Shown here: positions 1 through 64,000 of the stretch, piece after piece
How positions within the stretch are numbered: position 1 is the first letter of the stretch
Layout: every line of letters begins with the position of its first letter
Origin: a bacterium
GTDB lineage: Bacteria > SZUA-79 > Acidulodesulfobacterales > Acidulodesulfobacteraceae
Direction: 5' to 3'
Length of the DNA: 64,000 bases
Assembly (NCBI GenBank): GCA_021818985.1
Contig: JAKASO010000001.1
Coordinates: forward strand, 1 to 64,000
Notes under the pieces: generated by a model
Seen by the model: only the letters and a program-made list of their open reading frames with translations
The model's database searches: none
Told to the model about the DNA's origin: nothing
Translations under genes and position numbers: made by a program

Positions 1-312
1 AGGCACAAGGGCGCCGTTCTGCGCAATTAAAGGCAAATGAACTTTGGGAAGCATCAATTTTTTATATTCGGCGGAACCCTTTGCCAGCCATATAATCTTT
101 TTCCCTTTAAATTGTTTTAGTTTAGTTTTAATGATATGAATTTTTTTGCCCAGCTTGTTAGCCAGCTTGTTAGAAAGACAACCCGCCTTATTAAGTTTTG
201 GCGCTGCAAATGCGGTAGCGGCGCCGGAAATAGCAGAAACAGGAACTAATGTTGCCAAAGTTGCCGCCGCGGTTTTTTTAATAAAATCCCTTCTCGAAAT
301 ATGATCGTCCAT
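1..312 (-). CDS. SoxY-like Tat-exported sulfur carrier protein (partial)
   Basis: Reading starts at the ATG at 312 and runs off the left edge, so only about 104 residues are visible. A strong GAGGAGG ribosome site precedes the start. The N-terminus is a twin-arginine signal (SRRDFIKK, residues 6-13) followed by an Ala-rich hydrophobic stretch, so the protein is exported folded to the periplasm. The last visible residues (KVHLPLIAQNGALVP) resemble the start of the SoxY domain, in which a 'PEIAENG..VP' strand precedes the sulfur-compound-binding region. SoxY carries thiosulfate-derived intermediates on a C-terminal Cys that lies outside this window. A periplasmic thioredoxin lies just upstream on the same strand, which fits a Sox-type pair. 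The Tat signal is clear; the SoxY assignment is an inference from a short match. Confidence 0.5.
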   Translation of the reverse strand, partial: MDDHISRRDFIKKTAAATLATLVPVSAISGAATAFAAPKLNKAGCLSNKLANKLGKKIHIIKTKLKQFKGKKIIWLAKGSAEYKKLMLPKVHLPLIAQNGALVP

Positions 313-439
313 TCTTAAATCCTCCTCGATACTTTTAACTATTTTAACTATAAGTTTAACTATAAGATAGTTTCATAGTATTTTTTATATAACTTTTTAT
401 TTATCGCTTCATATCATTATAAATAATATCATTATAATA

Positions 440-952
440 TTATTGGCTTTTAGAAAATTTTCTCAGGCTTTCCACTTTATATTTGCCGGTGGCAACCCAT
501 CTTGCTACGAGCAACAAATCCTTTTGCCCCCAGTATCCTGGTAAAACAAAGATCTTTTTATAGGCCGGACTAAAGAAGATCTCCGTCGGCGGCCCTATTA
601 TATGAAATTTTAACATGAGCTTCGCTCCCGTCGTATGTTTACCATCAAAATACAATATCCTTTTTGTGCCGTATATATTGACCCTGACGGGATGAAAATG
701 ACTATTTAAATAATTAATGACGTCTTTTTTACTGTAAACATTTTTATCCATTAATTGACAATAAATGCACGTAGCAGAATAAAAGTCGAGCAAAAAAAAC
801 TTTTTATGTGTTTTATTATGTTTAATGGCGGCAGTTAAATCCTCCCAATAAATCCGGCCACTGGCAAAAGCAGGCGCCGGTGAAATTAACGGTATGGTTA
901 AAGCAGATAATAAAATAATCAATACAATAAGAATATTTTTTTGTTTCGTCAT
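440..952 (-). CDS. Periplasmic thioredoxin-fold protein (SoxW/DUF255-like)
   Basis: 170 residues. An N-terminal hydrophobic signal peptide runs to about Ala30 (PAFA|S). The mature part has a thioredoxin fold with the redox pair C62-x-x-C65 (ATCIYCQ) after a beta strand (FFLLDFYSA), followed by the 'cis-Pro' region GPPTEIFF. It resembles thioredoxin_7/SoxW-type proteins that reduce or protect thiols of periplasmic partners. The gene lies 127 bp upstream of the SoxY-like gene on the same strand, so a role in keeping the SoxY carrier Cys reduced is plausible but inferred. The fold and export signal are well supported; the partner is not proven. Confidence 0.75.
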   Translation of the reverse strand: MTKQKNILIVLIILLSALTIPLISPAPAFASGRIYWEDLTAAIKHNKTHKKFFLLDFYSATCIYCQLMDKNVYSKKDVINYLNSHFHPVRVNIYGTKRILYFDGKHTTGAKLMLKFHIIGPPTEIFFSPAYKKIFVLPGYWGQKDLLLVARWVATGKYKVESLRKFSKSQ

Positions 953-1255
953 TTTCTAATCTTTTTATAGTTTTAAAATAATGTTAAATTAAAATTATTA
1001 AATAAAGTTAAATAATATCATTTATTAAACAAAAACAAAAACAAATTTTCAATACTTAACTCATCTCGTATATAGTTGCAAAAATAATGCCATTTATTAA
1101 AGTACAGATAAAGGCATTGGCAAATAAAAATAAAGAATTATTTCTTAATTGCGATTAAATTTAGCTCTTTTTGGGACAATTATTAAAATTTTAATTGTCC
1201 CTTTTGGGACAATTTAATAATTTTTTATTTTTGATTTTTAAGATTTATTTTCTTA
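953..1255. other. AT-rich intergenic region without a gene
   Basis: About 300 bp between the thioredoxin and alcohol dehydrogenase genes, both on the minus strand. I see no ORF with a ribosome site. It is dominated by A/T runs and holds the palindromic element at 1173-1214, listed separately. Confidence 0.6.
1173..1214. repeat. Tripled palindrome of gggacaatt, possible terminator
   Basis: Three alternating copies of a 9-base unit (gggacaatt at 1173, its complement ending at 1201, and gggacaatt again at 1206-1214) can form either of two competing hairpins. One has a 10-bp stem and a 9-base loop. The other has a 9-bp stem and a TTTT loop. It sits about 40 bp downstream of the alcohol dehydrogenase stop on the minus strand. 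There is no clean T-tract on that strand, so terminator function is uncertain. Confidence 0.5.
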
Positions 1256-2284
1256 TTACTCATTTGGCTTTATTATTACTTTGAGGGAATTCTGAGCCTT
1301 CGCCGTAAGCATAAAACCCTCGGTTATTCTTTCTAAAGGGAGCTTGTTAGTTATCATATCTTTGACATTTATACGACCTGTCCTGATAAGTTCGAGGGCA
1401 TTACGGTGATCAAGGATAGACCCTGCGTAGGAGCTTATAAGTTTTACCTCTGTCCTCCAGAATATTTCATTTATCGAAAGAGGCAGCTTGGCACCTTCTT
1501 CAGCGGCGGAAAAAAACAGAACCGTTCCCCCCCTTCTGATCGATTTTAACCCCTGTTCTATCGCCCCAAAAGCTCCTGCCGATATAATAACAACGTCCGC
1601 AAGAGAACCTTCGTTTATATCTTTAACGGCTTCGGGGATATTTTCACTGGCGTTTAAACAAAAATCCGCACCAAACCTTTTTGCCGCATTAAGCCGGTAT
1701 TCGTTTATATCGGTTGCAACAATAACGGTAACCCCGGAGGCTTTTAAAAGATTGATATGAAGTAAACCGGCAAGCCCGCTTCCAATAACAAGAACGGTTT
1801 GGGCAGGCAGGATTCCGGCAAGCCTCTGCGCCCTGACACAGCATGCAAGCGGCTCGATAAAAGTTCCTTCTTCAAAAGTAACATTGCCGGGTAAAAGGTA
1901 AACGCCGTTTTTAACATTTATTTCGGGAAGCCTTAAATATTCGGAGAAACCGCCCGGATCAAAATTAGTCGAACGAAGTGTATCGCAAACGGTCTGATGC
2001 CCGTTTAAACAGTATTTGCAGATATTGCACGGCACATGATGAGCGGCACATATGCGATCCCCTGCTTTATAGTTATTAACTTTATTCCCGGCTTTGACAA
2101 TCGTTCCGGTTACTTCGTGCCCAAGAACGAGCGGGATTTTATCCCTTCTATACCACTCTACGACATCGCTTCCGCATATTCCGGAGGCTTCGACTTTCAT
2201 AAGGATTTCGCCCTCTTTTATCTCCGGAACAGGTCTTTCTATAATTCTTATATCGTTATTATTATAGTAAAGGGCGGTTCGCAT
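1256..2284 (-). CDS. Zinc-dependent medium-chain alcohol/polyol dehydrogenase
   Basis: 342 residues, normal length for the zinc-dependent medium-chain dehydrogenase family (threonine/sorbitol dehydrogenase type). Visible features are the catalytic zinc Cys37 and the GHE motif at 55-57, four structural-zinc cysteines (C86, C89, C92, C100) and a Rossmann motif GSGLAG at 168-173. It should oxidise a secondary alcohol or sugar alcohol with NAD(P). It lies 79 bp downstream of the WbpP-type epimerase and may act on a sugar-derived substrate, but the substrate cannot be read from the sequence. Confidence 0.85.
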   Translation of the reverse strand: MRTALYYNNNDIRIIERPVPEIKEGEILMKVEASGICGSDVVEWYRRDKIPLVLGHEVTGTIVKAGNKVNNYKAGDRICAAHHVPCNICKYCLNGHQTVCDTLRSTNFDPGGFSEYLRLPEINVKNGVYLLPGNVTFEEGTFIEPLACCVRAQRLAGILPAQTVLVIGSGLAGLLHINLLKASGVTVIVATDINEYRLNAAKRFGADFCLNASENIPEAVKDINEGSLADVVIISAGAFGAIEQGLKSIRRGGTVLFFSAAEEGAKLPLSINEIFWRTEVKLISSYAGSILDHRNALELIRTGRINVKDMITNKLPLERITEGFMLTAKAQNSLKVIIKPNE

Positions 2285-2363
2285 ATCCGTTCTCTTTATT
2301 ATTATTAATTATTTAATTTATTTCCGGTGAATTATCTCAGTATCGAAACTAAAGCGGTAAATT

Positions 2364-3416
2364 TTAATGAATTTTTAATACCTTTTTATACCAGTTTAAC
2401 GACTTTTCAAGACCTTCTTCAAGCGTGCTGCCAGGAAAATATCCAAGATCATTTTTTGCTTTTGTTATATCTGCGGCTGAATATTTTATATCGCCCTGTC
2501 TGAACGGTCCAAATTCGTATTTGACATTGGAATTTAAAAGCCTTACGAGCATTTCGGCAAGGTCCTTCAGTGTTACCGAACTGCCGCTTGCAGCATTATA
2601 AACGGAACCTTCCGCATATTTTTTATCCGCTATAACCCCGAGGAGATTGATTTTTACCACATCGTCAACATAGCAGAAATCTCTTGTGGTTTTTCCGTCG
2701 CCGTTTACAATAAAAGTTTTACCACCTAAAATATTTTTAATCCATGCAGGGATTACGGCCGCATATTTAGAATCGGGATCCTGAAAATCTCCGTATATAT
2801 TGAAATATCTAAAACCTATGGATTCAAATCCAAAAACGTTATAAAACGTTTTTGCGTATATTTCATTTGTAAGCTTGGCGGAAGCGTACATGGAAACCTG
2901 CCCTCCTATTTTATTTTCAACGGCGGGAAGTTTTTTACATGTCCCGTATACAGCGGAACTGGATGCGTAAATAAGCTTTTTTACGGCGTTTTCTTTCGAA
3001 GCGTTCAAGATATTAAAGAAAGCAGTATCATCGTCGGCATGGAAAAGCAGGGGGTCTTCTAACGACCATGGGACCGAACCCAAGCCTGCTTCATGAAAAA
3101 CAAAATCAATCCCTGCAGTTATACGTCTGCATTCATTTATATCTCTGAGGTCGCATTCTATAAAGCTAAAATTACCGCCCTTTCTTTCGTCAGCGTCCTT
3201 CGCCACTTTTGCGTGCAGTTCATTAATAAGAGCAATATTAGATCTTTTCCCTGTAAGAAAGTTATCTGCCCCTGTAACATTCTGCCCCAGTTCTAATAAT
3301 TTTAGAACGAGGTTAGTTCCTATAAAGCCAGCGGCTCCGGTAACCAAAAAATTAAGTTTCTTTCCGGAAAACCATCTTATGATGCTTTCGTAACTTTTAT
3401 AATTATATTCGTTCAA
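2364..3416 (-). CDS. NAD-dependent epimerase, WbpP/TviC-type UDP-GlcNAc 4-epimerase
   Basis: 350 residues, extended SDR fold: nucleotide-binding TGAAGFIG (26-33), active-site serines near 152-154 (ASSSAVYG) and YxxxK at Y177/K181. The sequence pattern after the glycine motif (GADNFLTGKRSN) is that of WbpP/TviC enzymes, which interconvert UDP-GlcNAc/GalNAc or their uronic acids for surface polysaccharide. The start used is TTG at 3416 with no good ribosome site. An upstream ATG at 3441 is out of frame because of a run of eight A residues, so the true N-terminus is uncertain. It probably works with the glycan genes further along the window. Confidence 0.82.
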   Translation of the reverse strand: MNEYNYKSYESIIRWFSGKKLNFLVTGAAGFIGTNLVLKLLELGQNVTGADNFLTGKRSNIALINELHAKVAKDADERKGGNFSFIECDLRDINECRRITAGIDFVFHEAGLGSVPWSLEDPLLFHADDDTAFFNILNASKENAVKKLIYASSSAVYGTCKKLPAVENKIGGQVSMYASAKLTNEIYAKTFYNVFGFESIGFRYFNIYGDFQDPDSKYAAVIPAWIKNILGGKTFIVNGDGKTTRDFCYVDDVVKINLLGVIADKKYAEGSVYNAASGSSVTLKDLAEMLVRLLNSNVKYEFGPFRQGDIKYSAADITKAKNDLGYFPGSTLEEGLEKSLNWYKKVLKIH

Positions 3417-3463
3417 ATTTTGACCAATGTTTTTTTTGCCATGTCAGTCATGAACATTAAATA

Positions 3464-4162
3464 TTATTCATTCCTCTGACCAAAAAGGGTCAGCATCATA
3501 AGAAACAGGTTGATAAAATCAAGATATAAGTTTAATGCCCCTAAGACAATCTCTTTTTTTTCATCGAACGTTCCGCTGTTGTATATTTCTTTAAGTTTTT
3601 GCATGTCGTAAGCGGTTAAACCGAGAAAGATAACAATACCTGCAATAGATATGACATACATCAAAACGCTGCTCTTCAAGAAAAAATTAACGACCATTGC
3701 TATTATTATCGTAACAAGTCCGATCATCATAAAGTTTCCAACACTCGTTAAATCCCTTTTAGTCGTATAACCTAAAAACGCAAGAAGGCCAAACGAAACT
3801 GCGGTTAAAAAAAAGACCATCCCTATAGACTGGGTGGTATAAATAATAAAAATTGTAGAAAATGTAACACCTGTAAGCGCAGAATATAAAAGAAATATTG
3901 CTTCGCTTAAAATAGTGGGGATTTTGGTAATTGCAAATGAAAGACCGATTACAGCTCCAAGCTGAAGACCTATTAAAACAAAAAATAGAATGCTGTGGGT
4001 CATAAGATAAAATATGAGCGGTTTATCGGAAGCGACGAGATCGGCAACTATCCCTGTTATGACAAGACCAAGCAGCATCCATGTGAATACGCCTCTTATA
4101 AAATCGGAAACACCCTCTCGCACCCTGCTGCTTGCCATTTCATAATTATTATTATATGCCAT
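3464..4162 (-). CDS. Bax inhibitor-1/YccA family membrane protein
   Basis: 232 residues with about seven closely packed hydrophobic segments, beginning near residue 26 (FTWMLLGLVITGIVADLVA), and the conserved late segment GLTAYDMQKLKEIY. This is the bacterial BI-1 (UPF0005) family of inner-membrane proteins, whose members include YccA, an FtsH modulator, and the BsYetJ calcium channel. An AAGGA ribosome site lies just upstream of the ATG. Family assignment is firm. The physiological role is not evident from the neighbours. Confidence 0.88.
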   Translation of the reverse strand: MAYNNNYEMASSRVREGVSDFIRGVFTWMLLGLVITGIVADLVASDKPLIFYLMTHSILFFVLIGLQLGAVIGLSFAITKIPTILSEAIFLLYSALTGVTFSTIFIIYTTQSIGMVFFLTAVSFGLLAFLGYTTKRDLTSVGNFMMIGLVTIIIAMVVNFFLKSSVLMYVISIAGIVIFLGLTAYDMQKLKEIYNSGTFDEKKEIVLGALNLYLDFINLFLMMLTLFGQRNE

Positions 4163-4367
4163 AACTTATCCTTCTTTTTTTCTTATAGTTTATCGCAAGT
4201 TTATAATATTTATTATTATATATACGGCTTAACCGCACCTTGATTTATAATTTATAATAGTTTAAACTTTTTCATAAAATATATAAAGCAAGTTTATCAT
4301 AAAATTTTATAACATTATTGGCGAAAAATTTTTTCAAACTAAATTAAAAACCTTTATTTATGCAAGC

Positions 4368-4442
4368 TGGCAGCCCCAACGGGATTCGAACCCGTGTTAT
4401 TGCCGTGAGAGGGCAACGTCCTGACCGCTAGACTATGGGGCC
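4368..4442 (-). tRNA. tRNA-Glu (anticodon CTC)
   Basis: Read on the minus strand the cloverleaf starts GGCCCCAT at 4442. It has a 7-bp acceptor stem closed by a G-U pair, the anticodon loop CTCTCAC (anticodon CTC, reading GAG), a T arm containing GGTTCGAATCC, discriminator G and an encoded CCA at 4370-4368. Confidence 0.95.
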
Positions 4443-4474
4443 ATGAAATAAAATTAATTTGCGGATGCAAACCT

Positions 4475-4642
4475 TCAGGTAAATTTTCTATTATTGCGAA
4501 CGTTATTCTTACAGGTTATAAAACAACCGTTATTTATTATATGCCCTTTTTTCAGGGTCGAATTAAAATTTGCACAACCGGACATAAATAAAATGCCGGA
4601 ACCGACCAGAATTAAAATAATAACTAATTTATATTGCTTAAT
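4475..4642 (-). CDS. Candidate small lipoprotein with ATT start
   Basis: A 55-codon frame overlaps the last 19 bases of rfbA. It encodes a Lys-containing N-terminus, a hydrophobic stretch (KLVIILILVGSGILF) and a lipobox-like MSGC with Cys23, which is the pattern of a small outer-membrane lipoprotein. No ATG, GTG or TTG is available. A GGAGG at 4653-4649 lies 6 bases before an ATT at 4642-4640, so initiation at AUU, as in infC, is suggested. Residues after Cys23 (ANFNSTLKKG) match no family I recognise. Alternatively it is a decayed gene whose start was lost. The signal pattern is seen; expression and the start codon are inference. Confidence 0.42.
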   Translation of the reverse strand: MKQYKLVIILILVGSGILFMSGCANFNSTLKKGHIINNGCFITCKNNVRNNRKFT

Positions 4643-5535
4643 TTTAAACCTCCGGCTTTTTCTTCATGTATTATCCTTAAAAGATATTTTCCATAAGATG
4701 ATTTAATATATTTATTTGCGACTTCTTTAAGTTCTTCTAAAGAAATATATTTCATTTTATAGGCTATTTCTTCAATACATCCAATCTTAAGCCCCTGTCT
4801 TTTCTCCATCATCGCTATAAATTCCGAAGCATCCAGAAGGGTCTCCGGCGTTCCCGCATCAAGCCATGCATGCCCTCTTCCAAACTTTAAAGCGTTGAGC
4901 TTGCCCCGTCTTAAATAAACATTGTTTACATCCGTTATCTCTAATTCACCCCTTTTAGAGGGTTTAATATTTTTTGCAATATTTATGACAGCATTGTCAT
5001 AGAAATAGACCCCCGTTACGGCAAAATTCGAGACGGGATCATTCGGCTTTTCCACTATGGAAATTATATGCCCGTTTTCGGCGATATCTATAACACCGTA
5101 TCTTTCGGGGTCGTCCACATAATAAGCAAATATAACCGCCCCTTTATTCCGTTCAACCATCTTTTTTGCATCTAAAAATAGCGCGGGAAGCCCATGTCCA
5201 TAAAATATATTGTCGCCTAAAATCAGGCATACGGCATCATCGCCAATAAAATCCTCGCCTATGATGAATGACTGGGCTAATCCGCCCGGATAGGGCTGTT
5301 CTTTATAAGATATATTTAACCCCAGATGCTTTCCGTCGCCAAAGATACATTTAAATTTTTTAACATCTTCGGGACTTGTTATTATAAGAATATCCCTTAT
5401 TTCTGAAAGCATAAGATTAGAAAGCGGATAGTATATCATCGGCTTATCATAAACCGGAAGGAGTTGTTTGCACACCCCTAAAGTTATCGGATAAAGTCTC
5501 GTTCCGTTGCCTCCGGCAAGAATTATGCCTTTCAT
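4624..5535 (-). CDS. rfbA: Glucose-1-phosphate thymidylyltransferase
   Basis: 303 residues. The protein starts with the nucleotidyltransferase signature LAGGNGTRLYP (6-16) and continues with KQLLPVYDKPMIYYPLS, EQPYPGGLAQSF and LGDNIFYGHG, all diagnostic of RfbA/RmlA. It makes dTDP-glucose from dTTP and glucose-1-phosphate, the entry to dTDP-rhamnose and related deoxysugars. The other rfb genes (rfbB, rfbC, rfbD) are not in the window. Length and motifs are normal. The last bases overlap a candidate lipoprotein frame. Confidence 0.95.
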   Translation of the reverse strand: MKGIILAGGNGTRLYPITLGVCKQLLPVYDKPMIYYPLSNLMLSEIRDILIITSPEDVKKFKCIFGDGKHLGLNISYKEQPYPGGLAQSFIIGEDFIGDDAVCLILGDNIFYGHGLPALFLDAKKMVERNKGAVIFAYYVDDPERYGVIDIAENGHIISIVEKPNDPVSNFAVTGVYFYDNAVINIAKNIKPSKRGELEITDVNNVYLRRGKLNALKFGRGHAWLDAGTPETLLDASEFIAMMEKRQGLKIGCIEEIAYKMKYISLEELKEVANKYIKSSYGKYLLRIIHEEKAGGLKLSNIN

Positions 5536-5914
5536 ATAATATAATTGCCTCCTTTAAGTTTAGGCCAGTAAAATATGTTATAATATTTACACTATATTAT
5601 ATATACGACCAATAATATATAATTTGATTAAAAAAAGCAATTATAAAAACTTAAAAGCTCAACCAAAAACTAAAAAGGTGCCGCCATAAATTATACCGGG
5701 ATGATAAAACCGGAGGGAAAATGATATTGACATTAATGTTATAAAAATATATATTAACAAATATATAATAAATAATAGTAAATCAGGCGCAAAATATTTC
5801 AAATTATATCTTATGCAATCTTTATATATTTATATAAATATATAAGATATAAAAATATAAAAGAATTAAGATACTTATGCTTAATTTAGATTCATAAACT
5901 CAAGGAGTTTTAAA
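5536..5914. other. Divergent AT-rich intergenic region between rfbA and rpmB
   Basis: About 380 bp, very A/T rich. It must hold the promoters of rfbA (minus) and rpmB (plus). The only good promoter match is listed separately at 5727-5755. I see no RNA gene or real ORF here. Confidence 0.6.
5727..5755 (+). promoter_or_regulatory. Probable sigma-70 promoter of rpmB
   Basis: TTGACA at 5727-5732, a 17-bp spacer, and TATATT at 5750-5755. This gives a leader of about 150 bases before rpmB. Matches of this quality can arise by chance in A/T-rich DNA, though the exact -35 and ideal spacing favour a real site. Confidence 0.5.
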
Positions 5915-6148
5915 ATGTCGAGAGTATGCAGCATTTGTGGAAAAGGGGTTCAATTTGGAAACAAGGTTTCCCATGCCAACAATAAAACAAAAAAAGTGTC
6001 TTATCCAAATCTTCATATAGTAAAGGCTGTCGTAAATGGATCATCCAAAAGAATAAAAGTTTGTTCAAAATGCCTTAAGGCGGGAAAGGTTAAAAAAGCG
6101 GTTAGCTCAGGTTTACGTCCTGCACAGCCTTCCGCACAAACTACATAA
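5915..6148 (+). CDS. rpmB: 50S ribosomal protein L28
   Basis: 77 residues with the L28 pattern [11 protein letters not shown] near the start, the VSHANNKT motif, and NLH..KAVVNG..KRIKVC. Two CxxC pairs (C5-C8 and C51-C54 region) make it a zinc-binding C+ form of L28. An AAGGAG ribosome site lies 8 bases before the ATG. The basic C-terminus is a little long ([12 protein letters not shown]). It is a monocistronic plus-strand gene converging on spoT with only 43 bp between the stops. Confidence 0.93.
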
Positions 6149-6191
6149 TTTAAATGAGACCTATAAAACAGCGAAAACATGGCGGGGGTTG

Positions 6192-8450
6192 TTACTCCAT
6201 CACCCTGTTAACTTTTATTACACCTTTTACCCCCTTAATAAGACTTAAAATATTTTCTACCTGCATGCTGTCCTTAACCTCGATATCAAAAATATGAATG
6301 GCTCTGCCGTCTTTAAGCGTCCTTACCTGAGCTTTTGAAATATTGGCGCCTTTTGCCGATATAGCCGAAGCAATTTCTGCAAGAATTCCTTTTTTATCCT
6401 CCGTTATAATTTTTATCTTGGTCTCAAAATAACCTATATCGGATGAGACGGCGCTTTTCCATCCGACTTCGATAATCCTGTTCTCATCCCCTCCTATTAT
6501 ATTTTTACATCCAGATTTATGAATTATAACCCCTCTTCCTCTCGATATGAAACCTATTATATCATCACCGGGCACCGGATGACAGCAGCCAGCAAGTTTA
6601 TAAAGCAGATCGCTGCCAAAGGACGAAACAATCACCGGCTTGGAAGGCACATTAGATATTTTTATTTTTTGCAGGATTTTTTGAAGCACCACTTCCGTCT
6701 TTTTCGTAATGGAAGAAAGCGGGGCAGACTTCTTAAATCCAGGAATCACCTGAGAAAATATAAATGTGGGTGAATATTTGCCGTAGCCTATGGAAGCAAA
6801 AAGCTCTTCCTCGTCTTTAAGGGAAAATTGCTTGATAGCTGAAGTTATAACGCTCTTAAGATCGAGATTTTTAATTCCCGATCTTTTAAATTCGCTTTCT
6901 AAGTTCTCTTTTCCAATAATTATGCTTTCATCCATTTCCTGCTGTCTTATCCAGCCTCTTATTTTTGAAAGGGCTCTGGACGATTTAGCATATTTAAGCC
7001 AATCTTTGGACGGATGATGGTCTTCTTTTGTAATGATTTCGACAATATCGCCATTTCGAAGGGTATATTTTAATGGTACAATAATCCCGTTAACAATTGC
7101 TCCGGCAGCGGTATCCCCAATCTCCGTATGGATATAATAAGCAAAATCTATTGGCGTGGAGTTTTTAGGCAGGGCAATAACCTTGCCTTTAGGAGTAAAA
7201 ACATACACTTCGTCCTGAAAAAGGTCTATTTTTACGCTATCAAGAAATTCATGGGGATTTTTAAGCTCCTTCTGGTATTCTACAAGCTGCCTGAGCCAGT
7301 TAAACTGATCTAAACTTTCTTTACTTTCGGTAATATTTTCTTTATATTTCCAGTGGGCTGCGATGCCGAACTCGTCAATAAAATGCATTTCCTTTGTTCT
7401 GATCTGTATCTCGATCCTCATACCGTCTAACCCGATGACGGTCGTATGAAGCGATCTGTACATATTGGCTTTAGGCATGGCTATATAGTCTTTTATTCTG
7501 CCCGAAATAGGCTTCCATATTGAATGAACTATACCTAAAACCTCATAGCACTCGTTTACGGTATCCACTATTATCCTTAGAGCGATAAGATCGTATATAT
7601 CTTCAAAACTGACGCGCTGCTCCATCATTTTTTTATAAATGCTATAAAAATGCTTCGGCCTCCCGTATATTTCCGCTTTAAGATTATGTTTTTCCAAGTT
7701 TTCCTTTAATACCTGCGAAACCCTATCAATATATCTTTCCCTTTCTATCTTTTTTTTACTGATCTTTAAAGATAAATCTTTATAAATTTCCGGATTCAGG
7801 TAATTTAAAGAAAGGTCTTCCAATTCGCTCTTTATCGAAAATATGCCGAGCCTGTTAGCAAGCGGGGCATATATATCAATAGTTTCTTGAGATATCTTTA
7901 TCTGACGTTCCGGCGGCAGAAAATCAAGTGTTCTTAAATTATGCAGCCGGTCCGCTAACTTTATGATAATAACTCTTATGTCTTTAGCCATTGCAACGAT
8001 CATCTTTCGTATGTTCTCAGCCTGCAGCTCCTCCGATGATTTAAAATTGAAAGATAACTTGCTGATCTTTGTAAGGCCGTCAACCATAAAGGCTATTTCA
8101 TCGCCGAATTCATTCCTTATTTCTTCTATCGTGGTAAGCGTATCTTCTACGGTATCATGCAAAAGGGCTGCAACTATAGAGGAACAGTCCATCCGCAGGC
8201 CTGCAACGATGGATGCGACTTCTATAAGATGGGAAAGATACGGCTCTCCCGATTGTCTTAGCTGGCCTTGGTGAACGCTTTTAGAAAAATTATAAGCCCT
8301 TTTTAAAAGTTTAAACCTGTCGCTTTGAATATCGTCAAAATCAATATTAGCGATATTCATTATGCTGTTTCTAAAGGTATCTGTCAGGGAATTAATGGAA
8401 TCTGGGGTCTCAGGATTGTTAACGGTAATTAAGGGTTCATACGGATTCAT
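6192..8450 (-). CDS. spoT: Bifunctional (p)ppGpp synthetase/hydrolase (RelA/SpoT)
   Basis: 752 residues, full length. Domains in order: HD hydrolase (H60, H74, HD at 98-99, ED at 102-103), a RelA/SpoT synthetase domain around 270-400 (YGRPKHFYSIYKKM; RIKDYIAMPK), a TGS domain (VYVFTPKGKVIALP) near 420-480, a zinc-finger-like segment with CC and GC (AGCCHPVPGDD), and a C-terminal ACT domain. Intact HD residues indicate both synthesis and hydrolysis of the alarmone. The start codon overlaps the rpoZ stop by 4 bases, implying translational coupling in a gmk-rpoZ-spoT operon as in Enterobacteria. Confidence 0.95.
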   Translation of the reverse strand: MNPYEPLITVNNPETPDSINSLTDTFRNSIMNIANIDFDDIQSDRFKLLKRAYNFSKSVHQGQLRQSGEPYLSHLIEVASIVAGLRMDCSSIVAALLHDTVEDTLTTIEEIRNEFGDEIAFMVDGLTKISKLSFNFKSSEELQAENIRKMIVAMAKDIRVIIIKLADRLHNLRTLDFLPPERQIKISQETIDIYAPLANRLGIFSIKSELEDLSLNYLNPEIYKDLSLKISKKKIERERYIDRVSQVLKENLEKHNLKAEIYGRPKHFYSIYKKMMEQRVSFEDIYDLIALRIIVDTVNECYEVLGIVHSIWKPISGRIKDYIAMPKANMYRSLHTTVIGLDGMRIEIQIRTKEMHFIDEFGIAAHWKYKENITESKESLDQFNWLRQLVEYQKELKNPHEFLDSVKIDLFQDEVYVFTPKGKVIALPKNSTPIDFAYYIHTEIGDTAAGAIVNGIIVPLKYTLRNGDIVEIITKEDHHPSKDWLKYAKSSRALSKIRGWIRQQEMDESIIIGKENLESEFKRSGIKNLDLKSVITSAIKQFSLKDEEELFASIGYGKYSPTFIFSQVIPGFKKSAPLSSITKKTEVVLQKILQKIKISNVPSKPVIVSSFGSDLLYKLAGCCHPVPGDDIIGFISRGRGVIIHKSGCKNIIGGDENRIIEVGWKSAVSSDIGYFETKIKIITEDKKGILAEIASAISAKGANISKAQVRTLKDGRAIHIFDIEVKDSMQVENILSLIKGVKGVIKVNRVME

Positions 8451-8644
8451 AATTTATTGTGGTTGGCTGGCATTACATAACCATCGGCAATTTCCTTTAA
8501 AGCCGTAACTATATACTTATTTTTATCGGTAATCTTCGGCGGAGAACCGTTAATGAGTTGCCTTACCCTTTTAGCGGTAATAATTACCAAAGCAAACCTG
8601 TTTTCTACATGCCTCAAACAATCTTCTATAGTAACTCTTGCCAT
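8447..8644 (-). CDS. rpoZ: RNA polymerase omega subunit
   Basis: 65 residues, beginning MARVTIEDCLRHVENRFALV with the downstream RQLINGSPP and KYIVTALKEIADG motifs of omega. It binds and stabilises the beta-prime subunit and is needed for the ppGpp binding site in many Proteobacteria. It is at the short end of the family (E. coli omega is 91 residues) and lacks the variable C-terminal tail. It lies 6 bp after gmk and overlaps spoT by 4 bases. Confidence 0.92.
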   Translation of the reverse strand: MARVTIEDCLRHVENRFALVIITAKRVRQLINGSPPKITDKNKYIVTALKEIADGYVMPANHNKL

Positions 8645-8650
8645 ATTAAT

Positions 8651-9289
8651 TCATCTCCTTATTTTTGTATTTCTGCATCTTTCGGCAATGATGACGGATT
8701 TTAATTTTAAATACGCTTTTTCAATGATATCGTTCGTAATAGTATAATTATAAAATTTGCTTTTTTCAATTTCATCGTTAGCGGCGGCCAGTCTTCTTCG
8801 CAATTCTTCATCGCTTATCTGCCCTCTTTTATTTAAACGCTCTATCAGAGCCTTTTGCGAAGGCGGTTTTATAAAAATAGTGACTAAGTTTGAAAGCCGG
8901 TGTATTTCGTCATAATATTTTCTCATTTTTTCCGCCCCTTGAACATCAATTTCCAGAAGCGTATCGTATAAATATCCGTTATATATTGACCTGATTGCGG
9001 TCCCGTATCTTTTCCCGAAAATATTTGCCCATTCTATAAACTCGCTATTGACCGTCATTTTATCAAACTCGTCATCGCTTATAAAATGGTAACTGACGCC
9101 GTCAATCTCCCCGCGCCTTCTAACCCTTGTAGTAAAAGACACGCTTAATCTTATATCTTTAAACTCCTCCGTAAGCATTTTACATAGCGTAGTTTTTCCC
9201 GTTCCGGAAGGAGCAGATACAACAATTGCCATGCCCCTTGGAAGACCGTCCTGCATAATACGGTTATTTTCTTCTTTTACTTCCGTCAT
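8651..9289 (-). CDS. gmk: Guanylate kinase
   Basis: 212 residues. The P-loop is SAPSGTGKTT (25-34), followed by SVSFTTRVRRRGEIDGVSYHF and the EWANIFGKRYGT GMP-binding region. It phosphorylates GMP to GDP, and sits as the first gene of the gmk-rpoZ-spoT operon, linking guanine nucleotide supply with (p)ppGpp control. The N-terminus has about 18 extra residues before the usual start near Met20 (MAIVVSAPSG), so the start could be internal. Confidence 0.94.
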   Translation of the reverse strand: MTEVKEENNRIMQDGLPRGMAIVVSAPSGTGKTTLCKMLTEEFKDIRLSVSFTTRVRRRGEIDGVSYHFISDDEFDKMTVNSEFIEWANIFGKRYGTAIRSIYNGYLYDTLLEIDVQGAEKMRKYYDEIHRLSNLVTIFIKPPSQKALIERLNKRGQISDEELRRRLAAANDEIEKSKFYNYTITNDIIEKAYLKLKSVIIAERCRNTKIRR

Positions 9290-9454
9290 ACAGTTTTTTC
9301 TTTCTTAAGGCTTTCTTCAGGCCTCAAAATTATAGTTGTTGTATTAAAATAATTATACAATTATTTGTCTTCCAATTCAATTTATTTATAGTTTATAGAT
9401 AGACACCTTAATCCCGCATCAGAAAATATTATACTTCTATTTTATATACTTATA

Positions 9455-10459
9455 CTAAACAACCCTGCCATTTTCGGCTATTGCAAGTATTTCTCCTTCA
9501 ATTTCGGAAGCTTTTACGGCATAGGTACCAAGCTGGGAAACGGCAATGCCCGCGGCTATATTGGCAATAAAACATGCATCGCGAAGATTCGCCCCTGCGT
9601 TCACGGCAAGGGTTAGCGTCGAAATTACGGTATCACCGGCTCCCGTAACATCATAAACGTTTTTTGCCCTCGCTTTAATATTTTCATATTTTCCATTTGG
9701 ATAAAAAAGGCTCATGCCGTCTTCTCCCCTTGTTATAAGAAGATTATCCGGCTTAATCCTTTTAAATATATTAGCCGCGGCCTTTACAAGGCTTTTTTCA
9801 TCCTTTATTTTAATGCCGGAACCGCCCGATGCCTCTTTTATATTAGGCGTTAAAATAGAAATATCCTTATAAAATTTAAAATTCTCGAGCGCCGGATCAA
9901 GAGATATAAACTTGTTTTTACCCTTTAAAAAATTAATAGTATCAAGAAAAAACCTTCTTTCTATAATCCCTTTTCCATAATCAGAAATTATCACGGCGTC
10001 TATTTCGTCCGCGATATTCCTTACTTTTTCTAAAAGAGCGCCGTAAACGCTTTTACGAAAACCGCCATTGTTCTCCCTGTCGAATCTGACGATCTGCTGA
10101 TTATTGGCAATCACTCTCGTTTTTACAATAGTCGTGAAATCATCTAAAGATATGACCCCTGAATCGTCAATGGACTGCCCTTGGGCCATCTGTCTGAAAA
10201 CCTTTCCGCTATGATCGTTTCCTATAACGCCGATAATAGCCGCTTTAGCACCAAGTTTAGAAATATTATGTGTTACATTTGCGGCGCCGCCAGGCATTAA
10301 TTTCTCATACTGCACATTCACAACAGGAACGGGGGCTTCTGGAGAAATCCTGCTGACGGTTCCGTAAACAAAGTGATCCACCATGACATCCCCAATAACA
10401 AGAATCTTGCCGCTCTTAAATTTATCTATTATTTTTAAAAGCCTGCCATATCTGTCCAT
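9455..10459 (-). CDS. hldA: D-glycero-beta-D-manno-heptose-7-phosphate kinase
   Basis: 334 residues, PfkB/ribokinase fold. Visible are the N-terminal sugar-binding segment GDVMVDHFVYGTVSRISPE, the PGGAANVTHN glycine pair, and the C-terminal anion-hole motif DVTGAGDTV with the catalytic Asp. This is the kinase half of HldE/RfaE, without the cytidylyltransferase half, so hldC must be elsewhere. It makes heptose-1,7-bisphosphate for ADP-heptose, the precursor of lipopolysaccharide inner core. The flanking glycosyltransferases, including two of family 9, support this role. Confidence 0.9.
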   Translation of the reverse strand: MDRYGRLLKIIDKFKSGKILVIGDVMVDHFVYGTVSRISPEAPVPVVNVQYEKLMPGGAANVTHNISKLGAKAAIIGVIGNDHSGKVFRQMAQGQSIDDSGVISLDDFTTIVKTRVIANNQQIVRFDRENNGGFRKSVYGALLEKVRNIADEIDAVIISDYGKGIIERRFFLDTINFLKGKNKFISLDPALENFKFYKDISILTPNIKEASGGSGIKIKDEKSLVKAAANIFKRIKPDNLLITRGEDGMSLFYPNGKYENIKARAKNVYDVTGAGDTVISTLTLAVNAGANLRDACFIANIAAGIAVSQLGTYAVKASEIEGEILAIAENGRVV

Positions 10460-10537
10460 AAAAAATCCATCCGTAAAATTTATCCATTAAATTAAATTAA
10501 ACTAAATTCATTAAATTGAATATTAAATATAAATAAA

Positions 10538-11602
10538 TTATATGCGCTTATCTATCGTCCGTTCATAAAGTTTTTCGACATTTGAGGTCATTAGATCCAC
10601 CGTAAAATTCCCAAGAATTGTTTTTCGCGCTTCCTCTCCCATTTTCAAAACAAGCTGTCTATCCTCCAAAAATCTCATCACCGCATTTTTTATAGCTATC
10701 GTATCTCCGATATCTACAACAAAGCCATTTTTTCCGTCTTCGACCACCTCCGGCATACCGCCGGCTTTAGAAACAATAACGGCTTTTTTCATCGCCATCA
10801 CCTCAAGAAGCGATAAAGGCATCCCTTCCTTTATAGACGGAAAAATCAAGATATCTAATTCATTTAAAAAAGAGGTCATCTTTTCTTCAACGAAACCAAG
10901 AAAATGCACGAAGCTCTCAATCCCCAGATCCTTCGAAAGCCCGATTAATTCATCTTTTTGTTTACCGGTACCTGCTACAAAGAACTTTATTTTATTAGTC
11001 TCCTTTAATATTAAAACGGCGGCCGCTATAAAAAAATTAACCCCCTTTTCGGGTGAAAGCCTTGCAATTATACCTATATTCAAATCAACATCGTTATTTA
11101 ATATGTCTTTCTGCTTAAGATTGTCCGGATCAAATTTTTTTATGTCAATCCCATTATAAATTTTAAATAGTTTTTCGCTGTTCATACCCTGCGAAACTAA
11201 ATTATCCATAACGGCACGTGAAACGCATATTATTTTATCCGAAAAAATATACTGAGTTTTTTTATTTAGTCCATGCGCCGTCGAAATTGACGGAATATTT
11301 ATGATCTTAGCGGCAATTGCGCCCATGAAGTTAGCCTTAGAAAGGTTTGTATGTATTATATCTATGCCGTTTTTACGGGCAAAAGCGGCTATCTTAAGGA
11401 TTGAAAGGAGGTTAAATTTAACCACCATATTTACGGTAATATACGCAAGGCCATTTTTTTTCAAAAATTCTTTAAAAGATTTGTTATTTGAGGCGATAAT
11501 AAAGACCTCGTGACCTCTTTCCATCAATTTTTTAGATAGATTTACAACATAATTCTCGGCGCCTCCTATATTGGACGAACTAATAACCTGCAGGATTTTC
11601 AT
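10538..11602 (-). CDS. Glycosyltransferase family 4 (GT-B)
   Basis: 354 residues. The N-terminal half has the GT4 opening MKILQVISSSNIGGAENYV. The C-terminal Rossmann domain contains IGIIARLSPEKGVNFFI and the E-x7-E region FPSIKEGMPLSLLEVMAM that binds the donor nucleotide sugar. It is a retaining, cytoplasmic-face enzyme, likely building lipopolysaccharide core or surface polysaccharide. Its start overlaps the stop of the upstream family-2 gene by 4 bases, so the two are probably co-translated. Donor and acceptor sugars cannot be read from sequence. Confidence 0.85.
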   Translation of the reverse strand: MKILQVISSSNIGGAENYVVNLSKKLMERGHEVFIIASNNKSFKEFLKKNGLAYITVNMVVKFNLLSILKIAAFARKNGIDIIHTNLSKANFMGAIAAKIINIPSISTAHGLNKKTQYIFSDKIICVSRAVMDNLVSQGMNSEKLFKIYNGIDIKKFDPDNLKQKDILNNDVDLNIGIIARLSPEKGVNFFIAAAVLILKETNKIKFFVAGTGKQKDELIGLSKDLGIESFVHFLGFVEEKMTSFLNELDILIFPSIKEGMPLSLLEVMAMKKAVIVSKAGGMPEVVEDGKNGFVVDIGDTIAIKNAVMRFLEDRQLVLKMGEEARKTILGNFTVDLMTSNVEKLYERTIDKRI

Positions 11603-12576
11603 CTATTTTTTTGCCCGTAATTTTTGACAAAAAGCTTTTGAAAAAATTCTTTTGATTTTTTAACCGCGTTCGAAGATTCATTTACCGTATCCTTAACTAT
11701 TCTGTAAACAAGCATGCGAAAAAATTGCTTAACGCCTTTTTTTTCTTCCATAAAATTCTTAAAATCGTCAAGTTCCCAGTTTTGAGAAGCGGCAAGTTCC
11801 CTAAAAGGTTCCGGATGAAAACTGAGTTCGCTCTTGTCTATGCGTTCAAGCCAGTTAAAATTGGAATATATATATTTATCAACCCTTGGATCATAATTCG
11901 AAACCCAGTTTTTTAACCTGTTAAGAAAGCCGGCATTATAGAGCTTTTCCATCTCCTTATCTTTTTTGTACATATTAATCGGATTCATAGCCCGTCCATA
12001 ATGGTACATTACGGCGTTCAACAAAACGGCATTTTTGTTTTCTATATTTATCTTTTTACCGTTTAAATCCTTAAATCCCATTGCATCTCCCCATGAAACC
12101 GCGGTTCCGTCATTCCTTATGATACGAACCTCCCTGCCGTAAAAAAACTTGTTTTCCGTTTTCTTTGCATAAGAAAAATAGCCGCCGAAAAAATGGACAT
12201 AATCGAACACAAATCCTTTTATTTCGGTCCTGTCCATATTTTTCTCGAGAATTTTAATTATTTTTTCATGGTCCTTTTCGTGCAACCCCTCGTCGCACTG
12301 GATATATAACCCGTAATCACCGGAAATATGTTCAATGGCAAGATTGGTCTTTTCAGATAATATTGTCCCTTTTTTACCCGTAATATTCCAATCGGAATTT
12401 ATCAGCTTGATTTTAGAATCGTTTAACTCCTCAAGCCTTTGCCTTGTTTCGTCTTCGCTTTCGCACACCACCACAACGAACTCATCGCAAACCGGTAAAG
12501 CCGATTTTATGGATTCGATAAAGGGATAATTCATCAATATCCCGTTCCTTATAAAAGTAAAGCCGGAAATTTTCAT
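11599..12576 (-). CDS. Glycosyltransferase family 2-like protein
   Basis: 325 residues with a GT-A fold start (MKISGFTFIRNGILMNYPFIESIKSALP cluster; residues 1-28) and a probable metal-binding acidic motif in YIQCDEGLHE, in the position of the DxD of GT2 enzymes. It belongs to the group of GT2-like proteins found in lipopolysaccharide clusters. The C-terminal third is rich in Lys and Asn and is not recognisable. It overlaps the downstream GT4 gene by 4 bases. An ADP-heptose or hexose acceptor in the core region is possible but unproven. Confidence 0.72.
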   Translation of the reverse strand: MKISGFTFIRNGILMNYPFIESIKSALPVCDEFVVVVCESEDETRQRLEELNDSKIKLINSDWNITGKKGTILSEKTNLAIEHISGDYGLYIQCDEGLHEKDHEKIIKILEKNMDRTEIKGFVFDYVHFFGGYFSYAKKTENKFFYGREVRIIRNDGTAVSWGDAMGFKDLNGKKINIENKNAVLLNAVMYHYGRAMNPINMYKKDKEMEKLYNAGFLNRLKNWVSNYDPRVDKYIYSNFNWLERIDKSELSFHPEPFRELAASQNWELDDFKNFMEEKKGVKQFFRMLVYRIVKDTVNESSNAVKKSKEFFQKLFVKNYGQKNR

Positions 12577-12695
12577 TTAACTCCAACTTTTAAAACTTAT
12601 ATACTCTATATAAATATAAATAATATAAATAATATATACTTATATATACTTAATCCTGCACAAGAAAACAATTTTATTTCTGTAATTCCTTTTTT

Positions 12696-12779
12696 CGCTA
12701 AAGGGGGCTAAGGTTCAGCCGCTTTAAAGGAACACGGTATAATGCCATAATTTCCCTTCCGCTAAAGGAGAGTTAAGGT
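12696..12779. repeat. Imperfect direct repeat, about 64-bp spacing
   Basis: cgctaaagg followed by a 'ctaaggt/ttaaggt' tail occurs at 12696-12714 and again at 12760-12778. A related ccgctttaaagg lies between them at 12719-12730. The element is in the 235-bp gap between two glycan genes. No ORF or T-tract is associated. Confidence 0.55.
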
Positions 12780-12811
12780 ATATATTAATTATATTATAAT
12801 ATTATAATATA

Positions 12812-13855
12812 TTATAAAAGGGTGTTCATTCCGTTAACAAGATCGCCTAAAACGATTAAATCCATGCAACCTGGATAATCTTTTTTTAAGAAGCTCCATT
12901 TAGGATTGGAACATTTGTTTAAAAAACAGTGGCGACATTCGCTATTTTTATCTATTATGTAGCTCTTTTTAGAAACTGGACCGCATATTGACGGATCGGT
13001 GGAGCCGAAAAGTCCGATAACCGGGGTTCCTACGGCAGAAGCCAGATGCATCGTGCCGTTGTCAACTGCAACGACGAGCTTTGAAAGTTTAATAAGCCCG
13101 CCTAATGCATATAAATCCGAAATGCCAGAAATATCAAAAGTGCGGTTTTTATTTTCCGTCAGTTCATATATGCCCTTGCATATTAATTTATCATCCTTAG
13201 AACCGGTAAGAAGCACATATATATTTAAACGGTTCAAATAGTCCGCAAACGAAGAAAAGAGTTTTGGATTGGCCCGTTTTGAACTCCTTGTGGAACCGGG
13301 AGCAAAAAGCACTATTTCGACATCTTCGTTTTCGTTATAATTCAATCCCGAATTTTTTAACAGCGTTTTTGCAATTAGAAGATCGCCGTCCGTTACATTA
13401 TAAATTAACTCTCTCGAGCGAAATTTTTCCTTTAAGAAAAAAATATCCGTAAATTGCATTGCGCGATCTATATTGTGCAGCAATTTATCATCGTGGATTT
13501 TATAATTAAAAAAAAAGCCGGCTTTTGACCCGGCTAATCCTATCCTTTTTTTTGACAAAAACAGCGTTAAAAGACCAAATTTAAAAGATGTAAGGAAATT
13601 AAGGCACGCATAAAAATTATATTGTTTAAGTTCTTGGTAAAGGTAAAAAAATTCGGATACGCCTTTAGGTTTTTTTCTTTCTATTACTTTATAAACATTG
13701 GGATTTCTGTGCAGAACTGGCGCGGCTTCAGCTGAAACCACTGCAAAGATCCTGCTTTCAGGAAACTTTGTCTTTAAAGCCCTGATGGCCGGCGTTAGCA
13801 TTAAAACATCGCCTATATAATTCAAGCCAAAAATCAGGAAGTTTTTTTTATCCAT
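12812..13855 (-). CDS. Glycosyltransferase family 9 (heptosyltransferase-like)
   Basis: 347 residues with the family-9 pattern: N-terminal GLNYIGDVLMLTPAIRALK, then LFAPGSTRSSKR, and the donor-binding segment VAVDNGTMHLASAVGTPVIGLFGSTDP. These enzymes transfer L-glycero-D-manno-heptose from ADP-heptose to the lipopolysaccharide inner core. It is most like WaaF/RfaQ types. A C-terminal cysteine cluster (ECRHCFLNKCSNP), also present in the sister gene 14962-16074, is typical of this family. Its start overlaps the upstream acyltransferase stop by 8 bases. Confidence 0.87.
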   Translation of the reverse strand: MDKKNFLIFGLNYIGDVLMLTPAIRALKTKFPESRIFAVVSAEAAPVLHRNPNVYKVIERKKPKGVSEFFYLYQELKQYNFYACLNFLTSFKFGLLTLFLSKKRIGLAGSKAGFFFNYKIHDDKLLHNIDRAMQFTDIFFLKEKFRSRELIYNVTDGDLLIAKTLLKNSGLNYNENEDVEIVLFAPGSTRSSKRANPKLFSSFADYLNRLNIYVLLTGSKDDKLICKGIYELTENKNRTFDISGISDLYALGGLIKLSKLVVAVDNGTMHLASAVGTPVIGLFGSTDPSICGPVSKKSYIIDKNSECRHCFLNKCSNPKWSFLKKDYPGCMDLIVLGDLVNGMNTLL

Positions 13856-14942
13856 TCTTTTTTATCCGTCTCAGATTTAATATTTTACGTAAAAATTCGT
13901 TTTTAAAAAATAGATTAATCTTATATATGTAAAAAACTATAGCGTTTCTAAATAAAAATATCTTATAATTTTTTCTTTTTACTCCGAGGAATCGTTTTTT
14001 ATAATCTTCATTACCTTTTAAAAAATCAAACTCACCGTATTTTTTGTCTATAGCTTCTCTTATATTATAATATGTCAAAACTATACCCGGATGAAAATTA
14101 GAATAAGAGGGATCAAAACCCGGTAAATAAACCTGCCTTTTTCCGGCGCGGTCAAAAGACACTGAGCCCGCTATATAATTGCCTTCATATTTAAGGAAAG
14201 AAAGCACAAGTATTTTGCTTTTATAAAACGCCAAAAAAAGATCCTTGAAAAAACTTCGGATTTTGTCGTTATAAAAAACCCCCAGCTTACCTTTTATATT
14301 CCATCTTTTCTGATGAAGTTCAAAAAACCTTTCTATTAATATACCGGGGTTGTCCTCCGGCAAAACACCTGAGTTTAAATAACTTATGGAATTTTCTTCA
14401 GCCTTTTTCACCCTTTTTAATATGTTATATCTCTGTTTAGAATTAAATTTGCCGACATAGCTGTCTATTGTTGACGGCAGTTTAATATAATAACAACTGC
14501 CGCTTTCTTTTTCTTTTGATTTGAATATTTTACAATCCGAAAGCGCATTTTTAAACTTTTCCGGTACCTGCCTAAAGTAAATAATATCTGTTTTACTTTC
14601 TTTTTTTATCACTTCAAGGATTTTACGGGTAATCATTTTATAATCGCCGGATGATCTCACGATAGCCCCAAGATAGTCGGAAAAGTCATCACTAATAAAC
14701 CTTAAAACATTAAAAAAAACAAAAAAACGGCTTTTCCAGCATGGCACTATTGCGTCCATCTTACCGCCGTCATTATAAATACATATAATAAAAAGTTCTT
14801 TATCTTTTAAAAAATGCCTTGCCCAGATGTTGATCCACTCGTGCGTGAGAAAAACCTCATTAAGATCACTTGATCCTAACAACTCGTTCCAATCATGCTT
14901 TATCCTCTCTAACTCCCTAAAAGTCCTTATTATTTTGATCAT
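13848..14942 (-). CDS. FemAB/CelD-type GNAT acyltransferase
   Basis: 364 residues resembling the GNAT 'acetyltransferase 6'/FemAB family found in exopolysaccharide clusters (CelD/BcsL-like). Visible are HEWINIWARHFLKDKELFII near the N-terminus and the C-terminal GNAT fold with GNYIAGSVSFDRAGKRQVYLPG and FDFLKGNEDYKKRFLG. It probably transfers an acyl or aminoacyl group to a glycan intermediate. It is embedded between two family-9 glycosyltransferases, so decoration of the lipopolysaccharide core is the best guess. The precise donor is unknown. Confidence 0.75.
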   Translation of the reverse strand: MIKIIRTFRELERIKHDWNELLGSSDLNEVFLTHEWINIWARHFLKDKELFIICIYNDGGKMDAIVPCWKSRFFVFFNVLRFISDDFSDYLGAIVRSSGDYKMITRKILEVIKKESKTDIIYFRQVPEKFKNALSDCKIFKSKEKESGSCYYIKLPSTIDSYVGKFNSKQRYNILKRVKKAEENSISYLNSGVLPEDNPGILIERFFELHQKRWNIKGKLGVFYNDKIRSFFKDLFLAFYKSKILVLSFLKYEGNYIAGSVSFDRAGKRQVYLPGFDPSYSNFHPGIVLTYYNIREAIDKKYGEFDFLKGNEDYKKRFLGVKRKNYKIFLFRNAIVFYIYKINLFFKNEFLRKILNLRRIKKNG

Positions 14943-14961
14943 ACACGCTATTTATATTTAT

Positions 14962-16074
14962 TTACTTATAATTGTCATTGTCCGTTATATTACCGTTTAT
15001 TATATCAAAGACATCGTCGGGTGTTATCTTTTTCATACATGGGGCATAGCGTGTTAAAGCGCCTTTTATTTTTATTAAAGGGCAATCCTTTTTAAAGCAC
15101 GGAGAACAATCTATGTCCGCCCTCAAAACACGGCTGTTTTTGCTTATAGGTCCTGTAAGTCCGGGATCGGTGGAACCAAAAATAGCTATTACTTTTGGGC
15201 CGTTTTCAATACTTGAAGCGATGTGTATAAGAGATGAATCTCCGGAAATAAAATAATCCATGGCGGCAATAAGTTCTTTTGCCTCTTTAAGCGAAGTTTT
15301 ACCGCAAGCGCTTATAATCGAATTTCTATCTTTATCTTTAACATTATCTTTAACCGCATTAATTATATTTTCTGCCAGATAATTTTCATTGCCGGCGCCG
15401 AAAAGAACGATTCTTGTATTAAGTTTACTAATAAGCATTTTTGAAATCACGATAAAATACTCCGCAGGCCATTTTTTAGTATTCCACGCACCCCCTGGAT
15501 TCATTCCAACAAAAAGACCGCCGGAAATAGCATGATTAAAATTGTTCGATAAAAAATCAAGCGCAAACTCCCTGTCTTTTTTTTCGGTAACAAAGGTAAG
15601 CTTAATTTCTTGGGGAATAATGCCGCCGCAAGCTTGCGCTAAAAACAGATAGAACTTGACGGCATGTTCAAGAGGCTTGCCTTTCCTCGATATTTTTCTG
15701 TTGCTTAAAAATCCCAAATTTGCATATTCTTCGACATATCTGAGCTTGGCGCCGCTTAAAAATGAATATACGGAAGTCCTGTCTACGCCCTGTAGGTCTA
15801 TGGACATGCCGTATTTTTTTGATCTGAGATATTTTATTAGGTCATAATAGTCGCTCAATTTAAAATTTTTTTTATCAATTACCACAACTTCGTTAACATA
15901 AGGATTAAGCAGGGCAATATCTTTTGACTTGTCCTCGATAAGCCACGTGATAAAACTTTCGGGATAAGCCTTTCTTATGGATTCGATGGCGGGAGTGGCA
16001 AGAAGGCAATCGCCTATGGAACTTAATTTTATTATTAAAATATTTTTAATGTTTTTAATTCCAGCGTCTTTCAA
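14962..16074 (-). CDS. Glycosyltransferase family 9 (heptosyltransferase-like)
   Basis: 370 residues. The second family-9 enzyme in the cluster, with KLSSIGDCLLATPAIESIRK at the N-terminus, GMNPGGAWNTKKWP in the middle, and SGDSSLIHIASSIENGPKVI plus FGSTDPGLTGP near the C-terminus. Cysteines at CSPCFKKDCPL match the family. It likely acts with the neighbour at 12812-13855 to add successive heptoses, in the manner of WaaC and WaaF, though which is which cannot be decided from sequence. It starts the run 16074 to 12812 on the minus strand. Confidence 0.87.
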   Translation of the reverse strand: MKDAGIKNIKNILIIKLSSIGDCLLATPAIESIRKAYPESFITWLIEDKSKDIALLNPYVNEVVVIDKKNFKLSDYYDLIKYLRSKKYGMSIDLQGVDRTSVYSFLSGAKLRYVEEYANLGFLSNRKISRKGKPLEHAVKFYLFLAQACGGIIPQEIKLTFVTEKKDREFALDFLSNNFNHAISGGLFVGMNPGGAWNTKKWPAEYFIVISKMLISKLNTRIVLFGAGNENYLAENIINAVKDNVKDKDRNSIISACGKTSLKEAKELIAAMDYFISGDSSLIHIASSIENGPKVIAIFGSTDPGLTGPISKNSRVLRADIDCSPCFKKDCPLIKIKGALTRYAPCMKKITPDDVFDIINGNITDNDNYK

Positions 16075-16179
16075 ATTTGGACTTTTAAATTATAAACTAT
16101 GATTATAATTTATAAACAATATTAATATCAATGCAAAACCCAAACCCGGTTTAGAATTATAACAATAGCTTGACATATT

Positions 16180-16202
16180 TCCCATGCTTACGAGGCATGG
16201 GA
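16180..16202. repeat. Perfect 8-bp hairpin in a glycan-cluster gap
   Basis: tcccatgc (16180-16187) and gcatggga (16195-16202) form an 8-bp stem with a 7-base loop, flanked by att and ttt. It sits between the deacetylase stop and the family-9 gene start. It has no strong T-tract on either strand, so it may be a weak terminator or a relict mobile-element end. Confidence 0.55.
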
Positions 16203-16234
16203 TTTGAGTAAAACAAGCGGCATTAATTCATTAA

Positions 16235-17053
16235 TTAATAAAAATGCTTAACTTTAAATATTTTTCTTTTAAATTTAAAAAAATCAGTATTATGCCTTAT
16301 TGCAACCCTCTTTAAAGTAAAAAAATCGCTGCCTTTCTTTACGACCCCTGTTTCGGTGATGCAGGCGCCCGTAAACCCTGCTTTTTCCACGCACGATTTT
16401 ATTTTCTCGTCATAATCCCCGTAAGGATAGGCAAAAAAATTAATACGGCAGCCAAGCATTTCCTCAAGCGCTTTTTTAGATCCGTTAATCTCGTTGAATG
16501 CTGCATCAAAAGGGATTTGGGTTAAATGCGGATGGGTTATCGTATGCGCTCCGATCTCCATGCCGTTTTCCATCATTTCTTTAAGCTCGTCCAAGCTTAA
16601 CATTTCATCGCCGCCCTCCCCGTTTTTAATATCCCAATCGTTAAACCCGCCCGTCAGCCCGGAGACCATAAAAATAGTGGCTTTGATGCCATTTTCTTTC
16701 ATAATTTTTAAGCCTTTCGAGTAAACCGATCTTGAACCATCATCAAATGTTATCGCGGCATATCTTTTTTTTTTAAATGCAGGCCCATTAACCCTTCCGA
16801 AACCGGATACTAAACAATTCCGAAGTTCCGCCTTACTATCCGAATTATAATTATGGCTATAATTATAATGGGCATCATAAACTTCTTTAAGTTCCGACAG
16901 GGTTAAAAAAACGTACCCTTTTCTTTTCAGATATTTTATCTGCCTGTCAAATTCTTCTTCTTTTACGAATAAGCCGGGAAACTTTGCTCCTTCCGGCGGT
17001 ATTCCTATCTTATGATAAAGAAGGATAATGAATTTTATATTTTCATAAGGCAT
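16235..17053 (-). CDS. Polysaccharide deacetylase (NodB domain)
   Basis: About 272 residues from the ATG at 17053. The open frame extends to 17167, but the extra N-terminus overlaps the divergent gene's leader and is hydrophobic and atypical, while the family pattern FIILLYHKIG begins just after Met at 17053. The NodB motifs are present: TFDDGSRSV (metal-binding Asp-Asp), HTITHPHLTQ (H-x3-H) and FAYPYGDYD. It removes N- or O-acetyl groups from a polysaccharide, using a divalent metal. The absence of a clear signal peptide suggests a cytoplasmic or membrane-associated acceptor. It is divergent from a glycosyltransferase that begins 90 bp away. Confidence 0.85.
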   Translation of the reverse strand: MPYENIKFIILLYHKIGIPPEGAKFPGLFVKEEEFDRQIKYLKRKGYVFLTLSELKEVYDAHYNYSHNYNSDSKAELRNCLVSGFGRVNGPAFKKKRYAAITFDDGSRSVYSKGLKIMKENGIKATIFMVSGLTGGFNDWDIKNGEGGDEMLSLDELKEMMENGMEIGAHTITHPHLTQIPFDAAFNEINGSKKALEEMLGCRINFFAYPYGDYDEKIKSCVEKAGFTGACITETGVVKKGSDFFTLKRVAIRHNTDFFKFKRKIFKVKHFY

Positions 17054-17142
17054 AGTAAAAAATTGGAAATAATTAATCTTGCAGTCAAAAATAACTTGTG
17101 TTAATGTATAAACTACATAAATTAATATATTATAATAATAAC

Positions 17143-17874
17143 ATGTCCGAAACTTCAGAAAAACCAAGCATTTCTATTATTTTACCAGCATACAATGAAG
17201 AAAAAAGGATTAAAGATACTATATCAAAATTACGCTCATTTTTAAAACTTAAAAAATTAGAATATGAGATAATCATAGTTGATGATGGAAGTACCGATAA
17301 CACGCTTAATGTCGTAAAAGACCTTTTATCGTCCGATCTTAGAATTATAACCATTACCAGAAGCGGCAAAGGGGCAGCCGTTAAAGAAGGCTGCATGGCT
17401 TCCGTTAACGATTACATTTTTTTTATGGACTCCGATCTTTCCACGGACGTCAATGAAATTTTAAAATTTATAAATATTTTCAAAAAAGAAAAAGATACTG
17501 AAATATTGATCGGATCCCGCTATATACCTGATAACTCCATTGCTATTCAGCCTCCTTTCAGAAATGTGATCGGCAAAACATTCAGTTTTGTAAAATCAAA
17601 GCTTCTTGGGGTAAATTTTTACGATTCCCAATGCGGTTTTAAAGCATTCAGAAAAGATACGGCGCATAAGATATTTGCCAGATCGGTAATTAAGGGATAT
17701 TCTTTTGATGTGGAATTGCTTTATATAGCCGCGCTAAATAACTTAAAAGTAAAAGAGGTAGGTATAGAATGGCGTCATAAACCTGGCGGACATGTCAATA
17801 TAGTTCTCGATTCTATCCCGATGCTTTTAGAACTGTTTAAGATATATCTTAATAAAAATAATTACATATTATAA
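17143..17874 (+). CDS. Family 2 glycosyltransferase, dolichyl-phosphate glucosyltransferase-like
   Basis: The ORF opens at 17098, but Met16 at 17143 (MSETSEKPSISIILPAYNEE) is the start that gives a normal N-terminus, so 243 residues are taken. The GT-A motifs are IILPAYNEEKRI, VDDGSTD, FMDSDLSTD (the DxD equivalent) and QCGFKAFR, all characteristic of ALG5/DPM-type enzymes that charge polyprenyl phosphate with a hexose. It likely makes a lipid-linked sugar for glycan decoration. It is the only plus-strand gene in the glycan cluster and is divergent from the deacetylase. Confidence 0.87.
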   Translation: MSETSEKPSISIILPAYNEEKRIKDTISKLRSFLKLKKLEYEIIIVDDGSTDNTLNVVKDLLSSDLRIITITRSGKGAAVKEGCMASVNDYIFFMDSDLSTDVNEILKFINIFKKEKDTEILIGSRYIPDNSIAIQPPFRNVIGKTFSFVKSKLLGVNFYDSQCGFKAFRKDTAHKIFARSVIKGYSFDVELLYIAALNNLKVKEVGIEWRHKPGGHVNIVLDSIPMLLELFKIYLNKNNYIL

Positions 17875-17956
17875 TAAAATATAATAAAAAATAAAACCAA
17901 ACTTTGAGCTCGTTTTATCCTGCAAATTTTCACGTCCTTTCTTTAATTATTAATTA

Positions 17957-18904
17957 TTACACATAAGTAAGCCACTTTTTATATTTCTTGTTTTCACCTT
18001 TGACTATCTTAAAAAATTTATCCTGCAACTCAAGTGCAACCTTGCCTGCTTTACCTATGCCTATTTTTCTATCGTCTATTTCCCTCACCGGAGTAACTTC
18101 GGCGGCAGTACCGGTCAAAAACAGTTCGTCCGCAATATACAGTTCATCCCGCGTAATTCTTTCTTCTTTGACCTGAAAACCCATATCGTCTACGAGTATT
18201 TTGATCACGCTATCCCTTGTAATACCGGGAAGAACAGACGATAACGGAGGAGTTTTAACAATACCGCCCGAATAAATAAATACATTTTCCCCGCTTGCTT
18301 CGCAAACAAATCCCGATGTATCGAGCATAATTGCTTCGTCATAGCCGGCGTTAACGACCTCTTTTTTAGCAAGGACCGAGTTAATATACTGACCGGTTGA
18401 TTTAGACATACCCATAAAGGTATTTACATGAAACCTTGCATAAGACGATACTTTAGCTTTAATACCTGTTTTAAGAGCCTCTTTGCCAAGATATGCCCCC
18501 CATTTCCATACGGAAACAGCAACTCTGACATCATAATCTTTAATAAAAATACCAAGTCCGCTGCGGTCGCCGATAAAAACTATCGGGCGTATATAACACT
18601 CCTTAAAACCGTTTACCTTTATCAGTTCCTTTACGGCATTTATCATTTCTTTTTTAGTATAAGGTATATGAATTTGAAGTATGTGGCAGGAATTATATAA
18701 CCTGTCAATATGTTCATCGAGCCTGAAAACAGCCGATCCTCCGGAATCAGCCCGATAACACCTTATCCCTTCAAAAGCTCCAAGACCATAATGAAGAGAA
18801 TGTGAATTCACAGGGATATTAGCATCTTTGTAATCTAAAAATTTTCCGTCCATCCAGACTTTGGATCTGGCAAAAAGCTCATTTCTTTTAGTCATATTAC
18901 CCAT
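17957..18904 (-). CDS. ilvE: Branched-chain amino acid aminotransferase
   Basis: 315 residues, class IV (fold type IV) PLP aminotransferase. Visible are YGLGAFEGIRCY, the PLP-binding Lys168 in MSKSTGQYINS, and the C-terminal SGENVFIY, LPGITRDSVIK and GTAAEVTPVREID blocks of IlvE. It catalyses the last step in Leu, Ile and Val synthesis, and the first step of their breakdown. The gene follows mtnA with a gap of 68 bp. A GAGG lies 12 bases upstream of the first ATG; Met4 is an alternative start. Confidence 0.93.
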   Translation of the reverse strand: MGNMTKRNELFARSKVWMDGKFLDYKDANIPVNSHSLHYGLGAFEGIRCYRADSGGSAVFRLDEHIDRLYNSCHILQIHIPYTKKEMINAVKELIKVNGFKECYIRPIVFIGDRSGLGIFIKDYDVRVAVSVWKWGAYLGKEALKTGIKAKVSSYARFHVNTFMGMSKSTGQYINSVLAKKEVVNAGYDEAIMLDTSGFVCEASGENVFIYSGGIVKTPPLSSVLPGITRDSVIKILVDDMGFQVKEERITRDELYIADELFLTGTAAEVTPVREIDDRKIGIGKAGKVALELQDKFFKIVKGENKKYKKWLTYV

Positions 18905-18972
18905 GCTGCGGCCTCAATGCTTAATAAAATTATTATATTATACCAAAATCGGGATTTGGGTTATATATGTTA

Positions 18973-20016
18973 TCATTTAGAAAATAAATCTGCAATGGAT
19001 TTTTTATATGGAGGCACGGCAACACCCTTTTCGGTGATGATTGCGCTTATATATTCATTTGGCGTAATATCAAAGGCATAATTCAATGCCTTGACGCCAA
19101 GTGGAGCAATCTGCCTGCCGAAAAAACTGGTAACCTCAGTTATGTCCCTTTCTTCAATCGGTATCTCGTCTCCCGAACCTAACCTTAAATCAATGGTGGA
19201 AAGCGGGGCTGCCACATAGAACGAGACCTTGTTCTCTTTTGCAAGGACGGCAACCTGATATGTTCCTATCTTATTTGCGACATCGCCATTTGAGGCTATC
19301 CTGTCCGCACCCACGATAACGGCGTCTATTTTGCCTTTTCTCATTAAAAGCCCCGCTGAATTATCTGCAATAAGCGTAACGGGAATGTTATCCTGCATAA
19401 GTTCCCATGCCGTAAGCCTTGCTCCCTGAAGGAACGGCCTTGTTTCATCTGCTATGACCGATACGTGTTTGTTTTGTTCAACTAAAGCCCTGATAACGCC
19501 GAGCGCCGTCCCATAACCAGCAGTGGCAAGCGCACCTGCATTGCAATGAGTTAGAACGGTAGCCCCGTCTTTTATAAGTTTAGCCCCGTAAAAACCCATT
19601 TTTCTATTGATTTCGATATCCTCATTATATATTTTTAATGACTCGTCCCTTATATCTTTTACGATTTCAGGAACGCTTTTATTTTTATCCCCAATAACAA
19701 GGTTTTTGATGCGATTGGTAGCCCAACCGAGATTAACAGCTGTCGGCCTTGCCGTGAACATAAAATCGCATATCTTAAAAAATTCATCTCTGAATTTTTC
19801 ATAACCATCGGCGTTAATGGATTTTGCGCCGAGGTAAAGACCGAAGGCGGCAGCCACACCTATGGCAGGCGCCCCCCTGACAACCATATCTTTTACGGCA
19901 TTATAAACATCTTTATAATTTTTAAGCTCTAAATAAGTTATTTCCAGAGGAAGTTTTCTCTGGTCTATCATTTCCACGGTATCGTTTTGCGTTAATTTAA
20001 GAGTAAAAAATGGCAT
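18973..20016 (-). CDS. mtnA: S-methyl-5-thioribose-1-phosphate isomerase
   Basis: 347 residues, aIF-2B-related. Diagnostic motifs are MVVRGAPAIGVAAAFG, the catalytic Cys in THCNAGALATAGYGTALG, and the catalytic Asp in VGADRIASNGDVANKIGTY. It isomerises methylthioribose-1-phosphate to methylthioribulose-1-phosphate in methionine salvage, or in the dihydroxyacetone-phosphate shunt. No other salvage gene is adjacent, so the route cannot be decided. It follows gatB on the same strand by 92 bp. Confidence 0.95.
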   Translation of the reverse strand: MPFFTLKLTQNDTVEMIDQRKLPLEITYLELKNYKDVYNAVKDMVVRGAPAIGVAAAFGLYLGAKSINADGYEKFRDEFFKICDFMFTARPTAVNLGWATNRIKNLVIGDKNKSVPEIVKDIRDESLKIYNEDIEINRKMGFYGAKLIKDGATVLTHCNAGALATAGYGTALGVIRALVEQNKHVSVIADETRPFLQGARLTAWELMQDNIPVTLIADNSAGLLMRKGKIDAVIVGADRIASNGDVANKIGTYQVAVLAKENKVSFYVAAPLSTIDLRLGSGDEIPIEERDITEVTSFFGRQIAPLGVKALNYAFDITPNEYISAIITEKGVAVPPYKKSIADLFSK

Positions 20017-20108
20017 TTTTCCTCCTGCTAATAATTCATGATAATTTTTATATTTTTATATATTAATTATTTTGCCGGTTTAAGCAGGTTAAAAGATTTG
20101 CGTTTAAC

Positions 20109-21839
20109 TTAATTACCTCCGGTTCTTTTGTAACTGGCGATATATTTCCTTAAAAGCTCGTTGACCGTTTTTGGATTTGCTTTACCTTTTGTTTTTTTCA
20201 TAACTTCACCGATAAAAAAACCGGTAAGTTTATCTTTGCCACTTATTAAGTCGTTCAATTCCTTTGGATTTTCTTCAAAAACATCTTTTATTAATACCTC
20301 GATTGACTTTTCATCGGAAACCTGTGCCAGATTATTTTTTTTGATTATTTCCTCCACCGTTTTATATGGCAATAACATTCCTTTTGAAATTTCCTTGCCG
20401 GGGGCCGGCAATAGCATGTCTCCCAAAATTTCCTTGCCGGTATTTTTATTGATACTTCCTTTTTCAACCTCCAATATTAATTTTAAAAAGTTTTCAGGGG
20501 ACATGATTGTTTTTGTAATTATTTTTTTCTCATTTTCTCTATTATCAACTTTAAAAATATCGGGCAGATATGAGTAAGCCGAAGGACCGGCGGCTTCTAT
20601 CAATTCCCCGATGTTTTCGGCATCGTACATTAAATTCGGGCGGGGCGGGGAGCTTATCACCGTGAAACGGTCCTTAAAGATATCAATTCCATGGGGGGAT
20701 TTTAACGCATTTTTCAAAAATTTCGATATAAAGGCAGAATTTCTAAAATAAAAAAGAAGATCGTTTATGATCCAGTTTGCAATCTGCTTTTCATTAATAT
20801 TAAAGCCTTTAGATTTATTTATTTCAATACATTTTTCAAAAAAATACGCCACTTTTCTGTCTTGCGTAAGCACCTCCGCATCAGGCGGGGTTAAAGAATA
20901 CTCCTTAATATATTTTTTGCGTTTAACGGACGGAAGATCCGCCTCGGAGAAACTATTTCTTATATTCTCTACAAATTCGTCAGAAAGGATCAGCGGGGGA
21001 AGGTCAGGCTCTTCAAAATATCTGTAATCGTGAGCTTCTTCTTTGCTTCTCATAGATTCCGTTTTGCCTGTCTTCGAATCAAACAAGCGTGTTTCCTGCA
21101 TCACATAACCGCCGTTAATAATAGCCGAGATCTGGCGGTTAATTTCATATTCGATTGCCCTTTCGACAAACTTAAATGAATTGACATTTTTGACCTCTGT
21201 TCTTGTTCCTAATTTCCCCGTCCCTCCTTTCCTCACCGAAACATTGGCATCACACCTGAAACTGCCCTCTTCCATATTTCCATCCGAAACCTCAAGATAA
21301 ACCAAAATATCCCTTAATTCTTTTAAATAACTGACAGCCTCCTGCGCAGACCTTAAATCGGGTTCGGAAACTATTTCAACAAGGGGAGTTCCCGCCCTGT
21401 TTAAATCAACATAAGATTTGTCACCGGCATGAATAAGCTTGCCCGCGTCCTCTTCGATATGAAGTCTGTTTATCCTGATTTTCTTGTCCGTTCCGTTGAT
21501 ATTTATAATCAAAAAACCGTTTGATGAAATAGGATCGTGATACTGGGATATCTGATAGCCCTTGGGCAGATCGGGGTAAAAATAGTTTTTACGGGCAAAA
21601 AGGCTTTTTTTATTTATATTTAAATTCAAAGCAAGAGCGGCTTTTACGGCAAGTTTAACCGCGCCTTCGTTTATAACCGGCAAACTTCCAGGCAGGGCAA
21701 GGCAAACCGGACAAACAAGGGAATTCGGTTTTTGCCCGAACTTGTTTGAACAGGAGCAGAACATCTTGGTCCTTGTCAAAAGCTGAGTATGAACCTCAAG
21801 CCCTATGACCGCTTCAAAAGAATCGTCTATATATTCCAT
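20109..21839 (-). CDS. gatB: Asp/Glu-tRNA amidotransferase subunit B, with insertion
   Basis: 576 residues against about 475-480 in most bacteria. The N-terminal kinase-like cradle is intact (VIGLEVHTQL, the zinc cysteines C28, C30, C43, C46, and NLNRAGTPLVEI around 147-156), as is the C-terminal YqeY-like tail with SPENFLKLI at 447. The extra length is mainly an insertion of about 80 residues at 365-445 between the cradle and the helical domain, plus a shorter one near 473-490. GatB activates the mischarged tRNA by phosphorylating the side chain and receives ammonia from GatA. It lies 152 bp after gatA on the minus strand. Confidence 0.93.
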   Translation of the reverse strand: MEYIDDSFEAVIGLEVHTQLLTRTKMFCSCSNKFGQKPNSLVCPVCLALPGSLPVINEGAVKLAVKAALALNLNINKKSLFARKNYFYPDLPKGYQISQYHDPISSNGFLIININGTDKKIRINRLHIEEDAGKLIHAGDKSYVDLNRAGTPLVEIVSEPDLRSAQEAVSYLKELRDILVYLEVSDGNMEEGSFRCDANVSVRKGGTGKLGTRTEVKNVNSFKFVERAIEYEINRQISAIINGGYVMQETRLFDSKTGKTESMRSKEEAHDYRYFEEPDLPPLILSDEFVENIRNSFSEADLPSVKRKKYIKEYSLTPPDAEVLTQDRKVAYFFEKCIEINKSKGFNINEKQIANWIINDLLFYFRNSAFISKFLKNALKSPHGIDIFKDRFTVISSPPRPNLMYDAENIGELIEAAGPSAYSYLPDIFKVDNRENEKKIITKTIMSPENFLKLILEVEKGSINKNTGKEILGDMLLPAPGKEISKGMLLPYKTVEEIIKKNNLAQVSDEKSIEVLIKDVFEENPKELNDLISGKDKLTGFFIGEVMKKTKGKANPKTVNELLRKYIASYKRTGGN

Positions 21840-21991
21840 ATTGATTTACGCAAAAAAACCGGTAGCCTCTCAATCACTGTTTAATCGCCATGCAAATTAT
21901 ATTTTTCTTCACCGGCGGCTCAGAAAGAGGCATAATCTATTTAATTAAATTAATTAAACTGCTTAACTGTGTATCCTCCTTTTTACTTTTT

Positions 21992-23575
21992 TTATTTAAT
22001 ATTCGCGCTCCTGTCTGCCATGTCCGCCGTCCGCCCTTTCCCTTCATCAAAAAAAGACTCATGGAGAGGGGGTTTATACTTTTCTGCGAATCCTACCGTG
22101 TCTTCAATTACCTTGGCAACGCAAAGCATTTTATCTTCCGCCAGCCATGGAGCAATTATCTGCATTCCAACAGGCAGCTTAGACGCAGAAGAACTATTTT
22201 CGCCAGTAATACCGACAGGTATAGACATGGCGGGAAGATATGCAAGATTGATAGAGATCGTATATATATCCGAAAGGTACATGCTTAGCGGATCAATCAT
22301 CTTTTCACCGATCAAAAAGGCTGCCGTGGGCGAAGTTGGACCGGCTATCATATCTACTTTATTAAAAGCGTCTTTGTAGTTTTTAATAATAAGCTTTCTC
22401 ACCAATGAAGCTTTTTTGTAATAAGCGTCGTAATATCCGGCCGATAATGCAAATGTGCCTAACATAATACGCCTTTTTACCTCTTTGCCGAACCCTTTTG
22501 TCCTTGAATTCACAAACAGTTCATTAAGATCGCCAGTCTTATTCTTATCATCAATGAACCTGTAGCCGTATCTGATGCCGTCATATCTTTCAAGGTTGGA
22601 ACTTGCCTCGCTTGTTGCGATAACATAGTAAGCGGCAATGGAATAAGACGTATCTGGAAGCGAAATATCTATTGTCTGCGCGCCAAGATCCTTGAAAAGT
22701 TCCTTAACGTCCATTATTTTTTTATACACATCCTTCTCAAGCCCTTCCGAAAAAAACTCTACCGGAAATCCTATTTTCAAACCCTTTATTATGGACTTAC
22801 CGGCTTTTCTAACCAATTCGGGATAATCTTTAATTTCAAATTTCCTTGACGTATGGTCGTTTTTATCGTAACCAGCTACCGATTTTAACAGTATCGCGCA
22901 GTCTAAAACATCTTTTGCTATAGGTCCCGCCTGGTCCAACGACGAGCTGAAGGCTATTATCCCGTATCTGCTTATTATGCCGTAGGTCGGCTTCAATCCT
23001 ACCACGCCGCAGAGGCTCGCAGGCTGTCTGATAGAGCCGCCGGTATCGGTGCCAAATGAACCGGCGCACAGACCGGCACTAACACCCGCAGCAGAACCGC
23101 CACTTGAACCGCCCGGAACCCTGCTAGTATCCCACGGATTTTTCGTTATCTTAAAAGCAGAATTTTCCGTAGAAGAACCCATGGCAAACTCGTCCATATT
23201 TGTTTTTCCAAGAAAAACAAAATTATTTTCCTTTAATTTTTTAATGACGGTTGAATCATAAGGACTGTTAAAATTTTCGAGTATCTTCGATGCACATGTG
23301 GTTTTAGTATCTTTCATCAAATAAATATCTTTAATGGAAAGAGGAATGCCGGTCAGCTCGGGAAAATCTCCATCGGACGTCTTTTCAATAACCGTATCCG
23401 CCATTTTTGCATCGTCCATCGCCCTTTCAGGATCAATGGAAAGATAAGAATTAATAACAGGGTCTATCTTTTTAATCCTGTCTATATACGATTTAGTAAT
23501 ATCAACGCTTTTTATTTCTTTTTTCTTTAACAGACCGTTTAGTTCATGTATCGTCAACTCATATAAAGGCTGCAT
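21992..23575 (-). CDS. gatA: Asp/Glu-tRNA amidotransferase subunit A
   Basis: 527 residues, amidase-signature family. The Ser-cisSer-Lys triad is visible: Lys82 (GIPLSIKD), cis-Ser157 (PGGSSGGSAAG) and nucleophile Ser181 (GTDTGGSIRQPA). It releases ammonia from glutamine for GatB, so that Glu-tRNA-Gln or Asp-tRNA-Asn is transamidated. The protein is about 40 residues longer than typical, partly at the C-terminus (FDEGKGRTADMADRSANIK). It is the middle gene of a gatC-gatA-gatB run. Confidence 0.95.
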   Translation of the reverse strand: MQPLYELTIHELNGLLKKKEIKSVDITKSYIDRIKKIDPVINSYLSIDPERAMDDAKMADTVIEKTSDGDFPELTGIPLSIKDIYLMKDTKTTCASKILENFNSPYDSTVIKKLKENNFVFLGKTNMDEFAMGSSTENSAFKITKNPWDTSRVPGGSSGGSAAGVSAGLCAGSFGTDTGGSIRQPASLCGVVGLKPTYGIISRYGIIAFSSSLDQAGPIAKDVLDCAILLKSVAGYDKNDHTSRKFEIKDYPELVRKAGKSIIKGLKIGFPVEFFSEGLEKDVYKKIMDVKELFKDLGAQTIDISLPDTSYSIAAYYVIATSEASSNLERYDGIRYGYRFIDDKNKTGDLNELFVNSRTKGFGKEVKRRIMLGTFALSAGYYDAYYKKASLVRKLIIKNYKDAFNKVDMIAGPTSPTAAFLIGEKMIDPLSMYLSDIYTISINLAYLPAMSIPVGITGENSSSASKLPVGMQIIAPWLAEDKMLCVAKVIEDTVGFAEKYKPPLHESFFDEGKGRTADMADRSANIK

Positions 23576-23604
23576 TTTTCTCCTGCTTTTTGCTTAATTA
23601 TTGA

Positions 23605-23973
23605 TTATTCGATGACGGCGGGAACGATAAAATAGCCGCGATCCGAATCTGGTTCATCCGGTTCAAATTCCGGGGCATCGTTTTTTACTACATTGAAATC
23701 AAAACCGCCTGTAGCACAAACGTCTGCCTCTTTTTCTTCTTCGGCATCTTGCCTTAATAGCGGAATACTTTGCGTTTTTGACATATGCCCCACCACCGCG
23801 TCGTAGTCAAGATCTTCATGAAGCCCTTCGAGCTTTGAAGTATTGGCAGCAGAAAGCATATTGATATAATCCAGTATTTTATTAAGTTCCGCATCAAAGC
23901 CGGCAATTTCCGCTTCTTCAAAATTTAGTTTTGCAAGCTTCATCACATTTACAATATCAATATTTTTTCCCAT
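23605..23973 (-). CDS. gatC: Asp/Glu-tRNA amidotransferase subunit C
   Basis: 122 residues, slightly longer than the 95-100 usual. The N-terminal helix VMKLAKLNFEEAEI and the LNKILDYINMLS segment match GatC, which wraps around GatA and GatB and stabilises the complex. The middle has an acidic insert (LRQDAEEEKEADVCATGGFD). The start ATG is preceded by AAGG within a 10-bp tandem repeat (23981-24010). It lies 29 bp upstream of gatA and starts the operon. Confidence 0.9.
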   Translation of the reverse strand: MGKNIDIVNVMKLAKLNFEEAEIAGFDAELNKILDYINMLSAANTSKLEGLHEDLDYDAVVGHMSKTQSIPLLRQDAEEEKEADVCATGGFDFNVVKNDAPEFEPDEPDSDRGYFIVPAVIE

Positions 23974-23980
23974 TTTTTTG

Positions 23981-24010
23981 CCTTGTCTTATCCTGTCTTA
24001 TCCTGTCTTA
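23981..24010. repeat. 10-bp tandem repeat overlapping the gatC leader
   Basis: Three consecutive 10-base units (ccttgtctta, tcctgtctta, tcctgtctta) lie immediately upstream of gatC. On the minus strand the unit reads AAGACAGGAT, so purine-rich AGGA cores repeat through the ribosome-binding region. Confidence 0.8.
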
Positions 24011-24033
24011 TTTAGGGTTTAGAGAAATAAACC

Positions 24034-26259
24034 TTAAAAATCAAAATCATCTTCAATCTCTTCTATGCACCGCTCCGGTATCTCCGATAAAAACCTCGAC
24101 GGAGGATTATAAGAATAATCCCTTCCTAATTTTCTTTTTTTGGACCATGTTAGATACAATTTTTTCTTGGCTCTCGTTATCCCGACATAACATAACCTTC
24201 TTTCTTCTTCGACGGCAGATTGATCAAAAAGCGACCTTGAATGAGGGAAGGTATTTTCCTCCATACCCGCAAGAAAAACAACCGGAAATTCAAGCCCCTT
24301 TGCGCTATGAAGGGTCATAAGGGATACGGAGTCTCCACTTCTTGAACCTTCATTCGTATTCTTTTGTTTTTCGTTCATGCTATTTGCAAGATCTTCGTTT
24401 ATGGAACTCTGGTCAAGAAACTGGATTATATCTTCAAACTCCATAGAGGCGTTTATCAGTTCTTCTATATTTTCTATCCTGCTTTCATTTTCAAACGGAA
24501 CATTTAAACCGCCGGTAGATCCACCTTTAAGCATAGCCTCATACCCTGATTTTTTATAAATAACGTTTATCACGGAATTATCTCCAAGGTTTGGTTCGTT
24601 ATAAAGCCTTTCAAGATTTATTATTCCTTTATTTTTATCCGCGCTATCTTTTAACGAATTTGCCGGAAAAATCATACTTCTTACTTTTAAAATAAGCTCG
24701 AAATAGTTTTTTACATTTGCTAATTTCGATTTTAAAACAGGTGTTAGGACGCCCTTATTATAAGCGACAAGAATATCCATACTATTATTGCCTGCCGCGG
24801 CTATAATCTGACCGATCGTTTTTTCACCGATGCCTATGGGAACGGCATGTACGCTTCTTGCAAAACTTATCTTATCGAAAGGATTTACGGCAAAACGCAG
24901 AAAGGATAAGATGTCTTTTATCTCCGCCCTCTGATAAAATTTAAAGCCACCGTATATATTATACATAATTCCGTCTTTTATGAATATATCTTCGATTACT
25001 CTGGACTGCCTGTTTGCCCTGTAAAGAACGGCAATATCGGAGCCGGCATAGCCGTCTTCCCTTTTAAGCCTTTTTATCTCTTTAGATATAAAAATGGCTT
25101 CATTAAAGTCATTTTTTGCTTCAAATACCGTTATCGGCTGACCAGAGGGCCTGTCGGTATTAAGGGTTTTCGGCTTCCTGTTTTTATTTTCCTTAACGAC
25201 GCTTGAGGCTGCGCTAAGGATATTTTTAGTGGAACGGTAATTCCTCTCCAATTTTATAACTTTGCATCCTGGAAAATGCTCTTCGAACCTCAATATGTTA
25301 TCAACCGTCGCCCCGCGAAAACTGTAAATCGTCTGATCGTCGTCGCCCACCACACAGATATTGCCATGTTTTTTGCACAAAAGCCTGACTAATTTATCTT
25401 GAGCAAGATTCGTATCCTGAAATTCATCTACCATAATATATTTATAAAGACTGGAGTAGTAATCGGCTATTTCAAGATGAGCGCTAAAAAGCTTAACCAC
25501 ATTAAAGATCATATCACCAAAATCCATAGCATTGTTTTCTTTAAGCTTTTTCTGATATTCTTCGTATATCCGGCAAAAATTCTCTTCCCACGGTTTAACC
25601 GTCTTGTAAGATTCTTCGCAGGAAATCATAGAGTTTTTGTTTCGCTCTATAAAATATTTCAATTTAGCCGGCGTCCAAACCTTTTCGTTGATATTAAGGG
25701 ATTTTATCGTTAAAGTAATAAGCTTGGAAGCATCGTCGTCGTCGAATATTATAAACGAAGAAGAATAGCCGAGTGCGGACGCATATTTTCTTAAGACTTT
25801 AAGGCAAAACGAATGAAATGTGAAAAAATCCGGCAGCGCCTCCGCCGTGCTGTTTTCTAACCGGGACTGCAGAGCGGCTTGCGAAAAAGACCGCGGACAA
25901 CCGGCTGCGTCCTTCTCCTCCTTCTTCTTCTCATGTTCCGCCTCATTGTCGCCCCTAATGAACCGTTTTATCCTTTCACGCATTTCTTTTGCCGCTTTAT
26001 TTGTAAAAGTAACCCCCAGAATATTTTGAGGATCGGCCTTTCCGGTTTTAATAATGTGAAAAGCCCTTAATGTAATAACCCTCGTTTTTCCGGAGCCGGC
26101 GCCGGCCAAAATAAGCAGGGGACCCTCGGTATGGGTAACGGCTTTAAGCTGTTCGTCGTTTAATCCGGCTAAATAGCCGCGCCCGTTAAATTCCCCATTA
26201 AATTCAGAAGTTAAAGAAGAACTGTTATCCGGTTGCCTTGGTAAACAAATTTTTCGCAT
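24034..26259 (-). CDS. UvrD/PcrA-type DNA helicase
   Basis: 741 residues, superfamily 1A. Visible in order: Walker A GAGSGKTR (53-60), GVTFTNKAAKEM, TFHSFCLKVLRKYA, the Walker B region IMVDEFQDTN, VVGDDDQTIYSFRGA, NYRSTKNI, LMTLHSAKGLEFPVVFLAG and YVGITRAKKKLYL. It unwinds DNA 3'-5' in nucleotide excision and mismatch repair, and displaces RNA polymerase. There is an insertion of about 42 residues (102-143, Lys/Glu and Ser-rich) between motifs Ia and TFHSF, not usual for the family. It lies 20 bp after glmS. Confidence 0.93.
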   Translation of the reverse strand: MRKICLPRQPDNSSSLTSEFNGEFNGRGYLAGLNDEQLKAVTHTEGPLLILAGAGSGKTRVITLRAFHIIKTGKADPQNILGVTFTNKAAKEMRERIKRFIRGDNEAEHEKKKEEKDAAGCPRSFSQAALQSRLENSTAEALPDFFTFHSFCLKVLRKYASALGYSSSFIIFDDDDASKLITLTIKSLNINEKVWTPAKLKYFIERNKNSMISCEESYKTVKPWEENFCRIYEEYQKKLKENNAMDFGDMIFNVVKLFSAHLEIADYYSSLYKYIMVDEFQDTNLAQDKLVRLLCKKHGNICVVGDDDQTIYSFRGATVDNILRFEEHFPGCKVIKLERNYRSTKNILSAASSVVKENKNRKPKTLNTDRPSGQPITVFEAKNDFNEAIFISKEIKRLKREDGYAGSDIAVLYRANRQSRVIEDIFIKDGIMYNIYGGFKFYQRAEIKDILSFLRFAVNPFDKISFARSVHAVPIGIGEKTIGQIIAAAGNNSMDILVAYNKGVLTPVLKSKLANVKNYFELILKVRSMIFPANSLKDSADKNKGIINLERLYNEPNLGDNSVINVIYKKSGYEAMLKGGSTGGLNVPFENESRIENIEELINASMEFEDIIQFLDQSSINEDLANSMNEKQKNTNEGSRSGDSVSLMTLHSAKGLEFPVVFLAGMEENTFPHSRSLFDQSAVEEERRLCYVGITRAKKKLYLTWSKKRKLGRDYSYNPPSRFLSEIPERCIEEIEDDFDF

Positions 26260-26279
26260 GCAGATATGCCTTAAGTTTT

Positions 26280-28211
26280 TTATTCGACGGTAACGCTTTT
26301 AGCTAAGTTCCTCGGCTGATCTATATCCGTGCCTTTAAGTAAAGCAATATGATAGGCAAAAAGCTGGAGCGGCACGGCATAAAGAATCGGACTTAAAAAC
26401 AAAGACGTTTCGGGTATCTTTATCGCATCGGAAATACCTTCGATATCCGGTTCATAATCGGAAATGGTTATTATAATGCCGTCCCTTGCCTTGATCTCCT
26501 CGATATTAGACACCGTTTTAGATGATAGAAGATTATTGGAAAGAAGAAACATAACAGGCATGTTTTCATCAATAATGGCGATGGGCCCATGTTTCATCTC
26601 GCCTGCAGGATAACCTTCCGCATGAATATATGATATCTCTTTTAATTTTAATGCTCCTTCCAGCGCTATCGGGTATAAAATACCCCTGCCGAGATATAAA
26701 AAATTGGGACTTTTATAATATTTTTTTGCCACATCCCTAATCTTTTCGCCTTCAAGAAGTATTTTTTCTATTTTTTGCGGAAGTTCGACAATATCCTTAA
26801 AAAGTACGGAAGGGTCATAACCCAAAGGTAAAAAACCGTTATATTGACGGATAAAAAGGGCTAAAAGCAGTCCGCATAATATCTGGGAGGTAAATGCCTT
26901 GGTCGAAGCTACGCCTATTTCCGGTCCCGCATGGGTATAAATAACGCCCTTATTTGAAATAGCGGTTATCTGCGAGCCTGGAACATTACATATAGAAACG
27001 ACCTTTGCCTTTTTAGCCAGCGCAAGCTCAAGGGCGCTGTTAGTATCTGCCGTCTCGCCGGATTGCGAAATGCCGACGACAATATCTGTATTTTTAACGG
27101 GAAATGAACCGTATCTGAATTCCGAACCGTAATGCACGATAGCCGGAAGCCCGCACAGGCTTTCAATAATATATCCCGATATTAAAGAAGCGTAATAAGA
27201 CGATCCGCAGGCAACAAAGACGATCCTTTGCGCCGATTCTACATCTTTTTTCGTCAGCCGTAAATCCTCAAGAGCAACTTTAAACTTTTTTGCAGCTAAT
27301 TGCTGCGCAATATTTTTATTTTTATCAATAGATACTATCTTACTACTTTTATTGTCCCCTATGTTATTTTCAAATACGATCCTTGATGAAAAGGCATCGA
27401 GAATACAGGAAGGCTGTTCGTAAATCTCCTTTTGCATAAAATGAGAAAAACCGGATTTTGCAACCTTTGAAGCATCCCAGTTTATCTTTGCAACCTTCTT
27501 TTTTACTTTTTTGCCCCCAAAAGACAATATGTCTAAAACCCCGTCGTTAAAATAGGCTATCTCGGAATTTTTTAAGTATATGACTTCACCCGTATATTCA
27601 AGAAGCGGCGAAATATCGCTTGCAAAATATAAATTGCCGCCTTTTTGAGCCAGAACGAGCGGAGGACCGTATTTAACGGCGGCAACCCTTTTTTCCGGCG
27701 CATACAAAATGGCAACGGCAAAAGAACCTTTCATTTCAAGGGCGGATCTTCTAACGGACTCGCTGAACGAAAACCCTTGCAATATGTAATCTTCTATTAA
27801 ATGCGCGATAACCTCCGAATCGGTGTCGGTAATAAACTTGTGCCCGTTCTTTAAGAGCCTGCCCTTTAATTTTATATAATTTTCTATTATGCCGTTATGA
27901 ACAATGGCTATATTGCCGGTGCAGTCAAGATGCGGATGAGCGTTTTCATTAGTCGGCTTGCCGTGCGTCGCCCAGCGTATATGTCCTATCGCAATGCCGG
28001 ATTTTAACGGATTTCCGCATAATATCTCTTTAGACAGATTTGCTAGTTTTCCAGATCGTTTAATAGATTCGATTTTATTGTTCAAAGAATTATAGTATGC
28101 GATACCCGATGAGTCGTAGCCTCTGTATTCTAAATTTTGAAGCCCTTTAAGGACGACTAAGCCGGCGCTTTCTTCTTCCGAAATCCCATAAAAACCCATT
28201 ATCCCGCACAT
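26280..28211 (-). CDS. glmS: Glutamine-fructose-6-phosphate aminotransferase
   Basis: 643 residues (about 610 is usual). The N-terminal glutaminase starts with Cys2 (MCGIMGFYG) followed by QNLEYRGYDSSG and GIGHIRWATHG. Two SIS domains follow (FVACGSSYYASLI, GISQSGETADTNSALELA). It makes glucosamine-6-phosphate, the entry to UDP-GlcNAc. An extra stretch of about 20 residues lies near 290-310 between the glutaminase and first SIS domain. glmU lies 3 bp upstream, a compact glmU-glmS pair. No glmS ribozyme is visible. Confidence 0.95.
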   Translation of the reverse strand: MCGIMGFYGISEEESAGLVVLKGLQNLEYRGYDSSGIAYYNSLNNKIESIKRSGKLANLSKEILCGNPLKSGIAIGHIRWATHGKPTNENAHPHLDCTGNIAIVHNGIIENYIKLKGRLLKNGHKFITDTDSEVIAHLIEDYILQGFSFSESVRRSALEMKGSFAVAILYAPEKRVAAVKYGPPLVLAQKGGNLYFASDISPLLEYTGEVIYLKNSEIAYFNDGVLDILSFGGKKVKKKVAKINWDASKVAKSGFSHFMQKEIYEQPSCILDAFSSRIVFENNIGDNKSSKIVSIDKNKNIAQQLAAKKFKVALEDLRLTKKDVESAQRIVFVACGSSYYASLISGYIIESLCGLPAIVHYGSEFRYGSFPVKNTDIVVGISQSGETADTNSALELALAKKAKVVSICNVPGSQITAISNKGVIYTHAGPEIGVASTKAFTSQILCGLLLALFIRQYNGFLPLGYDPSVLFKDIVELPQKIEKILLEGEKIRDVAKKYYKSPNFLYLGRGILYPIALEGALKLKEISYIHAEGYPAGEMKHGPIAIIDENMPVMFLLSNNLLSSKTVSNIEEIKARDGIIITISDYEPDIEGISDAIKIPETSLFLSPILYAVPLQLFAYHIALLKGTDIDQPRNLAKSVTVE

Positions 28212-28214
28212 ATA

Positions 28215-29708
28215 TCACTCCTTGTTCTTTATCTTTTTTAATCTTTTTAACACCCAGCCTTTCTTATTTTCCTGAGGCGCCCTTGAAATGGCAAGATTGC
28301 CTTCTGGAACATTTTTTGTAACAGTGGTCCCCGAAGCCACATAGGAATTTTTTTCTATTACGACAGGGGCTACGAGCTGAGAATCAGACCCTATAAAACA
28401 GCCGTCCCCTATGACGGTCCTATGTTTTTTAATCCCGTCGTAATTACAGGTAATAACCCCGGCACCAATATTAACGTCTTTGCCCACTTGCGAGTCTCCT
28501 ACATAAGAAAGATGCTGGGCTTTAGAATTTTCGCCTATGACAGAGTTTTTTACCTCCACGAAATTACCTATTTTTGCTCCGCTTTTTATCACCGTCCCTT
28601 GCCTTAGCCTGCCAAAAGGACCGACAGAAGCACCATTTTCCACAAATACATCTTCCAATACCGAGTAGCTTTTAATAATTGAATCCTCGCCTATTATAGA
28701 ATTCCTGATCACGGAGCCGCTTTCTATTACCGCATTTTTACCGATAACCGAACTACCGGAGATAAAACAGCCCGGATATATCACGGCGCCCTCATGAACT
28801 TTAACGGATGCGCCGATATAAATATTATCGGCGGTAACAAAATTTACTCCATTTTCCGCCATTTTGCAGATAAACCTTTTTTGCATAATTTGCCGGGCAG
28901 TCAAAAGCTCTATCCAGGAATTAACCCCCATAAGCTCCTCCTGTCCTTCCATAAAACAATAGCATTTAACTTTTAAACCGTGCTGGTAAAATATACCGGC
29001 AAGATCGGTAAGATAATACTCCTTTTTTAAATTATCCGGCTGTATCAAACCTACAAGCTCTTTAAAATGATCTTTTTTAACTAAATATATTCCCGCATTA
29101 ACATCTTTTATCGAACGAATGGACGTACCGGAATAATTGACCAATTCTTTTTCCTCTACTATTGCTTTAACAAACCCGTTATCGTCTTTTAATAATCTCC
29201 CGTAAGAAAACGGATCTTTTGTTTTAAAAGACAGGATGCTCAGATCGTTAAAGGTGGCGCTGTGGAACTCTGCAAAACCTTTAAGCGTTTGATATGTAAT
29301 TAACGGGGTATCGCACGGCAATATTAAAATATCTCCATCGTCTTTGCCGGCTGGTCCGAGTAACGGCAAAACTTGTCTTGCCGCATCGGCCGTACCGGCA
29401 TATTCTTTTTGTACTACAAAATCTATACGGCTTTCGCTAAAAGCCTTATCGTTTTCATTTAATATGTAATCCTTAACGCGTTCGCCTTTATGCCCAATCA
29501 CAACTATAATCCTGTCAATTTTATTTTTATTTCTTTTATCTTCCTTTATTTTTAAAACAGCCGAAATAACATAATAGATCATCGGCTTTTCAAGGATAGG
29601 CATAAGAGCCTTGGGATTATCCGATATATCTGATAGCATCCGGGTGCCGAGTCCGCCGGCAAGTATTACGGCGGTAATTTTTGATTGTTTTGATTGTTTG
29701 ACTTTCAT
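28215..29708 (-). CDS. glmU: Bifunctional UDP-GlcNAc pyrophosphorylase/GlcN-1-P acetyltransferase
   Basis: 497 residues. The N-terminal uridylyltransferase has VILAGGLGTRMLSD, and residues 270-490 form a left-handed beta-helix of hexapeptide repeats ending in the acetyltransferase core GPFGRLRQGTVIKSG and GNFVEVKNS, then AQHLSYVGDS. It catalyses two steps from GlcN-1-phosphate to UDP-GlcNAc. The length is about 40 above most orthologues. The start ATG at 29708 is preceded by a 13-bp tandem repeat. glmS follows after 3 bp. Confidence 0.95.
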   Translation of the reverse strand: MKVKQSKQSKITAVILAGGLGTRMLSDISDNPKALMPILEKPMIYYVISAVLKIKEDKRNKNKIDRIIVVIGHKGERVKDYILNENDKAFSESRIDFVVQKEYAGTADAARQVLPLLGPAGKDDGDILILPCDTPLITYQTLKGFAEFHSATFNDLSILSFKTKDPFSYGRLLKDDNGFVKAIVEEKELVNYSGTSIRSIKDVNAGIYLVKKDHFKELVGLIQPDNLKKEYYLTDLAGIFYQHGLKVKCYCFMEGQEELMGVNSWIELLTARQIMQKRFICKMAENGVNFVTADNIYIGASVKVHEGAVIYPGCFISGSSVIGKNAVIESGSVIRNSIIGEDSIIKSYSVLEDVFVENGASVGPFGRLRQGTVIKSGAKIGNFVEVKNSVIGENSKAQHLSYVGDSQVGKDVNIGAGVITCNYDGIKKHRTVIGDGCFIGSDSQLVAPVVIEKNSYVASGTTVTKNVPEGNLAISRAPQENKKGWVLKRLKKIKNKE

Positions 29709-29732
29709 GCAAATAAGTTATGCAAATAAGTT
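29707..29732. repeat. 13-bp tandem repeat across the glmU start
   Basis: Two exact copies of atgcaaataagtt (29707-29719 and 29720-29732) abut at the 5' end of glmU, so the start-codon region is duplicated. No ribosome-binding site is evident in either copy. Confidence 0.8.
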
Positions 29733-29830
29733 AAATATTATAATATATTGTAGCATATATCCCTTTTATTTTTAAATATTAAAATCGGCAATTTATAATT
29801 TATAATTATGATATATGCTAATTTTACGGC

Positions 29831-31477
29831 TTAAGAATCCCTGTGCCTGAATATATCTAAAAGCGTTGAATATCCGTATGTCGTTTTAATAGGAAGACTC
29901 ATCGAGGCAAATACAATCATAAAAGCAATAAAAAAACCGCCTATAAGAAAATATACATTGTGGTTAACGATAAAAATAACGGCTGAGATTAAACCTATAA
30001 ATTCGCCGATAAAGGCTGCCATAAGCCTTTTTATGACACGCACGATAAAGTTTTCCAACCCAGAAATATTGGTAGGATGTATTTTGACTCTGAAGTCTTC
30101 GATATAAGCGGCATGCATTACTCTTCTAGTGTCCATTATGAATGATTTTACCTCTTTAAAAATATTTTTAACGAAATTTAAAGGGGTCATTTTTTTGCCT
30201 AAAGGCGTTTTTTTGATATATTTTTTAGCGACGGGGATTATATCTTTTACAAGATTATACGACGGATCGAAAGTGGTGCCTATTCCTTCAAGAACGGCAG
30301 CCGTTTTAAAGATATAGACCAGATTGCCCGGCATCTCGAACGGAAAAGCATAAAATCCTTTCATAATCTCGTTTATAATCTCCTGAATTTTTTTATTGGA
30401 TATATCCTTCTGACTTAAAACGTTATATAACTTCTCAGCAACTTTTTCCAAAAGCTGCCTTGAAACCTCTCTGTTGACAATCCCAAGGGCATAGTAAGCA
30501 TCTATAATGCCGGAAAAATCCATATTTATCCCTGAAAGAACCGCTTTTACTAAGTTTTTTTTCGTATCTTCGGACACATGTATGATGAGACCAAAATCAA
30601 GGATTATAAGCATACCTTGATCGTCAACTAGAATATTGCCGGGATGCGGGTCGGCATGAATAACCCCCCGTATCAGGGATTGGTATATATAAAATTCTAT
30701 CAGCCTGTTAAGCACTTTAAGGGGGGGTAAATTTTTCTTTTTAAGGCTTTCTATGTCTGTAATCTTAACACCTTCGTAAAAATCCATAATCAGGATATTT
30801 TTTGTATTCACTTCCTCATATATGCGGGGAATTATTATCCATTTAAGGTCTTTAGAGAACTTTTGAAACTCTTTGACGTTTTTTGCTTCATGGATAAGGT
30901 CCATCTCTTCATAAATAGTGCTCTGAAATTCTTTTAACACAGTGGCAAGGGACTGAAGCGATTTATTTTCCGGCAAAAAATACCCGAGCGTCCTTAAAAT
31001 ATTTTTAAGGGTGATTATGTCGCGGCTGACGTTCTTTTCTATATCGGGCCTTATAACCTTGACTACCGTTTTATTGCCTTTGTAAACTGCCTTATAAACC
31101 TGGGCAACGGATGCCGCCGCAAACGGTTCGCTGTTAAATTCGTCAAAAATATCGTTTAACGAACCTTTTAGATCAGTTTCTATTAGCGGTTTGATCTTTT
31201 TGAAAGGAACAGGCGGAACCTCATCCTGAAGCTTGGATAATTCATTTAGATACTGCTGAGGCAAAAAATCCGCCCTTGTCGAAATAACCTGCGCAAGCTT
31301 TATAAATGTCGGGCCAAGCGAGGCAAGTATAGAGGTAAGCCGTCTTGCAACATTTACGTGGTATTTGTCGCTTAAACTTCTTCTTTTACCAAATATTACA
31401 AATCTTTTTTGGGTTACAAGCACATAAAAAATAAAAGGAAAAGTCTTAAAAAATATATAAAGATTTCTTTTTATCAA
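29831..31477 (-). CDS. UbiB/AarF (ABC1) atypical kinase-like protein
   Basis: 548 residues. UbiB family hallmarks: LGPTFIKLAQVISTRADFLP (the KxGQ motif reads KxAQ here), the ADP/ATP-binding segment AASVAQVYKA (A-rich loop), HADPHPGNILVD and LDFGL. Two C-terminal hydrophobic segments (about 490-535) anchor it in the membrane. The family supports quinone synthesis. The start is TTG at 31477, overlapping the upstream TGA by 4 bases with no clear ribosome site, implying coupling. No quinone gene is next door. Confidence 0.9.
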   Translation of the reverse strand: MIKRNLYIFFKTFPFIFYVLVTQKRFVIFGKRRSLSDKYHVNVARRLTSILASLGPTFIKLAQVISTRADFLPQQYLNELSKLQDEVPPVPFKKIKPLIETDLKGSLNDIFDEFNSEPFAAASVAQVYKAVYKGNKTVVKVIRPDIEKNVSRDIITLKNILRTLGYFLPENKSLQSLATVLKEFQSTIYEEMDLIHEAKNVKEFQKFSKDLKWIIIPRIYEEVNTKNILIMDFYEGVKITDIESLKKKNLPPLKVLNRLIEFYIYQSLIRGVIHADPHPGNILVDDQGMLIILDFGLIIHVSEDTKKNLVKAVLSGINMDFSGIIDAYYALGIVNREVSRQLLEKVAEKLYNVLSQKDISNKKIQEIINEIMKGFYAFPFEMPGNLVYIFKTAAVLEGIGTTFDPSYNLVKDIIPVAKKYIKKTPLGKKMTPLNFVKNIFKEVKSFIMDTRRVMHAAYIEDFRVKIHPTNISGLENFIVRVIKRLMAAFIGEFIGLISAVIFIVNHNVYFLIGGFFIAFMIVFASMSLPIKTTYGYSTLLDIFRHRDS

Positions 31478-32844
31478 TAGTATTTGCCCGTAGATATTAT
31501 GGTTACCGTATTAGAACTCGAATTTACCACAAAACAGTAGTGTCCGTTAGGCGAAATGCTGACCGCCGTAGGATAATCTCCTACCTTTACCTTCTTAACG
31601 ACTTCATCCTTTGTAATATCTATAACGCTCAGCGTAGAACTTTGCGTATTTATTACATAAAGATACCTGCCGTCAGGTGTGATGGCTTCAGCAGTGGGAC
31701 CTTTTCCGGTATATATCGTTGCAACCCTGCCAAAAGGGCGCGGAATATAATTTGAAGGGGCATATGGATGCGCAAGTCTTGAAACTGCGGGAGCCGCCGG
31801 AGCGGCAGCCGGCGAAACCGAACCGACCGCGGCATAAACAACGGGCGATTTTTTAATTCTGATAAATGCGGCACTCGAGGCCGAGGTATCGGTTACCAAA
31901 GCTATGCTCCCGTCCGGAGAAACTGCTGCATTCATGGGTCCAGCCGGTAGCGCGATAGTTTTAATAAGATTAAAATGAATAGCATTATAAATGGAGATAG
32001 CCTCATCTTGATAATTTACGACAAAAAGCATCATGCCATTGGGAGTGAGCGCCACGGAAGATGGATCTTTAAGCGTCTTAAATTTTCTTACAAGAGAAAA
32101 ATTTTTTGCATTATAAACATATATTCTGTTTATCTTTCCGCAAGCAACATAAACATATTTTACCGGAGAATCGGCGGGGCTGTATGCAACGCTCGAAGGA
32201 TTTTTACCGGCAGGAACGGTTCTTATAACGCTTAAAGAAGAAACGCTTATCAGGCTCAAAGAAGAACCACCGGCATTAGTAACAACTATGGTATGTCCAT
32301 CCGGGGAAATTGCTATGCCGTCGGGAGACTTCCCAACGGGAATTTTTTTTATTATAGTATTTCCTTTTGTATTTATAACATCTACATCGTTTCTACCCAT
32401 ATTTGTAACAAAAACTAATTTAGAATCGGGGGTAATAACAATATTTACGGGGCTACCCCCAGTGCGTATATTCAATGCCTTTGTCAAAGTTGTCATGTTT
32501 AACAGGCTGACGGTGCCGGCGGCCGTATTAGATACATAAGCAAAAATGCCGGAAGGGCTAAGCATAACGCCGGTAGGATGCAAGCCGGTTTTTATGGTTG
32601 CAACAACGCCTTTTGTTTTCATGCTTATAACGGAAACGTTGTTATTATCGGCGCTCGTTACAAGGGCATAATTACCGTCCGGGGAAAAGCTGATCCCAAA
32701 CGGAAAGCGTCCTACCGGAATATTTCTGGTAAGACGCGGGGTAAGAAATCCATAAGAAAGCGGAATAAAAATAAATAAACCTAAAACAATAACGGTTAAA
32801 AATAAAAACGACTTGAAAAATGGCTTGCGCAATAAATAATACAT
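31474..32844 (-). CDS. YVTN beta-propeller repeat protein, exported
   Basis: 456 residues. One N-terminal hydrophobic segment (about 12-33) looks like an uncleaved or cleaved signal. The rest is built of about eight 40-residue repeats with the pattern FVTNMGRNDVDVI / VAISPDGHTIVVTNAGG, the YVTN (YncE-like) family. Such propellers are usually periplasmic or cell-surface binding proteins. A Pro/Ala-rich linker (about 343-360) separates the last two repeats from the rest. It overlaps the UbiB-like gene by 4 bases. The ligand is unknown. Confidence 0.82.
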   Translation of the reverse strand: MYYLLRKPFFKSFLFLTVIVLGLFIFIPLSYGFLTPRLTRNIPVGRFPFGISFSPDGNYALVTSADNNNVSVISMKTKGVVATIKTGLHPTGVMLSPSGIFAYVSNTAAGTVSLLNMTTLTKALNIRTGGSPVNIVITPDSKLVFVTNMGRNDVDVINTKGNTIIKKIPVGKSPDGIAISPDGHTIVVTNAGGSSLSLISVSSLSVIRTVPAGKNPSSVAYSPADSPVKYVYVACGKINRIYVYNAKNFSLVRKFKTLKDPSSVALTPNGMMLFVVNYQDEAISIYNAIHFNLIKTIALPAGPMNAAVSPDGSIALVTDTSASSAAFIRIKKSPVVYAAVGSVSPAAAPAAPAVSRLAHPYAPSNYIPRPFGRVATIYTGKGPTAEAITPDGRYLYVINTQSSTLSVIDITKDEVVKKVKVGDYPTAVSISPNGHYCFVVNSSSNTVTIISTGKYY

Positions 32845-32940
32845 AATCTTATACCTCGTATTAAATAAAAAAATGAATATAAAAAGACAACGAATATAAA
32901 AAACATAAAAAATTTAAAATAATTATTTTCTGCATCCAGA

Positions 32941-34989
<2,049 letters not shown>

Positions 34990-35034
34990 TCAACGGGCGT
35001 AAAAGCTTACCGTTTACCTTAATAACTTAATGAC

Positions 35035-37059
35035 TTAATAAATAGCATTATATACATAGTAGTTCCTTAAAACCATCTTGACATAATTCCTTGTCTGATT
35101 ATAAGGAATTGTCTCAATGAAAAGAAGCCTGTCTTCGCCGCGTAAAATATTTTTTTTCCAGTAACTTACGACATTAGGCCCGGCATTGTATGAAGCAACG
35201 GCAAGGTATTTTCTACCGTTAAATTCATAAAGGAGATTCCTTAAATAATATGAACCGAAACGAATATTTATCGTGTTTTTGTGCAGATATGCGGGATTAA
35301 AATATCTAAAACCTATGCTTCTGGCAATAGTGTAACCGGTCGGCGATATTATTTGCATAAGACCTATCGCCCCTGCGCTCGAATAACTGGCGGGGTTAAA
35401 AAGACTTTCTTGACGCATAACGGCATAGATCAGGTTTACCGGCAACCCGTAAATATTTGCGTATTTAATGACACTTGAAAAATATGGACGGGGATAAAGA
35501 ATCTTTAAATACTTAAGTCCGGCGCCTTTTCTGCCCGCCAATGCAGCGCAGGTTTCTACCGAATCCCTGTAATCGCCGTATCCGTCCAATATTTTGATAA
35601 TTTCCAGAAGGTTTCCGCTTGTTTTTATTTTTTTTAAAATTCCTTGAAGTTTTAATCTTGCAAGATCAAATATCCCCATTGCCAGAAATCTTTGCATCTG
35701 TTTAAAATCACGGCTATTTCTTATACCGGTTTCTAAAACCGGAGGTTTATATTTCACGTTTGAGACGTTCCGAAGCTTAAGACTATGACTATTTGAACCT
35801 CCGAATTTCAAAGGGTCTCGCAGTTCCTTTTTTGACATAACTGCATAATACGATAATGGATAACTGGCTCGGCAAAGGTTAAAATAAAACACCGCATCCG
35901 TAATTTTTCCAAGCTTTCTTAACATCATGCCGTTCCAAAAAAGATATTTCGCAAGCTCCCGCGAACCTGCCGAAACCATGATAAGGCTTTTTAAGTTCTT
36001 TTCGGCTCCCGTAAAATTTCTTATTTTAATATCGTTTAAAGTCTTTGACCATACAATCTTTCTAAAAAGGCGCGACTGGTTTTTGTTTAAATACATTTTT
36101 TTATGCATTATCGAATACAGAAGCGCCGCTGCTTTGCCGGGCTTATGCATAGTATAATAATAATCGGCTTTAAGATACTTAAGATAAGAAAGCCTTCCTG
36201 AATTTTTTCCCGTCCCGCCTCTTTTAAACCTCCTTAAATTATTAAAATATCTCATAAATAGCGGACTTTTCATTCCAATAAGGTCTTTTAAGGAAACAAG
36301 CCTTGCTTCATAACTGTTCATACCGGTCAAAAGCCGGTATGATTTTTTATAAGACGAACCGTAATAAAGATTTATCGCTCTTTTTAACTTTTCCCGACCG
36401 GTAAAGGAGGTCTTTCCATGAAAGTCTGGTATCTTTCTAAGAAGGGCGGCTATGCGGTGGATATGCGAAAAATGCGGAAAATCGTCATAAAGCCTGATTA
36501 AGTATACCTTAGCCGAACGAAAGTTTTTCTTTCTAAGATATATTTTAGCGGCAGAATAAAGGCTATATGCCTTAACATAGCCGGCAACCTTAGACTTAAG
36601 CAAATATTTAAAATTTATTAAAGATGAATTAAAATAACCCGACTTATACAGGGAAAGCGCAAGATAAAAAACCGCATTTTTATGGAAAATAAAGCCGGGG
36701 TAATACCTGTTTAACTTATGCAGAACATAATTCGCTTTATGATAATCGCGAAGTTTAATAAAACATAACCCTTGATAATAAAGGGCATAATCGTCAAGAA
36801 GTTTTCCTTTTAAGGTATAAAGCCAAAAAAGCCTGACAGACTTTTCATAGTTTTTAGACCTGTAGAGAAAATAGGCTTGTTTAAAGTAGTTATTCCTGTC
36901 ATTAGGGTTATTAAAGGAAAAGGCATTCCTTATAGTTAAAGGGGGTATCCATATTTTTATTTTTGCCCCACCGGGAAAGAAAACCGGTACTAAAACGGAT
37001 AATAAAGCATAAAAACAGACTGGCATTAAAAATAGCCTGGCCGCTTTTCTGTATTTCAT
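35035..37059 (-). CDS. Soluble lytic murein transglycosylase (Slt70-like)
   Basis: 674 residues with an N-terminal hydrophobic segment (about 10-28) for export. A long superhelical region of about 450 residues, rich in Tyr, Lys and Leu, has tetratricopeptide-like spacing. The C-terminal goose-lysozyme-like domain holds the catalytic Glu near residue 551 (AVMRQESLFNP), then SSAGAIGLMQI and ASYNAGPN. It cleaves peptidoglycan between MurNAc and GlcNAc in the periplasm. The overall order matches Slt70, though the sequence is diverged. Confidence 0.9.
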   Translation of the reverse strand: MKYRKAARLFLMPVCFYALLSVLVPVFFPGGAKIKIWIPPLTIRNAFSFNNPNDRNNYFKQAYFLYRSKNYEKSVRLFWLYTLKGKLLDDYALYYQGLCFIKLRDYHKANYVLHKLNRYYPGFIFHKNAVFYLALSLYKSGYFNSSLINFKYLLKSKVAGYVKAYSLYSAAKIYLRKKNFRSAKVYLIRLYDDFPHFSHIHRIAALLRKIPDFHGKTSFTGREKLKRAINLYYGSSYKKSYRLLTGMNSYEARLVSLKDLIGMKSPLFMRYFNNLRRFKRGGTGKNSGRLSYLKYLKADYYYTMHKPGKAAALLYSIMHKKMYLNKNQSRLFRKIVWSKTLNDIKIRNFTGAEKNLKSLIMVSAGSRELAKYLFWNGMMLRKLGKITDAVFYFNLCRASYPLSYYAVMSKKELRDPLKFGGSNSHSLKLRNVSNVKYKPPVLETGIRNSRDFKQMQRFLAMGIFDLARLKLQGILKKIKTSGNLLEIIKILDGYGDYRDSVETCAALAGRKGAGLKYLKILYPRPYFSSVIKYANIYGLPVNLIYAVMRQESLFNPASYSSAGAIGLMQIISPTGYTIARSIGFRYFNPAYLHKNTINIRFGSYYLRNLLYEFNGRKYLAVASYNAGPNVVSYWKKNILRGEDRLLFIETIPYNQTRNYVKMVLRNYYVYNAIY

Positions 37060-37141
37060 ATAATCATATAATATTTAATTATACTATTTTCATTATATTA
37101 TATTCGTTATGCCGTTTCGTTTATTTGCCTGCCCGCCTTAC

Positions 37142-38029
37142 TTAAGTTTTCCTGTCATCCCGATCATTATAATTATAATAACCGGAGAAAACCTCTTCCG
37201 CGGGACCGGTCATATAAATTCCTTTTGAAACGTCGCCTGATATTTGAAGAACTCCTCCGGATAAAATAACATTAAGAGTCTCTATGTTGCCGATTTTATT
37301 TGTCTTTTTCATAACGCTGTAAACAGCGCACGCACCAGTTCCGCAGGCAAGAGTTTCTCCCGACCCCCTTTCCCATGTTCTTACTTTTACAGAATCAGGC
37401 GATATAATCTGAACAAATTCAACGTTTATCCTTTTCGGAAAAAGGGGGCTGTTTTCGATAAGATGTCCATATAACGGCACGTTAAAGTTCTCAACATCTT
37501 CTACAAATATGACGCAGTGCGGATTTCCAACCGAAACGCAGGAAATTTTAAATTCATGCCCGCCAAACACGGTTTTTTCTTCTAAAACTTCGGCAACATC
37601 CAAATTTACCGGAACTTTAGAACTTTCGTAAACTGGTATCCCCATTTCCACAAGGGCTTTTTTAACCTTTCCCGATTCTTCAAACAGCTGCACTGATTTA
37701 ATGCCTGCAAGCGTTTCGATCGTTATCCGGTTTTTACCGGTCAAAGAACGGTCATGCACATATTTGGCAAAGCACCGCATACCATTGCCGCACATCTCTC
37801 CTTCGGAACCATCGGCATTGAATATTCTCATTCTAAAATCGGCTTTACGGGAAGGTAAAATAATTATAATGCCGTCAGAGCCGACGCCAAAATGCCTGTC
37901 GCTCATCTTAACGGCAAGATTTTTATAGAGGCCTGCATCGTCAGCCAGCCCTTCCGGAAGATCGTTTATAGCATCTATATAGAGATAATCGTTACCTGCT
38001 CCTTGTAATTTAGTGAATTTAACCCGCAT
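37142..38029 (-). CDS. dapF: Diaminopimelate epimerase
   Basis: 295 residues. The two catalytic cysteines are Cys80 (GEMCGNGMRC) and Cys229 (ETLACGTGAC). Other family blocks are QGAGNDYLYID, DRHFGVGSDG and FNADGSEGEMC. It converts LL- to meso-diaminopimelate, which is both a peptidoglycan component and the lysine precursor. The C-terminal tail (YYNYNDRDDRKT) is unusual and polar. It lies 82 bp upstream of the transglycosylase. Confidence 0.95.
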   Translation of the reverse strand: MRVKFTKLQGAGNDYLYIDAINDLPEGLADDAGLYKNLAVKMSDRHFGVGSDGIIIILPSRKADFRMRIFNADGSEGEMCGNGMRCFAKYVHDRSLTGKNRITIETLAGIKSVQLFEESGKVKKALVEMGIPVYESSKVPVNLDVAEVLEEKTVFGGHEFKISCVSVGNPHCVIFVEDVENFNVPLYGHLIENSPLFPKRINVEFVQIISPDSVKVRTWERGSGETLACGTGACAVYSVMKKTNKIGNIETLNVILSGGVLQISGDVSKGIYMTGPAEEVFSGYYNYNDRDDRKT

Positions 38030-38103
38030 ATAATATTTATAACAATAAATTTATAATATATTAATATAAATTAACCGGCGCAATATTTTGCGCTCTTTTA
38101 TTT

Positions 38104-38499
38104 CTATTTCTGCTCTTTAAGTATCTTTTTAACGGAAATATTGCCTTTATAGGAAAATTTATGGGAAATTACTACATTATTTTTAAATACTATATAAAGC
38201 CTCTCCTTGAGCTTTCTTGTGGAAGGTTTTAGTATCTCGTTGCCTAAATGAACATATTTTTTGTAATTAAACTTATATTTGTAGGTAACTTCTTCGGGTT
38301 TAAGCGGATTTCTCCGAACAGCCGCGGGAGGACCGAACATCCGGAGAATCTGGGGCTTTGTCGTCTTACCGTTCATTATCCTGTCAACGGCAGAAGATGT
38401 AATAGGCCTGCCTTCCATACTGCGTGTCGTCGCACAACCCGATAAAGTTAAAACGAAAAAGAATAAAACGGATAATAATAATATAAACGGTTTTGCCAT
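38104..38499 (-). CDS. BamE/SmpA-like outer-membrane lipoprotein
   Basis: 131 residues. Lipoprotein signal with lipobox LSGC and lipidated Cys22. The mature part has the SmpA/OmlA-type pattern TTKPQILRMFGPPAAVR followed by beta strands, as in BamE. BamE is an accessory subunit of the outer-membrane barrel assembly machine. The gene is not next to bamA here. An AAGGAGG ribosome site precedes the ATG. A second, degenerate copy of this ribosome site and start lies about 67 bp further upstream. Confidence 0.7.
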   Translation of the reverse strand: MAKPFILLLSVLFFFVLTLSGCATTRSMEGRPITSSAVDRIMNGKTTKPQILRMFGPPAAVRRNPLKPEEVTYKYKFNYKKYVHLGNEILKPSTRKLKERLYIVFKNNVVISHKFSYKGNISVKKILKEQK

Positions 38500-38724
38500 C
38501 TGAACCTCCTTAGCATATATGTTTTACCTATACAAAATTTTATAAATTACAGGGAGCATCCAACATTTGAACCTCACTTAGTATGTATGTTTTACCTATG
38601 TATGTATTTTATTTGACAGATATTTAGAGATATTTATATTTATAGATATTGTGAATACTTGAATTGCTTATTTCAATTGTAAGTTATGAAGTTAATTTTG
38701 TCAATTCAAATGCAAGCTGCGTGG

Positions 38725-38818
38725 TACCATGTATCTTTATTAATCAACTACTAGTGCATTTTCAGGAACTATTTCTATATCTGTAAAGGGCTACCTTGTA
38801 TCTTTATTGATCAACTAC
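38725..38818. repeat. 27-bp direct repeats spaced 67 bp
   Basis: The 27-base sequence at 38725-38751 recurs at 38792-38818 with two mismatches (core tatctttatt[a/g]atcaactac). The spacer is unrelated. There are only two copies, so it is not a CRISPR array. It lies just upstream of the permease promoter and could be a binding site. Confidence 0.75.
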
Positions 38819-38832
38819 GTAAAAATTATTTT

Positions 38833-38862
38833 TTGACTTTATAAAAAATTATAAAGTATAAT
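38833..38862 (+). promoter_or_regulatory. Probable sigma-70 promoter of the permease operon
   Basis: TTGACT at 38833-38838, an 18-bp spacer, and a perfect TATAAT at 38857-38862. Transcription would begin near 38869, about 77 bases before the first permease gene. Confidence 0.6.
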
Positions 38863-38945
38863 ATTACCGTTATTTTATACGGGGGAACGGCATGCCGTTC
38901 CAATGCAACCGGTGTAAAATAATAAGTAAAACTAATAAGTAAAAC

Positions 38946-39917
38946 ATGGCTGCTTATATTTTAAAAAGAATTTTGTTTATGATCCCTATACTTATAGGCA
39001 TAACCTTAATCTCCTTTTTTGTCATACATCTTGCCCCCGGCAATCCTTTAACCGAACAGCTTGGATTAAATCCAAAAATATCCATGTCTTCAAGGATAGC
39101 TCTTACAAAGCTCTACGGTCTCAACAAACCGCTTATAGTTCAATATTTTAGCTGGCTTACAAGGATCACGACGTTTAATTTCGGCAGATCTTTTACGGCG
39201 GATCATGAAGCCGTTATAACCGAAATATCGCGAACTATAGGCATTACTATTATCATCAACTCTCTTGCCCTTGTTTTTATCTTTCTTTTCTCTATCCCGA
39301 TAGGCGTTCTTTCCGCCGTAAAGCAGTATTCCCTGTTTGATAAAATTTCGACTGTGCTTGTTTTTATCGGTTTTGCAGCCCCGTCTTTCTGGATCGCCCT
39401 TCTTCTTATAATATTTTTCGGCATTAACCTCCACTGGCTTCCAATAGGCGGCATTACATCAATTAATTATGGCTATCTTTCACCCGCCGGTAAATTAATA
39501 AACATATCAAAACATCTTATCATGCCTGTTTTTGTGGCGGGCTTCGGGGGTATAGCAGGCCTGTCGCGGTACTTAAGGGGCAACATGCTCGAGGTATATA
39601 GAAGCGAATATATTACTACCGCAAGGGCTAAAGGACTAAAAGAACCGGTCGTAATATTCAAGCACGCTTTAAGAAATGCGCTCATTCCGTTTATCACAAT
39701 TTTAGGACTGAGCGTCCCAGGGCTTATCGGCGGAAGCGTTATAATAGAAACGATATTTGATATAAATGGCATGGGCAGGCTTTTTTACCAAAGCGTCCTT
39801 GCAAGGGACTACCCCACTATTATGGGCATACTTGTAATAGGCGCGGTGCTTACTTTATTGGGCAACCTTCTTGCCGACATCGCTTATGCGCTTATAGATC
39901 CAAGATTAAGGAAGTAA
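38946..39917 (+). CDS. Oligopeptide/nickel-type ABC permease, DppB/OppB family
   Basis: 323 residues with about six membrane segments. The C-terminal cytoplasmic loop has the binding-protein-dependent transport signature EYITTARAKGLKEPVVIFKHALRNALIP. The N-terminus (YILKRILFMIPILIGITLISF) is that of DppB/OppB/NikB proteins. It forms one half of the pore of an ABC importer. The partner gene follows after 38 bp, but the substrate-binding protein and ATPases are not encoded nearby. The ribosome site is weak. Confidence 0.9.
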   Translation: MAAYILKRILFMIPILIGITLISFFVIHLAPGNPLTEQLGLNPKISMSSRIALTKLYGLNKPLIVQYFSWLTRITTFNFGRSFTADHEAVITEISRTIGITIIINSLALVFIFLFSIPIGVLSAVKQYSLFDKISTVLVFIGFAAPSFWIALLLIIFFGINLHWLPIGGITSINYGYLSPAGKLINISKHLIMPVFVAGFGGIAGLSRYLRGNMLEVYRSEYITTARAKGLKEPVVIFKHALRNALIPFITILGLSVPGLIGGSVIIETIFDINGMGRLFYQSVLARDYPTIMGILVIGAVLTLLGNLLADIAYALIDPRLRK

Positions 39918-39955
39918 ATAAAATATAAAATATAAAATATAAAATAATTATAATT

Positions 39956-40801
39956 ATGAATAAGCTCATATATACATTTAAAAGAAACAAGCTGGCGCTC
40001 TTATCGCTTTTATTTATCTTACTCGTAATTATAGCGGCATTGTTTGCGCCGTATTTAGCGCCGTATAATCCAGATAAGATCAACGTCAATGAAATACTTA
40101 AACCGCCTGGTTTCGCACATCTGTTCGGCACTGATCAACTTGGAAGGGATGTTTTTTCAAGGCTTATTTACGGCAGCAGGATTTCGATAGAAGTCGGCTT
40201 TATTGCCGTGTCCATTTCTTTATTTATCGGAATAATTGTAGGTGCTTATGCGGGGTATTATGGCGGCGCAGCCGACAGCATATTGATGAGGTTCGTTGAT
40301 ATAATGCTGACTTTTCCATCCTTTTTTCTTATCCTTGCCATCAGCGCGATATTAAAACCATCAATAATAAATATAATGATTATAATAGGCTTGACCTCCT
40401 GGATGGGGATAGCAAGGATCATAAGGGCCGAATATGCGCAAAACAATAATAAAGATTACGTTCTTGCGGCTAAAGCCGCAGGAGCTTCCAATGTTTATAT
40501 AATGTTTTCCGAGATCTTGCCTAATTGCATTGCCCCTATACTTGTTTCCGCAACCCTTGGAATAGCCATGGCTATATTAATCCAGGCATCCTTAGCCTTT
40601 CTTGGAATTGGAATAATGCCGCCTACTCCGAGCTGGGGAGGCATGCTTTCGGGGGGAAAGACATATATAATGGTTGCATGGTGGTTGACCCTCTATCCCG
40701 GCATTGCAATACTCTTGACGGTTTTAAGCTTTAATCTGATGGGTGAAGCCATAAGGGACGTTCTTGATCCTCGGCTTGATACGCGCACGCGCGAAAGATA
40801 A
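39956..40801 (+). CDS. Oligopeptide/nickel-type ABC permease, DppC/OppC family
   Basis: 281 residues. It has the DppC pattern: N-terminal segment KLALLSLLFILLVIIAALF, then FGTDQLGRDVFSRLIYGSRIS, the cytoplasmic loop EYAQNNNKDYVLAAKAAGASN, and a conserved terminal membrane block. It pairs with the upstream DppB-like permease to form the translocation channel. The two are transcribed as a bicistron that converges on phoU, with 8 bp between the stops. Substrate (peptide, nickel, heme) is undetermined. Confidence 0.9.
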   Translation: MNKLIYTFKRNKLALLSLLFILLVIIAALFAPYLAPYNPDKINVNEILKPPGFAHLFGTDQLGRDVFSRLIYGSRISIEVGFIAVSISLFIGIIVGAYAGYYGGAADSILMRFVDIMLTFPSFFLILAISAILKPSIINIMIIIGLTSWMGIARIIRAEYAQNNNKDYVLAAKAAGASNVYIMFSEILPNCIAPILVSATLGIAMAILIQASLAFLGIGIMPPTPSWGGMLSGGKTYIMVAWWLTLYPGIAILLTVLSFNLMGEAIRDVLDPRLDTRTRER

Positions 40802-40809
40802 AAATATAA

Positions 40810-41490
40810 TCAAAATTCCGGCAAGTTTCTAACATCTTTGCCTAATTCCATATAAAGTAACAACTCCATAACTTTTTGGGCGTGATCGGCAAATCTTTCA
40901 TATTTTCGGGCAATAAAAATATAAGTTATATTGTTTTCAAGTTTACTGTTGTCCGCACTAGAATAATTGATTATATCTATAACTATTTTATGGGATAAAT
41001 CATCTATAATATTTTCATCTTTTATAATGATATCTTTTAGAGCGATATTGTCTTTTACGCCGTCGGAATACATCTTAATGACCATTTTAAGCATTTCATT
41101 GGCTCTTTTATCAGCCTCTTCAAAATATGAATACATATTCTTATTTTCTGCTATAAAAGATAAGTCCTCGCCAAGCGATAACCCTAATTGGCAAACAGCC
41201 GCACAAAGATCTCCCATCCGTTCAAGATCGGTTATGATTTTCATGGATGTGGTTATAAACATAAGGTCCGCCGCTTCCGGCTGATACAACGCTAAAAGCC
41301 TGATACAATTTTCATTTATGCTGACTTCCTTAGAATTTACATCAACATCTTTTTCCATTGTGCTTTTAGCAACGGATGCGTCTTTATAAAGCAAAAATTT
41401 TGTCGCATTGGTAAGCTGCAAATGAACAAGATCGCCCATTTCTACAATGCTTTTTCTTAATTTTGATAGTTCATAATCTAAAATATTCAT
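40810..41490 (-). CDS. phoU: PhoU phosphate-signalling regulator
   Basis: 226 residues, all helical: two repeats of a three-helix bundle with acidic metal-binding patches (ERMGDLCAAV, KYERFADHAQ). PhoU links the Pst transporter with the PhoR histidine kinase and down-regulates the Pho regulon when phosphate is plentiful. It is the last gene of the pstSCAB-phoU run, 81 bp after pstB. No phoR or phoB is in this window. Confidence 0.94.
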   Translation of the reverse strand: MNILDYELSKLRKSIVEMGDLVHLQLTNATKFLLYKDASVAKSTMEKDVDVNSKEVSINENCIRLLALYQPEAADLMFITTSMKIITDLERMGDLCAAVCQLGLSLGEDLSFIAENKNMYSYFEEADKRANEMLKMVIKMYSDGVKDNIALKDIIIKDENIIDDLSHKIVIDIINYSSADNSKLENNITYIFIARKYERFADHAQKVMELLLYMELGKDVRNLPEF

Positions 41491-41571
41491 CTAACTTACC
41501 CCTGTTTAAAATAAGTATTTACTATTCAAACTTATTTTAGCGATAAACGGCTTATATCGCCTTAAAATTCA

Positions 41572-42351
41572 TCAAAACCTGCTTGTTATATAATTTTCGG
41601 TTCTTTTATCTTTCGGCCTTGTAAAAAAATCTCCTGCGTTATCGAATTCTATCAGTTCTCCTGAAAGAAAAAATCCGCTGTAATCGGCTACTCTGGCAGC
41701 CTGTTGAATATTGTGGCTCACAACTACGACAGTATAATACTTCTTAAATGAGGTGATAAGGTCTAAAATTATTCCTGTGGACATGGGGTCCAAATAAGCC
41801 GTAGGCTCATCCATAAGCAAAACCGAAGGATTTGTTGCAATGGCTCTTGCTATACACAATCTTTGCTGTTGACCTCCCGATAACGAAAAAGCAGGCTTAT
41901 AAAGTGTATCTTTAACCTCGTCAAACAAAGCTGCGTATTTCAGGCATTTTTCTACCCTCTCGGCTATAAACTCCTTGTTTTTTATGCCGTGGATTTTTAG
42001 TCCAAAAGCAACATTGTCAAAAATAGACTTAGGGAAAGGGTTGGGCGTTTGAAATACCATTCCGATATTTCGCCTTAATTCAACAACGTCAACCGATCTG
42101 TTGTAAATATTTTTTCCGTCTATTAGAACCTCGCCTGTTAATTTAGTGTCTTCCGTATAATCGTTCATTCTGTTTAGCGTCCGTAAAAATGTAGATTTTC
42201 CGCAACCCGAAGGTCCTATAATAGTACAAACCGAATTTTTCTTAAAAAACAGGTTTATATTTTTCAAAAGATTATAGTTTCCGTAATAGAAATTTAGATT
42301 TTTAACTTCTATCTTAATGTCGTTTTTAATAGTGCCGTTATTGTCTGCCAT
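41572..42351 (-). CDS. pstB: Phosphate ABC transporter ATPase
   Basis: 259 residues. Walker A GPSGCGKST (46-54), signature motif FSLSGGQQQRLCIAR, Walker B LLMDEPTAYLDP, and the PstB-specific LRRNIGMVFQTPNPFPKSI. It energises phosphate uptake through PstA/PstC. The length matches the family. Note the Tyr in the Walker-B/D-loop region (PTAYLDP), where PstB commonly has PTSALDP; this is a modest variation. The gene lies 126 bp after pstA. Confidence 0.96.
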   Translation of the reverse strand: MADNNGTIKNDIKIEVKNLNFYYGNYNLLKNINLFFKKNSVCTIIGPSGCGKSTFLRTLNRMNDYTEDTKLTGEVLIDGKNIYNRSVDVVELRRNIGMVFQTPNPFPKSIFDNVAFGLKIHGIKNKEFIAERVEKCLKYAALFDEVKDTLYKPAFSLSGGQQQRLCIARAIATNPSVLLMDEPTAYLDPMSTGIILDLITSFKKYYTVVVVSHNIQQAARVADYSGFFLSGELIEFDNAGDFFTRPKDKRTENYITSRF

Positions 42352-42477
42352 ATTTAATTTTCCGCTGCAAAATTAATTCACCCTTGCATCTTAATAACTT
42401 TTTTATTTTAATTTAATTAAAAATTCACTCATTTCAATAAACGGTACTATAAGTGTATTTTTAAACACTGTTTAAAA

Positions 42478-43419
42478 TCAAAAGAATTCAAAAATTTTTA
42501 CGGTCAACCGTGTTATCAACCTCATTCCTATATCTAATGCAAAAACAAAGAACAGGAGCACAAAAGAGGCGGCTTCCGCCTTATAATGCAAAATGCGGGA
42601 GGGTTCATGAATATATATAAAAATAAGCATAGCCAGATCGCCGACTGCTCCGCCGGGTCCCGTAATGCCGGTAGGCATACCCGTATTGTAATAATTTGTG
42701 AATAACAATGGGGCAGTCTGCCCTATAATATTTAGGACGCCTAAAAGAATGCCCGTGAATATTCCGCCCATTGCGGCTTTTACAACAACGGATTTAGTAG
42801 CCTGCCATTTTGTCGCACCCATAGATAAAGCCCCTTCTATATAAGAAGCGGGAATCCTGTTGACGGCCTGTTCGGTTAAAAGAGTAATTATCGGAGTCAT
42901 TATAAAGCCTAAAGTAAGGCCGCCGGCAAGCGCGGAGAACCCGAAATGAAAACCTAAGCCCGCGTTTGTAGATAATACATAAAAACCCATAACCCCCCAA
43001 ACTACCGAAGGAATACCCACCATCAGCTCATTTAAAAGCCTGATTATGCTATTTATGCCTTTCTTGCCAAAAAGAGAAAGGTAAAAACCTGAACCAATGC
43101 CTAAAGGAAGAGCAAGGCACGATGCTATGACAATAAGATAAAGGTCGCCGACGATAGCATTTAATATTCCGCCTTGGGCACCTATCGGAAAACCGGTAGG
43201 CAGTGTAGAAATAAAATGCCAGTTAAGATATTTATAGCCTACAATGAAAGCGCTATACACAATATGAAAAACAGGAAAACCGCCGATAATAAATGCAACT
43301 ACCGCTAAAATAAAAGCTATATTGTTATATATCTTCCTTCTTTTTATATAACCTTTATTTATTGGAAAATTTAGATGAAAATCTTCTTTATCAATTTTAT
43401 TTTTATCAGGTTCGTTCAT
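42478..43419 (-). CDS. pstA: Phosphate ABC transporter permease A
   Basis: 313 residues with about six membrane segments and the conserved cytoplasmic loop EGALSMGATKWQATKSVVVKAA. A polar N-terminus of about 30 residues precedes the first segment. It forms the inner-membrane channel with PstC, whose gene ends 5 bp upstream of the start. Confidence 0.93.
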   Translation of the reverse strand: MNEPDKNKIDKEDFHLNFPINKGYIKRRKIYNNIAFILAVVAFIIGGFPVFHIVYSAFIVGYKYLNWHFISTLPTGFPIGAQGGILNAIVGDLYLIVIASCLALPLGIGSGFYLSLFGKKGINSIIRLLNELMVGIPSVVWGVMGFYVLSTNAGLGFHFGFSALAGGLTLGFIMTPIITLLTEQAVNRIPASYIEGALSMGATKWQATKSVVVKAAMGGIFTGILLGVLNIIGQTAPLLFTNYYNTGMPTGITGPGGAVGDLAMLIFIYIHEPSRILHYKAEAASFVLLFFVFALDIGMRLITRLTVKIFEFF

Positions 43420-43424
43420 AAATA

Positions 43425-44369
43425 TTATCCGCCCCCAAATTGGGAACGGCTGAATTTACCGCCGATAACCCTTTTTAAAACATTTCTGCCTAAAAGATTA
43501 ATAATAAGACTAACGAGAAGCAAAATAAGAGCAAGCTCGACTTCGCTGGAAGCATAAATATGACTTATAACTGCAAATGTAAAGGTATTTGCAAGCACGG
43601 CGGAAATAGTATATCCAACCCCGAATAAGGATTTAGGAATAACAGCCTGGTTGCCTATTAAAAGCACAACGGCTATGGTTTCTCCGACTGCCCTGCCAAA
43701 TCCTAATACGATTCCCCCGTATATACCCTTATATGCATGAGGCAATGAAACATCCCTTATAACATCAAGCTTTGTAGCGCCGGTTGCAAAAGCGCCGTCT
43801 TTGATTATCTTTGGAACGGAAGCAAGCGAATCTTTCGTGATCGAGGCTATAATGGGCAATATCATAAAAGTAACGACAAAGGACGCAGCTAAGATACCGT
43901 AACCGATATTTTCTTCAACTTTCAAAAAGGGGATATAGGAAAAATGTTTTTCAAAAAACGGTTCAATGGAATCCCTTAACCACGGAACAATCGTTAAAAC
44001 ACCCCACACACCAAAAACGACGCTTGGAATGCCTGCAAGTATTTCGATTATAATAGTAAAAAATCCCCTAAGGAAGGCAGGACAATATTCCTCAAGAAAT
44101 ATACCGATGCCAAGGCTTAGAGGCACCGCAAAGATAAGCGCCAGAAAGGTTACCATAAATGTTCCCGCTATAAAAGTAGCTGCTCCGAATATTTCTTTAG
44201 GTGGATTCCACTCTTTAGTCCATAAAAAAGGAAGACCGTATCTGATTATTGCGGGATAGCTGTAATACAGCATCACTGCAACAACAGTTAAAAATATAAG
44301 GATAATACCGAAAATAAAAACGGATAAGATTAATTTATAAAAATCGTCTTTATATTTTAAATTAAACAT
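43425..44369 (-). CDS. pstC: Phosphate ABC transporter permease C
   Basis: 314 residues with about six membrane segments, the LEILAGIPSVVFGVWG-type block and the cytoplasmic loop DGAFATGATKLDVIRDVSLPHA. It is the partner of PstA. It lies 266 bp after pstS, with an intrinsic terminator in that gap (44497-44534) that would lower its expression relative to pstS. Confidence 0.93.
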   Translation of the reverse strand: MFNLKYKDDFYKLILSVFIFGIILIFLTVVAVMLYYSYPAIIRYGLPFLWTKEWNPPKEIFGAATFIAGTFMVTFLALIFAVPLSLGIGIFLEEYCPAFLRGFFTIIIEILAGIPSVVFGVWGVLTIVPWLRDSIEPFFEKHFSYIPFLKVEENIGYGILAASFVVTFMILPIIASITKDSLASVPKIIKDGAFATGATKLDVIRDVSLPHAYKGIYGGIVLGFGRAVGETIAVVLLIGNQAVIPKSLFGVGYTISAVLANTFTFAVISHIYASSEVELALILLLVSLIINLLGRNVLKRVIGGKFSRSQFGGG

Positions 44370-44496
44370 TGATTGTCAATTTCCATTGCAAGATTCAAGG
44401 TGCTTATACTTATATTATGCGGTTATTATAAATTTTAATAGTTAATGTTTCAAGAGATATTTTGAACTCAAAATTACCAATAGAAATTATTAAACA

Positions 44497-44534
44497 AAAA
44501 CCCTTTCTTCCGCTATCTTTGAAGAAAGGGTTTT
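44497..44534 (-). terminator. Intrinsic terminator between pstS and pstC
   Basis: A perfect 14-bp stem (44497-44510 with 44521-44534) encloses a 10-base loop and is followed on the minus strand by TGTTTAATAATTT. Because it lies between co-directional genes, it acts as a partial terminator, favouring the binding protein over the membrane components. Confidence 0.85.
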
Positions 44535-44635
44535 AGCGGACAACATGTTGTATATACCTTCTTGTTTTCAGGCTTCAATATATTTAGATTTTTACTTAAT
44601 TATTTACTTATTTATTTAATTACTTAACTATTTTT

Positions 44636-45739
44636 TTACTTAACCTTGGCAAGAAGCTTTTTGACATTGCCCATAACAGAAACAGGCAGAGGCGCAAAAC
44701 CGGTTTTAACGGTATATTTTGCCGCCTGACCGGGACCTAATGCCCAATTCACAAGATCTTTTATTCTCTTTGCCGTATTTGGATTTTTTTGTTTTTTCAT
44801 TATCATCCAAAACTCAAAGTTAGAGTCAGGATACGCATCTTTTGCCGATACATTCCAGACAATTGATTTGTCAAAATCTGTAGGAAACCCTCCCGCTTTT
44901 AAAGCGGAATTTGCCGCGGCAGCGATAGTTTTAACGGAACCAATCACATAATTGCCGGCTTTATTTAACATTGCCGAGCTTGACAGGTGATATTCTATAA
45001 TCCAGCCGAGTCCAACATAACCTATACCACCCTTTGTGCTTTTAACCGCCGCAACCACCGCATCGCTTCCTAAATATCCGCTTCCGACAGGCCAGCTTGG
45101 AGATAAGCTTCTTCCAACCTTATTAGCCCATGTTTTAGAGGTGTCTGTTAAAAGGCTTGTAAAATCAAAAGTAGTTCCGCTCGCATCCGCCCTGTGAACC
45201 ACAAAGATATGCAAATTCGGGAATTTATACCCAGGGTTTAATTTTTTAAATATTGGATTATCCCAGTTTTTAATTTTACCTAAATAGATATCGGCAACCA
45301 ATTTAGGAGTCATTTTAAGATTAATATTGCTGGGTATGCCTGGAATATTGTAAATAACCTGCGCATCGTCGAGAGCAACGGGAACATTGACTAAATCGGG
45401 ATACCTTTTTCTAAACGATTTTGTGAGGTAGGCATCGGAAGCTCCGATTGTGATATTGCCGTCGGCAGCATTCGATATGCCGAAGCCGGATCCTGTGCTA
45501 GCTACGGAAACCGTAACACTAGGATGGAGCTTATGATAGGCTACAGCCCAAACGCTGTTTAAAGGATATAGCATGGTAGAACCGGAAATTGTAATAGTTC
45601 CCGACGGAACGCTTGCTTTAGTGGCAGGCGCTTTAGATTTGGCGCATCCGCTTAATGCTAAAGGCGCCAATAGAATAGACAAAACTGCCAAACTTGCTAA
45701 ACTTTTTTTCAAACCAATTTTTTTTAAATTAAATCTCAT
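44636..45739 (-). CDS. pstS: Phosphate-binding lipoprotein PstS
   Basis: 367 residues. Lipoprotein signal with LSGC and Cys32. The phosphate-binding residues are in GSTMLYPLNSVWA, STGSGFGIS and RADASGTTFDF (Ser/Thr/Asp/Arg contacts typical of PstS). The protein captures phosphate in the periplasm and delivers it to PstC/PstA. Two PHO-box promoters lie upstream (45857-45890, 46077-46110), so induction by phosphate starvation is predicted. The C-terminus ends in NVKKLLAKVK, a normal length. Confidence 0.94.
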   Translation of the reverse strand: MRFNLKKIGLKKSLASLAVLSILLAPLALSGCAKSKAPATKASVPSGTITISGSTMLYPLNSVWAVAYHKLHPSVTVSVASTGSGFGISNAADGNITIGASDAYLTKSFRKRYPDLVNVPVALDDAQVIYNIPGIPSNINLKMTPKLVADIYLGKIKNWDNPIFKKLNPGYKFPNLHIFVVHRADASGTTFDFTSLLTDTSKTWANKVGRSLSPSWPVGSGYLGSDAVVAAVKSTKGGIGYVGLGWIIEYHLSSSAMLNKAGNYVIGSVKTIAAAANSALKAGGFPTDFDKSIVWNVSAKDAYPDSNFEFWMIMKKQKNPNTAKRIKDLVNWALGPGQAAKYTVKTGFAPLPVSVMGNVKKLLAKVK

Positions 45740-45856
45740 AAATTTCTCCTCCTAAATTAAATAAATTGTTTTTTTGCATCTTTAAGTTTAACATCAAAAA
45801 GCAATATTCATTAATTAAAAAAGTAAATAATATAAAATATAATCCTAGCTTTTACA

Positions 45857-45890
45857 ATCATATCAAATAAATATTACAGTTTTATGACAG
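45857..45890 (-). promoter_or_regulatory. PHO-box promoter of pstS (proximal copy)
   Basis: On the minus strand the site reads CTGTCATAAAACTGTAAT (45890-45873), close to the PHO-box consensus of two CTGTCAT-type half-sites 11 bp apart. Ten bases later comes TATGAT (45862-45857), a -10 element at the spacing seen in the E. coli pst promoter. PhoB binding is therefore predicted, about 130 bp upstream of the pstS start. Confidence 0.85.
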
Positions 45891-46076
45891 TTATATTAAA
45901 TTTTTGTAACATTTTGGATAATTTATATTCTTGAGATTATTCTGACCATAAATCTTTAAATTATTATGTTATAATATATACCAACATTCCCACTTAATTT
46001 AACATCAATCAAAAAGCAATATTCATTAATTAAAGTAAATAATATAAAATATAATATTAGCTTTTGTAATTTTGTA

Positions 46077-46110
46077 ATTGTATCAAATAAATATTACAGT
46101 TTTATGATGG
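46077..46110 (-). promoter_or_regulatory. PHO-box promoter of pstS (distal, degenerate copy)
   Basis: Second copy of the same arrangement, CCATCATAAAACTGTAAT (46110-46093), then 10 bases, then TACAAT (46082-46077). The first half-site has lost CTGTCA (now CCATCA), so PhoB binding is likely weaker. It lies about 340 bp upstream of pstS, and 40 bp upstream of the divergent dehydrogenase. Confidence 0.6.
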
Positions 46111-46150
46111 TTATGTTAAATTATAGTGGAACATTATATTGGGAGGCGGT

Positions 46151-47308
46151 ATGCAAGAAAATTTTAGTTTTTTTAATCCCGTAAGAATCTCTTTCGGTAA
46201 AGGAATTCTTAAAAATGTGGGTAAGATTGCCAGAAAATACTCCAATAACGCCCTGATAGTTACCGGCAAAAGTTCGATGCAAAGATCGGGCGTCCTTCAA
46301 AAACTTTTAGATATTTTAAAAGCGGAAGGGGTGGGTTCAACCGTGTATTCCGGTATCACGCCCAATCCGACCTGCATCGAGATAGACGAAGCGGCAAAAA
46401 TGGCAAAAGATTTTAAAACAGGCTTAATAATCGGCCTTGGCGGAGGCAGTCCTTTAGATTCGGCAAAGGCTGTCGCCGTTGCCGCCAAAGGCGACATTCC
46501 TGTATGGGATTATTTAAAGGTCAAAGCCAAAGAAGCCCTTCCCGTCATTACGATAGTTTCGACTTCTGGAACGGGAAGCGAGGTAAACCGCTACTCCGTT
46601 ATGACAAATCCCGCTACGAAAGAAAAGCCCGGCTTTGGCTACGAATGCATGTATCCCAAAGAAGCCATAATTGACCCCGAGATAATGATAAGCATGCCGA
46701 AATATGTTACGGCAAGCACGGGTTTCGATATCTTCGTCCATGTTTTAGAAGCTTTTACCGGTAAAATGAAAAACGCCTTTTCTTCCGCTTATTGTATGCA
46801 AGCTTTTTATTTACTAAAAGATAACCTTATTAATGCTTATAACGAACCGCAAAATTTAGATGCAAGGGGTAATATGGCTTTGGCTTCAGCTCTTGCCGGA
46901 CTTGCAATTGATTTATCCGGCACGGGCATAATACATGCGTTAGAGCATCCGGTATCCGGCAACTATCCGAATATTGCGCACGGAGCGGGTCTTGCTGCGC
47001 TTACCGTCGCATCTTTGAGATACAATATAAGCGGGTGCAAACGGGATTTTATGCTTATAGCGCATCATTTAGGCATTAAAAGAGCGGGGAAAACCGACGA
47101 CGAATACGCCTATTCATTAATCGAAAAGACACAGGAGATTTTAAAGGCGATTGATTTAAATATGAGCTTAAAAGACCTTGGGGTTGAAAAAGAGGCATTA
47201 GGAAAGATCGCAAAAGAAGCATTTGCCACTATGGGCTTTGCAGTTCAAAACAACCCGGAGGAAATTGACGAAAAAGAGGCTCTTAAGCTTTTGGAATTAA
47301 GTTACTGA
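46151..47308 (+). CDS. Iron-containing alcohol dehydrogenase
   Basis: 385 residues from the ATG at 46151. The frame extends to a TTG at 46139, but the GGGAGG at 46141-46146 fits the ATG. Group III alcohol dehydrogenase motifs are IIGLGGGSPLDSAKAVA (NAD-binding), then the iron ligands Asp and His in TGFDIFVHVLEAFTG, HALEHPVSG and IAHGAGLAALT. It oxidises or reduces an alcohol/aldehyde pair. It is divergent from pstS with the PHO-box copies in between, and ends at a strong terminator. Confidence 0.93.
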   Translation: MQENFSFFNPVRISFGKGILKNVGKIARKYSNNALIVTGKSSMQRSGVLQKLLDILKAEGVGSTVYSGITPNPTCIEIDEAAKMAKDFKTGLIIGLGGGSPLDSAKAVAVAAKGDIPVWDYLKVKAKEALPVITIVSTSGTGSEVNRYSVMTNPATKEKPGFGYECMYPKEAIIDPEIMISMPKYVTASTGFDIFVHVLEAFTGKMKNAFSSAYCMQAFYLLKDNLINAYNEPQNLDARGNMALASALAGLAIDLSGTGIIHALEHPVSGNYPNIAHGAGLAALTVASLRYNISGCKRDFMLIAHHLGIKRAGKTDDEYAYSLIEKTQEILKAIDLNMSLKDLGVEKEALGKIAKEAFATMGFAVQNNPEEIDEKEALKLLELSY

Positions 47309-47400
47309 TACGGAAGCTGCCGATATGATAATTATTATCGCCCGGTTCAAGGTTTGCCCGCAATATATGTTCCAAAATGCCGGGCTGTTGAATTTAAGGT

Positions 47401-47445
47401 AAATTATAACCCCGAAGGTAGCAAATACCTTCGGGGTTATAATTT
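47401..47445. terminator. Bidirectional intrinsic terminator
   Basis: A perfect 20-bp inverted repeat (47401-47420 and 47426-47445) with a 5-base loop, flanked by A and T runs on both sides. It serves the plus-strand dehydrogenase and the convergent minus-strand porin gene. Confidence 0.92.
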
Positions 47446-47485
47446 TTTAATTTCTAAATTACGCTTTAGAGTTTAGAAATTCCAT

Positions 47486-49219
47486 TTAGAAATTCCAGAT
47501 AATGGCAGTTCCTAAAGCTGTAACGTTTTTATGCGTCGGGTTATAGATATTGGCGTTAGCAGTTATGCTGGGAGTCCAACCACCACAACTAATGGTGGTT
47601 CCTGCGACAGTGCAAGTCCCTCCGCTAATATTATTAAACGACTCAACACCCGCCCCTGTCCATACATAGGAAGCCCATGCCTGCCAGGCTAAAGTCTTAG
47701 TAAAGTGATGGGTAAAGTTCAGGTCAAATTCGGTTCCGATATCTCTACCGCCGAACATCGGAAAAGTTGTATTGGTAGTGAAACCAGGAACTAACTGCGT
47801 AGAGCTATAAGATGCAGATGTTCTAAGCCATGCCATATACATTAACGATTCTTCTAAAGAATTATTACCGGCAAAATGCTGCGTTAAATCTCCCATAATA
47901 GCCCATTTGTTGGCAAGATTGCTCCCTAATGCCGGACCGTAAATATCACTTGTGCCGAGAGTAGCCATTTGAATCGGCTGCCAGTTGCTTCCTAAAACAT
48001 CGCCAAAGAGCGTCCTTGTATTCTGGATCATAGAGTAATATGTCATATCATAAGTATTGAAACCCATCATACTTGTATCATTCATACTGTCCGCCATGGG
48101 AGAGCCTATTCCGATTTTAAGACCCGCCGACATAGGGATAGAAGTAGGAAGCATCGTCGAACCGGTCAGATAAATGTCATAAGAATGAATTTGGGTTTTG
48201 CCGGGACCTATACCGTTAATAAAGACCCCTCTACCAGTGTTTGCCACATAATTTGCAGGAATTACATTACCAGCAAAATAATCAAGTTCTCCCGCGATCT
48301 TCGTTCCGGCATTTGCATAAGTTGCCGAAAGACCGCCAAATGTTATATTAGCAGAAGGTGCAAATCCACCGTTTTCAGTCGTTGGAGTAGTATTAAATTG
48401 GCTTAAATGAGCCTCCGTAAGCCATAAACTAAACGACATGTTCATTACCGGCTTTAATGTCATAAGTTCAAGAGTCGGTATGGTTCCCATCTGAATATGA
48501 GTATAGTAGTAAGAGGCAGGAGGATAAACAACAGCCGGGGAAGTTGTGTAAGGTAAGACGGTCCCGCTCGGCGGCGCAACGGTTTCATTTCCGAACAGCA
48601 CTCCAAGAAACACACCAAGATCCGCTGTCTGAAAAGGCAGAAAATCACCTAAACCATCCGCCTCAGTATTAACTGCCACACCCATGCCGAACTTAACGGG
48701 CATACGGCCCACCATCCACATGCCTGCCGGCGTAACTAAACGAAGATAAGCCTCCCGCAAACCGAATGTGTTAAAATCATGGTTAAAGCCGATAGGCGCA
48801 GGATTATAACCCAAGGTGTACCAACCGTTAGTTCCGTAACCAGTAGTGTTTCCATTGTAATCGTTGGTCAGATCGAACTGCGTCAGAACGCTTACAAGCG
48901 GCATACCCATGCCCGCACTTCCGTAACTGACGGAGGCGGATAGTCTCAACCTCTGTGTAAACGACTGAAAGGTATTATTAGAGGGCAAAACCGGCTCTCC
49001 CTGATAGATACTAGGAACATCACCAAAAAACTGGGACTGATTCTGCGCAAAGAAACCCCTTGCGATATACTGACCGCTTAGGGAAAATGATACGCCCTTT
49101 TTCTTTGCCTGCGAAGCGGCAAACGAGGGCATAGTTAAAAACATGATCAAAAAACCGGCTAACGCTATCGTAAGCGCCGCCAGCTTTGAATTGAAAGAAA
49201 AGGATTTTTTGCTTCTCAT
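47486..49219 (-). CDS. Outer-membrane porin-like beta-barrel protein
   Basis: 577 residues from the ATG at 49219, which has a GGAGG 8 bases upstream; an earlier ATG at 49234 lacks one. Signal peptide of about 35 residues ends at SFA|A. The mature protein is rich in Gly, Ser, Thr, Asn and aromatic residues, with alternating patterns of a beta-barrel, and ends in Phe (TAIIWNF), the BAM recognition signature. No family name is certain. It could be a general or anion porin. A strong promoter lies upstream at 49329-49356. Confidence 0.8.
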   Translation of the reverse strand: MRSKKSFSFNSKLAALTIALAGFLIMFLTMPSFAASQAKKKGVSFSLSGQYIARGFFAQNQSQFFGDVPSIYQGEPVLPSNNTFQSFTQRLRLSASVSYGSAGMGMPLVSVLTQFDLTNDYNGNTTGYGTNGWYTLGYNPAPIGFNHDFNTFGLREAYLRLVTPAGMWMVGRMPVKFGMGVAVNTEADGLGDFLPFQTADLGVFLGVLFGNETVAPPSGTVLPYTTSPAVVYPPASYYYTHIQMGTIPTLELMTLKPVMNMSFSLWLTEAHLSQFNTTPTTENGGFAPSANITFGGLSATYANAGTKIAGELDYFAGNVIPANYVANTGRGVFINGIGPGKTQIHSYDIYLTGSTMLPTSIPMSAGLKIGIGSPMADSMNDTSMMGFNTYDMTYYSMIQNTRTLFGDVLGSNWQPIQMATLGTSDIYGPALGSNLANKWAIMGDLTQHFAGNNSLEESLMYMAWLRTSASYSSTQLVPGFTTNTTFPMFGGRDIGTEFDLNFTHHFTKTLAWQAWASYVWTGAGVESFNNISGGTCTVAGTTISCGGWTPSITANANIYNPTHKNVTALGTAIIWNF

Positions 49220-49654
49220 CTTTACTTCCTCCATTTTAGAATTTTAGTTTAAATTTCAATCTTCAAATCTTCAAAAAAATTATTTAGTTACTAATTTCAG
49301 TTATCCGTTTAAATTTACTTTTTAAATAATTATCACAATATTGGATAAGATGTCAAGCTTTTTTATTAAATTTTTTTAAAATTTTAAAATTTATTATCTT
49401 AATATTTTTATTTATCTATATAATATATATAAAATATATATAATATATATTTCTATATGATATTTCTATATAAATTATGCTTATGTAAACTACCTCATTA
49501 TCTCTTAATTATCTAAATAACGTTCAAAGTTTATTTTAACCGCAATATATGCGTCTATATACATAATATACATAATATATATTATATATATTATATTTTA
49601 TTTAATAATTATTTAATATCTATGTTATCTTAATATCATTTAATTAGGGCATTG
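49220..49654. other. AT-rich intergenic region between porin and lpxC
   Basis: About 435 bp with long runs of alternating TA (49420-49480 and 49560-49615). The porin promoter at 49329-49356 is the only clear element. No ORF is supported. Confidence 0.65.
49329..49356 (-). promoter_or_regulatory. Probable sigma-70 promoter of the porin gene
   Basis: TTGACA at 49356-49351, a 16-bp spacer, and GATAAT at 49334-49329 (one mismatch to TATAAT) with a preceding TG at the extended -10 position. A leader of about 100 bases would follow. Confidence 0.65.
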
Positions 49655-50626
49655 TCAAGCATATTGCACCGTTTTTTCCGGCGCGGGCAAATCAACCTTA
49701 ACCTTAGCATTTATATTTTTACCTTCTTCCGCTGCCCTACCGCACTCTTTTGATTTTGCTAAAGACAGCGCTATTTTTTGGATAAGTTTTACGTTCATGT
49801 CATGCCCCGTCCTGTTAGCTAATACCCTGCCTTTTATGCGAAATCCCGATAAATAAAGATCGCCGATGAGGTCAAGAACCTTGTGTCTTATAAATTCGTC
49901 TTTATAACGAAGCCCGTCTTTATTAAGAATGCCGTTTTCGCTTAAAACTAAGGCATTGTCAAGACTCCCGCCCAGAGCAAGACCTTTTTCCCTCATAAAC
50001 TGAACCTCTTTTAAAAACCCGAAGGTTCTTGCGCAGGATATTTCCTTATAAAAATTAAAACCGTCTATCTTTTTTTCAAACCTGCCGGAGCCGATAAACG
50101 GGTGATCAAAATCCATAGTATATAAAATTTCAAAATCGTTCGACGGATATATCGCGATATGGGAAGCTTCGGAATTTTCCGGATCTTTAATAACGATTGG
50201 CTCTAATATTTCTATATATTTTCTGTTTTGTTTTAACTCCTGACGGCCGCTTTCGTTAAAGGCTTCGTAATATATTTTAGCGCTTCCGTCAAGCGCGGGT
50301 ATCTCTTCCCCATATACTTCGATAACCGCATTATCAATGTCCGCTCCCCACAGAGCAGACATCAAATGTTCGACGGTGGACACGCACGCCCCATTTTTGC
50401 CTATGCTCGTCCTTAAATTAGTGGAACAGATATTTTCGTAGCCGACTTTTATAACTACGGGAGGACTTACGTCTTTACGGATAAAAACGATCCCGCTGCC
50501 GGCTTCCGCAGGCTTTATAATTACAGCGGTTTCTTTTCCGCTGTGCAGACCTATACCCTTAAAATACAGCATATTTGAAACCGTGCATTGATGTTCGTTT
50601 TTTTCTTCTTTGATAACAACACTCAT
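49655..50626 (-). CDS. lpxC: UDP-3-O-acyl-N-acetylglucosamine deacetylase
   Basis: 323 residues. LpxC fold with the zinc ligands His87 (STVEHLMSAL), His248 and Asp252 (RHKVLDLIGDL), and His275 in NRTGHDMN. The opening FKGIGLHSG is typical. It commits UDP-GlcNAc derivatives to lipid A and so confirms a lipopolysaccharide-bearing outer membrane. Slightly long at the C-terminus. It is set between A/T-rich spacers and is not visibly in an operon. Confidence 0.96.
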   Translation of the reverse strand: MSVVIKEEKNEHQCTVSNMLYFKGIGLHSGKETAVIIKPAEAGSGIVFIRKDVSPPVVIKVGYENICSTNLRTSIGKNGACVSTVEHLMSALWGADIDNAVIEVYGEEIPALDGSAKIYYEAFNESGRQELKQNRKYIEILEPIVIKDPENSEASHIAIYPSNDFEILYTMDFDHPFIGSGRFEKKIDGFNFYKEISCARTFGFLKEVQFMREKGLALGGSLDNALVLSENGILNKDGLRYKDEFIRHKVLDLIGDLYLSGFRIKGRVLANRTGHDMNVKLIQKIALSLAKSKECGRAAEEGKNINAKVKVDLPAPEKTVQYA

Positions 50627-50995
50627 TATGATGCCCGTCCCTTAGCCTTTCAACGCCTTTTAAATTTACTTTTAGTTTATTTAGTTCAGTTTAGTTAATT
50701 AATTTTTAGTCTAATAAATTAAACATAAAAACCTCCCTTTCAAAATCCATGCAAACAACATGCCATATTAAATCAATTTTTTAAAAATAAACAAAACGGC
50801 TGTTTTCCTGATAATTTAAGGATCCGGAAGGAGAAATTATTTTTCTTGATGTAAAGAATGTAAAGATTTAATATAAAAATAGAGAACTTTTATTCACATC
50901 AATAATGACTTAAAGTTCGCATGCCTGCGCAAGGAGCCGCCCCTTTAATTCTCTTTCGCTTTGTCTTTAATTTTCTTGTTATTATTGGAGAAATC
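50627..50995. other. Intergenic region between lpxC and queH
   Basis: About 370 bp. It contains a degenerate copy (50964-50990) of the 3' end of queH, spaced 66 bp from the coding copy at 51030-51055. Nothing else is recognisable. Confidence 0.65.
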
Positions 50996-51055
50996 TCACT
51001 TAAATACATTTCCCCGCCCACTATATCTATCTTTAATTTTCTTATTATTATTAGG
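50964..51055. repeat. Duplicated queH 3' end, 66-bp spacing
   Basis: The sequence tctttaattttcttgttatt at 50964 recurs with few changes at 51030. On the minus strand both copies read NN(N)KKIKD, so the end of queH was duplicated downstream of its stop. Confidence 0.65.
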
Positions 51056-51613
51056 AAAACTATAAAACCGCTCCTTTTCGCTGTAAATGCAACCGCAATA
51101 GTTCTGCCTGTAAAGACCGTAGTTTTGCGATAATCTTATGCCTTCTTTGTATCCTTCCCTAAAATCATTATAGTAAAACCCGACGCCGTATCTTTCCTGC
51201 AGGTTATATCCTGCTTCTTTAATATAGTCATGGTTTTGATGTTTACTATAAAGAAGGGTCGTCGAAAAATAGTCGAATTTAGACGATCTGGCAAGGGCGG
51301 CAGTTTTTTCAAGCCTTGAATTTATACAATAAAAACACCGGTTCTTTTCACGAAATACCACATTCCTGATGAACTCCTCCATTTTATATTCCTTATCGTA
51401 AATAACCTTTAAATTAACCTTTGCGCTAAATTCTTCAAGGGTATTTTTTCTTCTTAAATACTCGCTGTACAGATGAATATTTGGATTATGAAAGTAACCC
51501 GCGACCAGCCCGAATTTTTTAGCGGAGGCGGCATATGGATACATCAGGCATGGAGCGCAGCATATATGAAGAAGAAGTTTTTTAGAAAGAAAACCGCCGC
51601 TAATATTTTCCAT
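50996..51613 (-). CDS. queH: Epoxyqueuosine reductase QueH
   Basis: 205 residues, DUF208/QueH family. The Fe-S/redox cysteines are C18, C19 and C22 (HICCAPC), C93 and C96 (CFYC) and C173, C175 (NYCGC). It reduces epoxyqueuosine in tRNA to queuosine, replacing QueG. The motif HNPNIHLYSEYLRR is also typical. It sits downstream of the ruv genes. Confidence 0.92.
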   Translation of the reverse strand: MENISGGFLSKKLLLHICCAPCLMYPYAASAKKFGLVAGYFHNPNIHLYSEYLRRKNTLEEFSAKVNLKVIYDKEYKMEEFIRNVVFREKNRCFYCINSRLEKTAALARSSKFDYFSTTLLYSKHQNHDYIKEAGYNLQERYGVGFYYNDFREGYKEGIRLSQNYGLYRQNYCGCIYSEKERFYSFPNNNKKIKDRYSGRGNVFK

Positions 51614-51676
51614 TTTATTTATTTTAATTTTATTTTTAGAATATTTAGAATACCAGGAGAATATAAGGTTGAAACA

Positions 51677-52756
51677 TTAAAACAAAGAATTTTCCCTTAT
51701 AAGACCGAAGTGTTTATAAGCAAGATCTGTCGCGATCCTCCCCTTTTTTGTCCGCGATATAAGACCGCACGTTACAAGATAAGGCTCTAAAACCTCTTCT
51801 ATGGTCCCTTTTTCCTCGTTCATAGCTTGAGCTACCGTATCCACCCCGACCGGACCGCCCGCAAACTTATTAATTATGGTAAGTAAGAAAAGCTTGTCGT
51901 TTTCATCTAATCCAAGTTCGTCAATGCCGAGACCGTTAATCCCATAACGGGCTACTTCAAGCGTGATTGCGTTTTGTCCCAGATGGGCTGCATAATCCCT
52001 TAATCTTCTTAATATCCTGTTGGCAATTCTGGGCGTTCCTCTCGAACGGCGGGCAATTTCCATAGCGGCTAACTGTTCGATCTTATATCCGTAAATAAAG
52101 CTTGAACGAATAACTATTTGACAAAGCTCTTCAGGATTATAGTATGCAAGCCTTGCGGAATATCCGAACCTGTCCCTTAAGGGGGAAGGGACAAGACCGG
52201 CCCGAGTGGTAGCGCCTACTAAAGTAAAATGCGGCAGGCTTATCCTTATGGATTTGGCTCCAGGACCTTCTCCGATAATAATATCGAGCCTGAAATCCTC
52301 CATGGCGGGATAAAGCATCTCGGCAGCGGGTTTGGGTAAACGGTGTATCTCGTCAATAAATATAATATCCCCGTCATTGGCAGAGCTTAATAAAGCGGCA
52401 ATATCTCCAGATTTTTCGATTGAGGGCCCGGATGCGGTCTTTATATTTACGCCGAGCTCTTTTGCAATAATAGTTGCAAGCGTTGTCTTTCCAAGACCGG
52501 GCGGACCAAAAAAAAGAAGATGGTCCATATCGTATCTGCCGGAAAGACTCTTTCTTTTTTTAGAGCTGTTTATAAAAATAAGAAGGTTTTCTTTAAGTTT
52601 TGTCTGACCGATATATTCATCGAAAGAAAGGGGCCTGACCGGATTATCGTTGTCAATCGGATTATCGTTGCCAGTTAATTCCGGTTCTTCCTTTTTTTCC
52701 TCTTTCTCTTTATATCTATCGTTTTGCCTGTTAACGTCCCTGCCTTTTTCGCTCAT
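51677..52756 (-). CDS. ruvB: Holliday junction branch-migration helicase RuvB
   Basis: 359 residues. AAA+ ATPase with Walker A GPPGLGKT (84-91), IIFIDEIHRL, GATTRAGLVPSPLRDRFG and a C-terminal winged helix. The N-terminal 40 residues are polar and Asn/Asp-rich (NDNPIDNDNP), longer than usual before RPLSFDEYIGQ. Works with RuvA in branch migration; ruvA lies 88 bp upstream. Confidence 0.96.
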   Translation of the reverse strand: MSEKGRDVNRQNDRYKEKEEKKEEPELTGNDNPIDNDNPVRPLSFDEYIGQTKLKENLLIFINSSKKRKSLSGRYDMDHLLFFGPPGLGKTTLATIIAKELGVNIKTASGPSIEKSGDIAALLSSANDGDIIFIDEIHRLPKPAAEMLYPAMEDFRLDIIIGEGPGAKSIRISLPHFTLVGATTRAGLVPSPLRDRFGYSARLAYYNPEELCQIVIRSSFIYGYKIEQLAAMEIARRSRGTPRIANRILRRLRDYAAHLGQNAITLEVARYGINGLGIDELGLDENDKLFLLTIINKFAGGPVGVDTVAQAMNEEKGTIEEVLEPYLVTCGLISRTKKGRIATDLAYKHFGLIRENSLF

Positions 52757-52844
52757 ATTACCTGTATTATTATTATGTTATCCATTTATTAAGAAATTCC
52801 TTGCAGCAATTTTGGGCCGTAATAATGCCCTAATGTCCGGACAA

Positions 52845-53696
52845 CTAATCCGTATTTTTTAAGGAATATATATATTTCAGGCATTCTTTCGTTAAAAATT
52901 CGGAGCTGACGGCTTCCGCATTTTCTTTATTAAGACTAAGCTTATAAATTTTACCGGCAATTTCAAGCGACTCCGACCTTGAATAACCCAAAGACTCAAG
53001 GGCAAGCGCAGTTTCAAAAAGCATATTGGATTCTGTCCCGTTAGAAGCCGTGAATTTAGAAACTTGATCCCTATTGCTGCCGTCATCCCCATATGCCTTA
53101 ATTTGCTTAGCGGCGGAGGAAGTAAGAATGGTTCCCGGTTTTTCGCGCCCCGGGCAAGCGCTATCACCACAAGCACTATTATCATAATTATAATTATTGT
53201 TGCGATCTTGACCAGCGTAAAAAGGGGCGCGGCTAAAGGATGCCCCAATGTCCGAAGCTTTAATGTCTTTAAAGGTAAATCCCTTTTTTGCAAATTTATT
53301 TTTAAGTTCGACGATTATTCTTTCGGCAACGGCTTTGCCGATCCCTTTTACCTCTGCAAGCCTTGCAATATCTTGGGTGATTATAATATTCAAAAACTCG
53401 TTCTCATTTATATTAGACAGTATGGTAACGGCAAGCTTTGGTCCGACGTTTTTTACGTCTAAAAGGATACTAAAAATTTCCCTCTGCGCAATATTCGGAA
53501 ATCCATACAGGGTTATACGGTCTTCTCTAACATAGGTATATATAAAAACTGAAAGTTCTTTGGAAACAAAAAATTTAGAAAAATAAGACGGGGTAACCGG
53601 CAGAAAAACTTCATAACCTACGCCGCCGGTTTCAAGTATTATAAGTGATCTATCGGGTTCCGAATGGATTACCCTGCCTTTTAAAAATGCGATCAT
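52845..53696 (-). CDS. ruvA: Holliday junction DNA-binding protein RuvA, long linker
   Basis: 283 residues against about 200 in most bacteria. Domain I (IAFLKGRVI, GVGYEV) and the helix-hairpin-helix domain II (VKNVGPKLAV, VKGIGKAVAERI) are intact, and domain III (ALALESLGYSRSES) is at 229-250. The extra length is a linker of about 85 residues (140-225), with an Asn/Tyr-rich run (NNNYNYDN) and scattered Cys. Domain III is the mobile RuvB-contacting part, so a longer linker is probably tolerated. Confidence 0.92.
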   Translation of the reverse strand: MIAFLKGRVIHSEPDRSLIILETGGVGYEVFLPVTPSYFSKFFVSKELSVFIYTYVREDRITLYGFPNIAQREIFSILLDVKNVGPKLAVTILSNINENEFLNIIITQDIARLAEVKGIGKAVAERIIVELKNKFAKKGFTFKDIKASDIGASFSRAPFYAGQDRNNNYNYDNSACGDSACPGREKPGTILTSSAAKQIKAYGDDGSNRDQVSKFTASNGTESNMLFETALALESLGYSRSESLEIAGKIYKLSLNKENAEAVSSEFLTKECLKYIYSLKNTD

Positions 53697-53718
53697 TTAT
53701 TTATTCATCGTTTCAAAA

Positions 53719-54231
53719 TTAATTTAAATAATTATTCATATCCGTCGCACATGAGATCGCAACACTAAGAGCGTCCGATATATTATCGTCCAATGGCTTG
53801 CCTTTAAGGTCTTGTAAAAATTCGCATGCCATATATTTAACCTGTTCCTTACCTGCCGCACCGTAACCGGTAACGCTTTTTTTTACATATCTGGGGGCAT
53901 ACTCCTTTAGTTCTATTTCCAATATTGCGCTTAAAAGGCATATAACACCCCTCGCCTGCGAGAGTTTTATCAGGGACTTGGAATTATGACCCGAAAAAAC
54001 GGCTTCAAGCGCCATTATTTTTGGGTTATATTCCTCCATCACATTTTTTAAGCCATCGAAAATAAGCCGCAAATTGCATGGAAAATCTTCTTTTTTTACA
54101 CTTATGATGCCGGATGAAACAAGATTTAAGTGCCTTCCGTAATAAGACGAATCAATTATACCCCAGCCCGTAACCAAGGAGCCGGGATCAATTCCGATGA
54201 TTCTGAGGCAGTCGTCCTTCATCCTCATCAA
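53719..54231 (-). CDS. ruvC: Crossover junction endodeoxyribonuclease RuvC
   Basis: 170 residues. Catalytic Asp15 (GIDPGSLVTGWG) and Glu76 (LEAVFSGHN) are present, as is Asp153 (ISDALSVA). The residue three before it, normally an Asp (or His in Thermus), is Asn150 in LDDNISDAL, although an Asp is adjacent at 149. RuvC resolves Holliday junctions by symmetric nicking. It lies 3 bp after the YebC gene and 22 bp before ruvA. Confidence 0.94.
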   Translation of the reverse strand: MMRMKDDCLRIIGIDPGSLVTGWGIIDSSYYGRHLNLVSSGIISVKKEDFPCNLRLIFDGLKNVMEEYNPKIMALEAVFSGHNSKSLIKLSQARGVICLLSAILEIELKEYAPRYVKKSVTGYGAAGKEQVKYMACEFLQDLKGKPLDDNISDALSVAISCATDMNNYLN

Positions 54232-54234
54232 ATT

Positions 54235-54975
54235 TTATTCTCCTTCTTTTTCTTCAAGAATATCAAAATTAGCGATTACATTCTGAACGCCCTCGATCTC
54301 TTCTAAGCCGTCCATAAGCCTGAGCATCTGATCCGCCTCTTTGCCTTTAAGTTCTATAGTGGATTGCGGGATATAGCCGACCTCGGAAAATTTTTCTTTT
54401 ATTCCTTTTTCTTCAAATGCCGATCTTAGCATTTCAAAATCCTTCGGATCGGCGGTAACGATTATTTCGCCTTCTTCTATTTTAACATCTTCGGCTCCCG
54501 CATCAAGAGCAATTTCCATAATCCGGTCTTCGGAATATTTATCCGCATCGAAACCGATCGTCCCTTTTTTATTAAACATCCAGCTAACGCATCCGGATTC
54601 TCCAAGGCTTCCGCCATTTCTCGATAAAGCGTGTCTTATCTCCGATACCGTTCTGTTTCTATTATCCGTCAAAGTTTCTATTAATATTGCAACGCCGGCA
54701 GGACCATAACCTTCGTAAATAGCCTCTTCGTAAGATTCCCCTTCAAGTTCTCCCGCACCTTTTTTAATAGCTCTTTCAATATTCTCTTTAGGCATATTGT
54801 TCGATTTGCCTTCTTCTATGGCAAGCCTGAGGCGGGGATTGGAAGAAGGGTCTTTTCCGCCTATTCTGGTGGCGCTTATGATCTCCCGTATAATGTTTGA
54901 GAATATCTTTCCTTTTTTTACATCCAAAGCGCCTTTTTTTCTCTTAATCGTACTCCACTTGCTATGCCCTGACAT
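54235..54975 (-). CDS. YebC/PmpR family transcriptional regulator or translation factor
   Basis: 246 residues, starting MSGHSKWSTIKRKKGA and continuing with NPRLRLAIEEGKSNNMPKENIERAI and YEGYGPAGVAILIE, the YebC/TACO1 family. These proteins regulate transcription, and some help ribosomes through proline-rich stretches. It is the first gene of the yebC-ruvC-ruvA-ruvB run, common in many Proteobacteria. Confidence 0.94.
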   Translation of the reverse strand: MSGHSKWSTIKRKKGALDVKKGKIFSNIIREIISATRIGGKDPSSNPRLRLAIEEGKSNNMPKENIERAIKKGAGELEGESYEEAIYEGYGPAGVAILIETLTDNRNRTVSEIRHALSRNGGSLGESGCVSWMFNKKGTIGFDADKYSEDRIMEIALDAGAEDVKIEEGEIIVTADPKDFEMLRSAFEEKGIKEKFSEVGYIPQSTIELKGKEADQMLRLMDGLEEIEGVQNVIANFDILEEKEGE

Positions 54976-55103
54976 AAGCCCCCACGCTCACCTGAAAGTC
55001 TCGTTTATTTTATAAACTTTATATAGATATGGTTTATATGGTTTTATATGAATATGATTTTAAAAATATTAAATTTAATTTAATTAAACTTTTAATTAAA
55101 CTG

Positions 55104-55189
55104 TGGTGCGAAAGGGGGGACTCGAACCCCCAAGGGCAAGCCCACCGGATTCTAAGTCCGGCGCGTATACCGGTTTCCGCCACTTTCGC
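55104..55189 (-). tRNA. tRNA-Leu (anticodon TAG)
   Basis: Long class II tRNA, read from 55189 (GCGAAAGTGG). Acceptor stem GCGAAAG/CTTTCGC, anticodon loop CTTAGAA (TAG, reading CUA), a variable arm of about 13 bases, T loop GGTTCGAGTCC, discriminator A and encoded CCA at 55106-55104. Confidence 0.95.
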
Positions 55190-55434
55190 ATTTTTGTTAA
55201 CCGCTTTTAATACCAATGCTTAACAGGCGCCTTTTTACAGCTTATAATTATATCAAATTTTATAAAAAAATAAAATTCTTTAAAATAACTTTGATCTTAT
55301 ATCTTATAATAGAAATTTATAATCTCTGATTATACGCGGTTTCCAGTTTGACGTTTTTGGCTTTTATGAAATAAAAGGATTGCGCCAAGAAAAAGGTTAC
55401 TACTTAGAAAGGCTTATTTACTGCGTCTTTTAAC

Positions 55435-55511
55435 TGGCGGGGCCGACGGGGATCGAACCCGCGACCTCCGGCGTGACAGGCCGGCGTTCTAACCGTCTGA
55501 ACTACAGCCCC
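55435..55511 (-). tRNA. tRNA-Asp (anticodon GTC)
   Basis: Read from 55511 (GGGGCTG). The acceptor stem pairs with CGGCCCC, including one G-U pair. Anticodon loop CTGTCAC gives GTC. T arm GGTTCGATCCC, discriminator G and encoded CCA at 55437-55435. The preceding G at 55512 is not part of the stem. Confidence 0.93.
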
Positions 55512-55543
55512 CGCATAGACATGAATAAAACTATGAATATTAA

Positions 55544-55620
55544 TGGTAGGCGGAACAGGGCTCGAACCTGTGACCCCCGGCTTGTAAAGCCGATGCTCTA
55601 ACCTGCTGAGCTATCCGCCC
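55544..55620 (-). tRNA. tRNA-Val (anticodon TAC)
   Basis: Read from 55620 (GGGCGGATAGCTCAG). Acceptor stem GGGCGGA/TCCGCCT, anticodon loop TTTACAA (TAC), T arm GGTTCGAGCCC, discriminator A and encoded CCA at 55546-55544. It is 32 bp upstream of tRNA-Asp on the same strand. Confidence 0.95.
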
Positions 55621-55994
55621 GATTTATTTCATCAACTTGGAATATAATTATAACCCAAATATTAATACTATTATTATAATAAATACCATAGAAATACCAT
55701 AGAATAAACGTTGCCCCCGTTCTTTAACTTGCCGCCTGCTGCCTGAAAATCCTTTCCTTCTTAAGGAGGGCGGGCAAGCATAGCCTCCCGCCCAAGAAAA
55801 AACAAAAACACAAAGTAATATTAAATTACTCTGCCATTACAGACGGATAGTTCACTATTAAAAAACGAGGGCATAAATGATACAAGCGCGCCTAAGGGAT
55901 CAAAAATGAGGCTTGCCTTTTTTAATTTTCAAAACCAATTTTCAAAAACTTTCACAAAGAACTATTCTTAATGAAGCAGCCTCAAATACAACAC
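55621..55994. other. Intergenic region between the tRNA cluster and HU
   Basis: About 370 bp that must hold the promoter of the tRNA run. It contains a GC-rich hairpin at 55768-55793 (gggcggg/cccgccc, 12-base loop) in otherwise A/T-rich DNA. I see no supported ORF. Confidence 0.6.
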
Positions 55995-56276
55995 TTATTT
56001 GCCGCTGTTGACAGTCTCTTTAAAGGACTTTCCGGCTTTGAATTTTGGCGCTTTGGATGCTCTAATCTGAATCTCTTTGCCTGTCTGTGGATTTCTTCCT
56101 TTTCTTGCACTGCGTTTGACAACTTCAAAAGTTCCAAAACCAACCAATCTAACGCTGTCGCCTTTTTTAAGGGCGCCGATAACGGAATCCATCGTGGCAT
56201 TTAAAGCTTTTTCACTCTCGGTTTTTGTCAGTTTGGACGATTTAGAAATTGCATCAATTAATTCAGCCTTTGTCAT
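55995..56276 (-). CDS. HU-family DNA-binding protein
   Basis: 93 residues from Met at 56276. The frame opens two codons earlier, but the GGAGG fits the later start (7-base spacing). HU family: MTKAELIDAISKS, GFGTFEVVKRSARKGRNP (the proline-tipped beta arm) and KAPKFKAGKSFKETVN. It bends and compacts DNA. The upstream promoter (56402-56430) is strong. Confidence 0.95.
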   Translation of the reverse strand: MTKAELIDAISKSSKLTKTESEKALNATMDSVIGALKKGDSVRLVGFGTFEVVKRSARKGRNPQTGKEIQIRASKAPKFKAGKSFKETVNSGK

Positions 56277-56675
56277 ACACATTCCTCCTTTACAATTAAA
56301 TAATTAAGCCGATATTTAAAAACTCGCTTTTTACCGGCATTTACAGTTAATTTACTTTGAAAGCCCGCATATATCAAGGCTTCTATGAATAGTATAATTA
56401 ACTTATACATGTTTATACTGAATATGTCAACAAAAATTTTAATTATGTTAATAACTATTAAAATGTTTCATATGAATTTTCTAATAGCGAACCAGAGTGA
56501 AATAGAAACGGTCATCCAGAAATTTATTCTGGGCAAAAAGCGAGCAGTTATTAAGTTTTAAGTATTCCAAAAATATTTATTAAGAGATAACGAAATATCA
56601 TTTAGAACCATAAACCCTAAGATAGCGGTAATTACATAATTTTTCAATTATTTATGTAAAAATATTATAAATAAA
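56277..56675. other. Intergenic region between HU and an outer-membrane barrel
   Basis: About 400 bp, A/T rich. It contains the HU promoter at 56402-56430 and a small 6-bp hairpin at 56516-56532. No ORF is supported. Confidence 0.65.
56402..56430 (-). promoter_or_regulatory. Probable sigma-70 promoter of HU
   Basis: TTGACA at 56430-56425, 17-bp spacer, TATAAG at 56407-56402. The leader would be about 120 bases. Confidence 0.65.
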
Positions 56676-57491
56676 TTAAAATTTTAGCCTTAATTCAACT
56701 TCAGGACCTTTAAACGTTATTGTGCCGTCAACATTACTGGTATTAACATGGATATTATCATAGCTATAGCCTGCAAAAACCGCAAGATGCTGAACCGGTT
56801 TAACATTTACGCCCAAGTTGAAATGATAATAATAACCTTTAGAGCCTATAGTAAGTCCTTGCAATTTGCCTACAAAAGATAAAAAACTGGCGGGAGAAAT
56901 TTTTAATCTAGCCCCGATTAATGGAATTGGCGCCCTGACACTTATAGATTGATTACCATATTGTTGACTATCAAGTTCAACAGTTGCGGTAAATACGTCT
57001 ACACCCACACCAAGACCTATTTCTGCATATCTATTAATAGAAAAATTATGGGTATAAAATAGTTTATAACTATTTAGATTTAATTTAGAAGTTACATAAG
57101 TATTTATATTATAAGCCTGCCCATTAAAATTTATACTTTCCGAAAGAGTTTTAGAGCCGGTATAATTATAAGGAACATAAGAAAAAGATACCCTGTTTGA
57201 ATATAAAATATTCAAAACTATTTTGCCTATAGGCTCTGTTTTAGATGTTTGAAGCCCAATATCAGATGGGGAAATAGTGGTAGGTAGAAGTAAACCCCCT
57301 GAATTTCCAACAGATACGCTGCCGGACAAATGCTGAAAATATGCACCGCCCTTAAGCTTCACTCCGAATAGACCTGATGCGTCGGCTCTTTGAGTATAAC
57401 TGAACGCCATTATAAAATACGACACAAAAATTACTGCGACGAAAAAAACGATTCTTATGCGATTTTTTAATCTAATTAAGCTTTTAAACAT
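56676..57491 (-). CDS. Small outer-membrane beta-barrel protein
   Basis: 271 residues with a signal peptide (hydrophobic 14-32, probable cleavage near ADA|S) and an alternating barrel pattern: LFGVKLKGGAYF at the start of the mature part, LKISPASFLSFVGKLQG, YYYHFNLGVNVKPVQHLAVFAGY, and a C-terminal Phe (ELRLKF). It resembles OmpA-like or Opr-like 8-10 strand barrels of unknown function. It is a single gene between HU and clpX. Confidence 0.75.
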   Translation of the reverse strand: MFKSLIRLKNRIRIVFFVAVIFVSYFIMAFSYTQRADASGLFGVKLKGGAYFQHLSGSVSVGNSGGLLLPTTISPSDIGLQTSKTEPIGKIVLNILYSNRVSFSYVPYNYTGSKTLSESINFNGQAYNINTYVTSKLNLNSYKLFYTHNFSINRYAEIGLGVGVDVFTATVELDSQQYGNQSISVRAPIPLIGARLKISPASFLSFVGKLQGLTIGSKGYYYHFNLGVNVKPVQHLAVFAGYSYDNIHVNTSNVDGTITFKGPEVELRLKF

Positions 57492-57646
57492 AATTCCCCC
57501 TCGTATACTGGTATAATGTTCATTATGCTAATTATAAATTATACTATATGCTATAATAATAAACATTTATAACTATTCTATGTTCTATTTGATTTATATT
57601 AGATTAATTCCTCGCAACCATAATGATGCTGTCAAGAATTTTGCGG

Positions 57647-59035
57647 CTATATTGAACTGGAACCTATATTCTTATCGCTTTCGATATCTTTCTCGTAAAG
57701 GAGGATCGGTATAGAATTATTGAGTATCACATCGTCGTTTATAACACATTCTTTAATAGTAGGATCGGTGGGGATGTCATACATAACATCGAGCATAACG
57801 GACTCGAGGATAGATCTTAGACCCCTTGCCCCGGAACCCCTTTTGATCGCTTGTCTCGTTATTTCTTTAAGCGCCGAATCCGTAAACCGCAATTTAACAT
57901 TTTCGATATCAAAGAGTTTCTGATACTGTTTTATTAAAGCATTCTTCGGTTTTGTCAGTATATCTATCAACGCCTTTTCATCAAGTTCTTCTAAAGTCGC
58001 TATTACAGGCAACCTTCCGATAAATTCCGGAATAAGCCCGTATCTTAAAAGGTCCTGCGTTTCGACATTTTTTATGATCTTATATGAATCTCTTATTGTG
58101 CTAAGCTTGATATCTGCATTGAAGCCGATAGGTTGAGAGCTCATCCTCCTTTCGATTATTTTTTCAAGTCCCGTAAACGCCCCGCCGCAAATAAAAAGAA
58201 TATTGCTCGTATCAATCTTTAAAAATTCCTGATGAGGGTGTTTTCTTCCGCCTTTAGGGGGTATATTTGCGACAGTGCCTTCGATAATTTTCAGAAGAGC
58301 CTGCTGAACGCCCTCGCCAGACACATCCCTAGTAATAGAAATATTATCTGACTTTTTTGCGATTTTATCTATCTCGTCTATGTATATTACGCCTTTTTGC
58401 GCCTTTTCAACATCGTAATCGGCATTTTGAAGAAGTGAAAGTATTATGCTTTCGACATCTTCGCCCACGTAGCCGGCTTCGGTAAGGCTTGTAGCATCGG
58501 CTATTGCAAACGGCAGGTCAAGCATGCGGGCAAGAGTCTGAGCTAAAAGCGTCTTTCCGCTGCCTGTAGGACCTATAAGCAAAATATTACTTTTTTGCAT
58601 TTCTACATCCTGCGCGCTACTCTTTTCTTTGCTACTGCCATTATTGTTGTTATTATTGCTATGACCGGAACTGTAACTTGAACTTGCCTTTTCTTTTTTT
58701 ACCGACAGATTATATTCGATTCTTTTATAATGATTATAGACCGCTACGGATAGGATTTTTTTAGCCCTTTCCTGTCCTATTACATATTGATCCAAAAACT
58801 TTTTAATTTCAGCCGGTTTGTAGAGATATTCTCTTTCTTTAAATTTCAGGCCCTTTGCATGACATTCCTCTGAAATTATATCATTGCAAAGGTCTATACA
58901 TTCGTCGCATATATAAACGGAGGGACCGGCTATTAATTTTCTCACTTCATCTTGCGATTTTCCACAAAACGAACAAAATAACTCCCTTCCGTTGCCATTG
59001 TCGTCGCTACCGTTACCGCTGTTTTTCTTGCCCAT
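57647..59035 (-). CDS. clpX: ATP-dependent Clp protease ATPase subunit ClpX
   Basis: 462 residues. N-terminal zinc domain with C21, C24, C43, C46; Walker A GPTGSGKT (155-162); Walker [10 protein letters not shown]; and the ClpP-binding IGF loop (SQPIGF) near 320. ClpX unfolds tagged proteins for ClpP. There is a low-complexity insertion (113-143, with six consecutive Asn and many Ser) between the zinc domain and the AAA+ module. Confidence 0.96.
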
Positions 59036-59061
59036 AACAAACCCCTGTCATTACTTATAGT

Positions 59062-59682
59062 TTATTTTTTTATTTCTTTATCACCTTTATCGTTCTTCCG
59101 GCTTTTCTTATCAACCACTGAATCAATAAGACCGTATTCAACGGATTCATTGCCGCTCATAAAAAAATCTCTCTCAGTGTCGGCATGTATTTTGTCAATC
59201 GGCTGAGAGGTATGATATGCAAGAATGTTATTGATCTCTTCCCTCATCCTTAATATCTCACGGGCCTGTATATCAATATCCGTAGCCTGACCCTGAAAGC
59301 CGCCGGACGGCTGATGTATCATCATACGGGAATGGGGCAGGGCAAATCTTTTGCCTTTGGTGCCTGCCGCAAGAAGAACGGCAGCCATGCTTGCCGCCAT
59401 GCCCATGCACAGAGTAGAAACATTAGGCTTAATATATTGCATAGTATCATAAATTGCAAGACCCGATGTTATTATACCGCCTGGAGAATTAATATAAATA
59501 TTAATATCTTTATCGGGATCTTCGGATTCGAGAAATAAGAGCTGGGCTATTATAAGATTTGCAAACGCATCATCTATCGCGTCCCCGATAAATATTATCC
59601 TTTCCTTTAAAAGTCTCGAATATATATCGTAGGCTCTTTCGCCGCGGTGGGTTTGTTCAACGACCATTGGAATGAGAGACAT
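59062..59682 (-). CDS. clpP: ATP-dependent Clp protease proteolytic subunit ClpP
   Basis: 206 residues. The catalytic triad is Ser98 (GMAASMAA), His123 (MMIHQPSGG) and Asp172 (ERDFF). Opening [16 protein letters not shown] is the family pattern. It forms the double-ring protease capped by ClpX, whose gene lies 26 bp downstream; tig lies 59 bp upstream. Confidence 0.97.
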
Positions 59683-59741
59683 TTACTTTTCTCCTATAAG
59701 CATGCGCGAAATTAAGAAAATTAAATATTATTATATAATTA

Positions 59742-61166
59742 TTATATATATGATACCTTATTTTTTATTAGAAAATCAAATATCTTTTCTTCAAGCAGCT
59801 GGCTTTTTACATTTGCAATGCTTTCTTTTTTACCGGTATACATCTTTTTGATCTCTTCGGAATCCACACCCGATTCTTCTCCAACCTTTTTATAAAACCC
59901 GGCAATATCAGCCTCGTCAACCATAATATTTTCTATACCGGCAATTCTTTGAAGCAGCAAATATGCCGCTATATCTTTTTTTGCCATTAATTTAAGGATG
60001 CCCATAATGTCTTTTTGTTGTTTTTCATCCGCTCCGGCATACCTGCCTTCTTTTTTTAACGCCTCAAACCTTTCATTCGCATCTTCTTCTACTATGCTTT
60101 CGGGTATTTCTATCCGGTTAAGATTGATAATTTCATCGGTAATTGACGCAACAAGAGCCTCTCTTTGCTTTTTTTCTTCGTAACTTTCAAGCTCTTCTCT
60201 GAGCTTATTCTTAAATTCATCCACGCTTTTAAAATTGCCGAAATTTCTCACAGCTTCGGCGTTTAATTCAGGCAGAATTTTTCTTTCAATCTCTTTAACC
60301 GTGCCTTTTACCTTGACCCCTCTTTCAATATCGTCAAATTCAAAATTATCGCCGGTCTTCTTTCCTATAAGCGAAGATTCAAAACTTTTTTCAAGAATGC
60401 TCGAATTAAGACTTATTAAATAATCTTTAGCGCTGTCAATAACTTTATCTTCCTTATCTATGGTAACATAATCTATTTTAATAAAATATCTGTCTTTATC
60501 GTTAATACTTTCGCCTTCGTCAACCTTTACCGTATCGGCTACCCTCTCAAGCAGAAAATTTATCTCGTCATTTAATAATTCGTCGGTAATATCTCTTTTT
60601 TTAATGTTTTTTACTTTAATGTCAGAATAATTTATTTTATTTATATCCGGCATGACTTCAAAACTGATCTGGTATGTGTTTGTATCCATTTCTTTATCCA
60701 CAGCCGGCGTTCCTACAACGGATATTTTTTTATCGGTTATCGCTTTTTTAAAAACATCGTTTAAAACGTCCATTTTAGCCTCTTCGAAAAGCTCTTTTTC
60801 ATAATACTTCCTTATAATGGGCATCGGAGTTTTACCCGGCCTGAAACCTTTAATATTCGCTTTTTTTGCCGCTTCTTTAAGTTTTTTCTCAAGGATGTCC
60901 TTTGCCTTTTGCAAGTCTATTGTAACCTTTGCCCTTTTTTTTATAGCGCTTATATCTTCGATTTCGATTGCGCTATCCCCATTGGGTGGCGGCACCATAG
61001 CCGTATCAAGAGCAAGAGCTGTTTCGGCCATACCTTTGGTACTTAAGTCATTTTTGTTTCTTTCAGGTTTATCAGCCGTTATCATGCCGGTTGTTATACC
61101 GGCTATATTATCACCGGTATCGTTTTTAACTTCTTCAGGTTTATCCGGGAACAATTTTTCTTTCAT
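59742..61166 (-). CDS. tig: Trigger factor with N-terminal extension
   Basis: 474 residues. The ribosome-binding motif GFRPGKTPMPII, an FKBP-type PPIase domain (about 215-300) and the C-terminal chaperone arms are recognisable. Sequence matching the usual start (VEDISAIKK) begins only near residue 68, so about 65 polar residues precede it. A GGAGG 8 bases before the ATG at 61166 supports the long form, though a later Met is possible. First gene of tig-clpP-clpX. Confidence 0.9.
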   Translation of the reverse strand: MKEKLFPDKPEEVKNDTGDNIAGITTGMITADKPERNKNDLSTKGMAETALALDTAMVPPPNGDSAIEIEDISAIKKRAKVTIDLQKAKDILEKKLKEAAKKANIKGFRPGKTPMPIIRKYYEKELFEEAKMDVLNDVFKKAITDKKISVVGTPAVDKEMDTNTYQISFEVMPDINKINYSDIKVKNIKKRDITDELLNDEINFLLERVADTVKVDEGESINDKDRYFIKIDYVTIDKEDKVIDSAKDYLISLNSSILEKSFESSLIGKKTGDNFEFDDIERGVKVKGTVKEIERKILPELNAEAVRNFGNFKSVDEFKNKLREELESYEEKKQREALVASITDEIINLNRIEIPESIVEEDANERFEALKKEGRYAGADEKQQKDIMGILKLMAKKDIAAYLLLQRIAGIENIMVDEADIAGFYKKVGEESGVDSEEIKKMYTGKKESIANVKSQLLEEKIFDFLIKNKVSYI

Positions 61167-61422
61167 TTAATATGCCTCCAAAAGAGAATAATTTTTAATA
61201 TAATAATATAAATATATTAATATTATGTATTATGCCACTAATTTGCATTAGAAATTATCAATATCTTTCTCCCCCATAAAGTAGAAGGGAAGTTATGAAA
61301 ATAATTATTTTTTAATGCGCAGATTAGAGTATGCTTATATTATATATATTATTATATATGATATATGTTTATATGTCTTATCTTATATGCCCGTATTTTA
61401 GCGCTTTATTTGCATATATCCA

Positions 61423-63360
61423 TTAACCAGCAAAAGTAGGTCTTTTTGACAGCATCTCAGGAAGCATAAGACTTCTAAAAGGCATATCTTTAGTTTGCTC
61501 TTTCATTTCATTAATAAGATCTTCCATCGTCATATTAAAAGTTTTTCTGGCTTTATACCTGTTCCTGACGGATAACATTCCCGTATTTTTTTCTTTTTCC
61601 CCTACTACTAAAATATAGGGAATCCATTCCTCTTCGGCAAACATGATCTTTTTACCCATGCTAAAGTCCCTGTCGTCAATATCCACCCTGATATTAGACG
61701 ATGATAACTGCTCCATAAGTTTCAAGGCAAATGAAGTATGCTGAGTAGAAACGGGTATGATCCTTACCTGCGTTATGCTTATCCATAGCGGCAAAGCGGG
61801 GATCTCTTTTTTAAGCGCTTCTTCAAGAATTAAATACATCCACCTTTCTATTGCGCCTACAGAAGAATGACATATTATACATCCTTCCTTTTCTCCTTTT
61901 TCATTAACAAAGTTGATTCCGTATCTCTTCGCATCCTCCACATCAAGCTGGACAGTGGACAACTGGCATGAACCCGACACCGAGTCTATCCCCTGAAATT
62001 CATGCTTTAATGCCCAGTAATGCTTCATCTTCGAAAGCGTTTCTATTAATGCAGGCTTTTTTGAATATGCAAGCAAGTTGACTATTTTATCTTTATGTTT
62101 ATCGTAATATTCCTGAACTATCCTGAAAACAACCGCATATTCGATGCCCGCTGCTTCCGCAAGGTCTGAATACCGCCTGTAAAGCTCCCGGTATTCATTA
62201 AACCCCTCCTCTAAATTAAGGCAAAAGCTGTGAATATCCGGCATGGTAAAAGCCCTCAGCCTTCTTAAACCGGAAAGCTCGCCGCTTCTTTCGTATCTGA
62301 AACTTTTAGACGATTCGTAAAATCTCAATGGAAGCTGTTTATAACTGATTTTTGCATCCTTTAGCATCGAAAAAAGCCCAAAATCCCCGGCAAACCTCAA
62401 TACAAACTCTTTTCCTGCGGCAAAAACCCTTGGGACGGCATCGTCCTTTATTTTATCTTCCGGTACCATGACGGAGTAGTGCCTTTCATGGAAAGACTCT
62501 CCCTGCCCTCTTATTTCAGGCTTATTCCAATTATAGATAAGCGGGGTTTCGATTTCCATGCAATTAAGTTTTTTTAAAGCAATATCCTCAGCCCAGTCTG
62601 AAATAAGCTTGAACATTAAAGTGCCCTTCGGATAAAATCGAAGATGTCCCGAATCGGAATTTTCTTCGTGGTCTGCAAGTTCGAGCTTTTTCATAACCTC
62701 AATCGAAGGAGGCTCGGCGCCGGTTTTTATTTTAAATTCTTCAAAAGCAATAAATTTATGTAATGAGGGATATTTTGCAAATATATCGTTATTAAGAACA
62801 TTTTTATCCGTCAGATCTACCGGTATTTCACTGCCGTCATAATTTAATATAAAGAATCTGCTTTCAACTTCGCGGACGATATTTTCCCTTATTTTAATTT
62901 CATTTTTTTTTGTTTCGCCTGCAACGGTTAAAGCAGTTATATGCCTTGACGATTCGCTTAGCGGATGGCCCTTGCATGAAACATCAAAACCTTTATACCA
63001 GCCGAATGGCGCTCTATAAACTGGAATTTCGGGAATTTTAACGATAACCTTGGATTTTAATTCATCAAGGATCGGTATTGCCGACGACGGTAAACCAAGA
63101 TCGTTTGAAAGATGTGCATAAGGATAGATAACGATATTAGACGGCTTTAACTTTTCAGAAAGCTCTTTAATATCTAAAGAAGCGGCCTCGGTTATTTCTC
63201 CGGCATTACCGGCATCCAATCTTTCAACCGTCGTAAAAACAATAAGGGCATTTTTAAAAGAGTTTTCTTTATGTATTTTATGATCAATATCTTCAGCAAC
63301 CGGCGTTTTTCCGGTCAACCTGTAACAAAAATTATCGGAATGAATAAATAAAAGCTTCAT
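61423..63360 (-). CDS. thrS: Threonyl-tRNA synthetase, archaeal type
   Basis: 645 residues. The N-terminus (KLLFIHSDN) and the stretch RAPFGWYKGFDVSCKGHPLSE (113-135 region) are those of the archaeal editing domain, which is related to D-aminoacyl-tRNA deacylases and is not found in the bacterial ThrRS family (bacterial type has TGS and another editing domain). The class II core follows: motif 2 FRYERSGELSGLRRLRAFTM, motif 3 GAIERWMYL, then the anticodon domain ending LSKRPTFAG. Zinc ligands His377 and His498 are present, but the expected Cys is Asp326 (RFAGDFGLF). It charges tRNA-Thr and clears Ser mischarging. A horizontal origin is inferred. Confidence 0.9.
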   Translation of the reverse strand: MKLLFIHSDNFCYRLTGKTPVAEDIDHKIHKENSFKNALIVFTTVERLDAGNAGEITEAASLDIKELSEKLKPSNIVIYPYAHLSNDLGLPSSAIPILDELKSKVIVKIPEIPVYRAPFGWYKGFDVSCKGHPLSESSRHITALTVAGETKKNEIKIRENIVREVESRFFILNYDGSEIPVDLTDKNVLNNDIFAKYPSLHKFIAFEEFKIKTGAEPPSIEVMKKLELADHEENSDSGHLRFYPKGTLMFKLISDWAEDIALKKLNCMEIETPLIYNWNKPEIRGQGESFHERHYSVMVPEDKIKDDAVPRVFAAGKEFVLRFAGDFGLFSMLKDAKISYKQLPLRFYESSKSFRYERSGELSGLRRLRAFTMPDIHSFCLNLEEGFNEYRELYRRYSDLAEAAGIEYAVVFRIVQEYYDKHKDKIVNLLAYSKKPALIETLSKMKHYWALKHEFQGIDSVSGSCQLSTVQLDVEDAKRYGINFVNEKGEKEGCIICHSSVGAIERWMYLILEEALKKEIPALPLWISITQVRIIPVSTQHTSFALKLMEQLSSSNIRVDIDDRDFSMGKKIMFAEEEWIPYILVVGEKEKNTGMLSVRNRYKARKTFNMTMEDLINEMKEQTKDMPFRSLMLPEMLSKRPTFAG

Positions 63361-63371
63361 AATTTAGCTCT

Positions 63372-63383
63372 TTTAGCGCTAAA
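63372..63383. promoter_or_regulatory. Perfect palindrome upstream of thrS
   Basis: The 12-base palindrome tttagcgctaaa lies 11 bases before the thrS start. It may be an operator or mRNA element that controls translation; it is short, so chance is possible. Confidence 0.35.
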
Positions 63384-63502
63384 CATTAGAACATTAGATT
63401 AAGAAATTATTTAAAAGTTATTATTATTAATATATTATTAATTTAATATATTACATTTTATATTGACATAATTGATATATATATATTGATGATATGTTGA
63501 AT

Positions 63503-63533
63503 AAAAAAATAAGCGCCTGTATCATCGGCGCTT
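63503..63533 (-). terminator. Intrinsic terminator after the reductase gene
   Basis: Stem aagcgcc (63511-63517) with ggcgctt (63527-63533), a 9-base loop, followed on the minus strand by TATTTTTTTATT. It ends the operon that enters from the right edge. Confidence 0.85.
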
Positions 63534-63638
63534 AAGTATCTTAAGTATTATATAGTTATCTTGTAATTTAATTCTACAAAATTAGTTAGAAAAATTCAAG
63601 ATTATTAATATGATTAATGTGTATGAAAAAAGGCTGCG

Positions 63639-64000
63639 TTAAAAATCGTTCGGGAGGGCTTCAAGTTCTTTTGCGGTAAAAACAGGTCCGTCTTTGCAGA
63701 CATACACGCTTCCGACATTACACCTGCCGCATTTACCCAAACCGCATTTCATCCGGTTTTCAAGAGTCGTAATTATATTTTCTTTATCAAAGCCCATTTT
63801 ATCTAACGATTTTAAAACAAATTTGATCATGATGAGGGGACCGCAAACAACGGCAACCGCATTGTCTCCTTTAAGTGGAAGTTGTTCAAGCACGGTAGGA
63901 ACAAAACCAACCCTCCCCGTCCAGTCTTTTGTTTCTCCACTGGGATCAACCGTAATAACAACATTGGTATCAAGAGCTTTTTTCCATTCTTCCATAACGC
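63639..64000 (-). CDS. Fe-S flavoprotein reductase subunit (partial)
   Basis: About 120 C-terminal residues, continuing beyond the right edge. The C-terminal motif CGLGKCGRCNVG with C84, C89, C92 and C100 (numbered from the Met at 63995) forms a [2Fe-2S] site, and KDGPVFTAKELEALP is typical. It resembles the FAD/NAD(P)-binding subunits of [NiFe]-hydrogenase/sulfhydrogenase gamma, AsrB and PyrK/HdrF-like proteins. It would move electrons from NAD(P)H to a partner; which partner is hidden outside the window. The stop is followed by a terminator at 63503-63533. Confidence 0.8.
   Translation of the reverse strand, partial: VMEEWKKALDTNVVITVDPSGETKDWTGRVGFVPTVLEQLPLKGDNAVAVVCGPLIMIKFVLKSLDKMGFDKENIITTLENRMKCGLGKCGRCNVGSVYVCKDGPVFTAKELEALPNDF

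Follow-up and report, generated by a model that had tools for sequence, protein, structure and literature searches.

Duplication of a putative PHO-type promoter and leader between pstS and a divergent alcohol dehydrogenase gene in a member of the Acidulodesulfobacteraceae

Genes of the pst locus

The family Acidulodesulfobacteraceae belongs to the acid-mine lineage called Candidatus Acidulodesulfobacterales. In the window (the whole stretch of 64,000 nucleotides that was analyzed), the first gene of a pst operon, pstS (44636..45739, minus strand), matches NCBIfam TIGR00975 with 266.3 bits (cut-off 205) and Pfam PF12849, and is followed on the same strand by two permease genes and by pstB and phoU, all recognized by Pfam; phoU also matches TIGR02135 with 149.6 bits (cut-off 130.25). 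Divergent from pstS is the gene of an iron-containing alcohol dehydrogenase (ADH; 46151..47308, plus strand; PF00465, 166 bits; PF25137, 141.3 bits), which is 385 codons long counted from its ATG and which the program-made list of open reading frames begins at TTG 46139; 16 NCBIfam models match the protein, every one below its own cut-off. The first-pass annotation of this DNA had implied just such an arrangement of a pst operon and a divergent iron ADH, and the Pfam and NCBIfam matches agree with it. Beyond the ADH gene, 47486-49234 (minus strand) encodes a large probable outer-membrane protein that has no Pfam or NCBIfam match; by eye, a protein end similar to this product lies upstream of pstS in one relative (L012). 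The available passages of a paper on the order Acidulodesulfobacterales (PMC6776010) mention pstSCAB and do not contain the phrase Pho regulon.

A direct repeat upstream of pstS

Gapped local alignment of the pstS/ADH intergenic region identifies a direct repeat of 45782-45917 (136 bp) and 45994-46142 (149 bp), in which 122 of 132 aligned bases are identical, with 10 mismatches and several indels; its score of 91 compares with 27.1 +/- 3.6 (maximum 41.5) for 2000 dinucleotide shuffles. A same-direction repeat had already been recognized here, with limits (45787-45900 and 45998-46120) that leave the block some 20-30 bases short. The proximal copy, read on the minus strand, comprises the pst leader, a -10 element and a PHO array; the distal copy, also on the minus strand, lies within the predicted ADH leader, antisense to ADH. 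The copying may have proceeded either by tandem duplication of approximately 212 bp with subsequent loss of the second spacer, or by direct insertion of a copy. This duplication of a putatively PHO-controlled promoter and its leader is real and lineage-specific; as a kind of event it is ordinary, and the place where the copy landed is of interest.

PHO arrays of the two copies

Each copy contains four half-sites at 11-bp spacing (seven conserved bases plus four) and a -10 element, rather than the one pair of half-sites per copy that was originally described. The half-sites of the proximal array (45872..45911, minus strand) are TGTTACA (45905-45911), TTTAATA (45894-45900), TGTCATA (45883-45889) and TGTAATA (45872-45878), and its -10 element, TATGAT (45857..45862, minus strand), is 9 bases from the last half-site (10 in the register of the first-pass annotation) and matches in position the -10 element of the aligned relatives. 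The distal array (46092..46131, minus strand) consists of TTCCACT (46125-46131), TTTAACA (46114-46120), CATCATA (46103-46109) and TGTAATA (46092-46098), followed at the same spacing by TACAAT (46077..46082, minus strand) as the -10 element; TTCCACT and CATCATA are broken and the other two half-sites are good. With a weight matrix built from relatives, which themselves score 41.2-58.1 bits when each is left out in turn, the proximal array scores 46.2 bits and the distal array 20.2 bits, and the best score in the 64-kb window outside the duplicated block is 0.02 bit. The proximal array, in the copy earlier described as near perfect, is intact; the distal copy is the more eroded, as had been said, with two of its four half-sites broken instead of one of two.

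Arrays and regulator in the genome and the family

The family was represented by 29 relatives, of which 24 have a pstS match and 23 are readable at this locus, the match in G017 being a fragment at a contig end; the relatives left out for want of a pstS match are G012, G013, G025, G028 and G029. One array is found upstream of pstS in 23 of 23 readable relatives, most commonly with half-sites of the form TGTTACAAAAATTTAACATAAATGTAATAAAATTGTAACA, and in most of them a -10 element follows after 9-10 bases. The alignment (A1) contains 22 of the 23, excluding L015, which has six half-sites in another register and was kept for scoring; all 22 have four units at 11-bp steps and a -10 element at a distance of 9 or 10 bases. 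Counted by eye, five or six tandem half-sites are present upstream of pstS in L015, L017 and L027, which represent one genus. No further array turns up in the 700 bp next to pstS in any of the 23 relatives, where the second-best score is at most -5.6 compared to 21.0 in the window. Comparison with relatives, which had been proposed as a check, thus upholds the class of array and finds the second copy nowhere else, and the second array is peculiar to this genome among the family genomes compared.

A profile without structure, built from the same 22 relatives with this genome excluded, was used to search the contigs of the genome itself, and yielded 17 matches at E<=10 and five at E<=0.01. The proximal array ranks highest (2.1e-11), followed by arrays on contigs C82 (1.6e-7) and C31 (2.8e-7), the distal array (5.5e-6, over 46077-46124) and an array on C74 (3.6e-4). 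The proposal that the sites upstream of pstS are PHO-type operators is supported by the first and fourth places that this relatives-only model gives them, and the arrays share with PhoB-type operators the 11-bp direct repeats, the fixed distance to the -10 element and the placement before phosphate genes. The distal array, which scores above the candidate on C74, may well bind the regulator. One response regulator has the PhoB model TIGR02154 as its best family match (257.3 bits, below the cut-off of 296.2) and matches DNA-binding-domain chains of Escherichia coli PhoB, such as 1gxp, at 1.3e-23. No partner kinase is present in the examined neighborhood of its gene, which purine genes (named by eye) adjoin; orthologs are encoded in 21 of 30 family genomes including this one (E<=1e-40). 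This PhoB-like protein is a candidate for the regulator that would bind the arrays.

Ten proteins encoded behind arrays, nine from relatives and UppP/BacA from this genome, were scanned with Pfam. Those of the relatives include a Ppx/GppA phosphatase, a phosphoesterase, an MFS transporter, a TonB-dependent receptor, an outer-membrane efflux protein and one protein with a zinc ribbon only; three have no Pfam match. By eye, several of 20 array loci begin with near-identical MFS transporters or similar porin-like proteins. Against the five matches to the array model that this genome has at E<=0.01, relatives have as many as 18, and some of their arrays cluster on one contig as if in a phosphate-gene island (for example G018:C157, G008:C110 and G015:C20).

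Three further arrays of this genome were located. The strong array on C82 (C82:40262-40312, minus strand; L006:2655-2825, minus strand) is followed by a -10 element and then by a 94-nt stretch with a strong hairpin and a run of eight T at its end, and the likely start of uppP/bacA lies about 330 bases further on; the 94-nt stretch is a candidate for a phosphate-controlled small RNA with a CCUCC motif, and its BLAST matches in 30 family genomes are essentially confined to the array part. The array on C31 (C31:1860-1914, minus strand; L007) has no evident gene behind it. The short array on C74 (C74:56907-56955, plus strand; L008:3520-3777) precedes an unnamed open frame of approximately 86 codons, and a selenocysteine tRNA gene (69 bits) is located at L008:5085-5176 (minus strand).

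The promoter and leader of the alcohol dehydrogenase gene

A probable extended -10 element of ADH, TATGTTATAAT (45965..45975, plus strand), is located between the two copies; when the 239-bp spacer is shuffled with its dinucleotides preserved, 1.4% of the shuffled sequences contain the pattern T[AG]TGNTATAAT. A divergent ADH gene faces the single array in 17 of 23 relatives (scored by script), and the interval from array to ADH contains TGNTATAAT in 13 of these 17, GCATATAAT in two and neither in the remaining two. The distance from the -10 element (TATAAT) to the ATG of ADH is 175 nt in the window versus 30-94 nt in the 15 relatives that allowed its measurement; subtraction of the 149-bp distal block leaves 26 nt, little less than the shortest distance among the relatives (30 nt). 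ADH transcription probably starts from the TATGTTATAAT element, and since this element is upstream of the distal copy, the copy would lie inside the ADH leader in antisense orientation and appears to be an insertion into that leader. The first-pass annotation put the distal copy in front of the divergent ADH gene, a placement to be corrected insofar as the copy would follow the ADH promoter. The suggestion that the copy could bring ADH under the influence of phosphate for the first time is not supported, since the divergent ADH gene and a single array already face each other in 17 of the 23 relatives; the linkage of ADH and array is thus ancestral and older than the duplication. The array opposite the ADH gene precedes other genes in G012 and G017, where the ADH is a close one (75% identity), a phosphoesterase gene being the partner in G012; in four genomes, more distant ADH genes located elsewhere (L086-L089, 65-67% identity) have no array, by eye, in the 260 bp upstream. 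In G003 (L031), no more than 32 bp, without a -10 element, separate the array from the start of ADH, and transcription of ADH may begin inside the array.

Age and decay of the distal copy

The third unit of both copies derives from TGTCATA, with C as its fourth base, where 22 of 22 aligned relatives have A; this C, common to both copies and absent from the aligned relatives, indicates that the copying took place after the lineage had split off and is, on the scale of the family, a recent event. The copies differ at eight positions of the array (ungapped), and the base found in the relatives is that of the proximal copy at seven of them and that of the distal copy at one, a small count of events that are not independent, which does not amount to a test and of which some may be due to a 2-bp insertion. 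Because the seven-to-one count fits a weaker constraint on the distal copy, a weak or relic distal promoter is favored over a widened induction range; residual activity is quite possible, the -10 element and its spacing being kept.

Explanations for the duplication

The explanation that seems best, and which is held with somewhat better than even confidence as a whole, is that pstS and the genes behind it have a PhoB-type promoter of four tandem 11-bp half-sites, the last of them 9 bases from the -10 element, a spacing at which the bound regulator would stand in for the -35 contact. A block comprising the array, the -10 element and most of the pst leader would have been copied once, in the same orientation and within this lineage, into the leader of the divergent ADH gene, between its -10 element and its ribosome-binding site. 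The proximal copy would remain the working promoter and the distal copy would be a weak or decaying auxiliary promoter, two of its four half-sites having been lost; any transcript from it would have to traverse the ADH promoter in antisense on the way to pstS. Several observations speak against parts of this explanation: the -10 element, spacing and two good half-sites kept by the distal copy, the 1.4% frequency of the ADH -10 pattern in shuffles, the sub-cut-off score of the PhoB-like protein, the lack of a kinase gene near it and its occurrence in 21 of 30 family genomes, and the arrangement in G003.

On the view of the first-pass annotation, that duplicated promoters can widen the induction range, both copies would be working PhoB promoters of pstS with different affinities; this is unlikely. 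In its favor, the distal copy retains its -10 element, spacing and two half-sites, its array is the fourth best in the genome, and tandem promoters are common in bacteria (PMC8830795). Against two working promoters are the two broken distal half-sites, one of which is next to the -10-proximal site, the presence of a second array in no relative, and the need for a distal transcript to cross both the ADH promoter and the proximal array. It is rather improbable that the distal array acts mainly on ADH, with the regulator bound in the ADH leader blocking or modulating ADH transcription in low phosphate: the position of this array between the probable -10 element and the ribosome-binding site of ADH would suit such a role, and ADH adjoins a PHO array in most relatives and also, where the gene partnered with it is a different one, in G012 and G017. 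Against it, the array of the relatives is on the far side of the ADH -10 element, so that the link needs no distal copy; the ADH genes located elsewhere have no visible array in the 260 bp upstream, and the distal array is weakened.

It is very improbable, though conceivable, that the duplicated leader works as RNA, with the pst and ADH mRNAs forming a duplex through which each influences how the other is translated or degraded. The predicted mRNAs are complementary in their 5' parts over about 60 bases in all with gaps, 27 of them mismatch-free; the predicted duplex has an energy of -64.4 kcal/mol versus -34.8 +/- 4.8 (lowest -49.6) for 300 shuffles, and the co-fold gain is -28.9 versus -6.1 +/- 2.4 for 60 shuffles. 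The copies differ at 2 of 64 positions in the leader and at 8 of 62 in the array, -10 element and spacer. Such pairing follows automatically from the landing site of the copy and proves no function, and conservation cannot support it, the duplication being unique to this genome among those compared. Folded by itself, the ADH leader is only marginally more stable than shuffles (z -1.7; 13 of 200 shuffles do as well), and a structured ADH leader was rejected as a candidate on that z value. It is a very doubtful proposition that the rise of pst mRNA in phosphate starvation could, through the complementary leaders, silence or destabilize the ADH message in trans; if true, it would be a regulatory RNA link born from promoter duplication. 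Least credence is given to the repeat being a product of misassembly or a mobile repeat element. The assembly is a draft of 89 contigs, and an imperfect inverted repeat (45980-46011 paired with 46105-46142), whose score of 17 is equaled in 3 of 2000 shuffles, flanks the distal copy; however, the copies are set apart by mismatches in 10 of 132 columns and by indels, and both are deep in a 169-kb contig. A mobile repeat element would have several copies in the genome, whereas no further copy of the block is present and matches outside the window are limited to 50-55 bp of the array part; the mobile element suggested by the inverted repeat was rejected for this reason and for the absence, by eye, of a target duplication.

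Comparison with known systems

The proposed single copying of a PhoB-type promoter into the ADH leader can be set beside several known systems. The PHO box of E. coli, the operator of PhoB, is similarly placed upstream of pstS with its last unit about one turn from the -10 element, but the unit here is TGTWAYA instead of CTGTCAT, there are four units per promoter (five or six in some relatives), and the regulator is a predicted one. In an excludon, divergent transcripts overlap. The divergent genes of the window would likewise have mRNAs with complementary 5' parts, here as predicted transcripts whose complementarity would stem from the duplicated leader, in trans, and not solely from physical overlap. 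More than two units in tandem are also a feature of the PHO operators of Streptomyces and the SphR boxes of cyanobacteria: the number and organization of units vary among the operators of S. coelicolor (PMC4415409), and three or more tandem boxes are upstream of the pst operons of Synechocystis (PMC1906773). The extra units in those organisms adjoin, whereas here a whole promoter and leader is repeated approximately 220 bp away, across the -10 element of another gene. The native tandem promoters of E. coli (PMC8830795) resemble the present case in that two promoters of the same direction serve one gene; here, both would be copies of one promoter, the upstream one decayed, as read from the sequence. 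A duplicated pst promoter was not found described in the open-licence literature, represented mostly by titles and the beginnings of abstracts.

Implications

The locus would be a tidy case for the study of promoter evolution that calls for no new mechanism. It may serve as an example of what becomes of a whole regulated promoter after duplication, with one copy kept and the other eroding at its half-sites in the leader of a neighboring gene, and from the arrays of the family a clear consensus can be drawn for the putative operator through which this uncultured acid-mine lineage would respond to phosphate.

Follow-up and report, generated by a model that had tools for sequence, protein, structure and literature searches.

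An archaeal rare-form threonyl-tRNA synthetase as the only ThrRS found in the bacterial phylum Candidatus Acidulodesulfobacteriota

Results

An archaeal-type thrS gene in a bacterial gene neighbourhood

The window analysed here, a stretch of 64,000 nucleotides, belongs to contig 83 of a metagenome-assembled genome (MAG) of 1.62 Mb, which consists of 89 contigs and is rated 100% complete. On its minus strand, positions 61423..63360 are occupied by an ATG-started open reading frame of 645 aa that fits the interval exactly; the plus strand is rich in stops there. The frame is thrS, encoding a threonyl-tRNA synthetase (ThrRS) of the archaeal type, or "rare form", and it is the sole ThrRS gene of the genome. 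Three Pfam domains are found along the protein: a DTD-like editing domain (PF08915, residues 1-141, 62938..63360, 142-145.8 bits against a cut-off of 30), the class II core (PF00587, tRNA-synt_2b, residues 317-514, 61819..62412) and the anticodon-binding domain (PF03129, HGTP_anticodon, residues 531-621, 61498..61770), all on the minus strand. Alignment columns locate in the core motif 2 (R355/E357/R367), motif 3 (R506) and the zinc-site residues D326-H377-H498. The TGS domain is diagnostic of bacterial ThrRS, and it was absent from the Pfam search of the 645-aa protein. PRK03991, the NCBIfam model of archaeal ThrRS, scores the protein at 650.5 bits (cut-off 484), and the general thrS model TIGR00418 gives 381 bits, slightly under its cut-off; moreover, the N-terminal domain matches editing domains of archaeal ThrRS whose structures have been solved, 4rrf (E 2.7e-29) and 1y2q. 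An earlier note on this DNA, which named no strand, had proposed an archaeal editing domain and C-terminal tail without TGS, and this architecture is borne out, the cited motifs being present at residues 2-10 (KLLFIHSDN), residues 119-136 (FGWYKGFDVSCKGHPLSE) and the C-terminus (LSKRPTFAG).

The same note had described the neighbours as bacterial, and they are. The next gene after thrS in every locus of the phylum that we read is tig, encoding trigger factor (59742..61166), followed by the conserved syntenic neighbours clpP (59062..59682) and clpX (57647..59035), all on the minus strand. Upstream, thrS is flanked in the phylum by a gene for a NAD-binding/DHODB-type Fe-S oxidoreductase subunit, of which the 3' part, cut by the window edge, lies at 63639..63998 (minus strand). 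Across the six genera of the phylum the order is oxidoreductase-thrS-tig-clpP-clpX-hup, read to the contig ends, with yebC-ruvC following in several loci. An archaeal contig mis-binned into a bacterial MAG would explain an archaea-like gene within a metagenome assembly, but this explanation has next to no probability left: bacterial-type clpX, clpP, tig, yebC, ruvC and spoT lie on the same contig as thrS, and it is refuted by the same gene arrangement recurring in independent MAGs from several studies.

Elsewhere in the window, positions 31474-32844 encode a YVTN-repeat beta-propeller protein, similar to the models of hydrazine synthase beta and lactonase-type NosZ at scores well below their cut-offs.

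Distribution in the phylum and search for a second ThrRS

The nearest named relative, 72% identical, is Ca. Acididesulfobacter diazotrophicus, which NCBI places in Ca. Acidulodesulfobacteriota (SZUA-79), a phylum of acid-loving bacteria; another relative is the isolate SZUA-79 itself. In the genome collection used, "order" and "phylum" give an identical set of 30 genomes. PF08915 is carried by 27 of them, in all six genera, and by 19/19 of the high-quality genomes (at least 90% complete, at most 5% contaminated); the three genomes in which it is missing are 78%, 65% and 59% complete. One bin has two copies. Two ThrRS loci, both with the usual synteny, come from one MAG that is probably this same bin, and the bin is probably mixed.

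A search with TIGR00418 returned a single type of full-length ThrRS per genome, the archaeal one. The other matches are partial (68 bits or less) and, judging by frame size, would belong to other class II synthetases. A bacterial-type ThrRS was not found in any of the 30 genomes, 19 of which are at least 90% complete. In the phylum, TGS domains occur only in frames about 490-870 aa long, in most genomes a single one; in the window genome the only one belongs to RelA/SpoT (6192-8450; 791 bits, TIGR00691). In E. coli, thrS adjoins infC. The infC-rpmI-rplT-ihf operon is intact in six genomes of the phylum, which represent six genera, and it contains no thrS; upstream of infC-rpmI-rplT lie alaS, in some genomes a glutaredoxin-like gene, and LolB-like and BamD-like genes (names other than alaS, infC, rpmI and rplT were assigned by reading the sequences).

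These results bear on the suggestion, offered as an alternative in the earlier note, that the gene is an extra copy serving some special role. Such a role might lie in stress or resistance, and a bacterial thrS would then be missing from the assembly. A MAG in 89 contigs could conceal such a gene, but the suggestion is now very improbable: a second ThrRS type occurs in none of the 30 genomes of the phylum, the infC operon was read whole, and thrS keeps a housekeeping synteny with clpPX and tig. A second, bacterial thrS is thus rejected by the TIGR00418 and TGS searches together with the operon. The locus pattern is that of a housekeeping gene that displaced another, and it excludes both an extra copy and mis-binning.

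Phylogeny of the phylum's ThrRS

Archaeal relatives were sought in 194 Thermoplasmatota and 148 Asgard genomes. The best matches are a subset of Thermoplasmata (46-56% identity) and two Asgard genomes (52-53%); most other archaeal-type ThrRS fall in the range 34-48%. In trees whose archaeal sampling is without methanogens, Thermococcales and Crenarchaeota, the phylum's sequences are monophyletic within the archaeal ones, both in a 79-row tree (support 100) and in a careful 39-row tree (100/100).

The N-terminal domains of E. coli ThrRS have no homology to the archaeal editing domain. For this reason the tree with an outgroup of 15 common-type rows was built on the core and anticodon domains only; an outgroup AU test that included the E. 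coli N-terminal domains gave p = 0.28 and is unsound. In the core and anticodon tree the phylum clade (100/100) is nested inside the archaeal rare-form ThrRS through three successive supported branches of 28 rows (100/99), 32 rows (100/100) and 35 rows (96/98), the first of which takes in 15 Thermoplasmata, two Asgard and one other archaeal sequence. The common-type branch is very long, with about 4 changes per site, and the phylum clade has a long stem. Forcing the phylum to group with the common type costs 15.4 units of lnL and gives an AU p of 0.099, that is, this arrangement is disfavoured and not formally rejected. We also considered which archaeal group is the sister, Thermoplasmata or Asgard; the AU values (p 0.15/0.18 at full length, 0.03/0.29 for the core) do not decide between them, and we therefore name no donor.

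A third zinc ligand changed to aspartate

The zinc ligands of E. coli ThrRS are Cys334, His385 and His511. The two histidines are kept in the 645-aa protein (H377 and H498), and the Cys334 column holds Asp326. All 14 phylum sequences in the comparison carry Asp in this column, as do the Armatimonadetes sequence and 32 of 67 archaeal rows; E. coli and the remaining 35 archaeal rows carry Cys, so that a third ligand Cys does not define the archaeal-type family. On the tree the Cys/Asp change maps once, uniting the phylum with the Asp-type archaeal subset; this marker supports the nested placement because a root on the phylum branch requires a reversion from Asp to Cys. In human ThrRS the counterparts of the zinc ligands are C413, H464 and H590, and C413, a zinc chelator that also contributes to threonine recognition, was listed among the few inhibitor-site residues that are not variable in archaeal ThrRS (PMC4389257), which indicates that the Asp-type subgroup was not described there.

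In the phylum and its closest archaeal relatives, the residues leading up to H498 are GCIICH, and the two extra cysteines there might also bind metal.

Editing residues and tRNA(Thr)

In the editing domain, H83, W121, Y122, K123 and E136 align with H83, Y119, Y120, K121 and E134 of Pyrococcus abyssi, where the matching lysine, K121, positions the catalytic water (roles of the editing residues from PMC4491819). H83, Y122, K123 and E136, together with R355, E357, R367 and R506 of the core, are invariant in the 14 phylum sequences.

According to a review, the DTD-like domain of Methanosarcina mazei ThrRS reportedly hydrolyses only archaeal Ser-tRNA(Thr), possibly through U73, which is conserved in archaeal tRNA(Thr), bacteria having A73 or U73 (PMC11295145); A73 is the more abundant in bacteria (PMC6097841). 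E. coli tRNA(Thr) served in assays of archaeal editing domains (PMC4491819), so the restriction to archaeal tRNA(Thr) is not absolute. A pattern search recovered 51 tRNA-Thr genes in 27 genomes of the phylum, of which 49, with CGT and TGT anticodons, were read. All 49 have U73, and so have the archaeal genes examined; Paenibacillus and E. coli have A73. We considered U73 as proof of co-evolution and dropped it, as Collinsella, an ordinary bacterium, also has U73; U73 in the phylum may consequently be a pre-adaptation and not a later change. It is compatible with a putative co-adaptation of tRNA(Thr) and enzyme and does not prove it.

Despite the 100% completeness rating, the window genome yielded a single tRNA-Thr (CGT) and neither Thr-TGT, Thr-GGT nor tRNA-Tyr, probably owing to a contig break or assembly gap.

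Discussion

Taken together, we consider it highly probable, at nearly nine in ten, that the housekeeping ThrRS of Ca. Acidulodesulfobacteriota is an archaeal rare-form enzyme gained by the ancestor or stem of the phylum, with loss of the resident thrS. Judged from sequence comparison, the data point to one ancient archaea-to-bacteria transfer that would have displaced the bacterial gene, with donor and direction not statistically final. The replacement of an essential enzyme proposed in the earlier note is in this way supported, by nesting inside archaeal ThrRS and by the lack of a second ThrRS type. The note had also held that an archaeal-type ThrRS ancestral to and common in the phylum would speak against transfer. 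Common it is, but the phylum-wide presence dates the acquisition to before the phylum radiation and is not evidence against transfer.

In the opposite direction, this bacterial lineage would have held the rare form ancestrally, or the form would predate the split of the domains, and archaea would have received it from these bacteria. This reading draws on the very long common-type branch, on the AU value for the alternative rooting and on the long stem of the phylum clade. We regard it as improbable, though less so than the two explanations dismissed above. Against it stand the three nested branches; the outgroup Cys kept in other archaeal sequences, so that a root on the phylum would need Cys to become Asp and then Cys again; PF08915, found in none of 10 bacterial control genomes; and the broad occurrence of the rare form in archaea, all bacterial ThrRS being placed in the common group by Fournier et al. 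(PMC4427996). The rooted topology supports transfer from archaea to bacteria, and so does the Asp/Cys marker, with AU p = 0.10 for the alternative rooting.

The history of the enzyme would then be as follows. The last common ancestor of the phylum, or its stem, would have obtained a rare-form ThrRS from a source lineage near the Thermoplasmata/Asgard (Sigynarchaeota-like) sequences; the acquired gene would have settled with the oxidoreductase gene on one side and tig-clpP-clpX on the other, and the resident thrS, which in E. coli lies beside infC, would have been lost. In the present-day cell the class II core is predicted to make Thr-tRNA(Thr) with a zinc site formed by Asp326, His377 and His498, and misformed Ser-tRNA(Thr) would pass to the N-terminal DTD-like domain for hydrolysis. 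The U73 of the bacterium's tRNA(Thr), as in archaea, would let the archaeal editing domain accept the tRNA.

A further and rather doubtful proposal is that the substrate-reading zinc is held by Asp-His-His instead of Cys-His-His, a site derived from an uncharacterised Asp-type archaeal subfamily, that fixation of U73 permitted or followed the replacement, and that the insensitivity of archaeal-type ThrRS to natural inhibitors of the enzyme, borrelidin among them, may have favoured it. Archaeal ThrRS is borrelidin-resistant, and the resistance has been tied to the positions of E. coli H309, L489 and Q381 (PMC4389257). In the alignment these are Q286, D476 and M373 of the 645-aa protein, E. coli Q381 corresponding to human Q460. 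On such residue comparisons, inhibitor resistance as a driver for keeping the enzyme is speculative.

Aminoacyl-tRNA synthetases are known to pass between domains, and this one belongs to a known family; what appears to be new is a whole bacterial phylum that relies on the rare form. Our search of open-licence papers returned no report linking Ca. Acidulodesulfobacteriota to ThrRS and none of any bacterial phylum dependent on the rare form, and the main text of the paper describing the order does not mention threonyl-tRNA synthetase (PMC6776010). Fournier et al. (2015) state that every bacterial and eukaryal ThrRS belongs to the common group and that only some archaea have the rare form (PMC4427996); its use throughout a bacterial phylum clearly departs from this rule. 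The case is also a natural experiment on whether an archaeal synthetase, with an editing domain that possibly depends on U73, can take over a bacterial tRNA set, and it provides a marker for ordering the origin of the phylum relative to its archaeal donor. Moreover, it exposes an Asp-type zinc site at a residue that helps to read the hydroxyl of threonine. Annotation based on TGS and N2 domains, or the assumption that an archaeal gene means contamination, would mishandle such a thrS.

Editing domains and synthetases are also found in other combinations. The archaeon SI047_bin24 (0.8 Mb) has two ThrRS, one common-type and one rare-type without an editing domain, the latter 54% identical to the phylum's enzyme. 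Several Asgard genomes have an Asp-type ThrRS without an editing domain, and several of these carry a separate editing-domain gene elsewhere (for example G241:C21:8970-9422 and G231:C1:296423-296851), that is, a split ThrRS. Among 291 Armatimonadota genomes PF08915 occurs in six: in two it belongs to full-length archaeal-type ThrRS (frames of 652 and 664 aa), and in four it lies in short frames (178-244 aa) that probably encode free-standing editing domains. As far as sampled, archaeal-type ThrRS is rare elsewhere in bacteria.

Comparison with known systems

The bacterial common-form ThrRS, as in E. coli, catalyses the same reaction with a homologous core and anticodon domain, but has TGS and an N2 editing domain where the 645-aa protein has the DTD-like domain. 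The full-length enzymes of Armatimonadota likewise occur in bacterial MAGs alongside U73 tRNA-Thr; however, the one compared is about 33% identical to the 645-aa protein, and they are found in 2/291 genomes, in contrast to the phylum-wide presence here. The enzyme agrees with the archaeal rare form (the PRK03991/PF08915 fusion) in the order of its domains, in its editing residues and class II motifs and in a C-terminal tail like SKRPxFxG, and differs in its host, a bacterial phylum, and in one zinc ligand changed from Cys to Asp, as in one archaeal subgroup. Four Thermoplasmata/Sigynarchaeota-like ThrRS (L141, L024, L026 and L172), 49-55% identical over the full length, have the Asp-type zinc site and form one supported clade with the phylum sequences, but lie among other neighbours, read from translations as queE/queC/queD-like and MtxX-like genes at L024 and a SepRS-like gene at L026.
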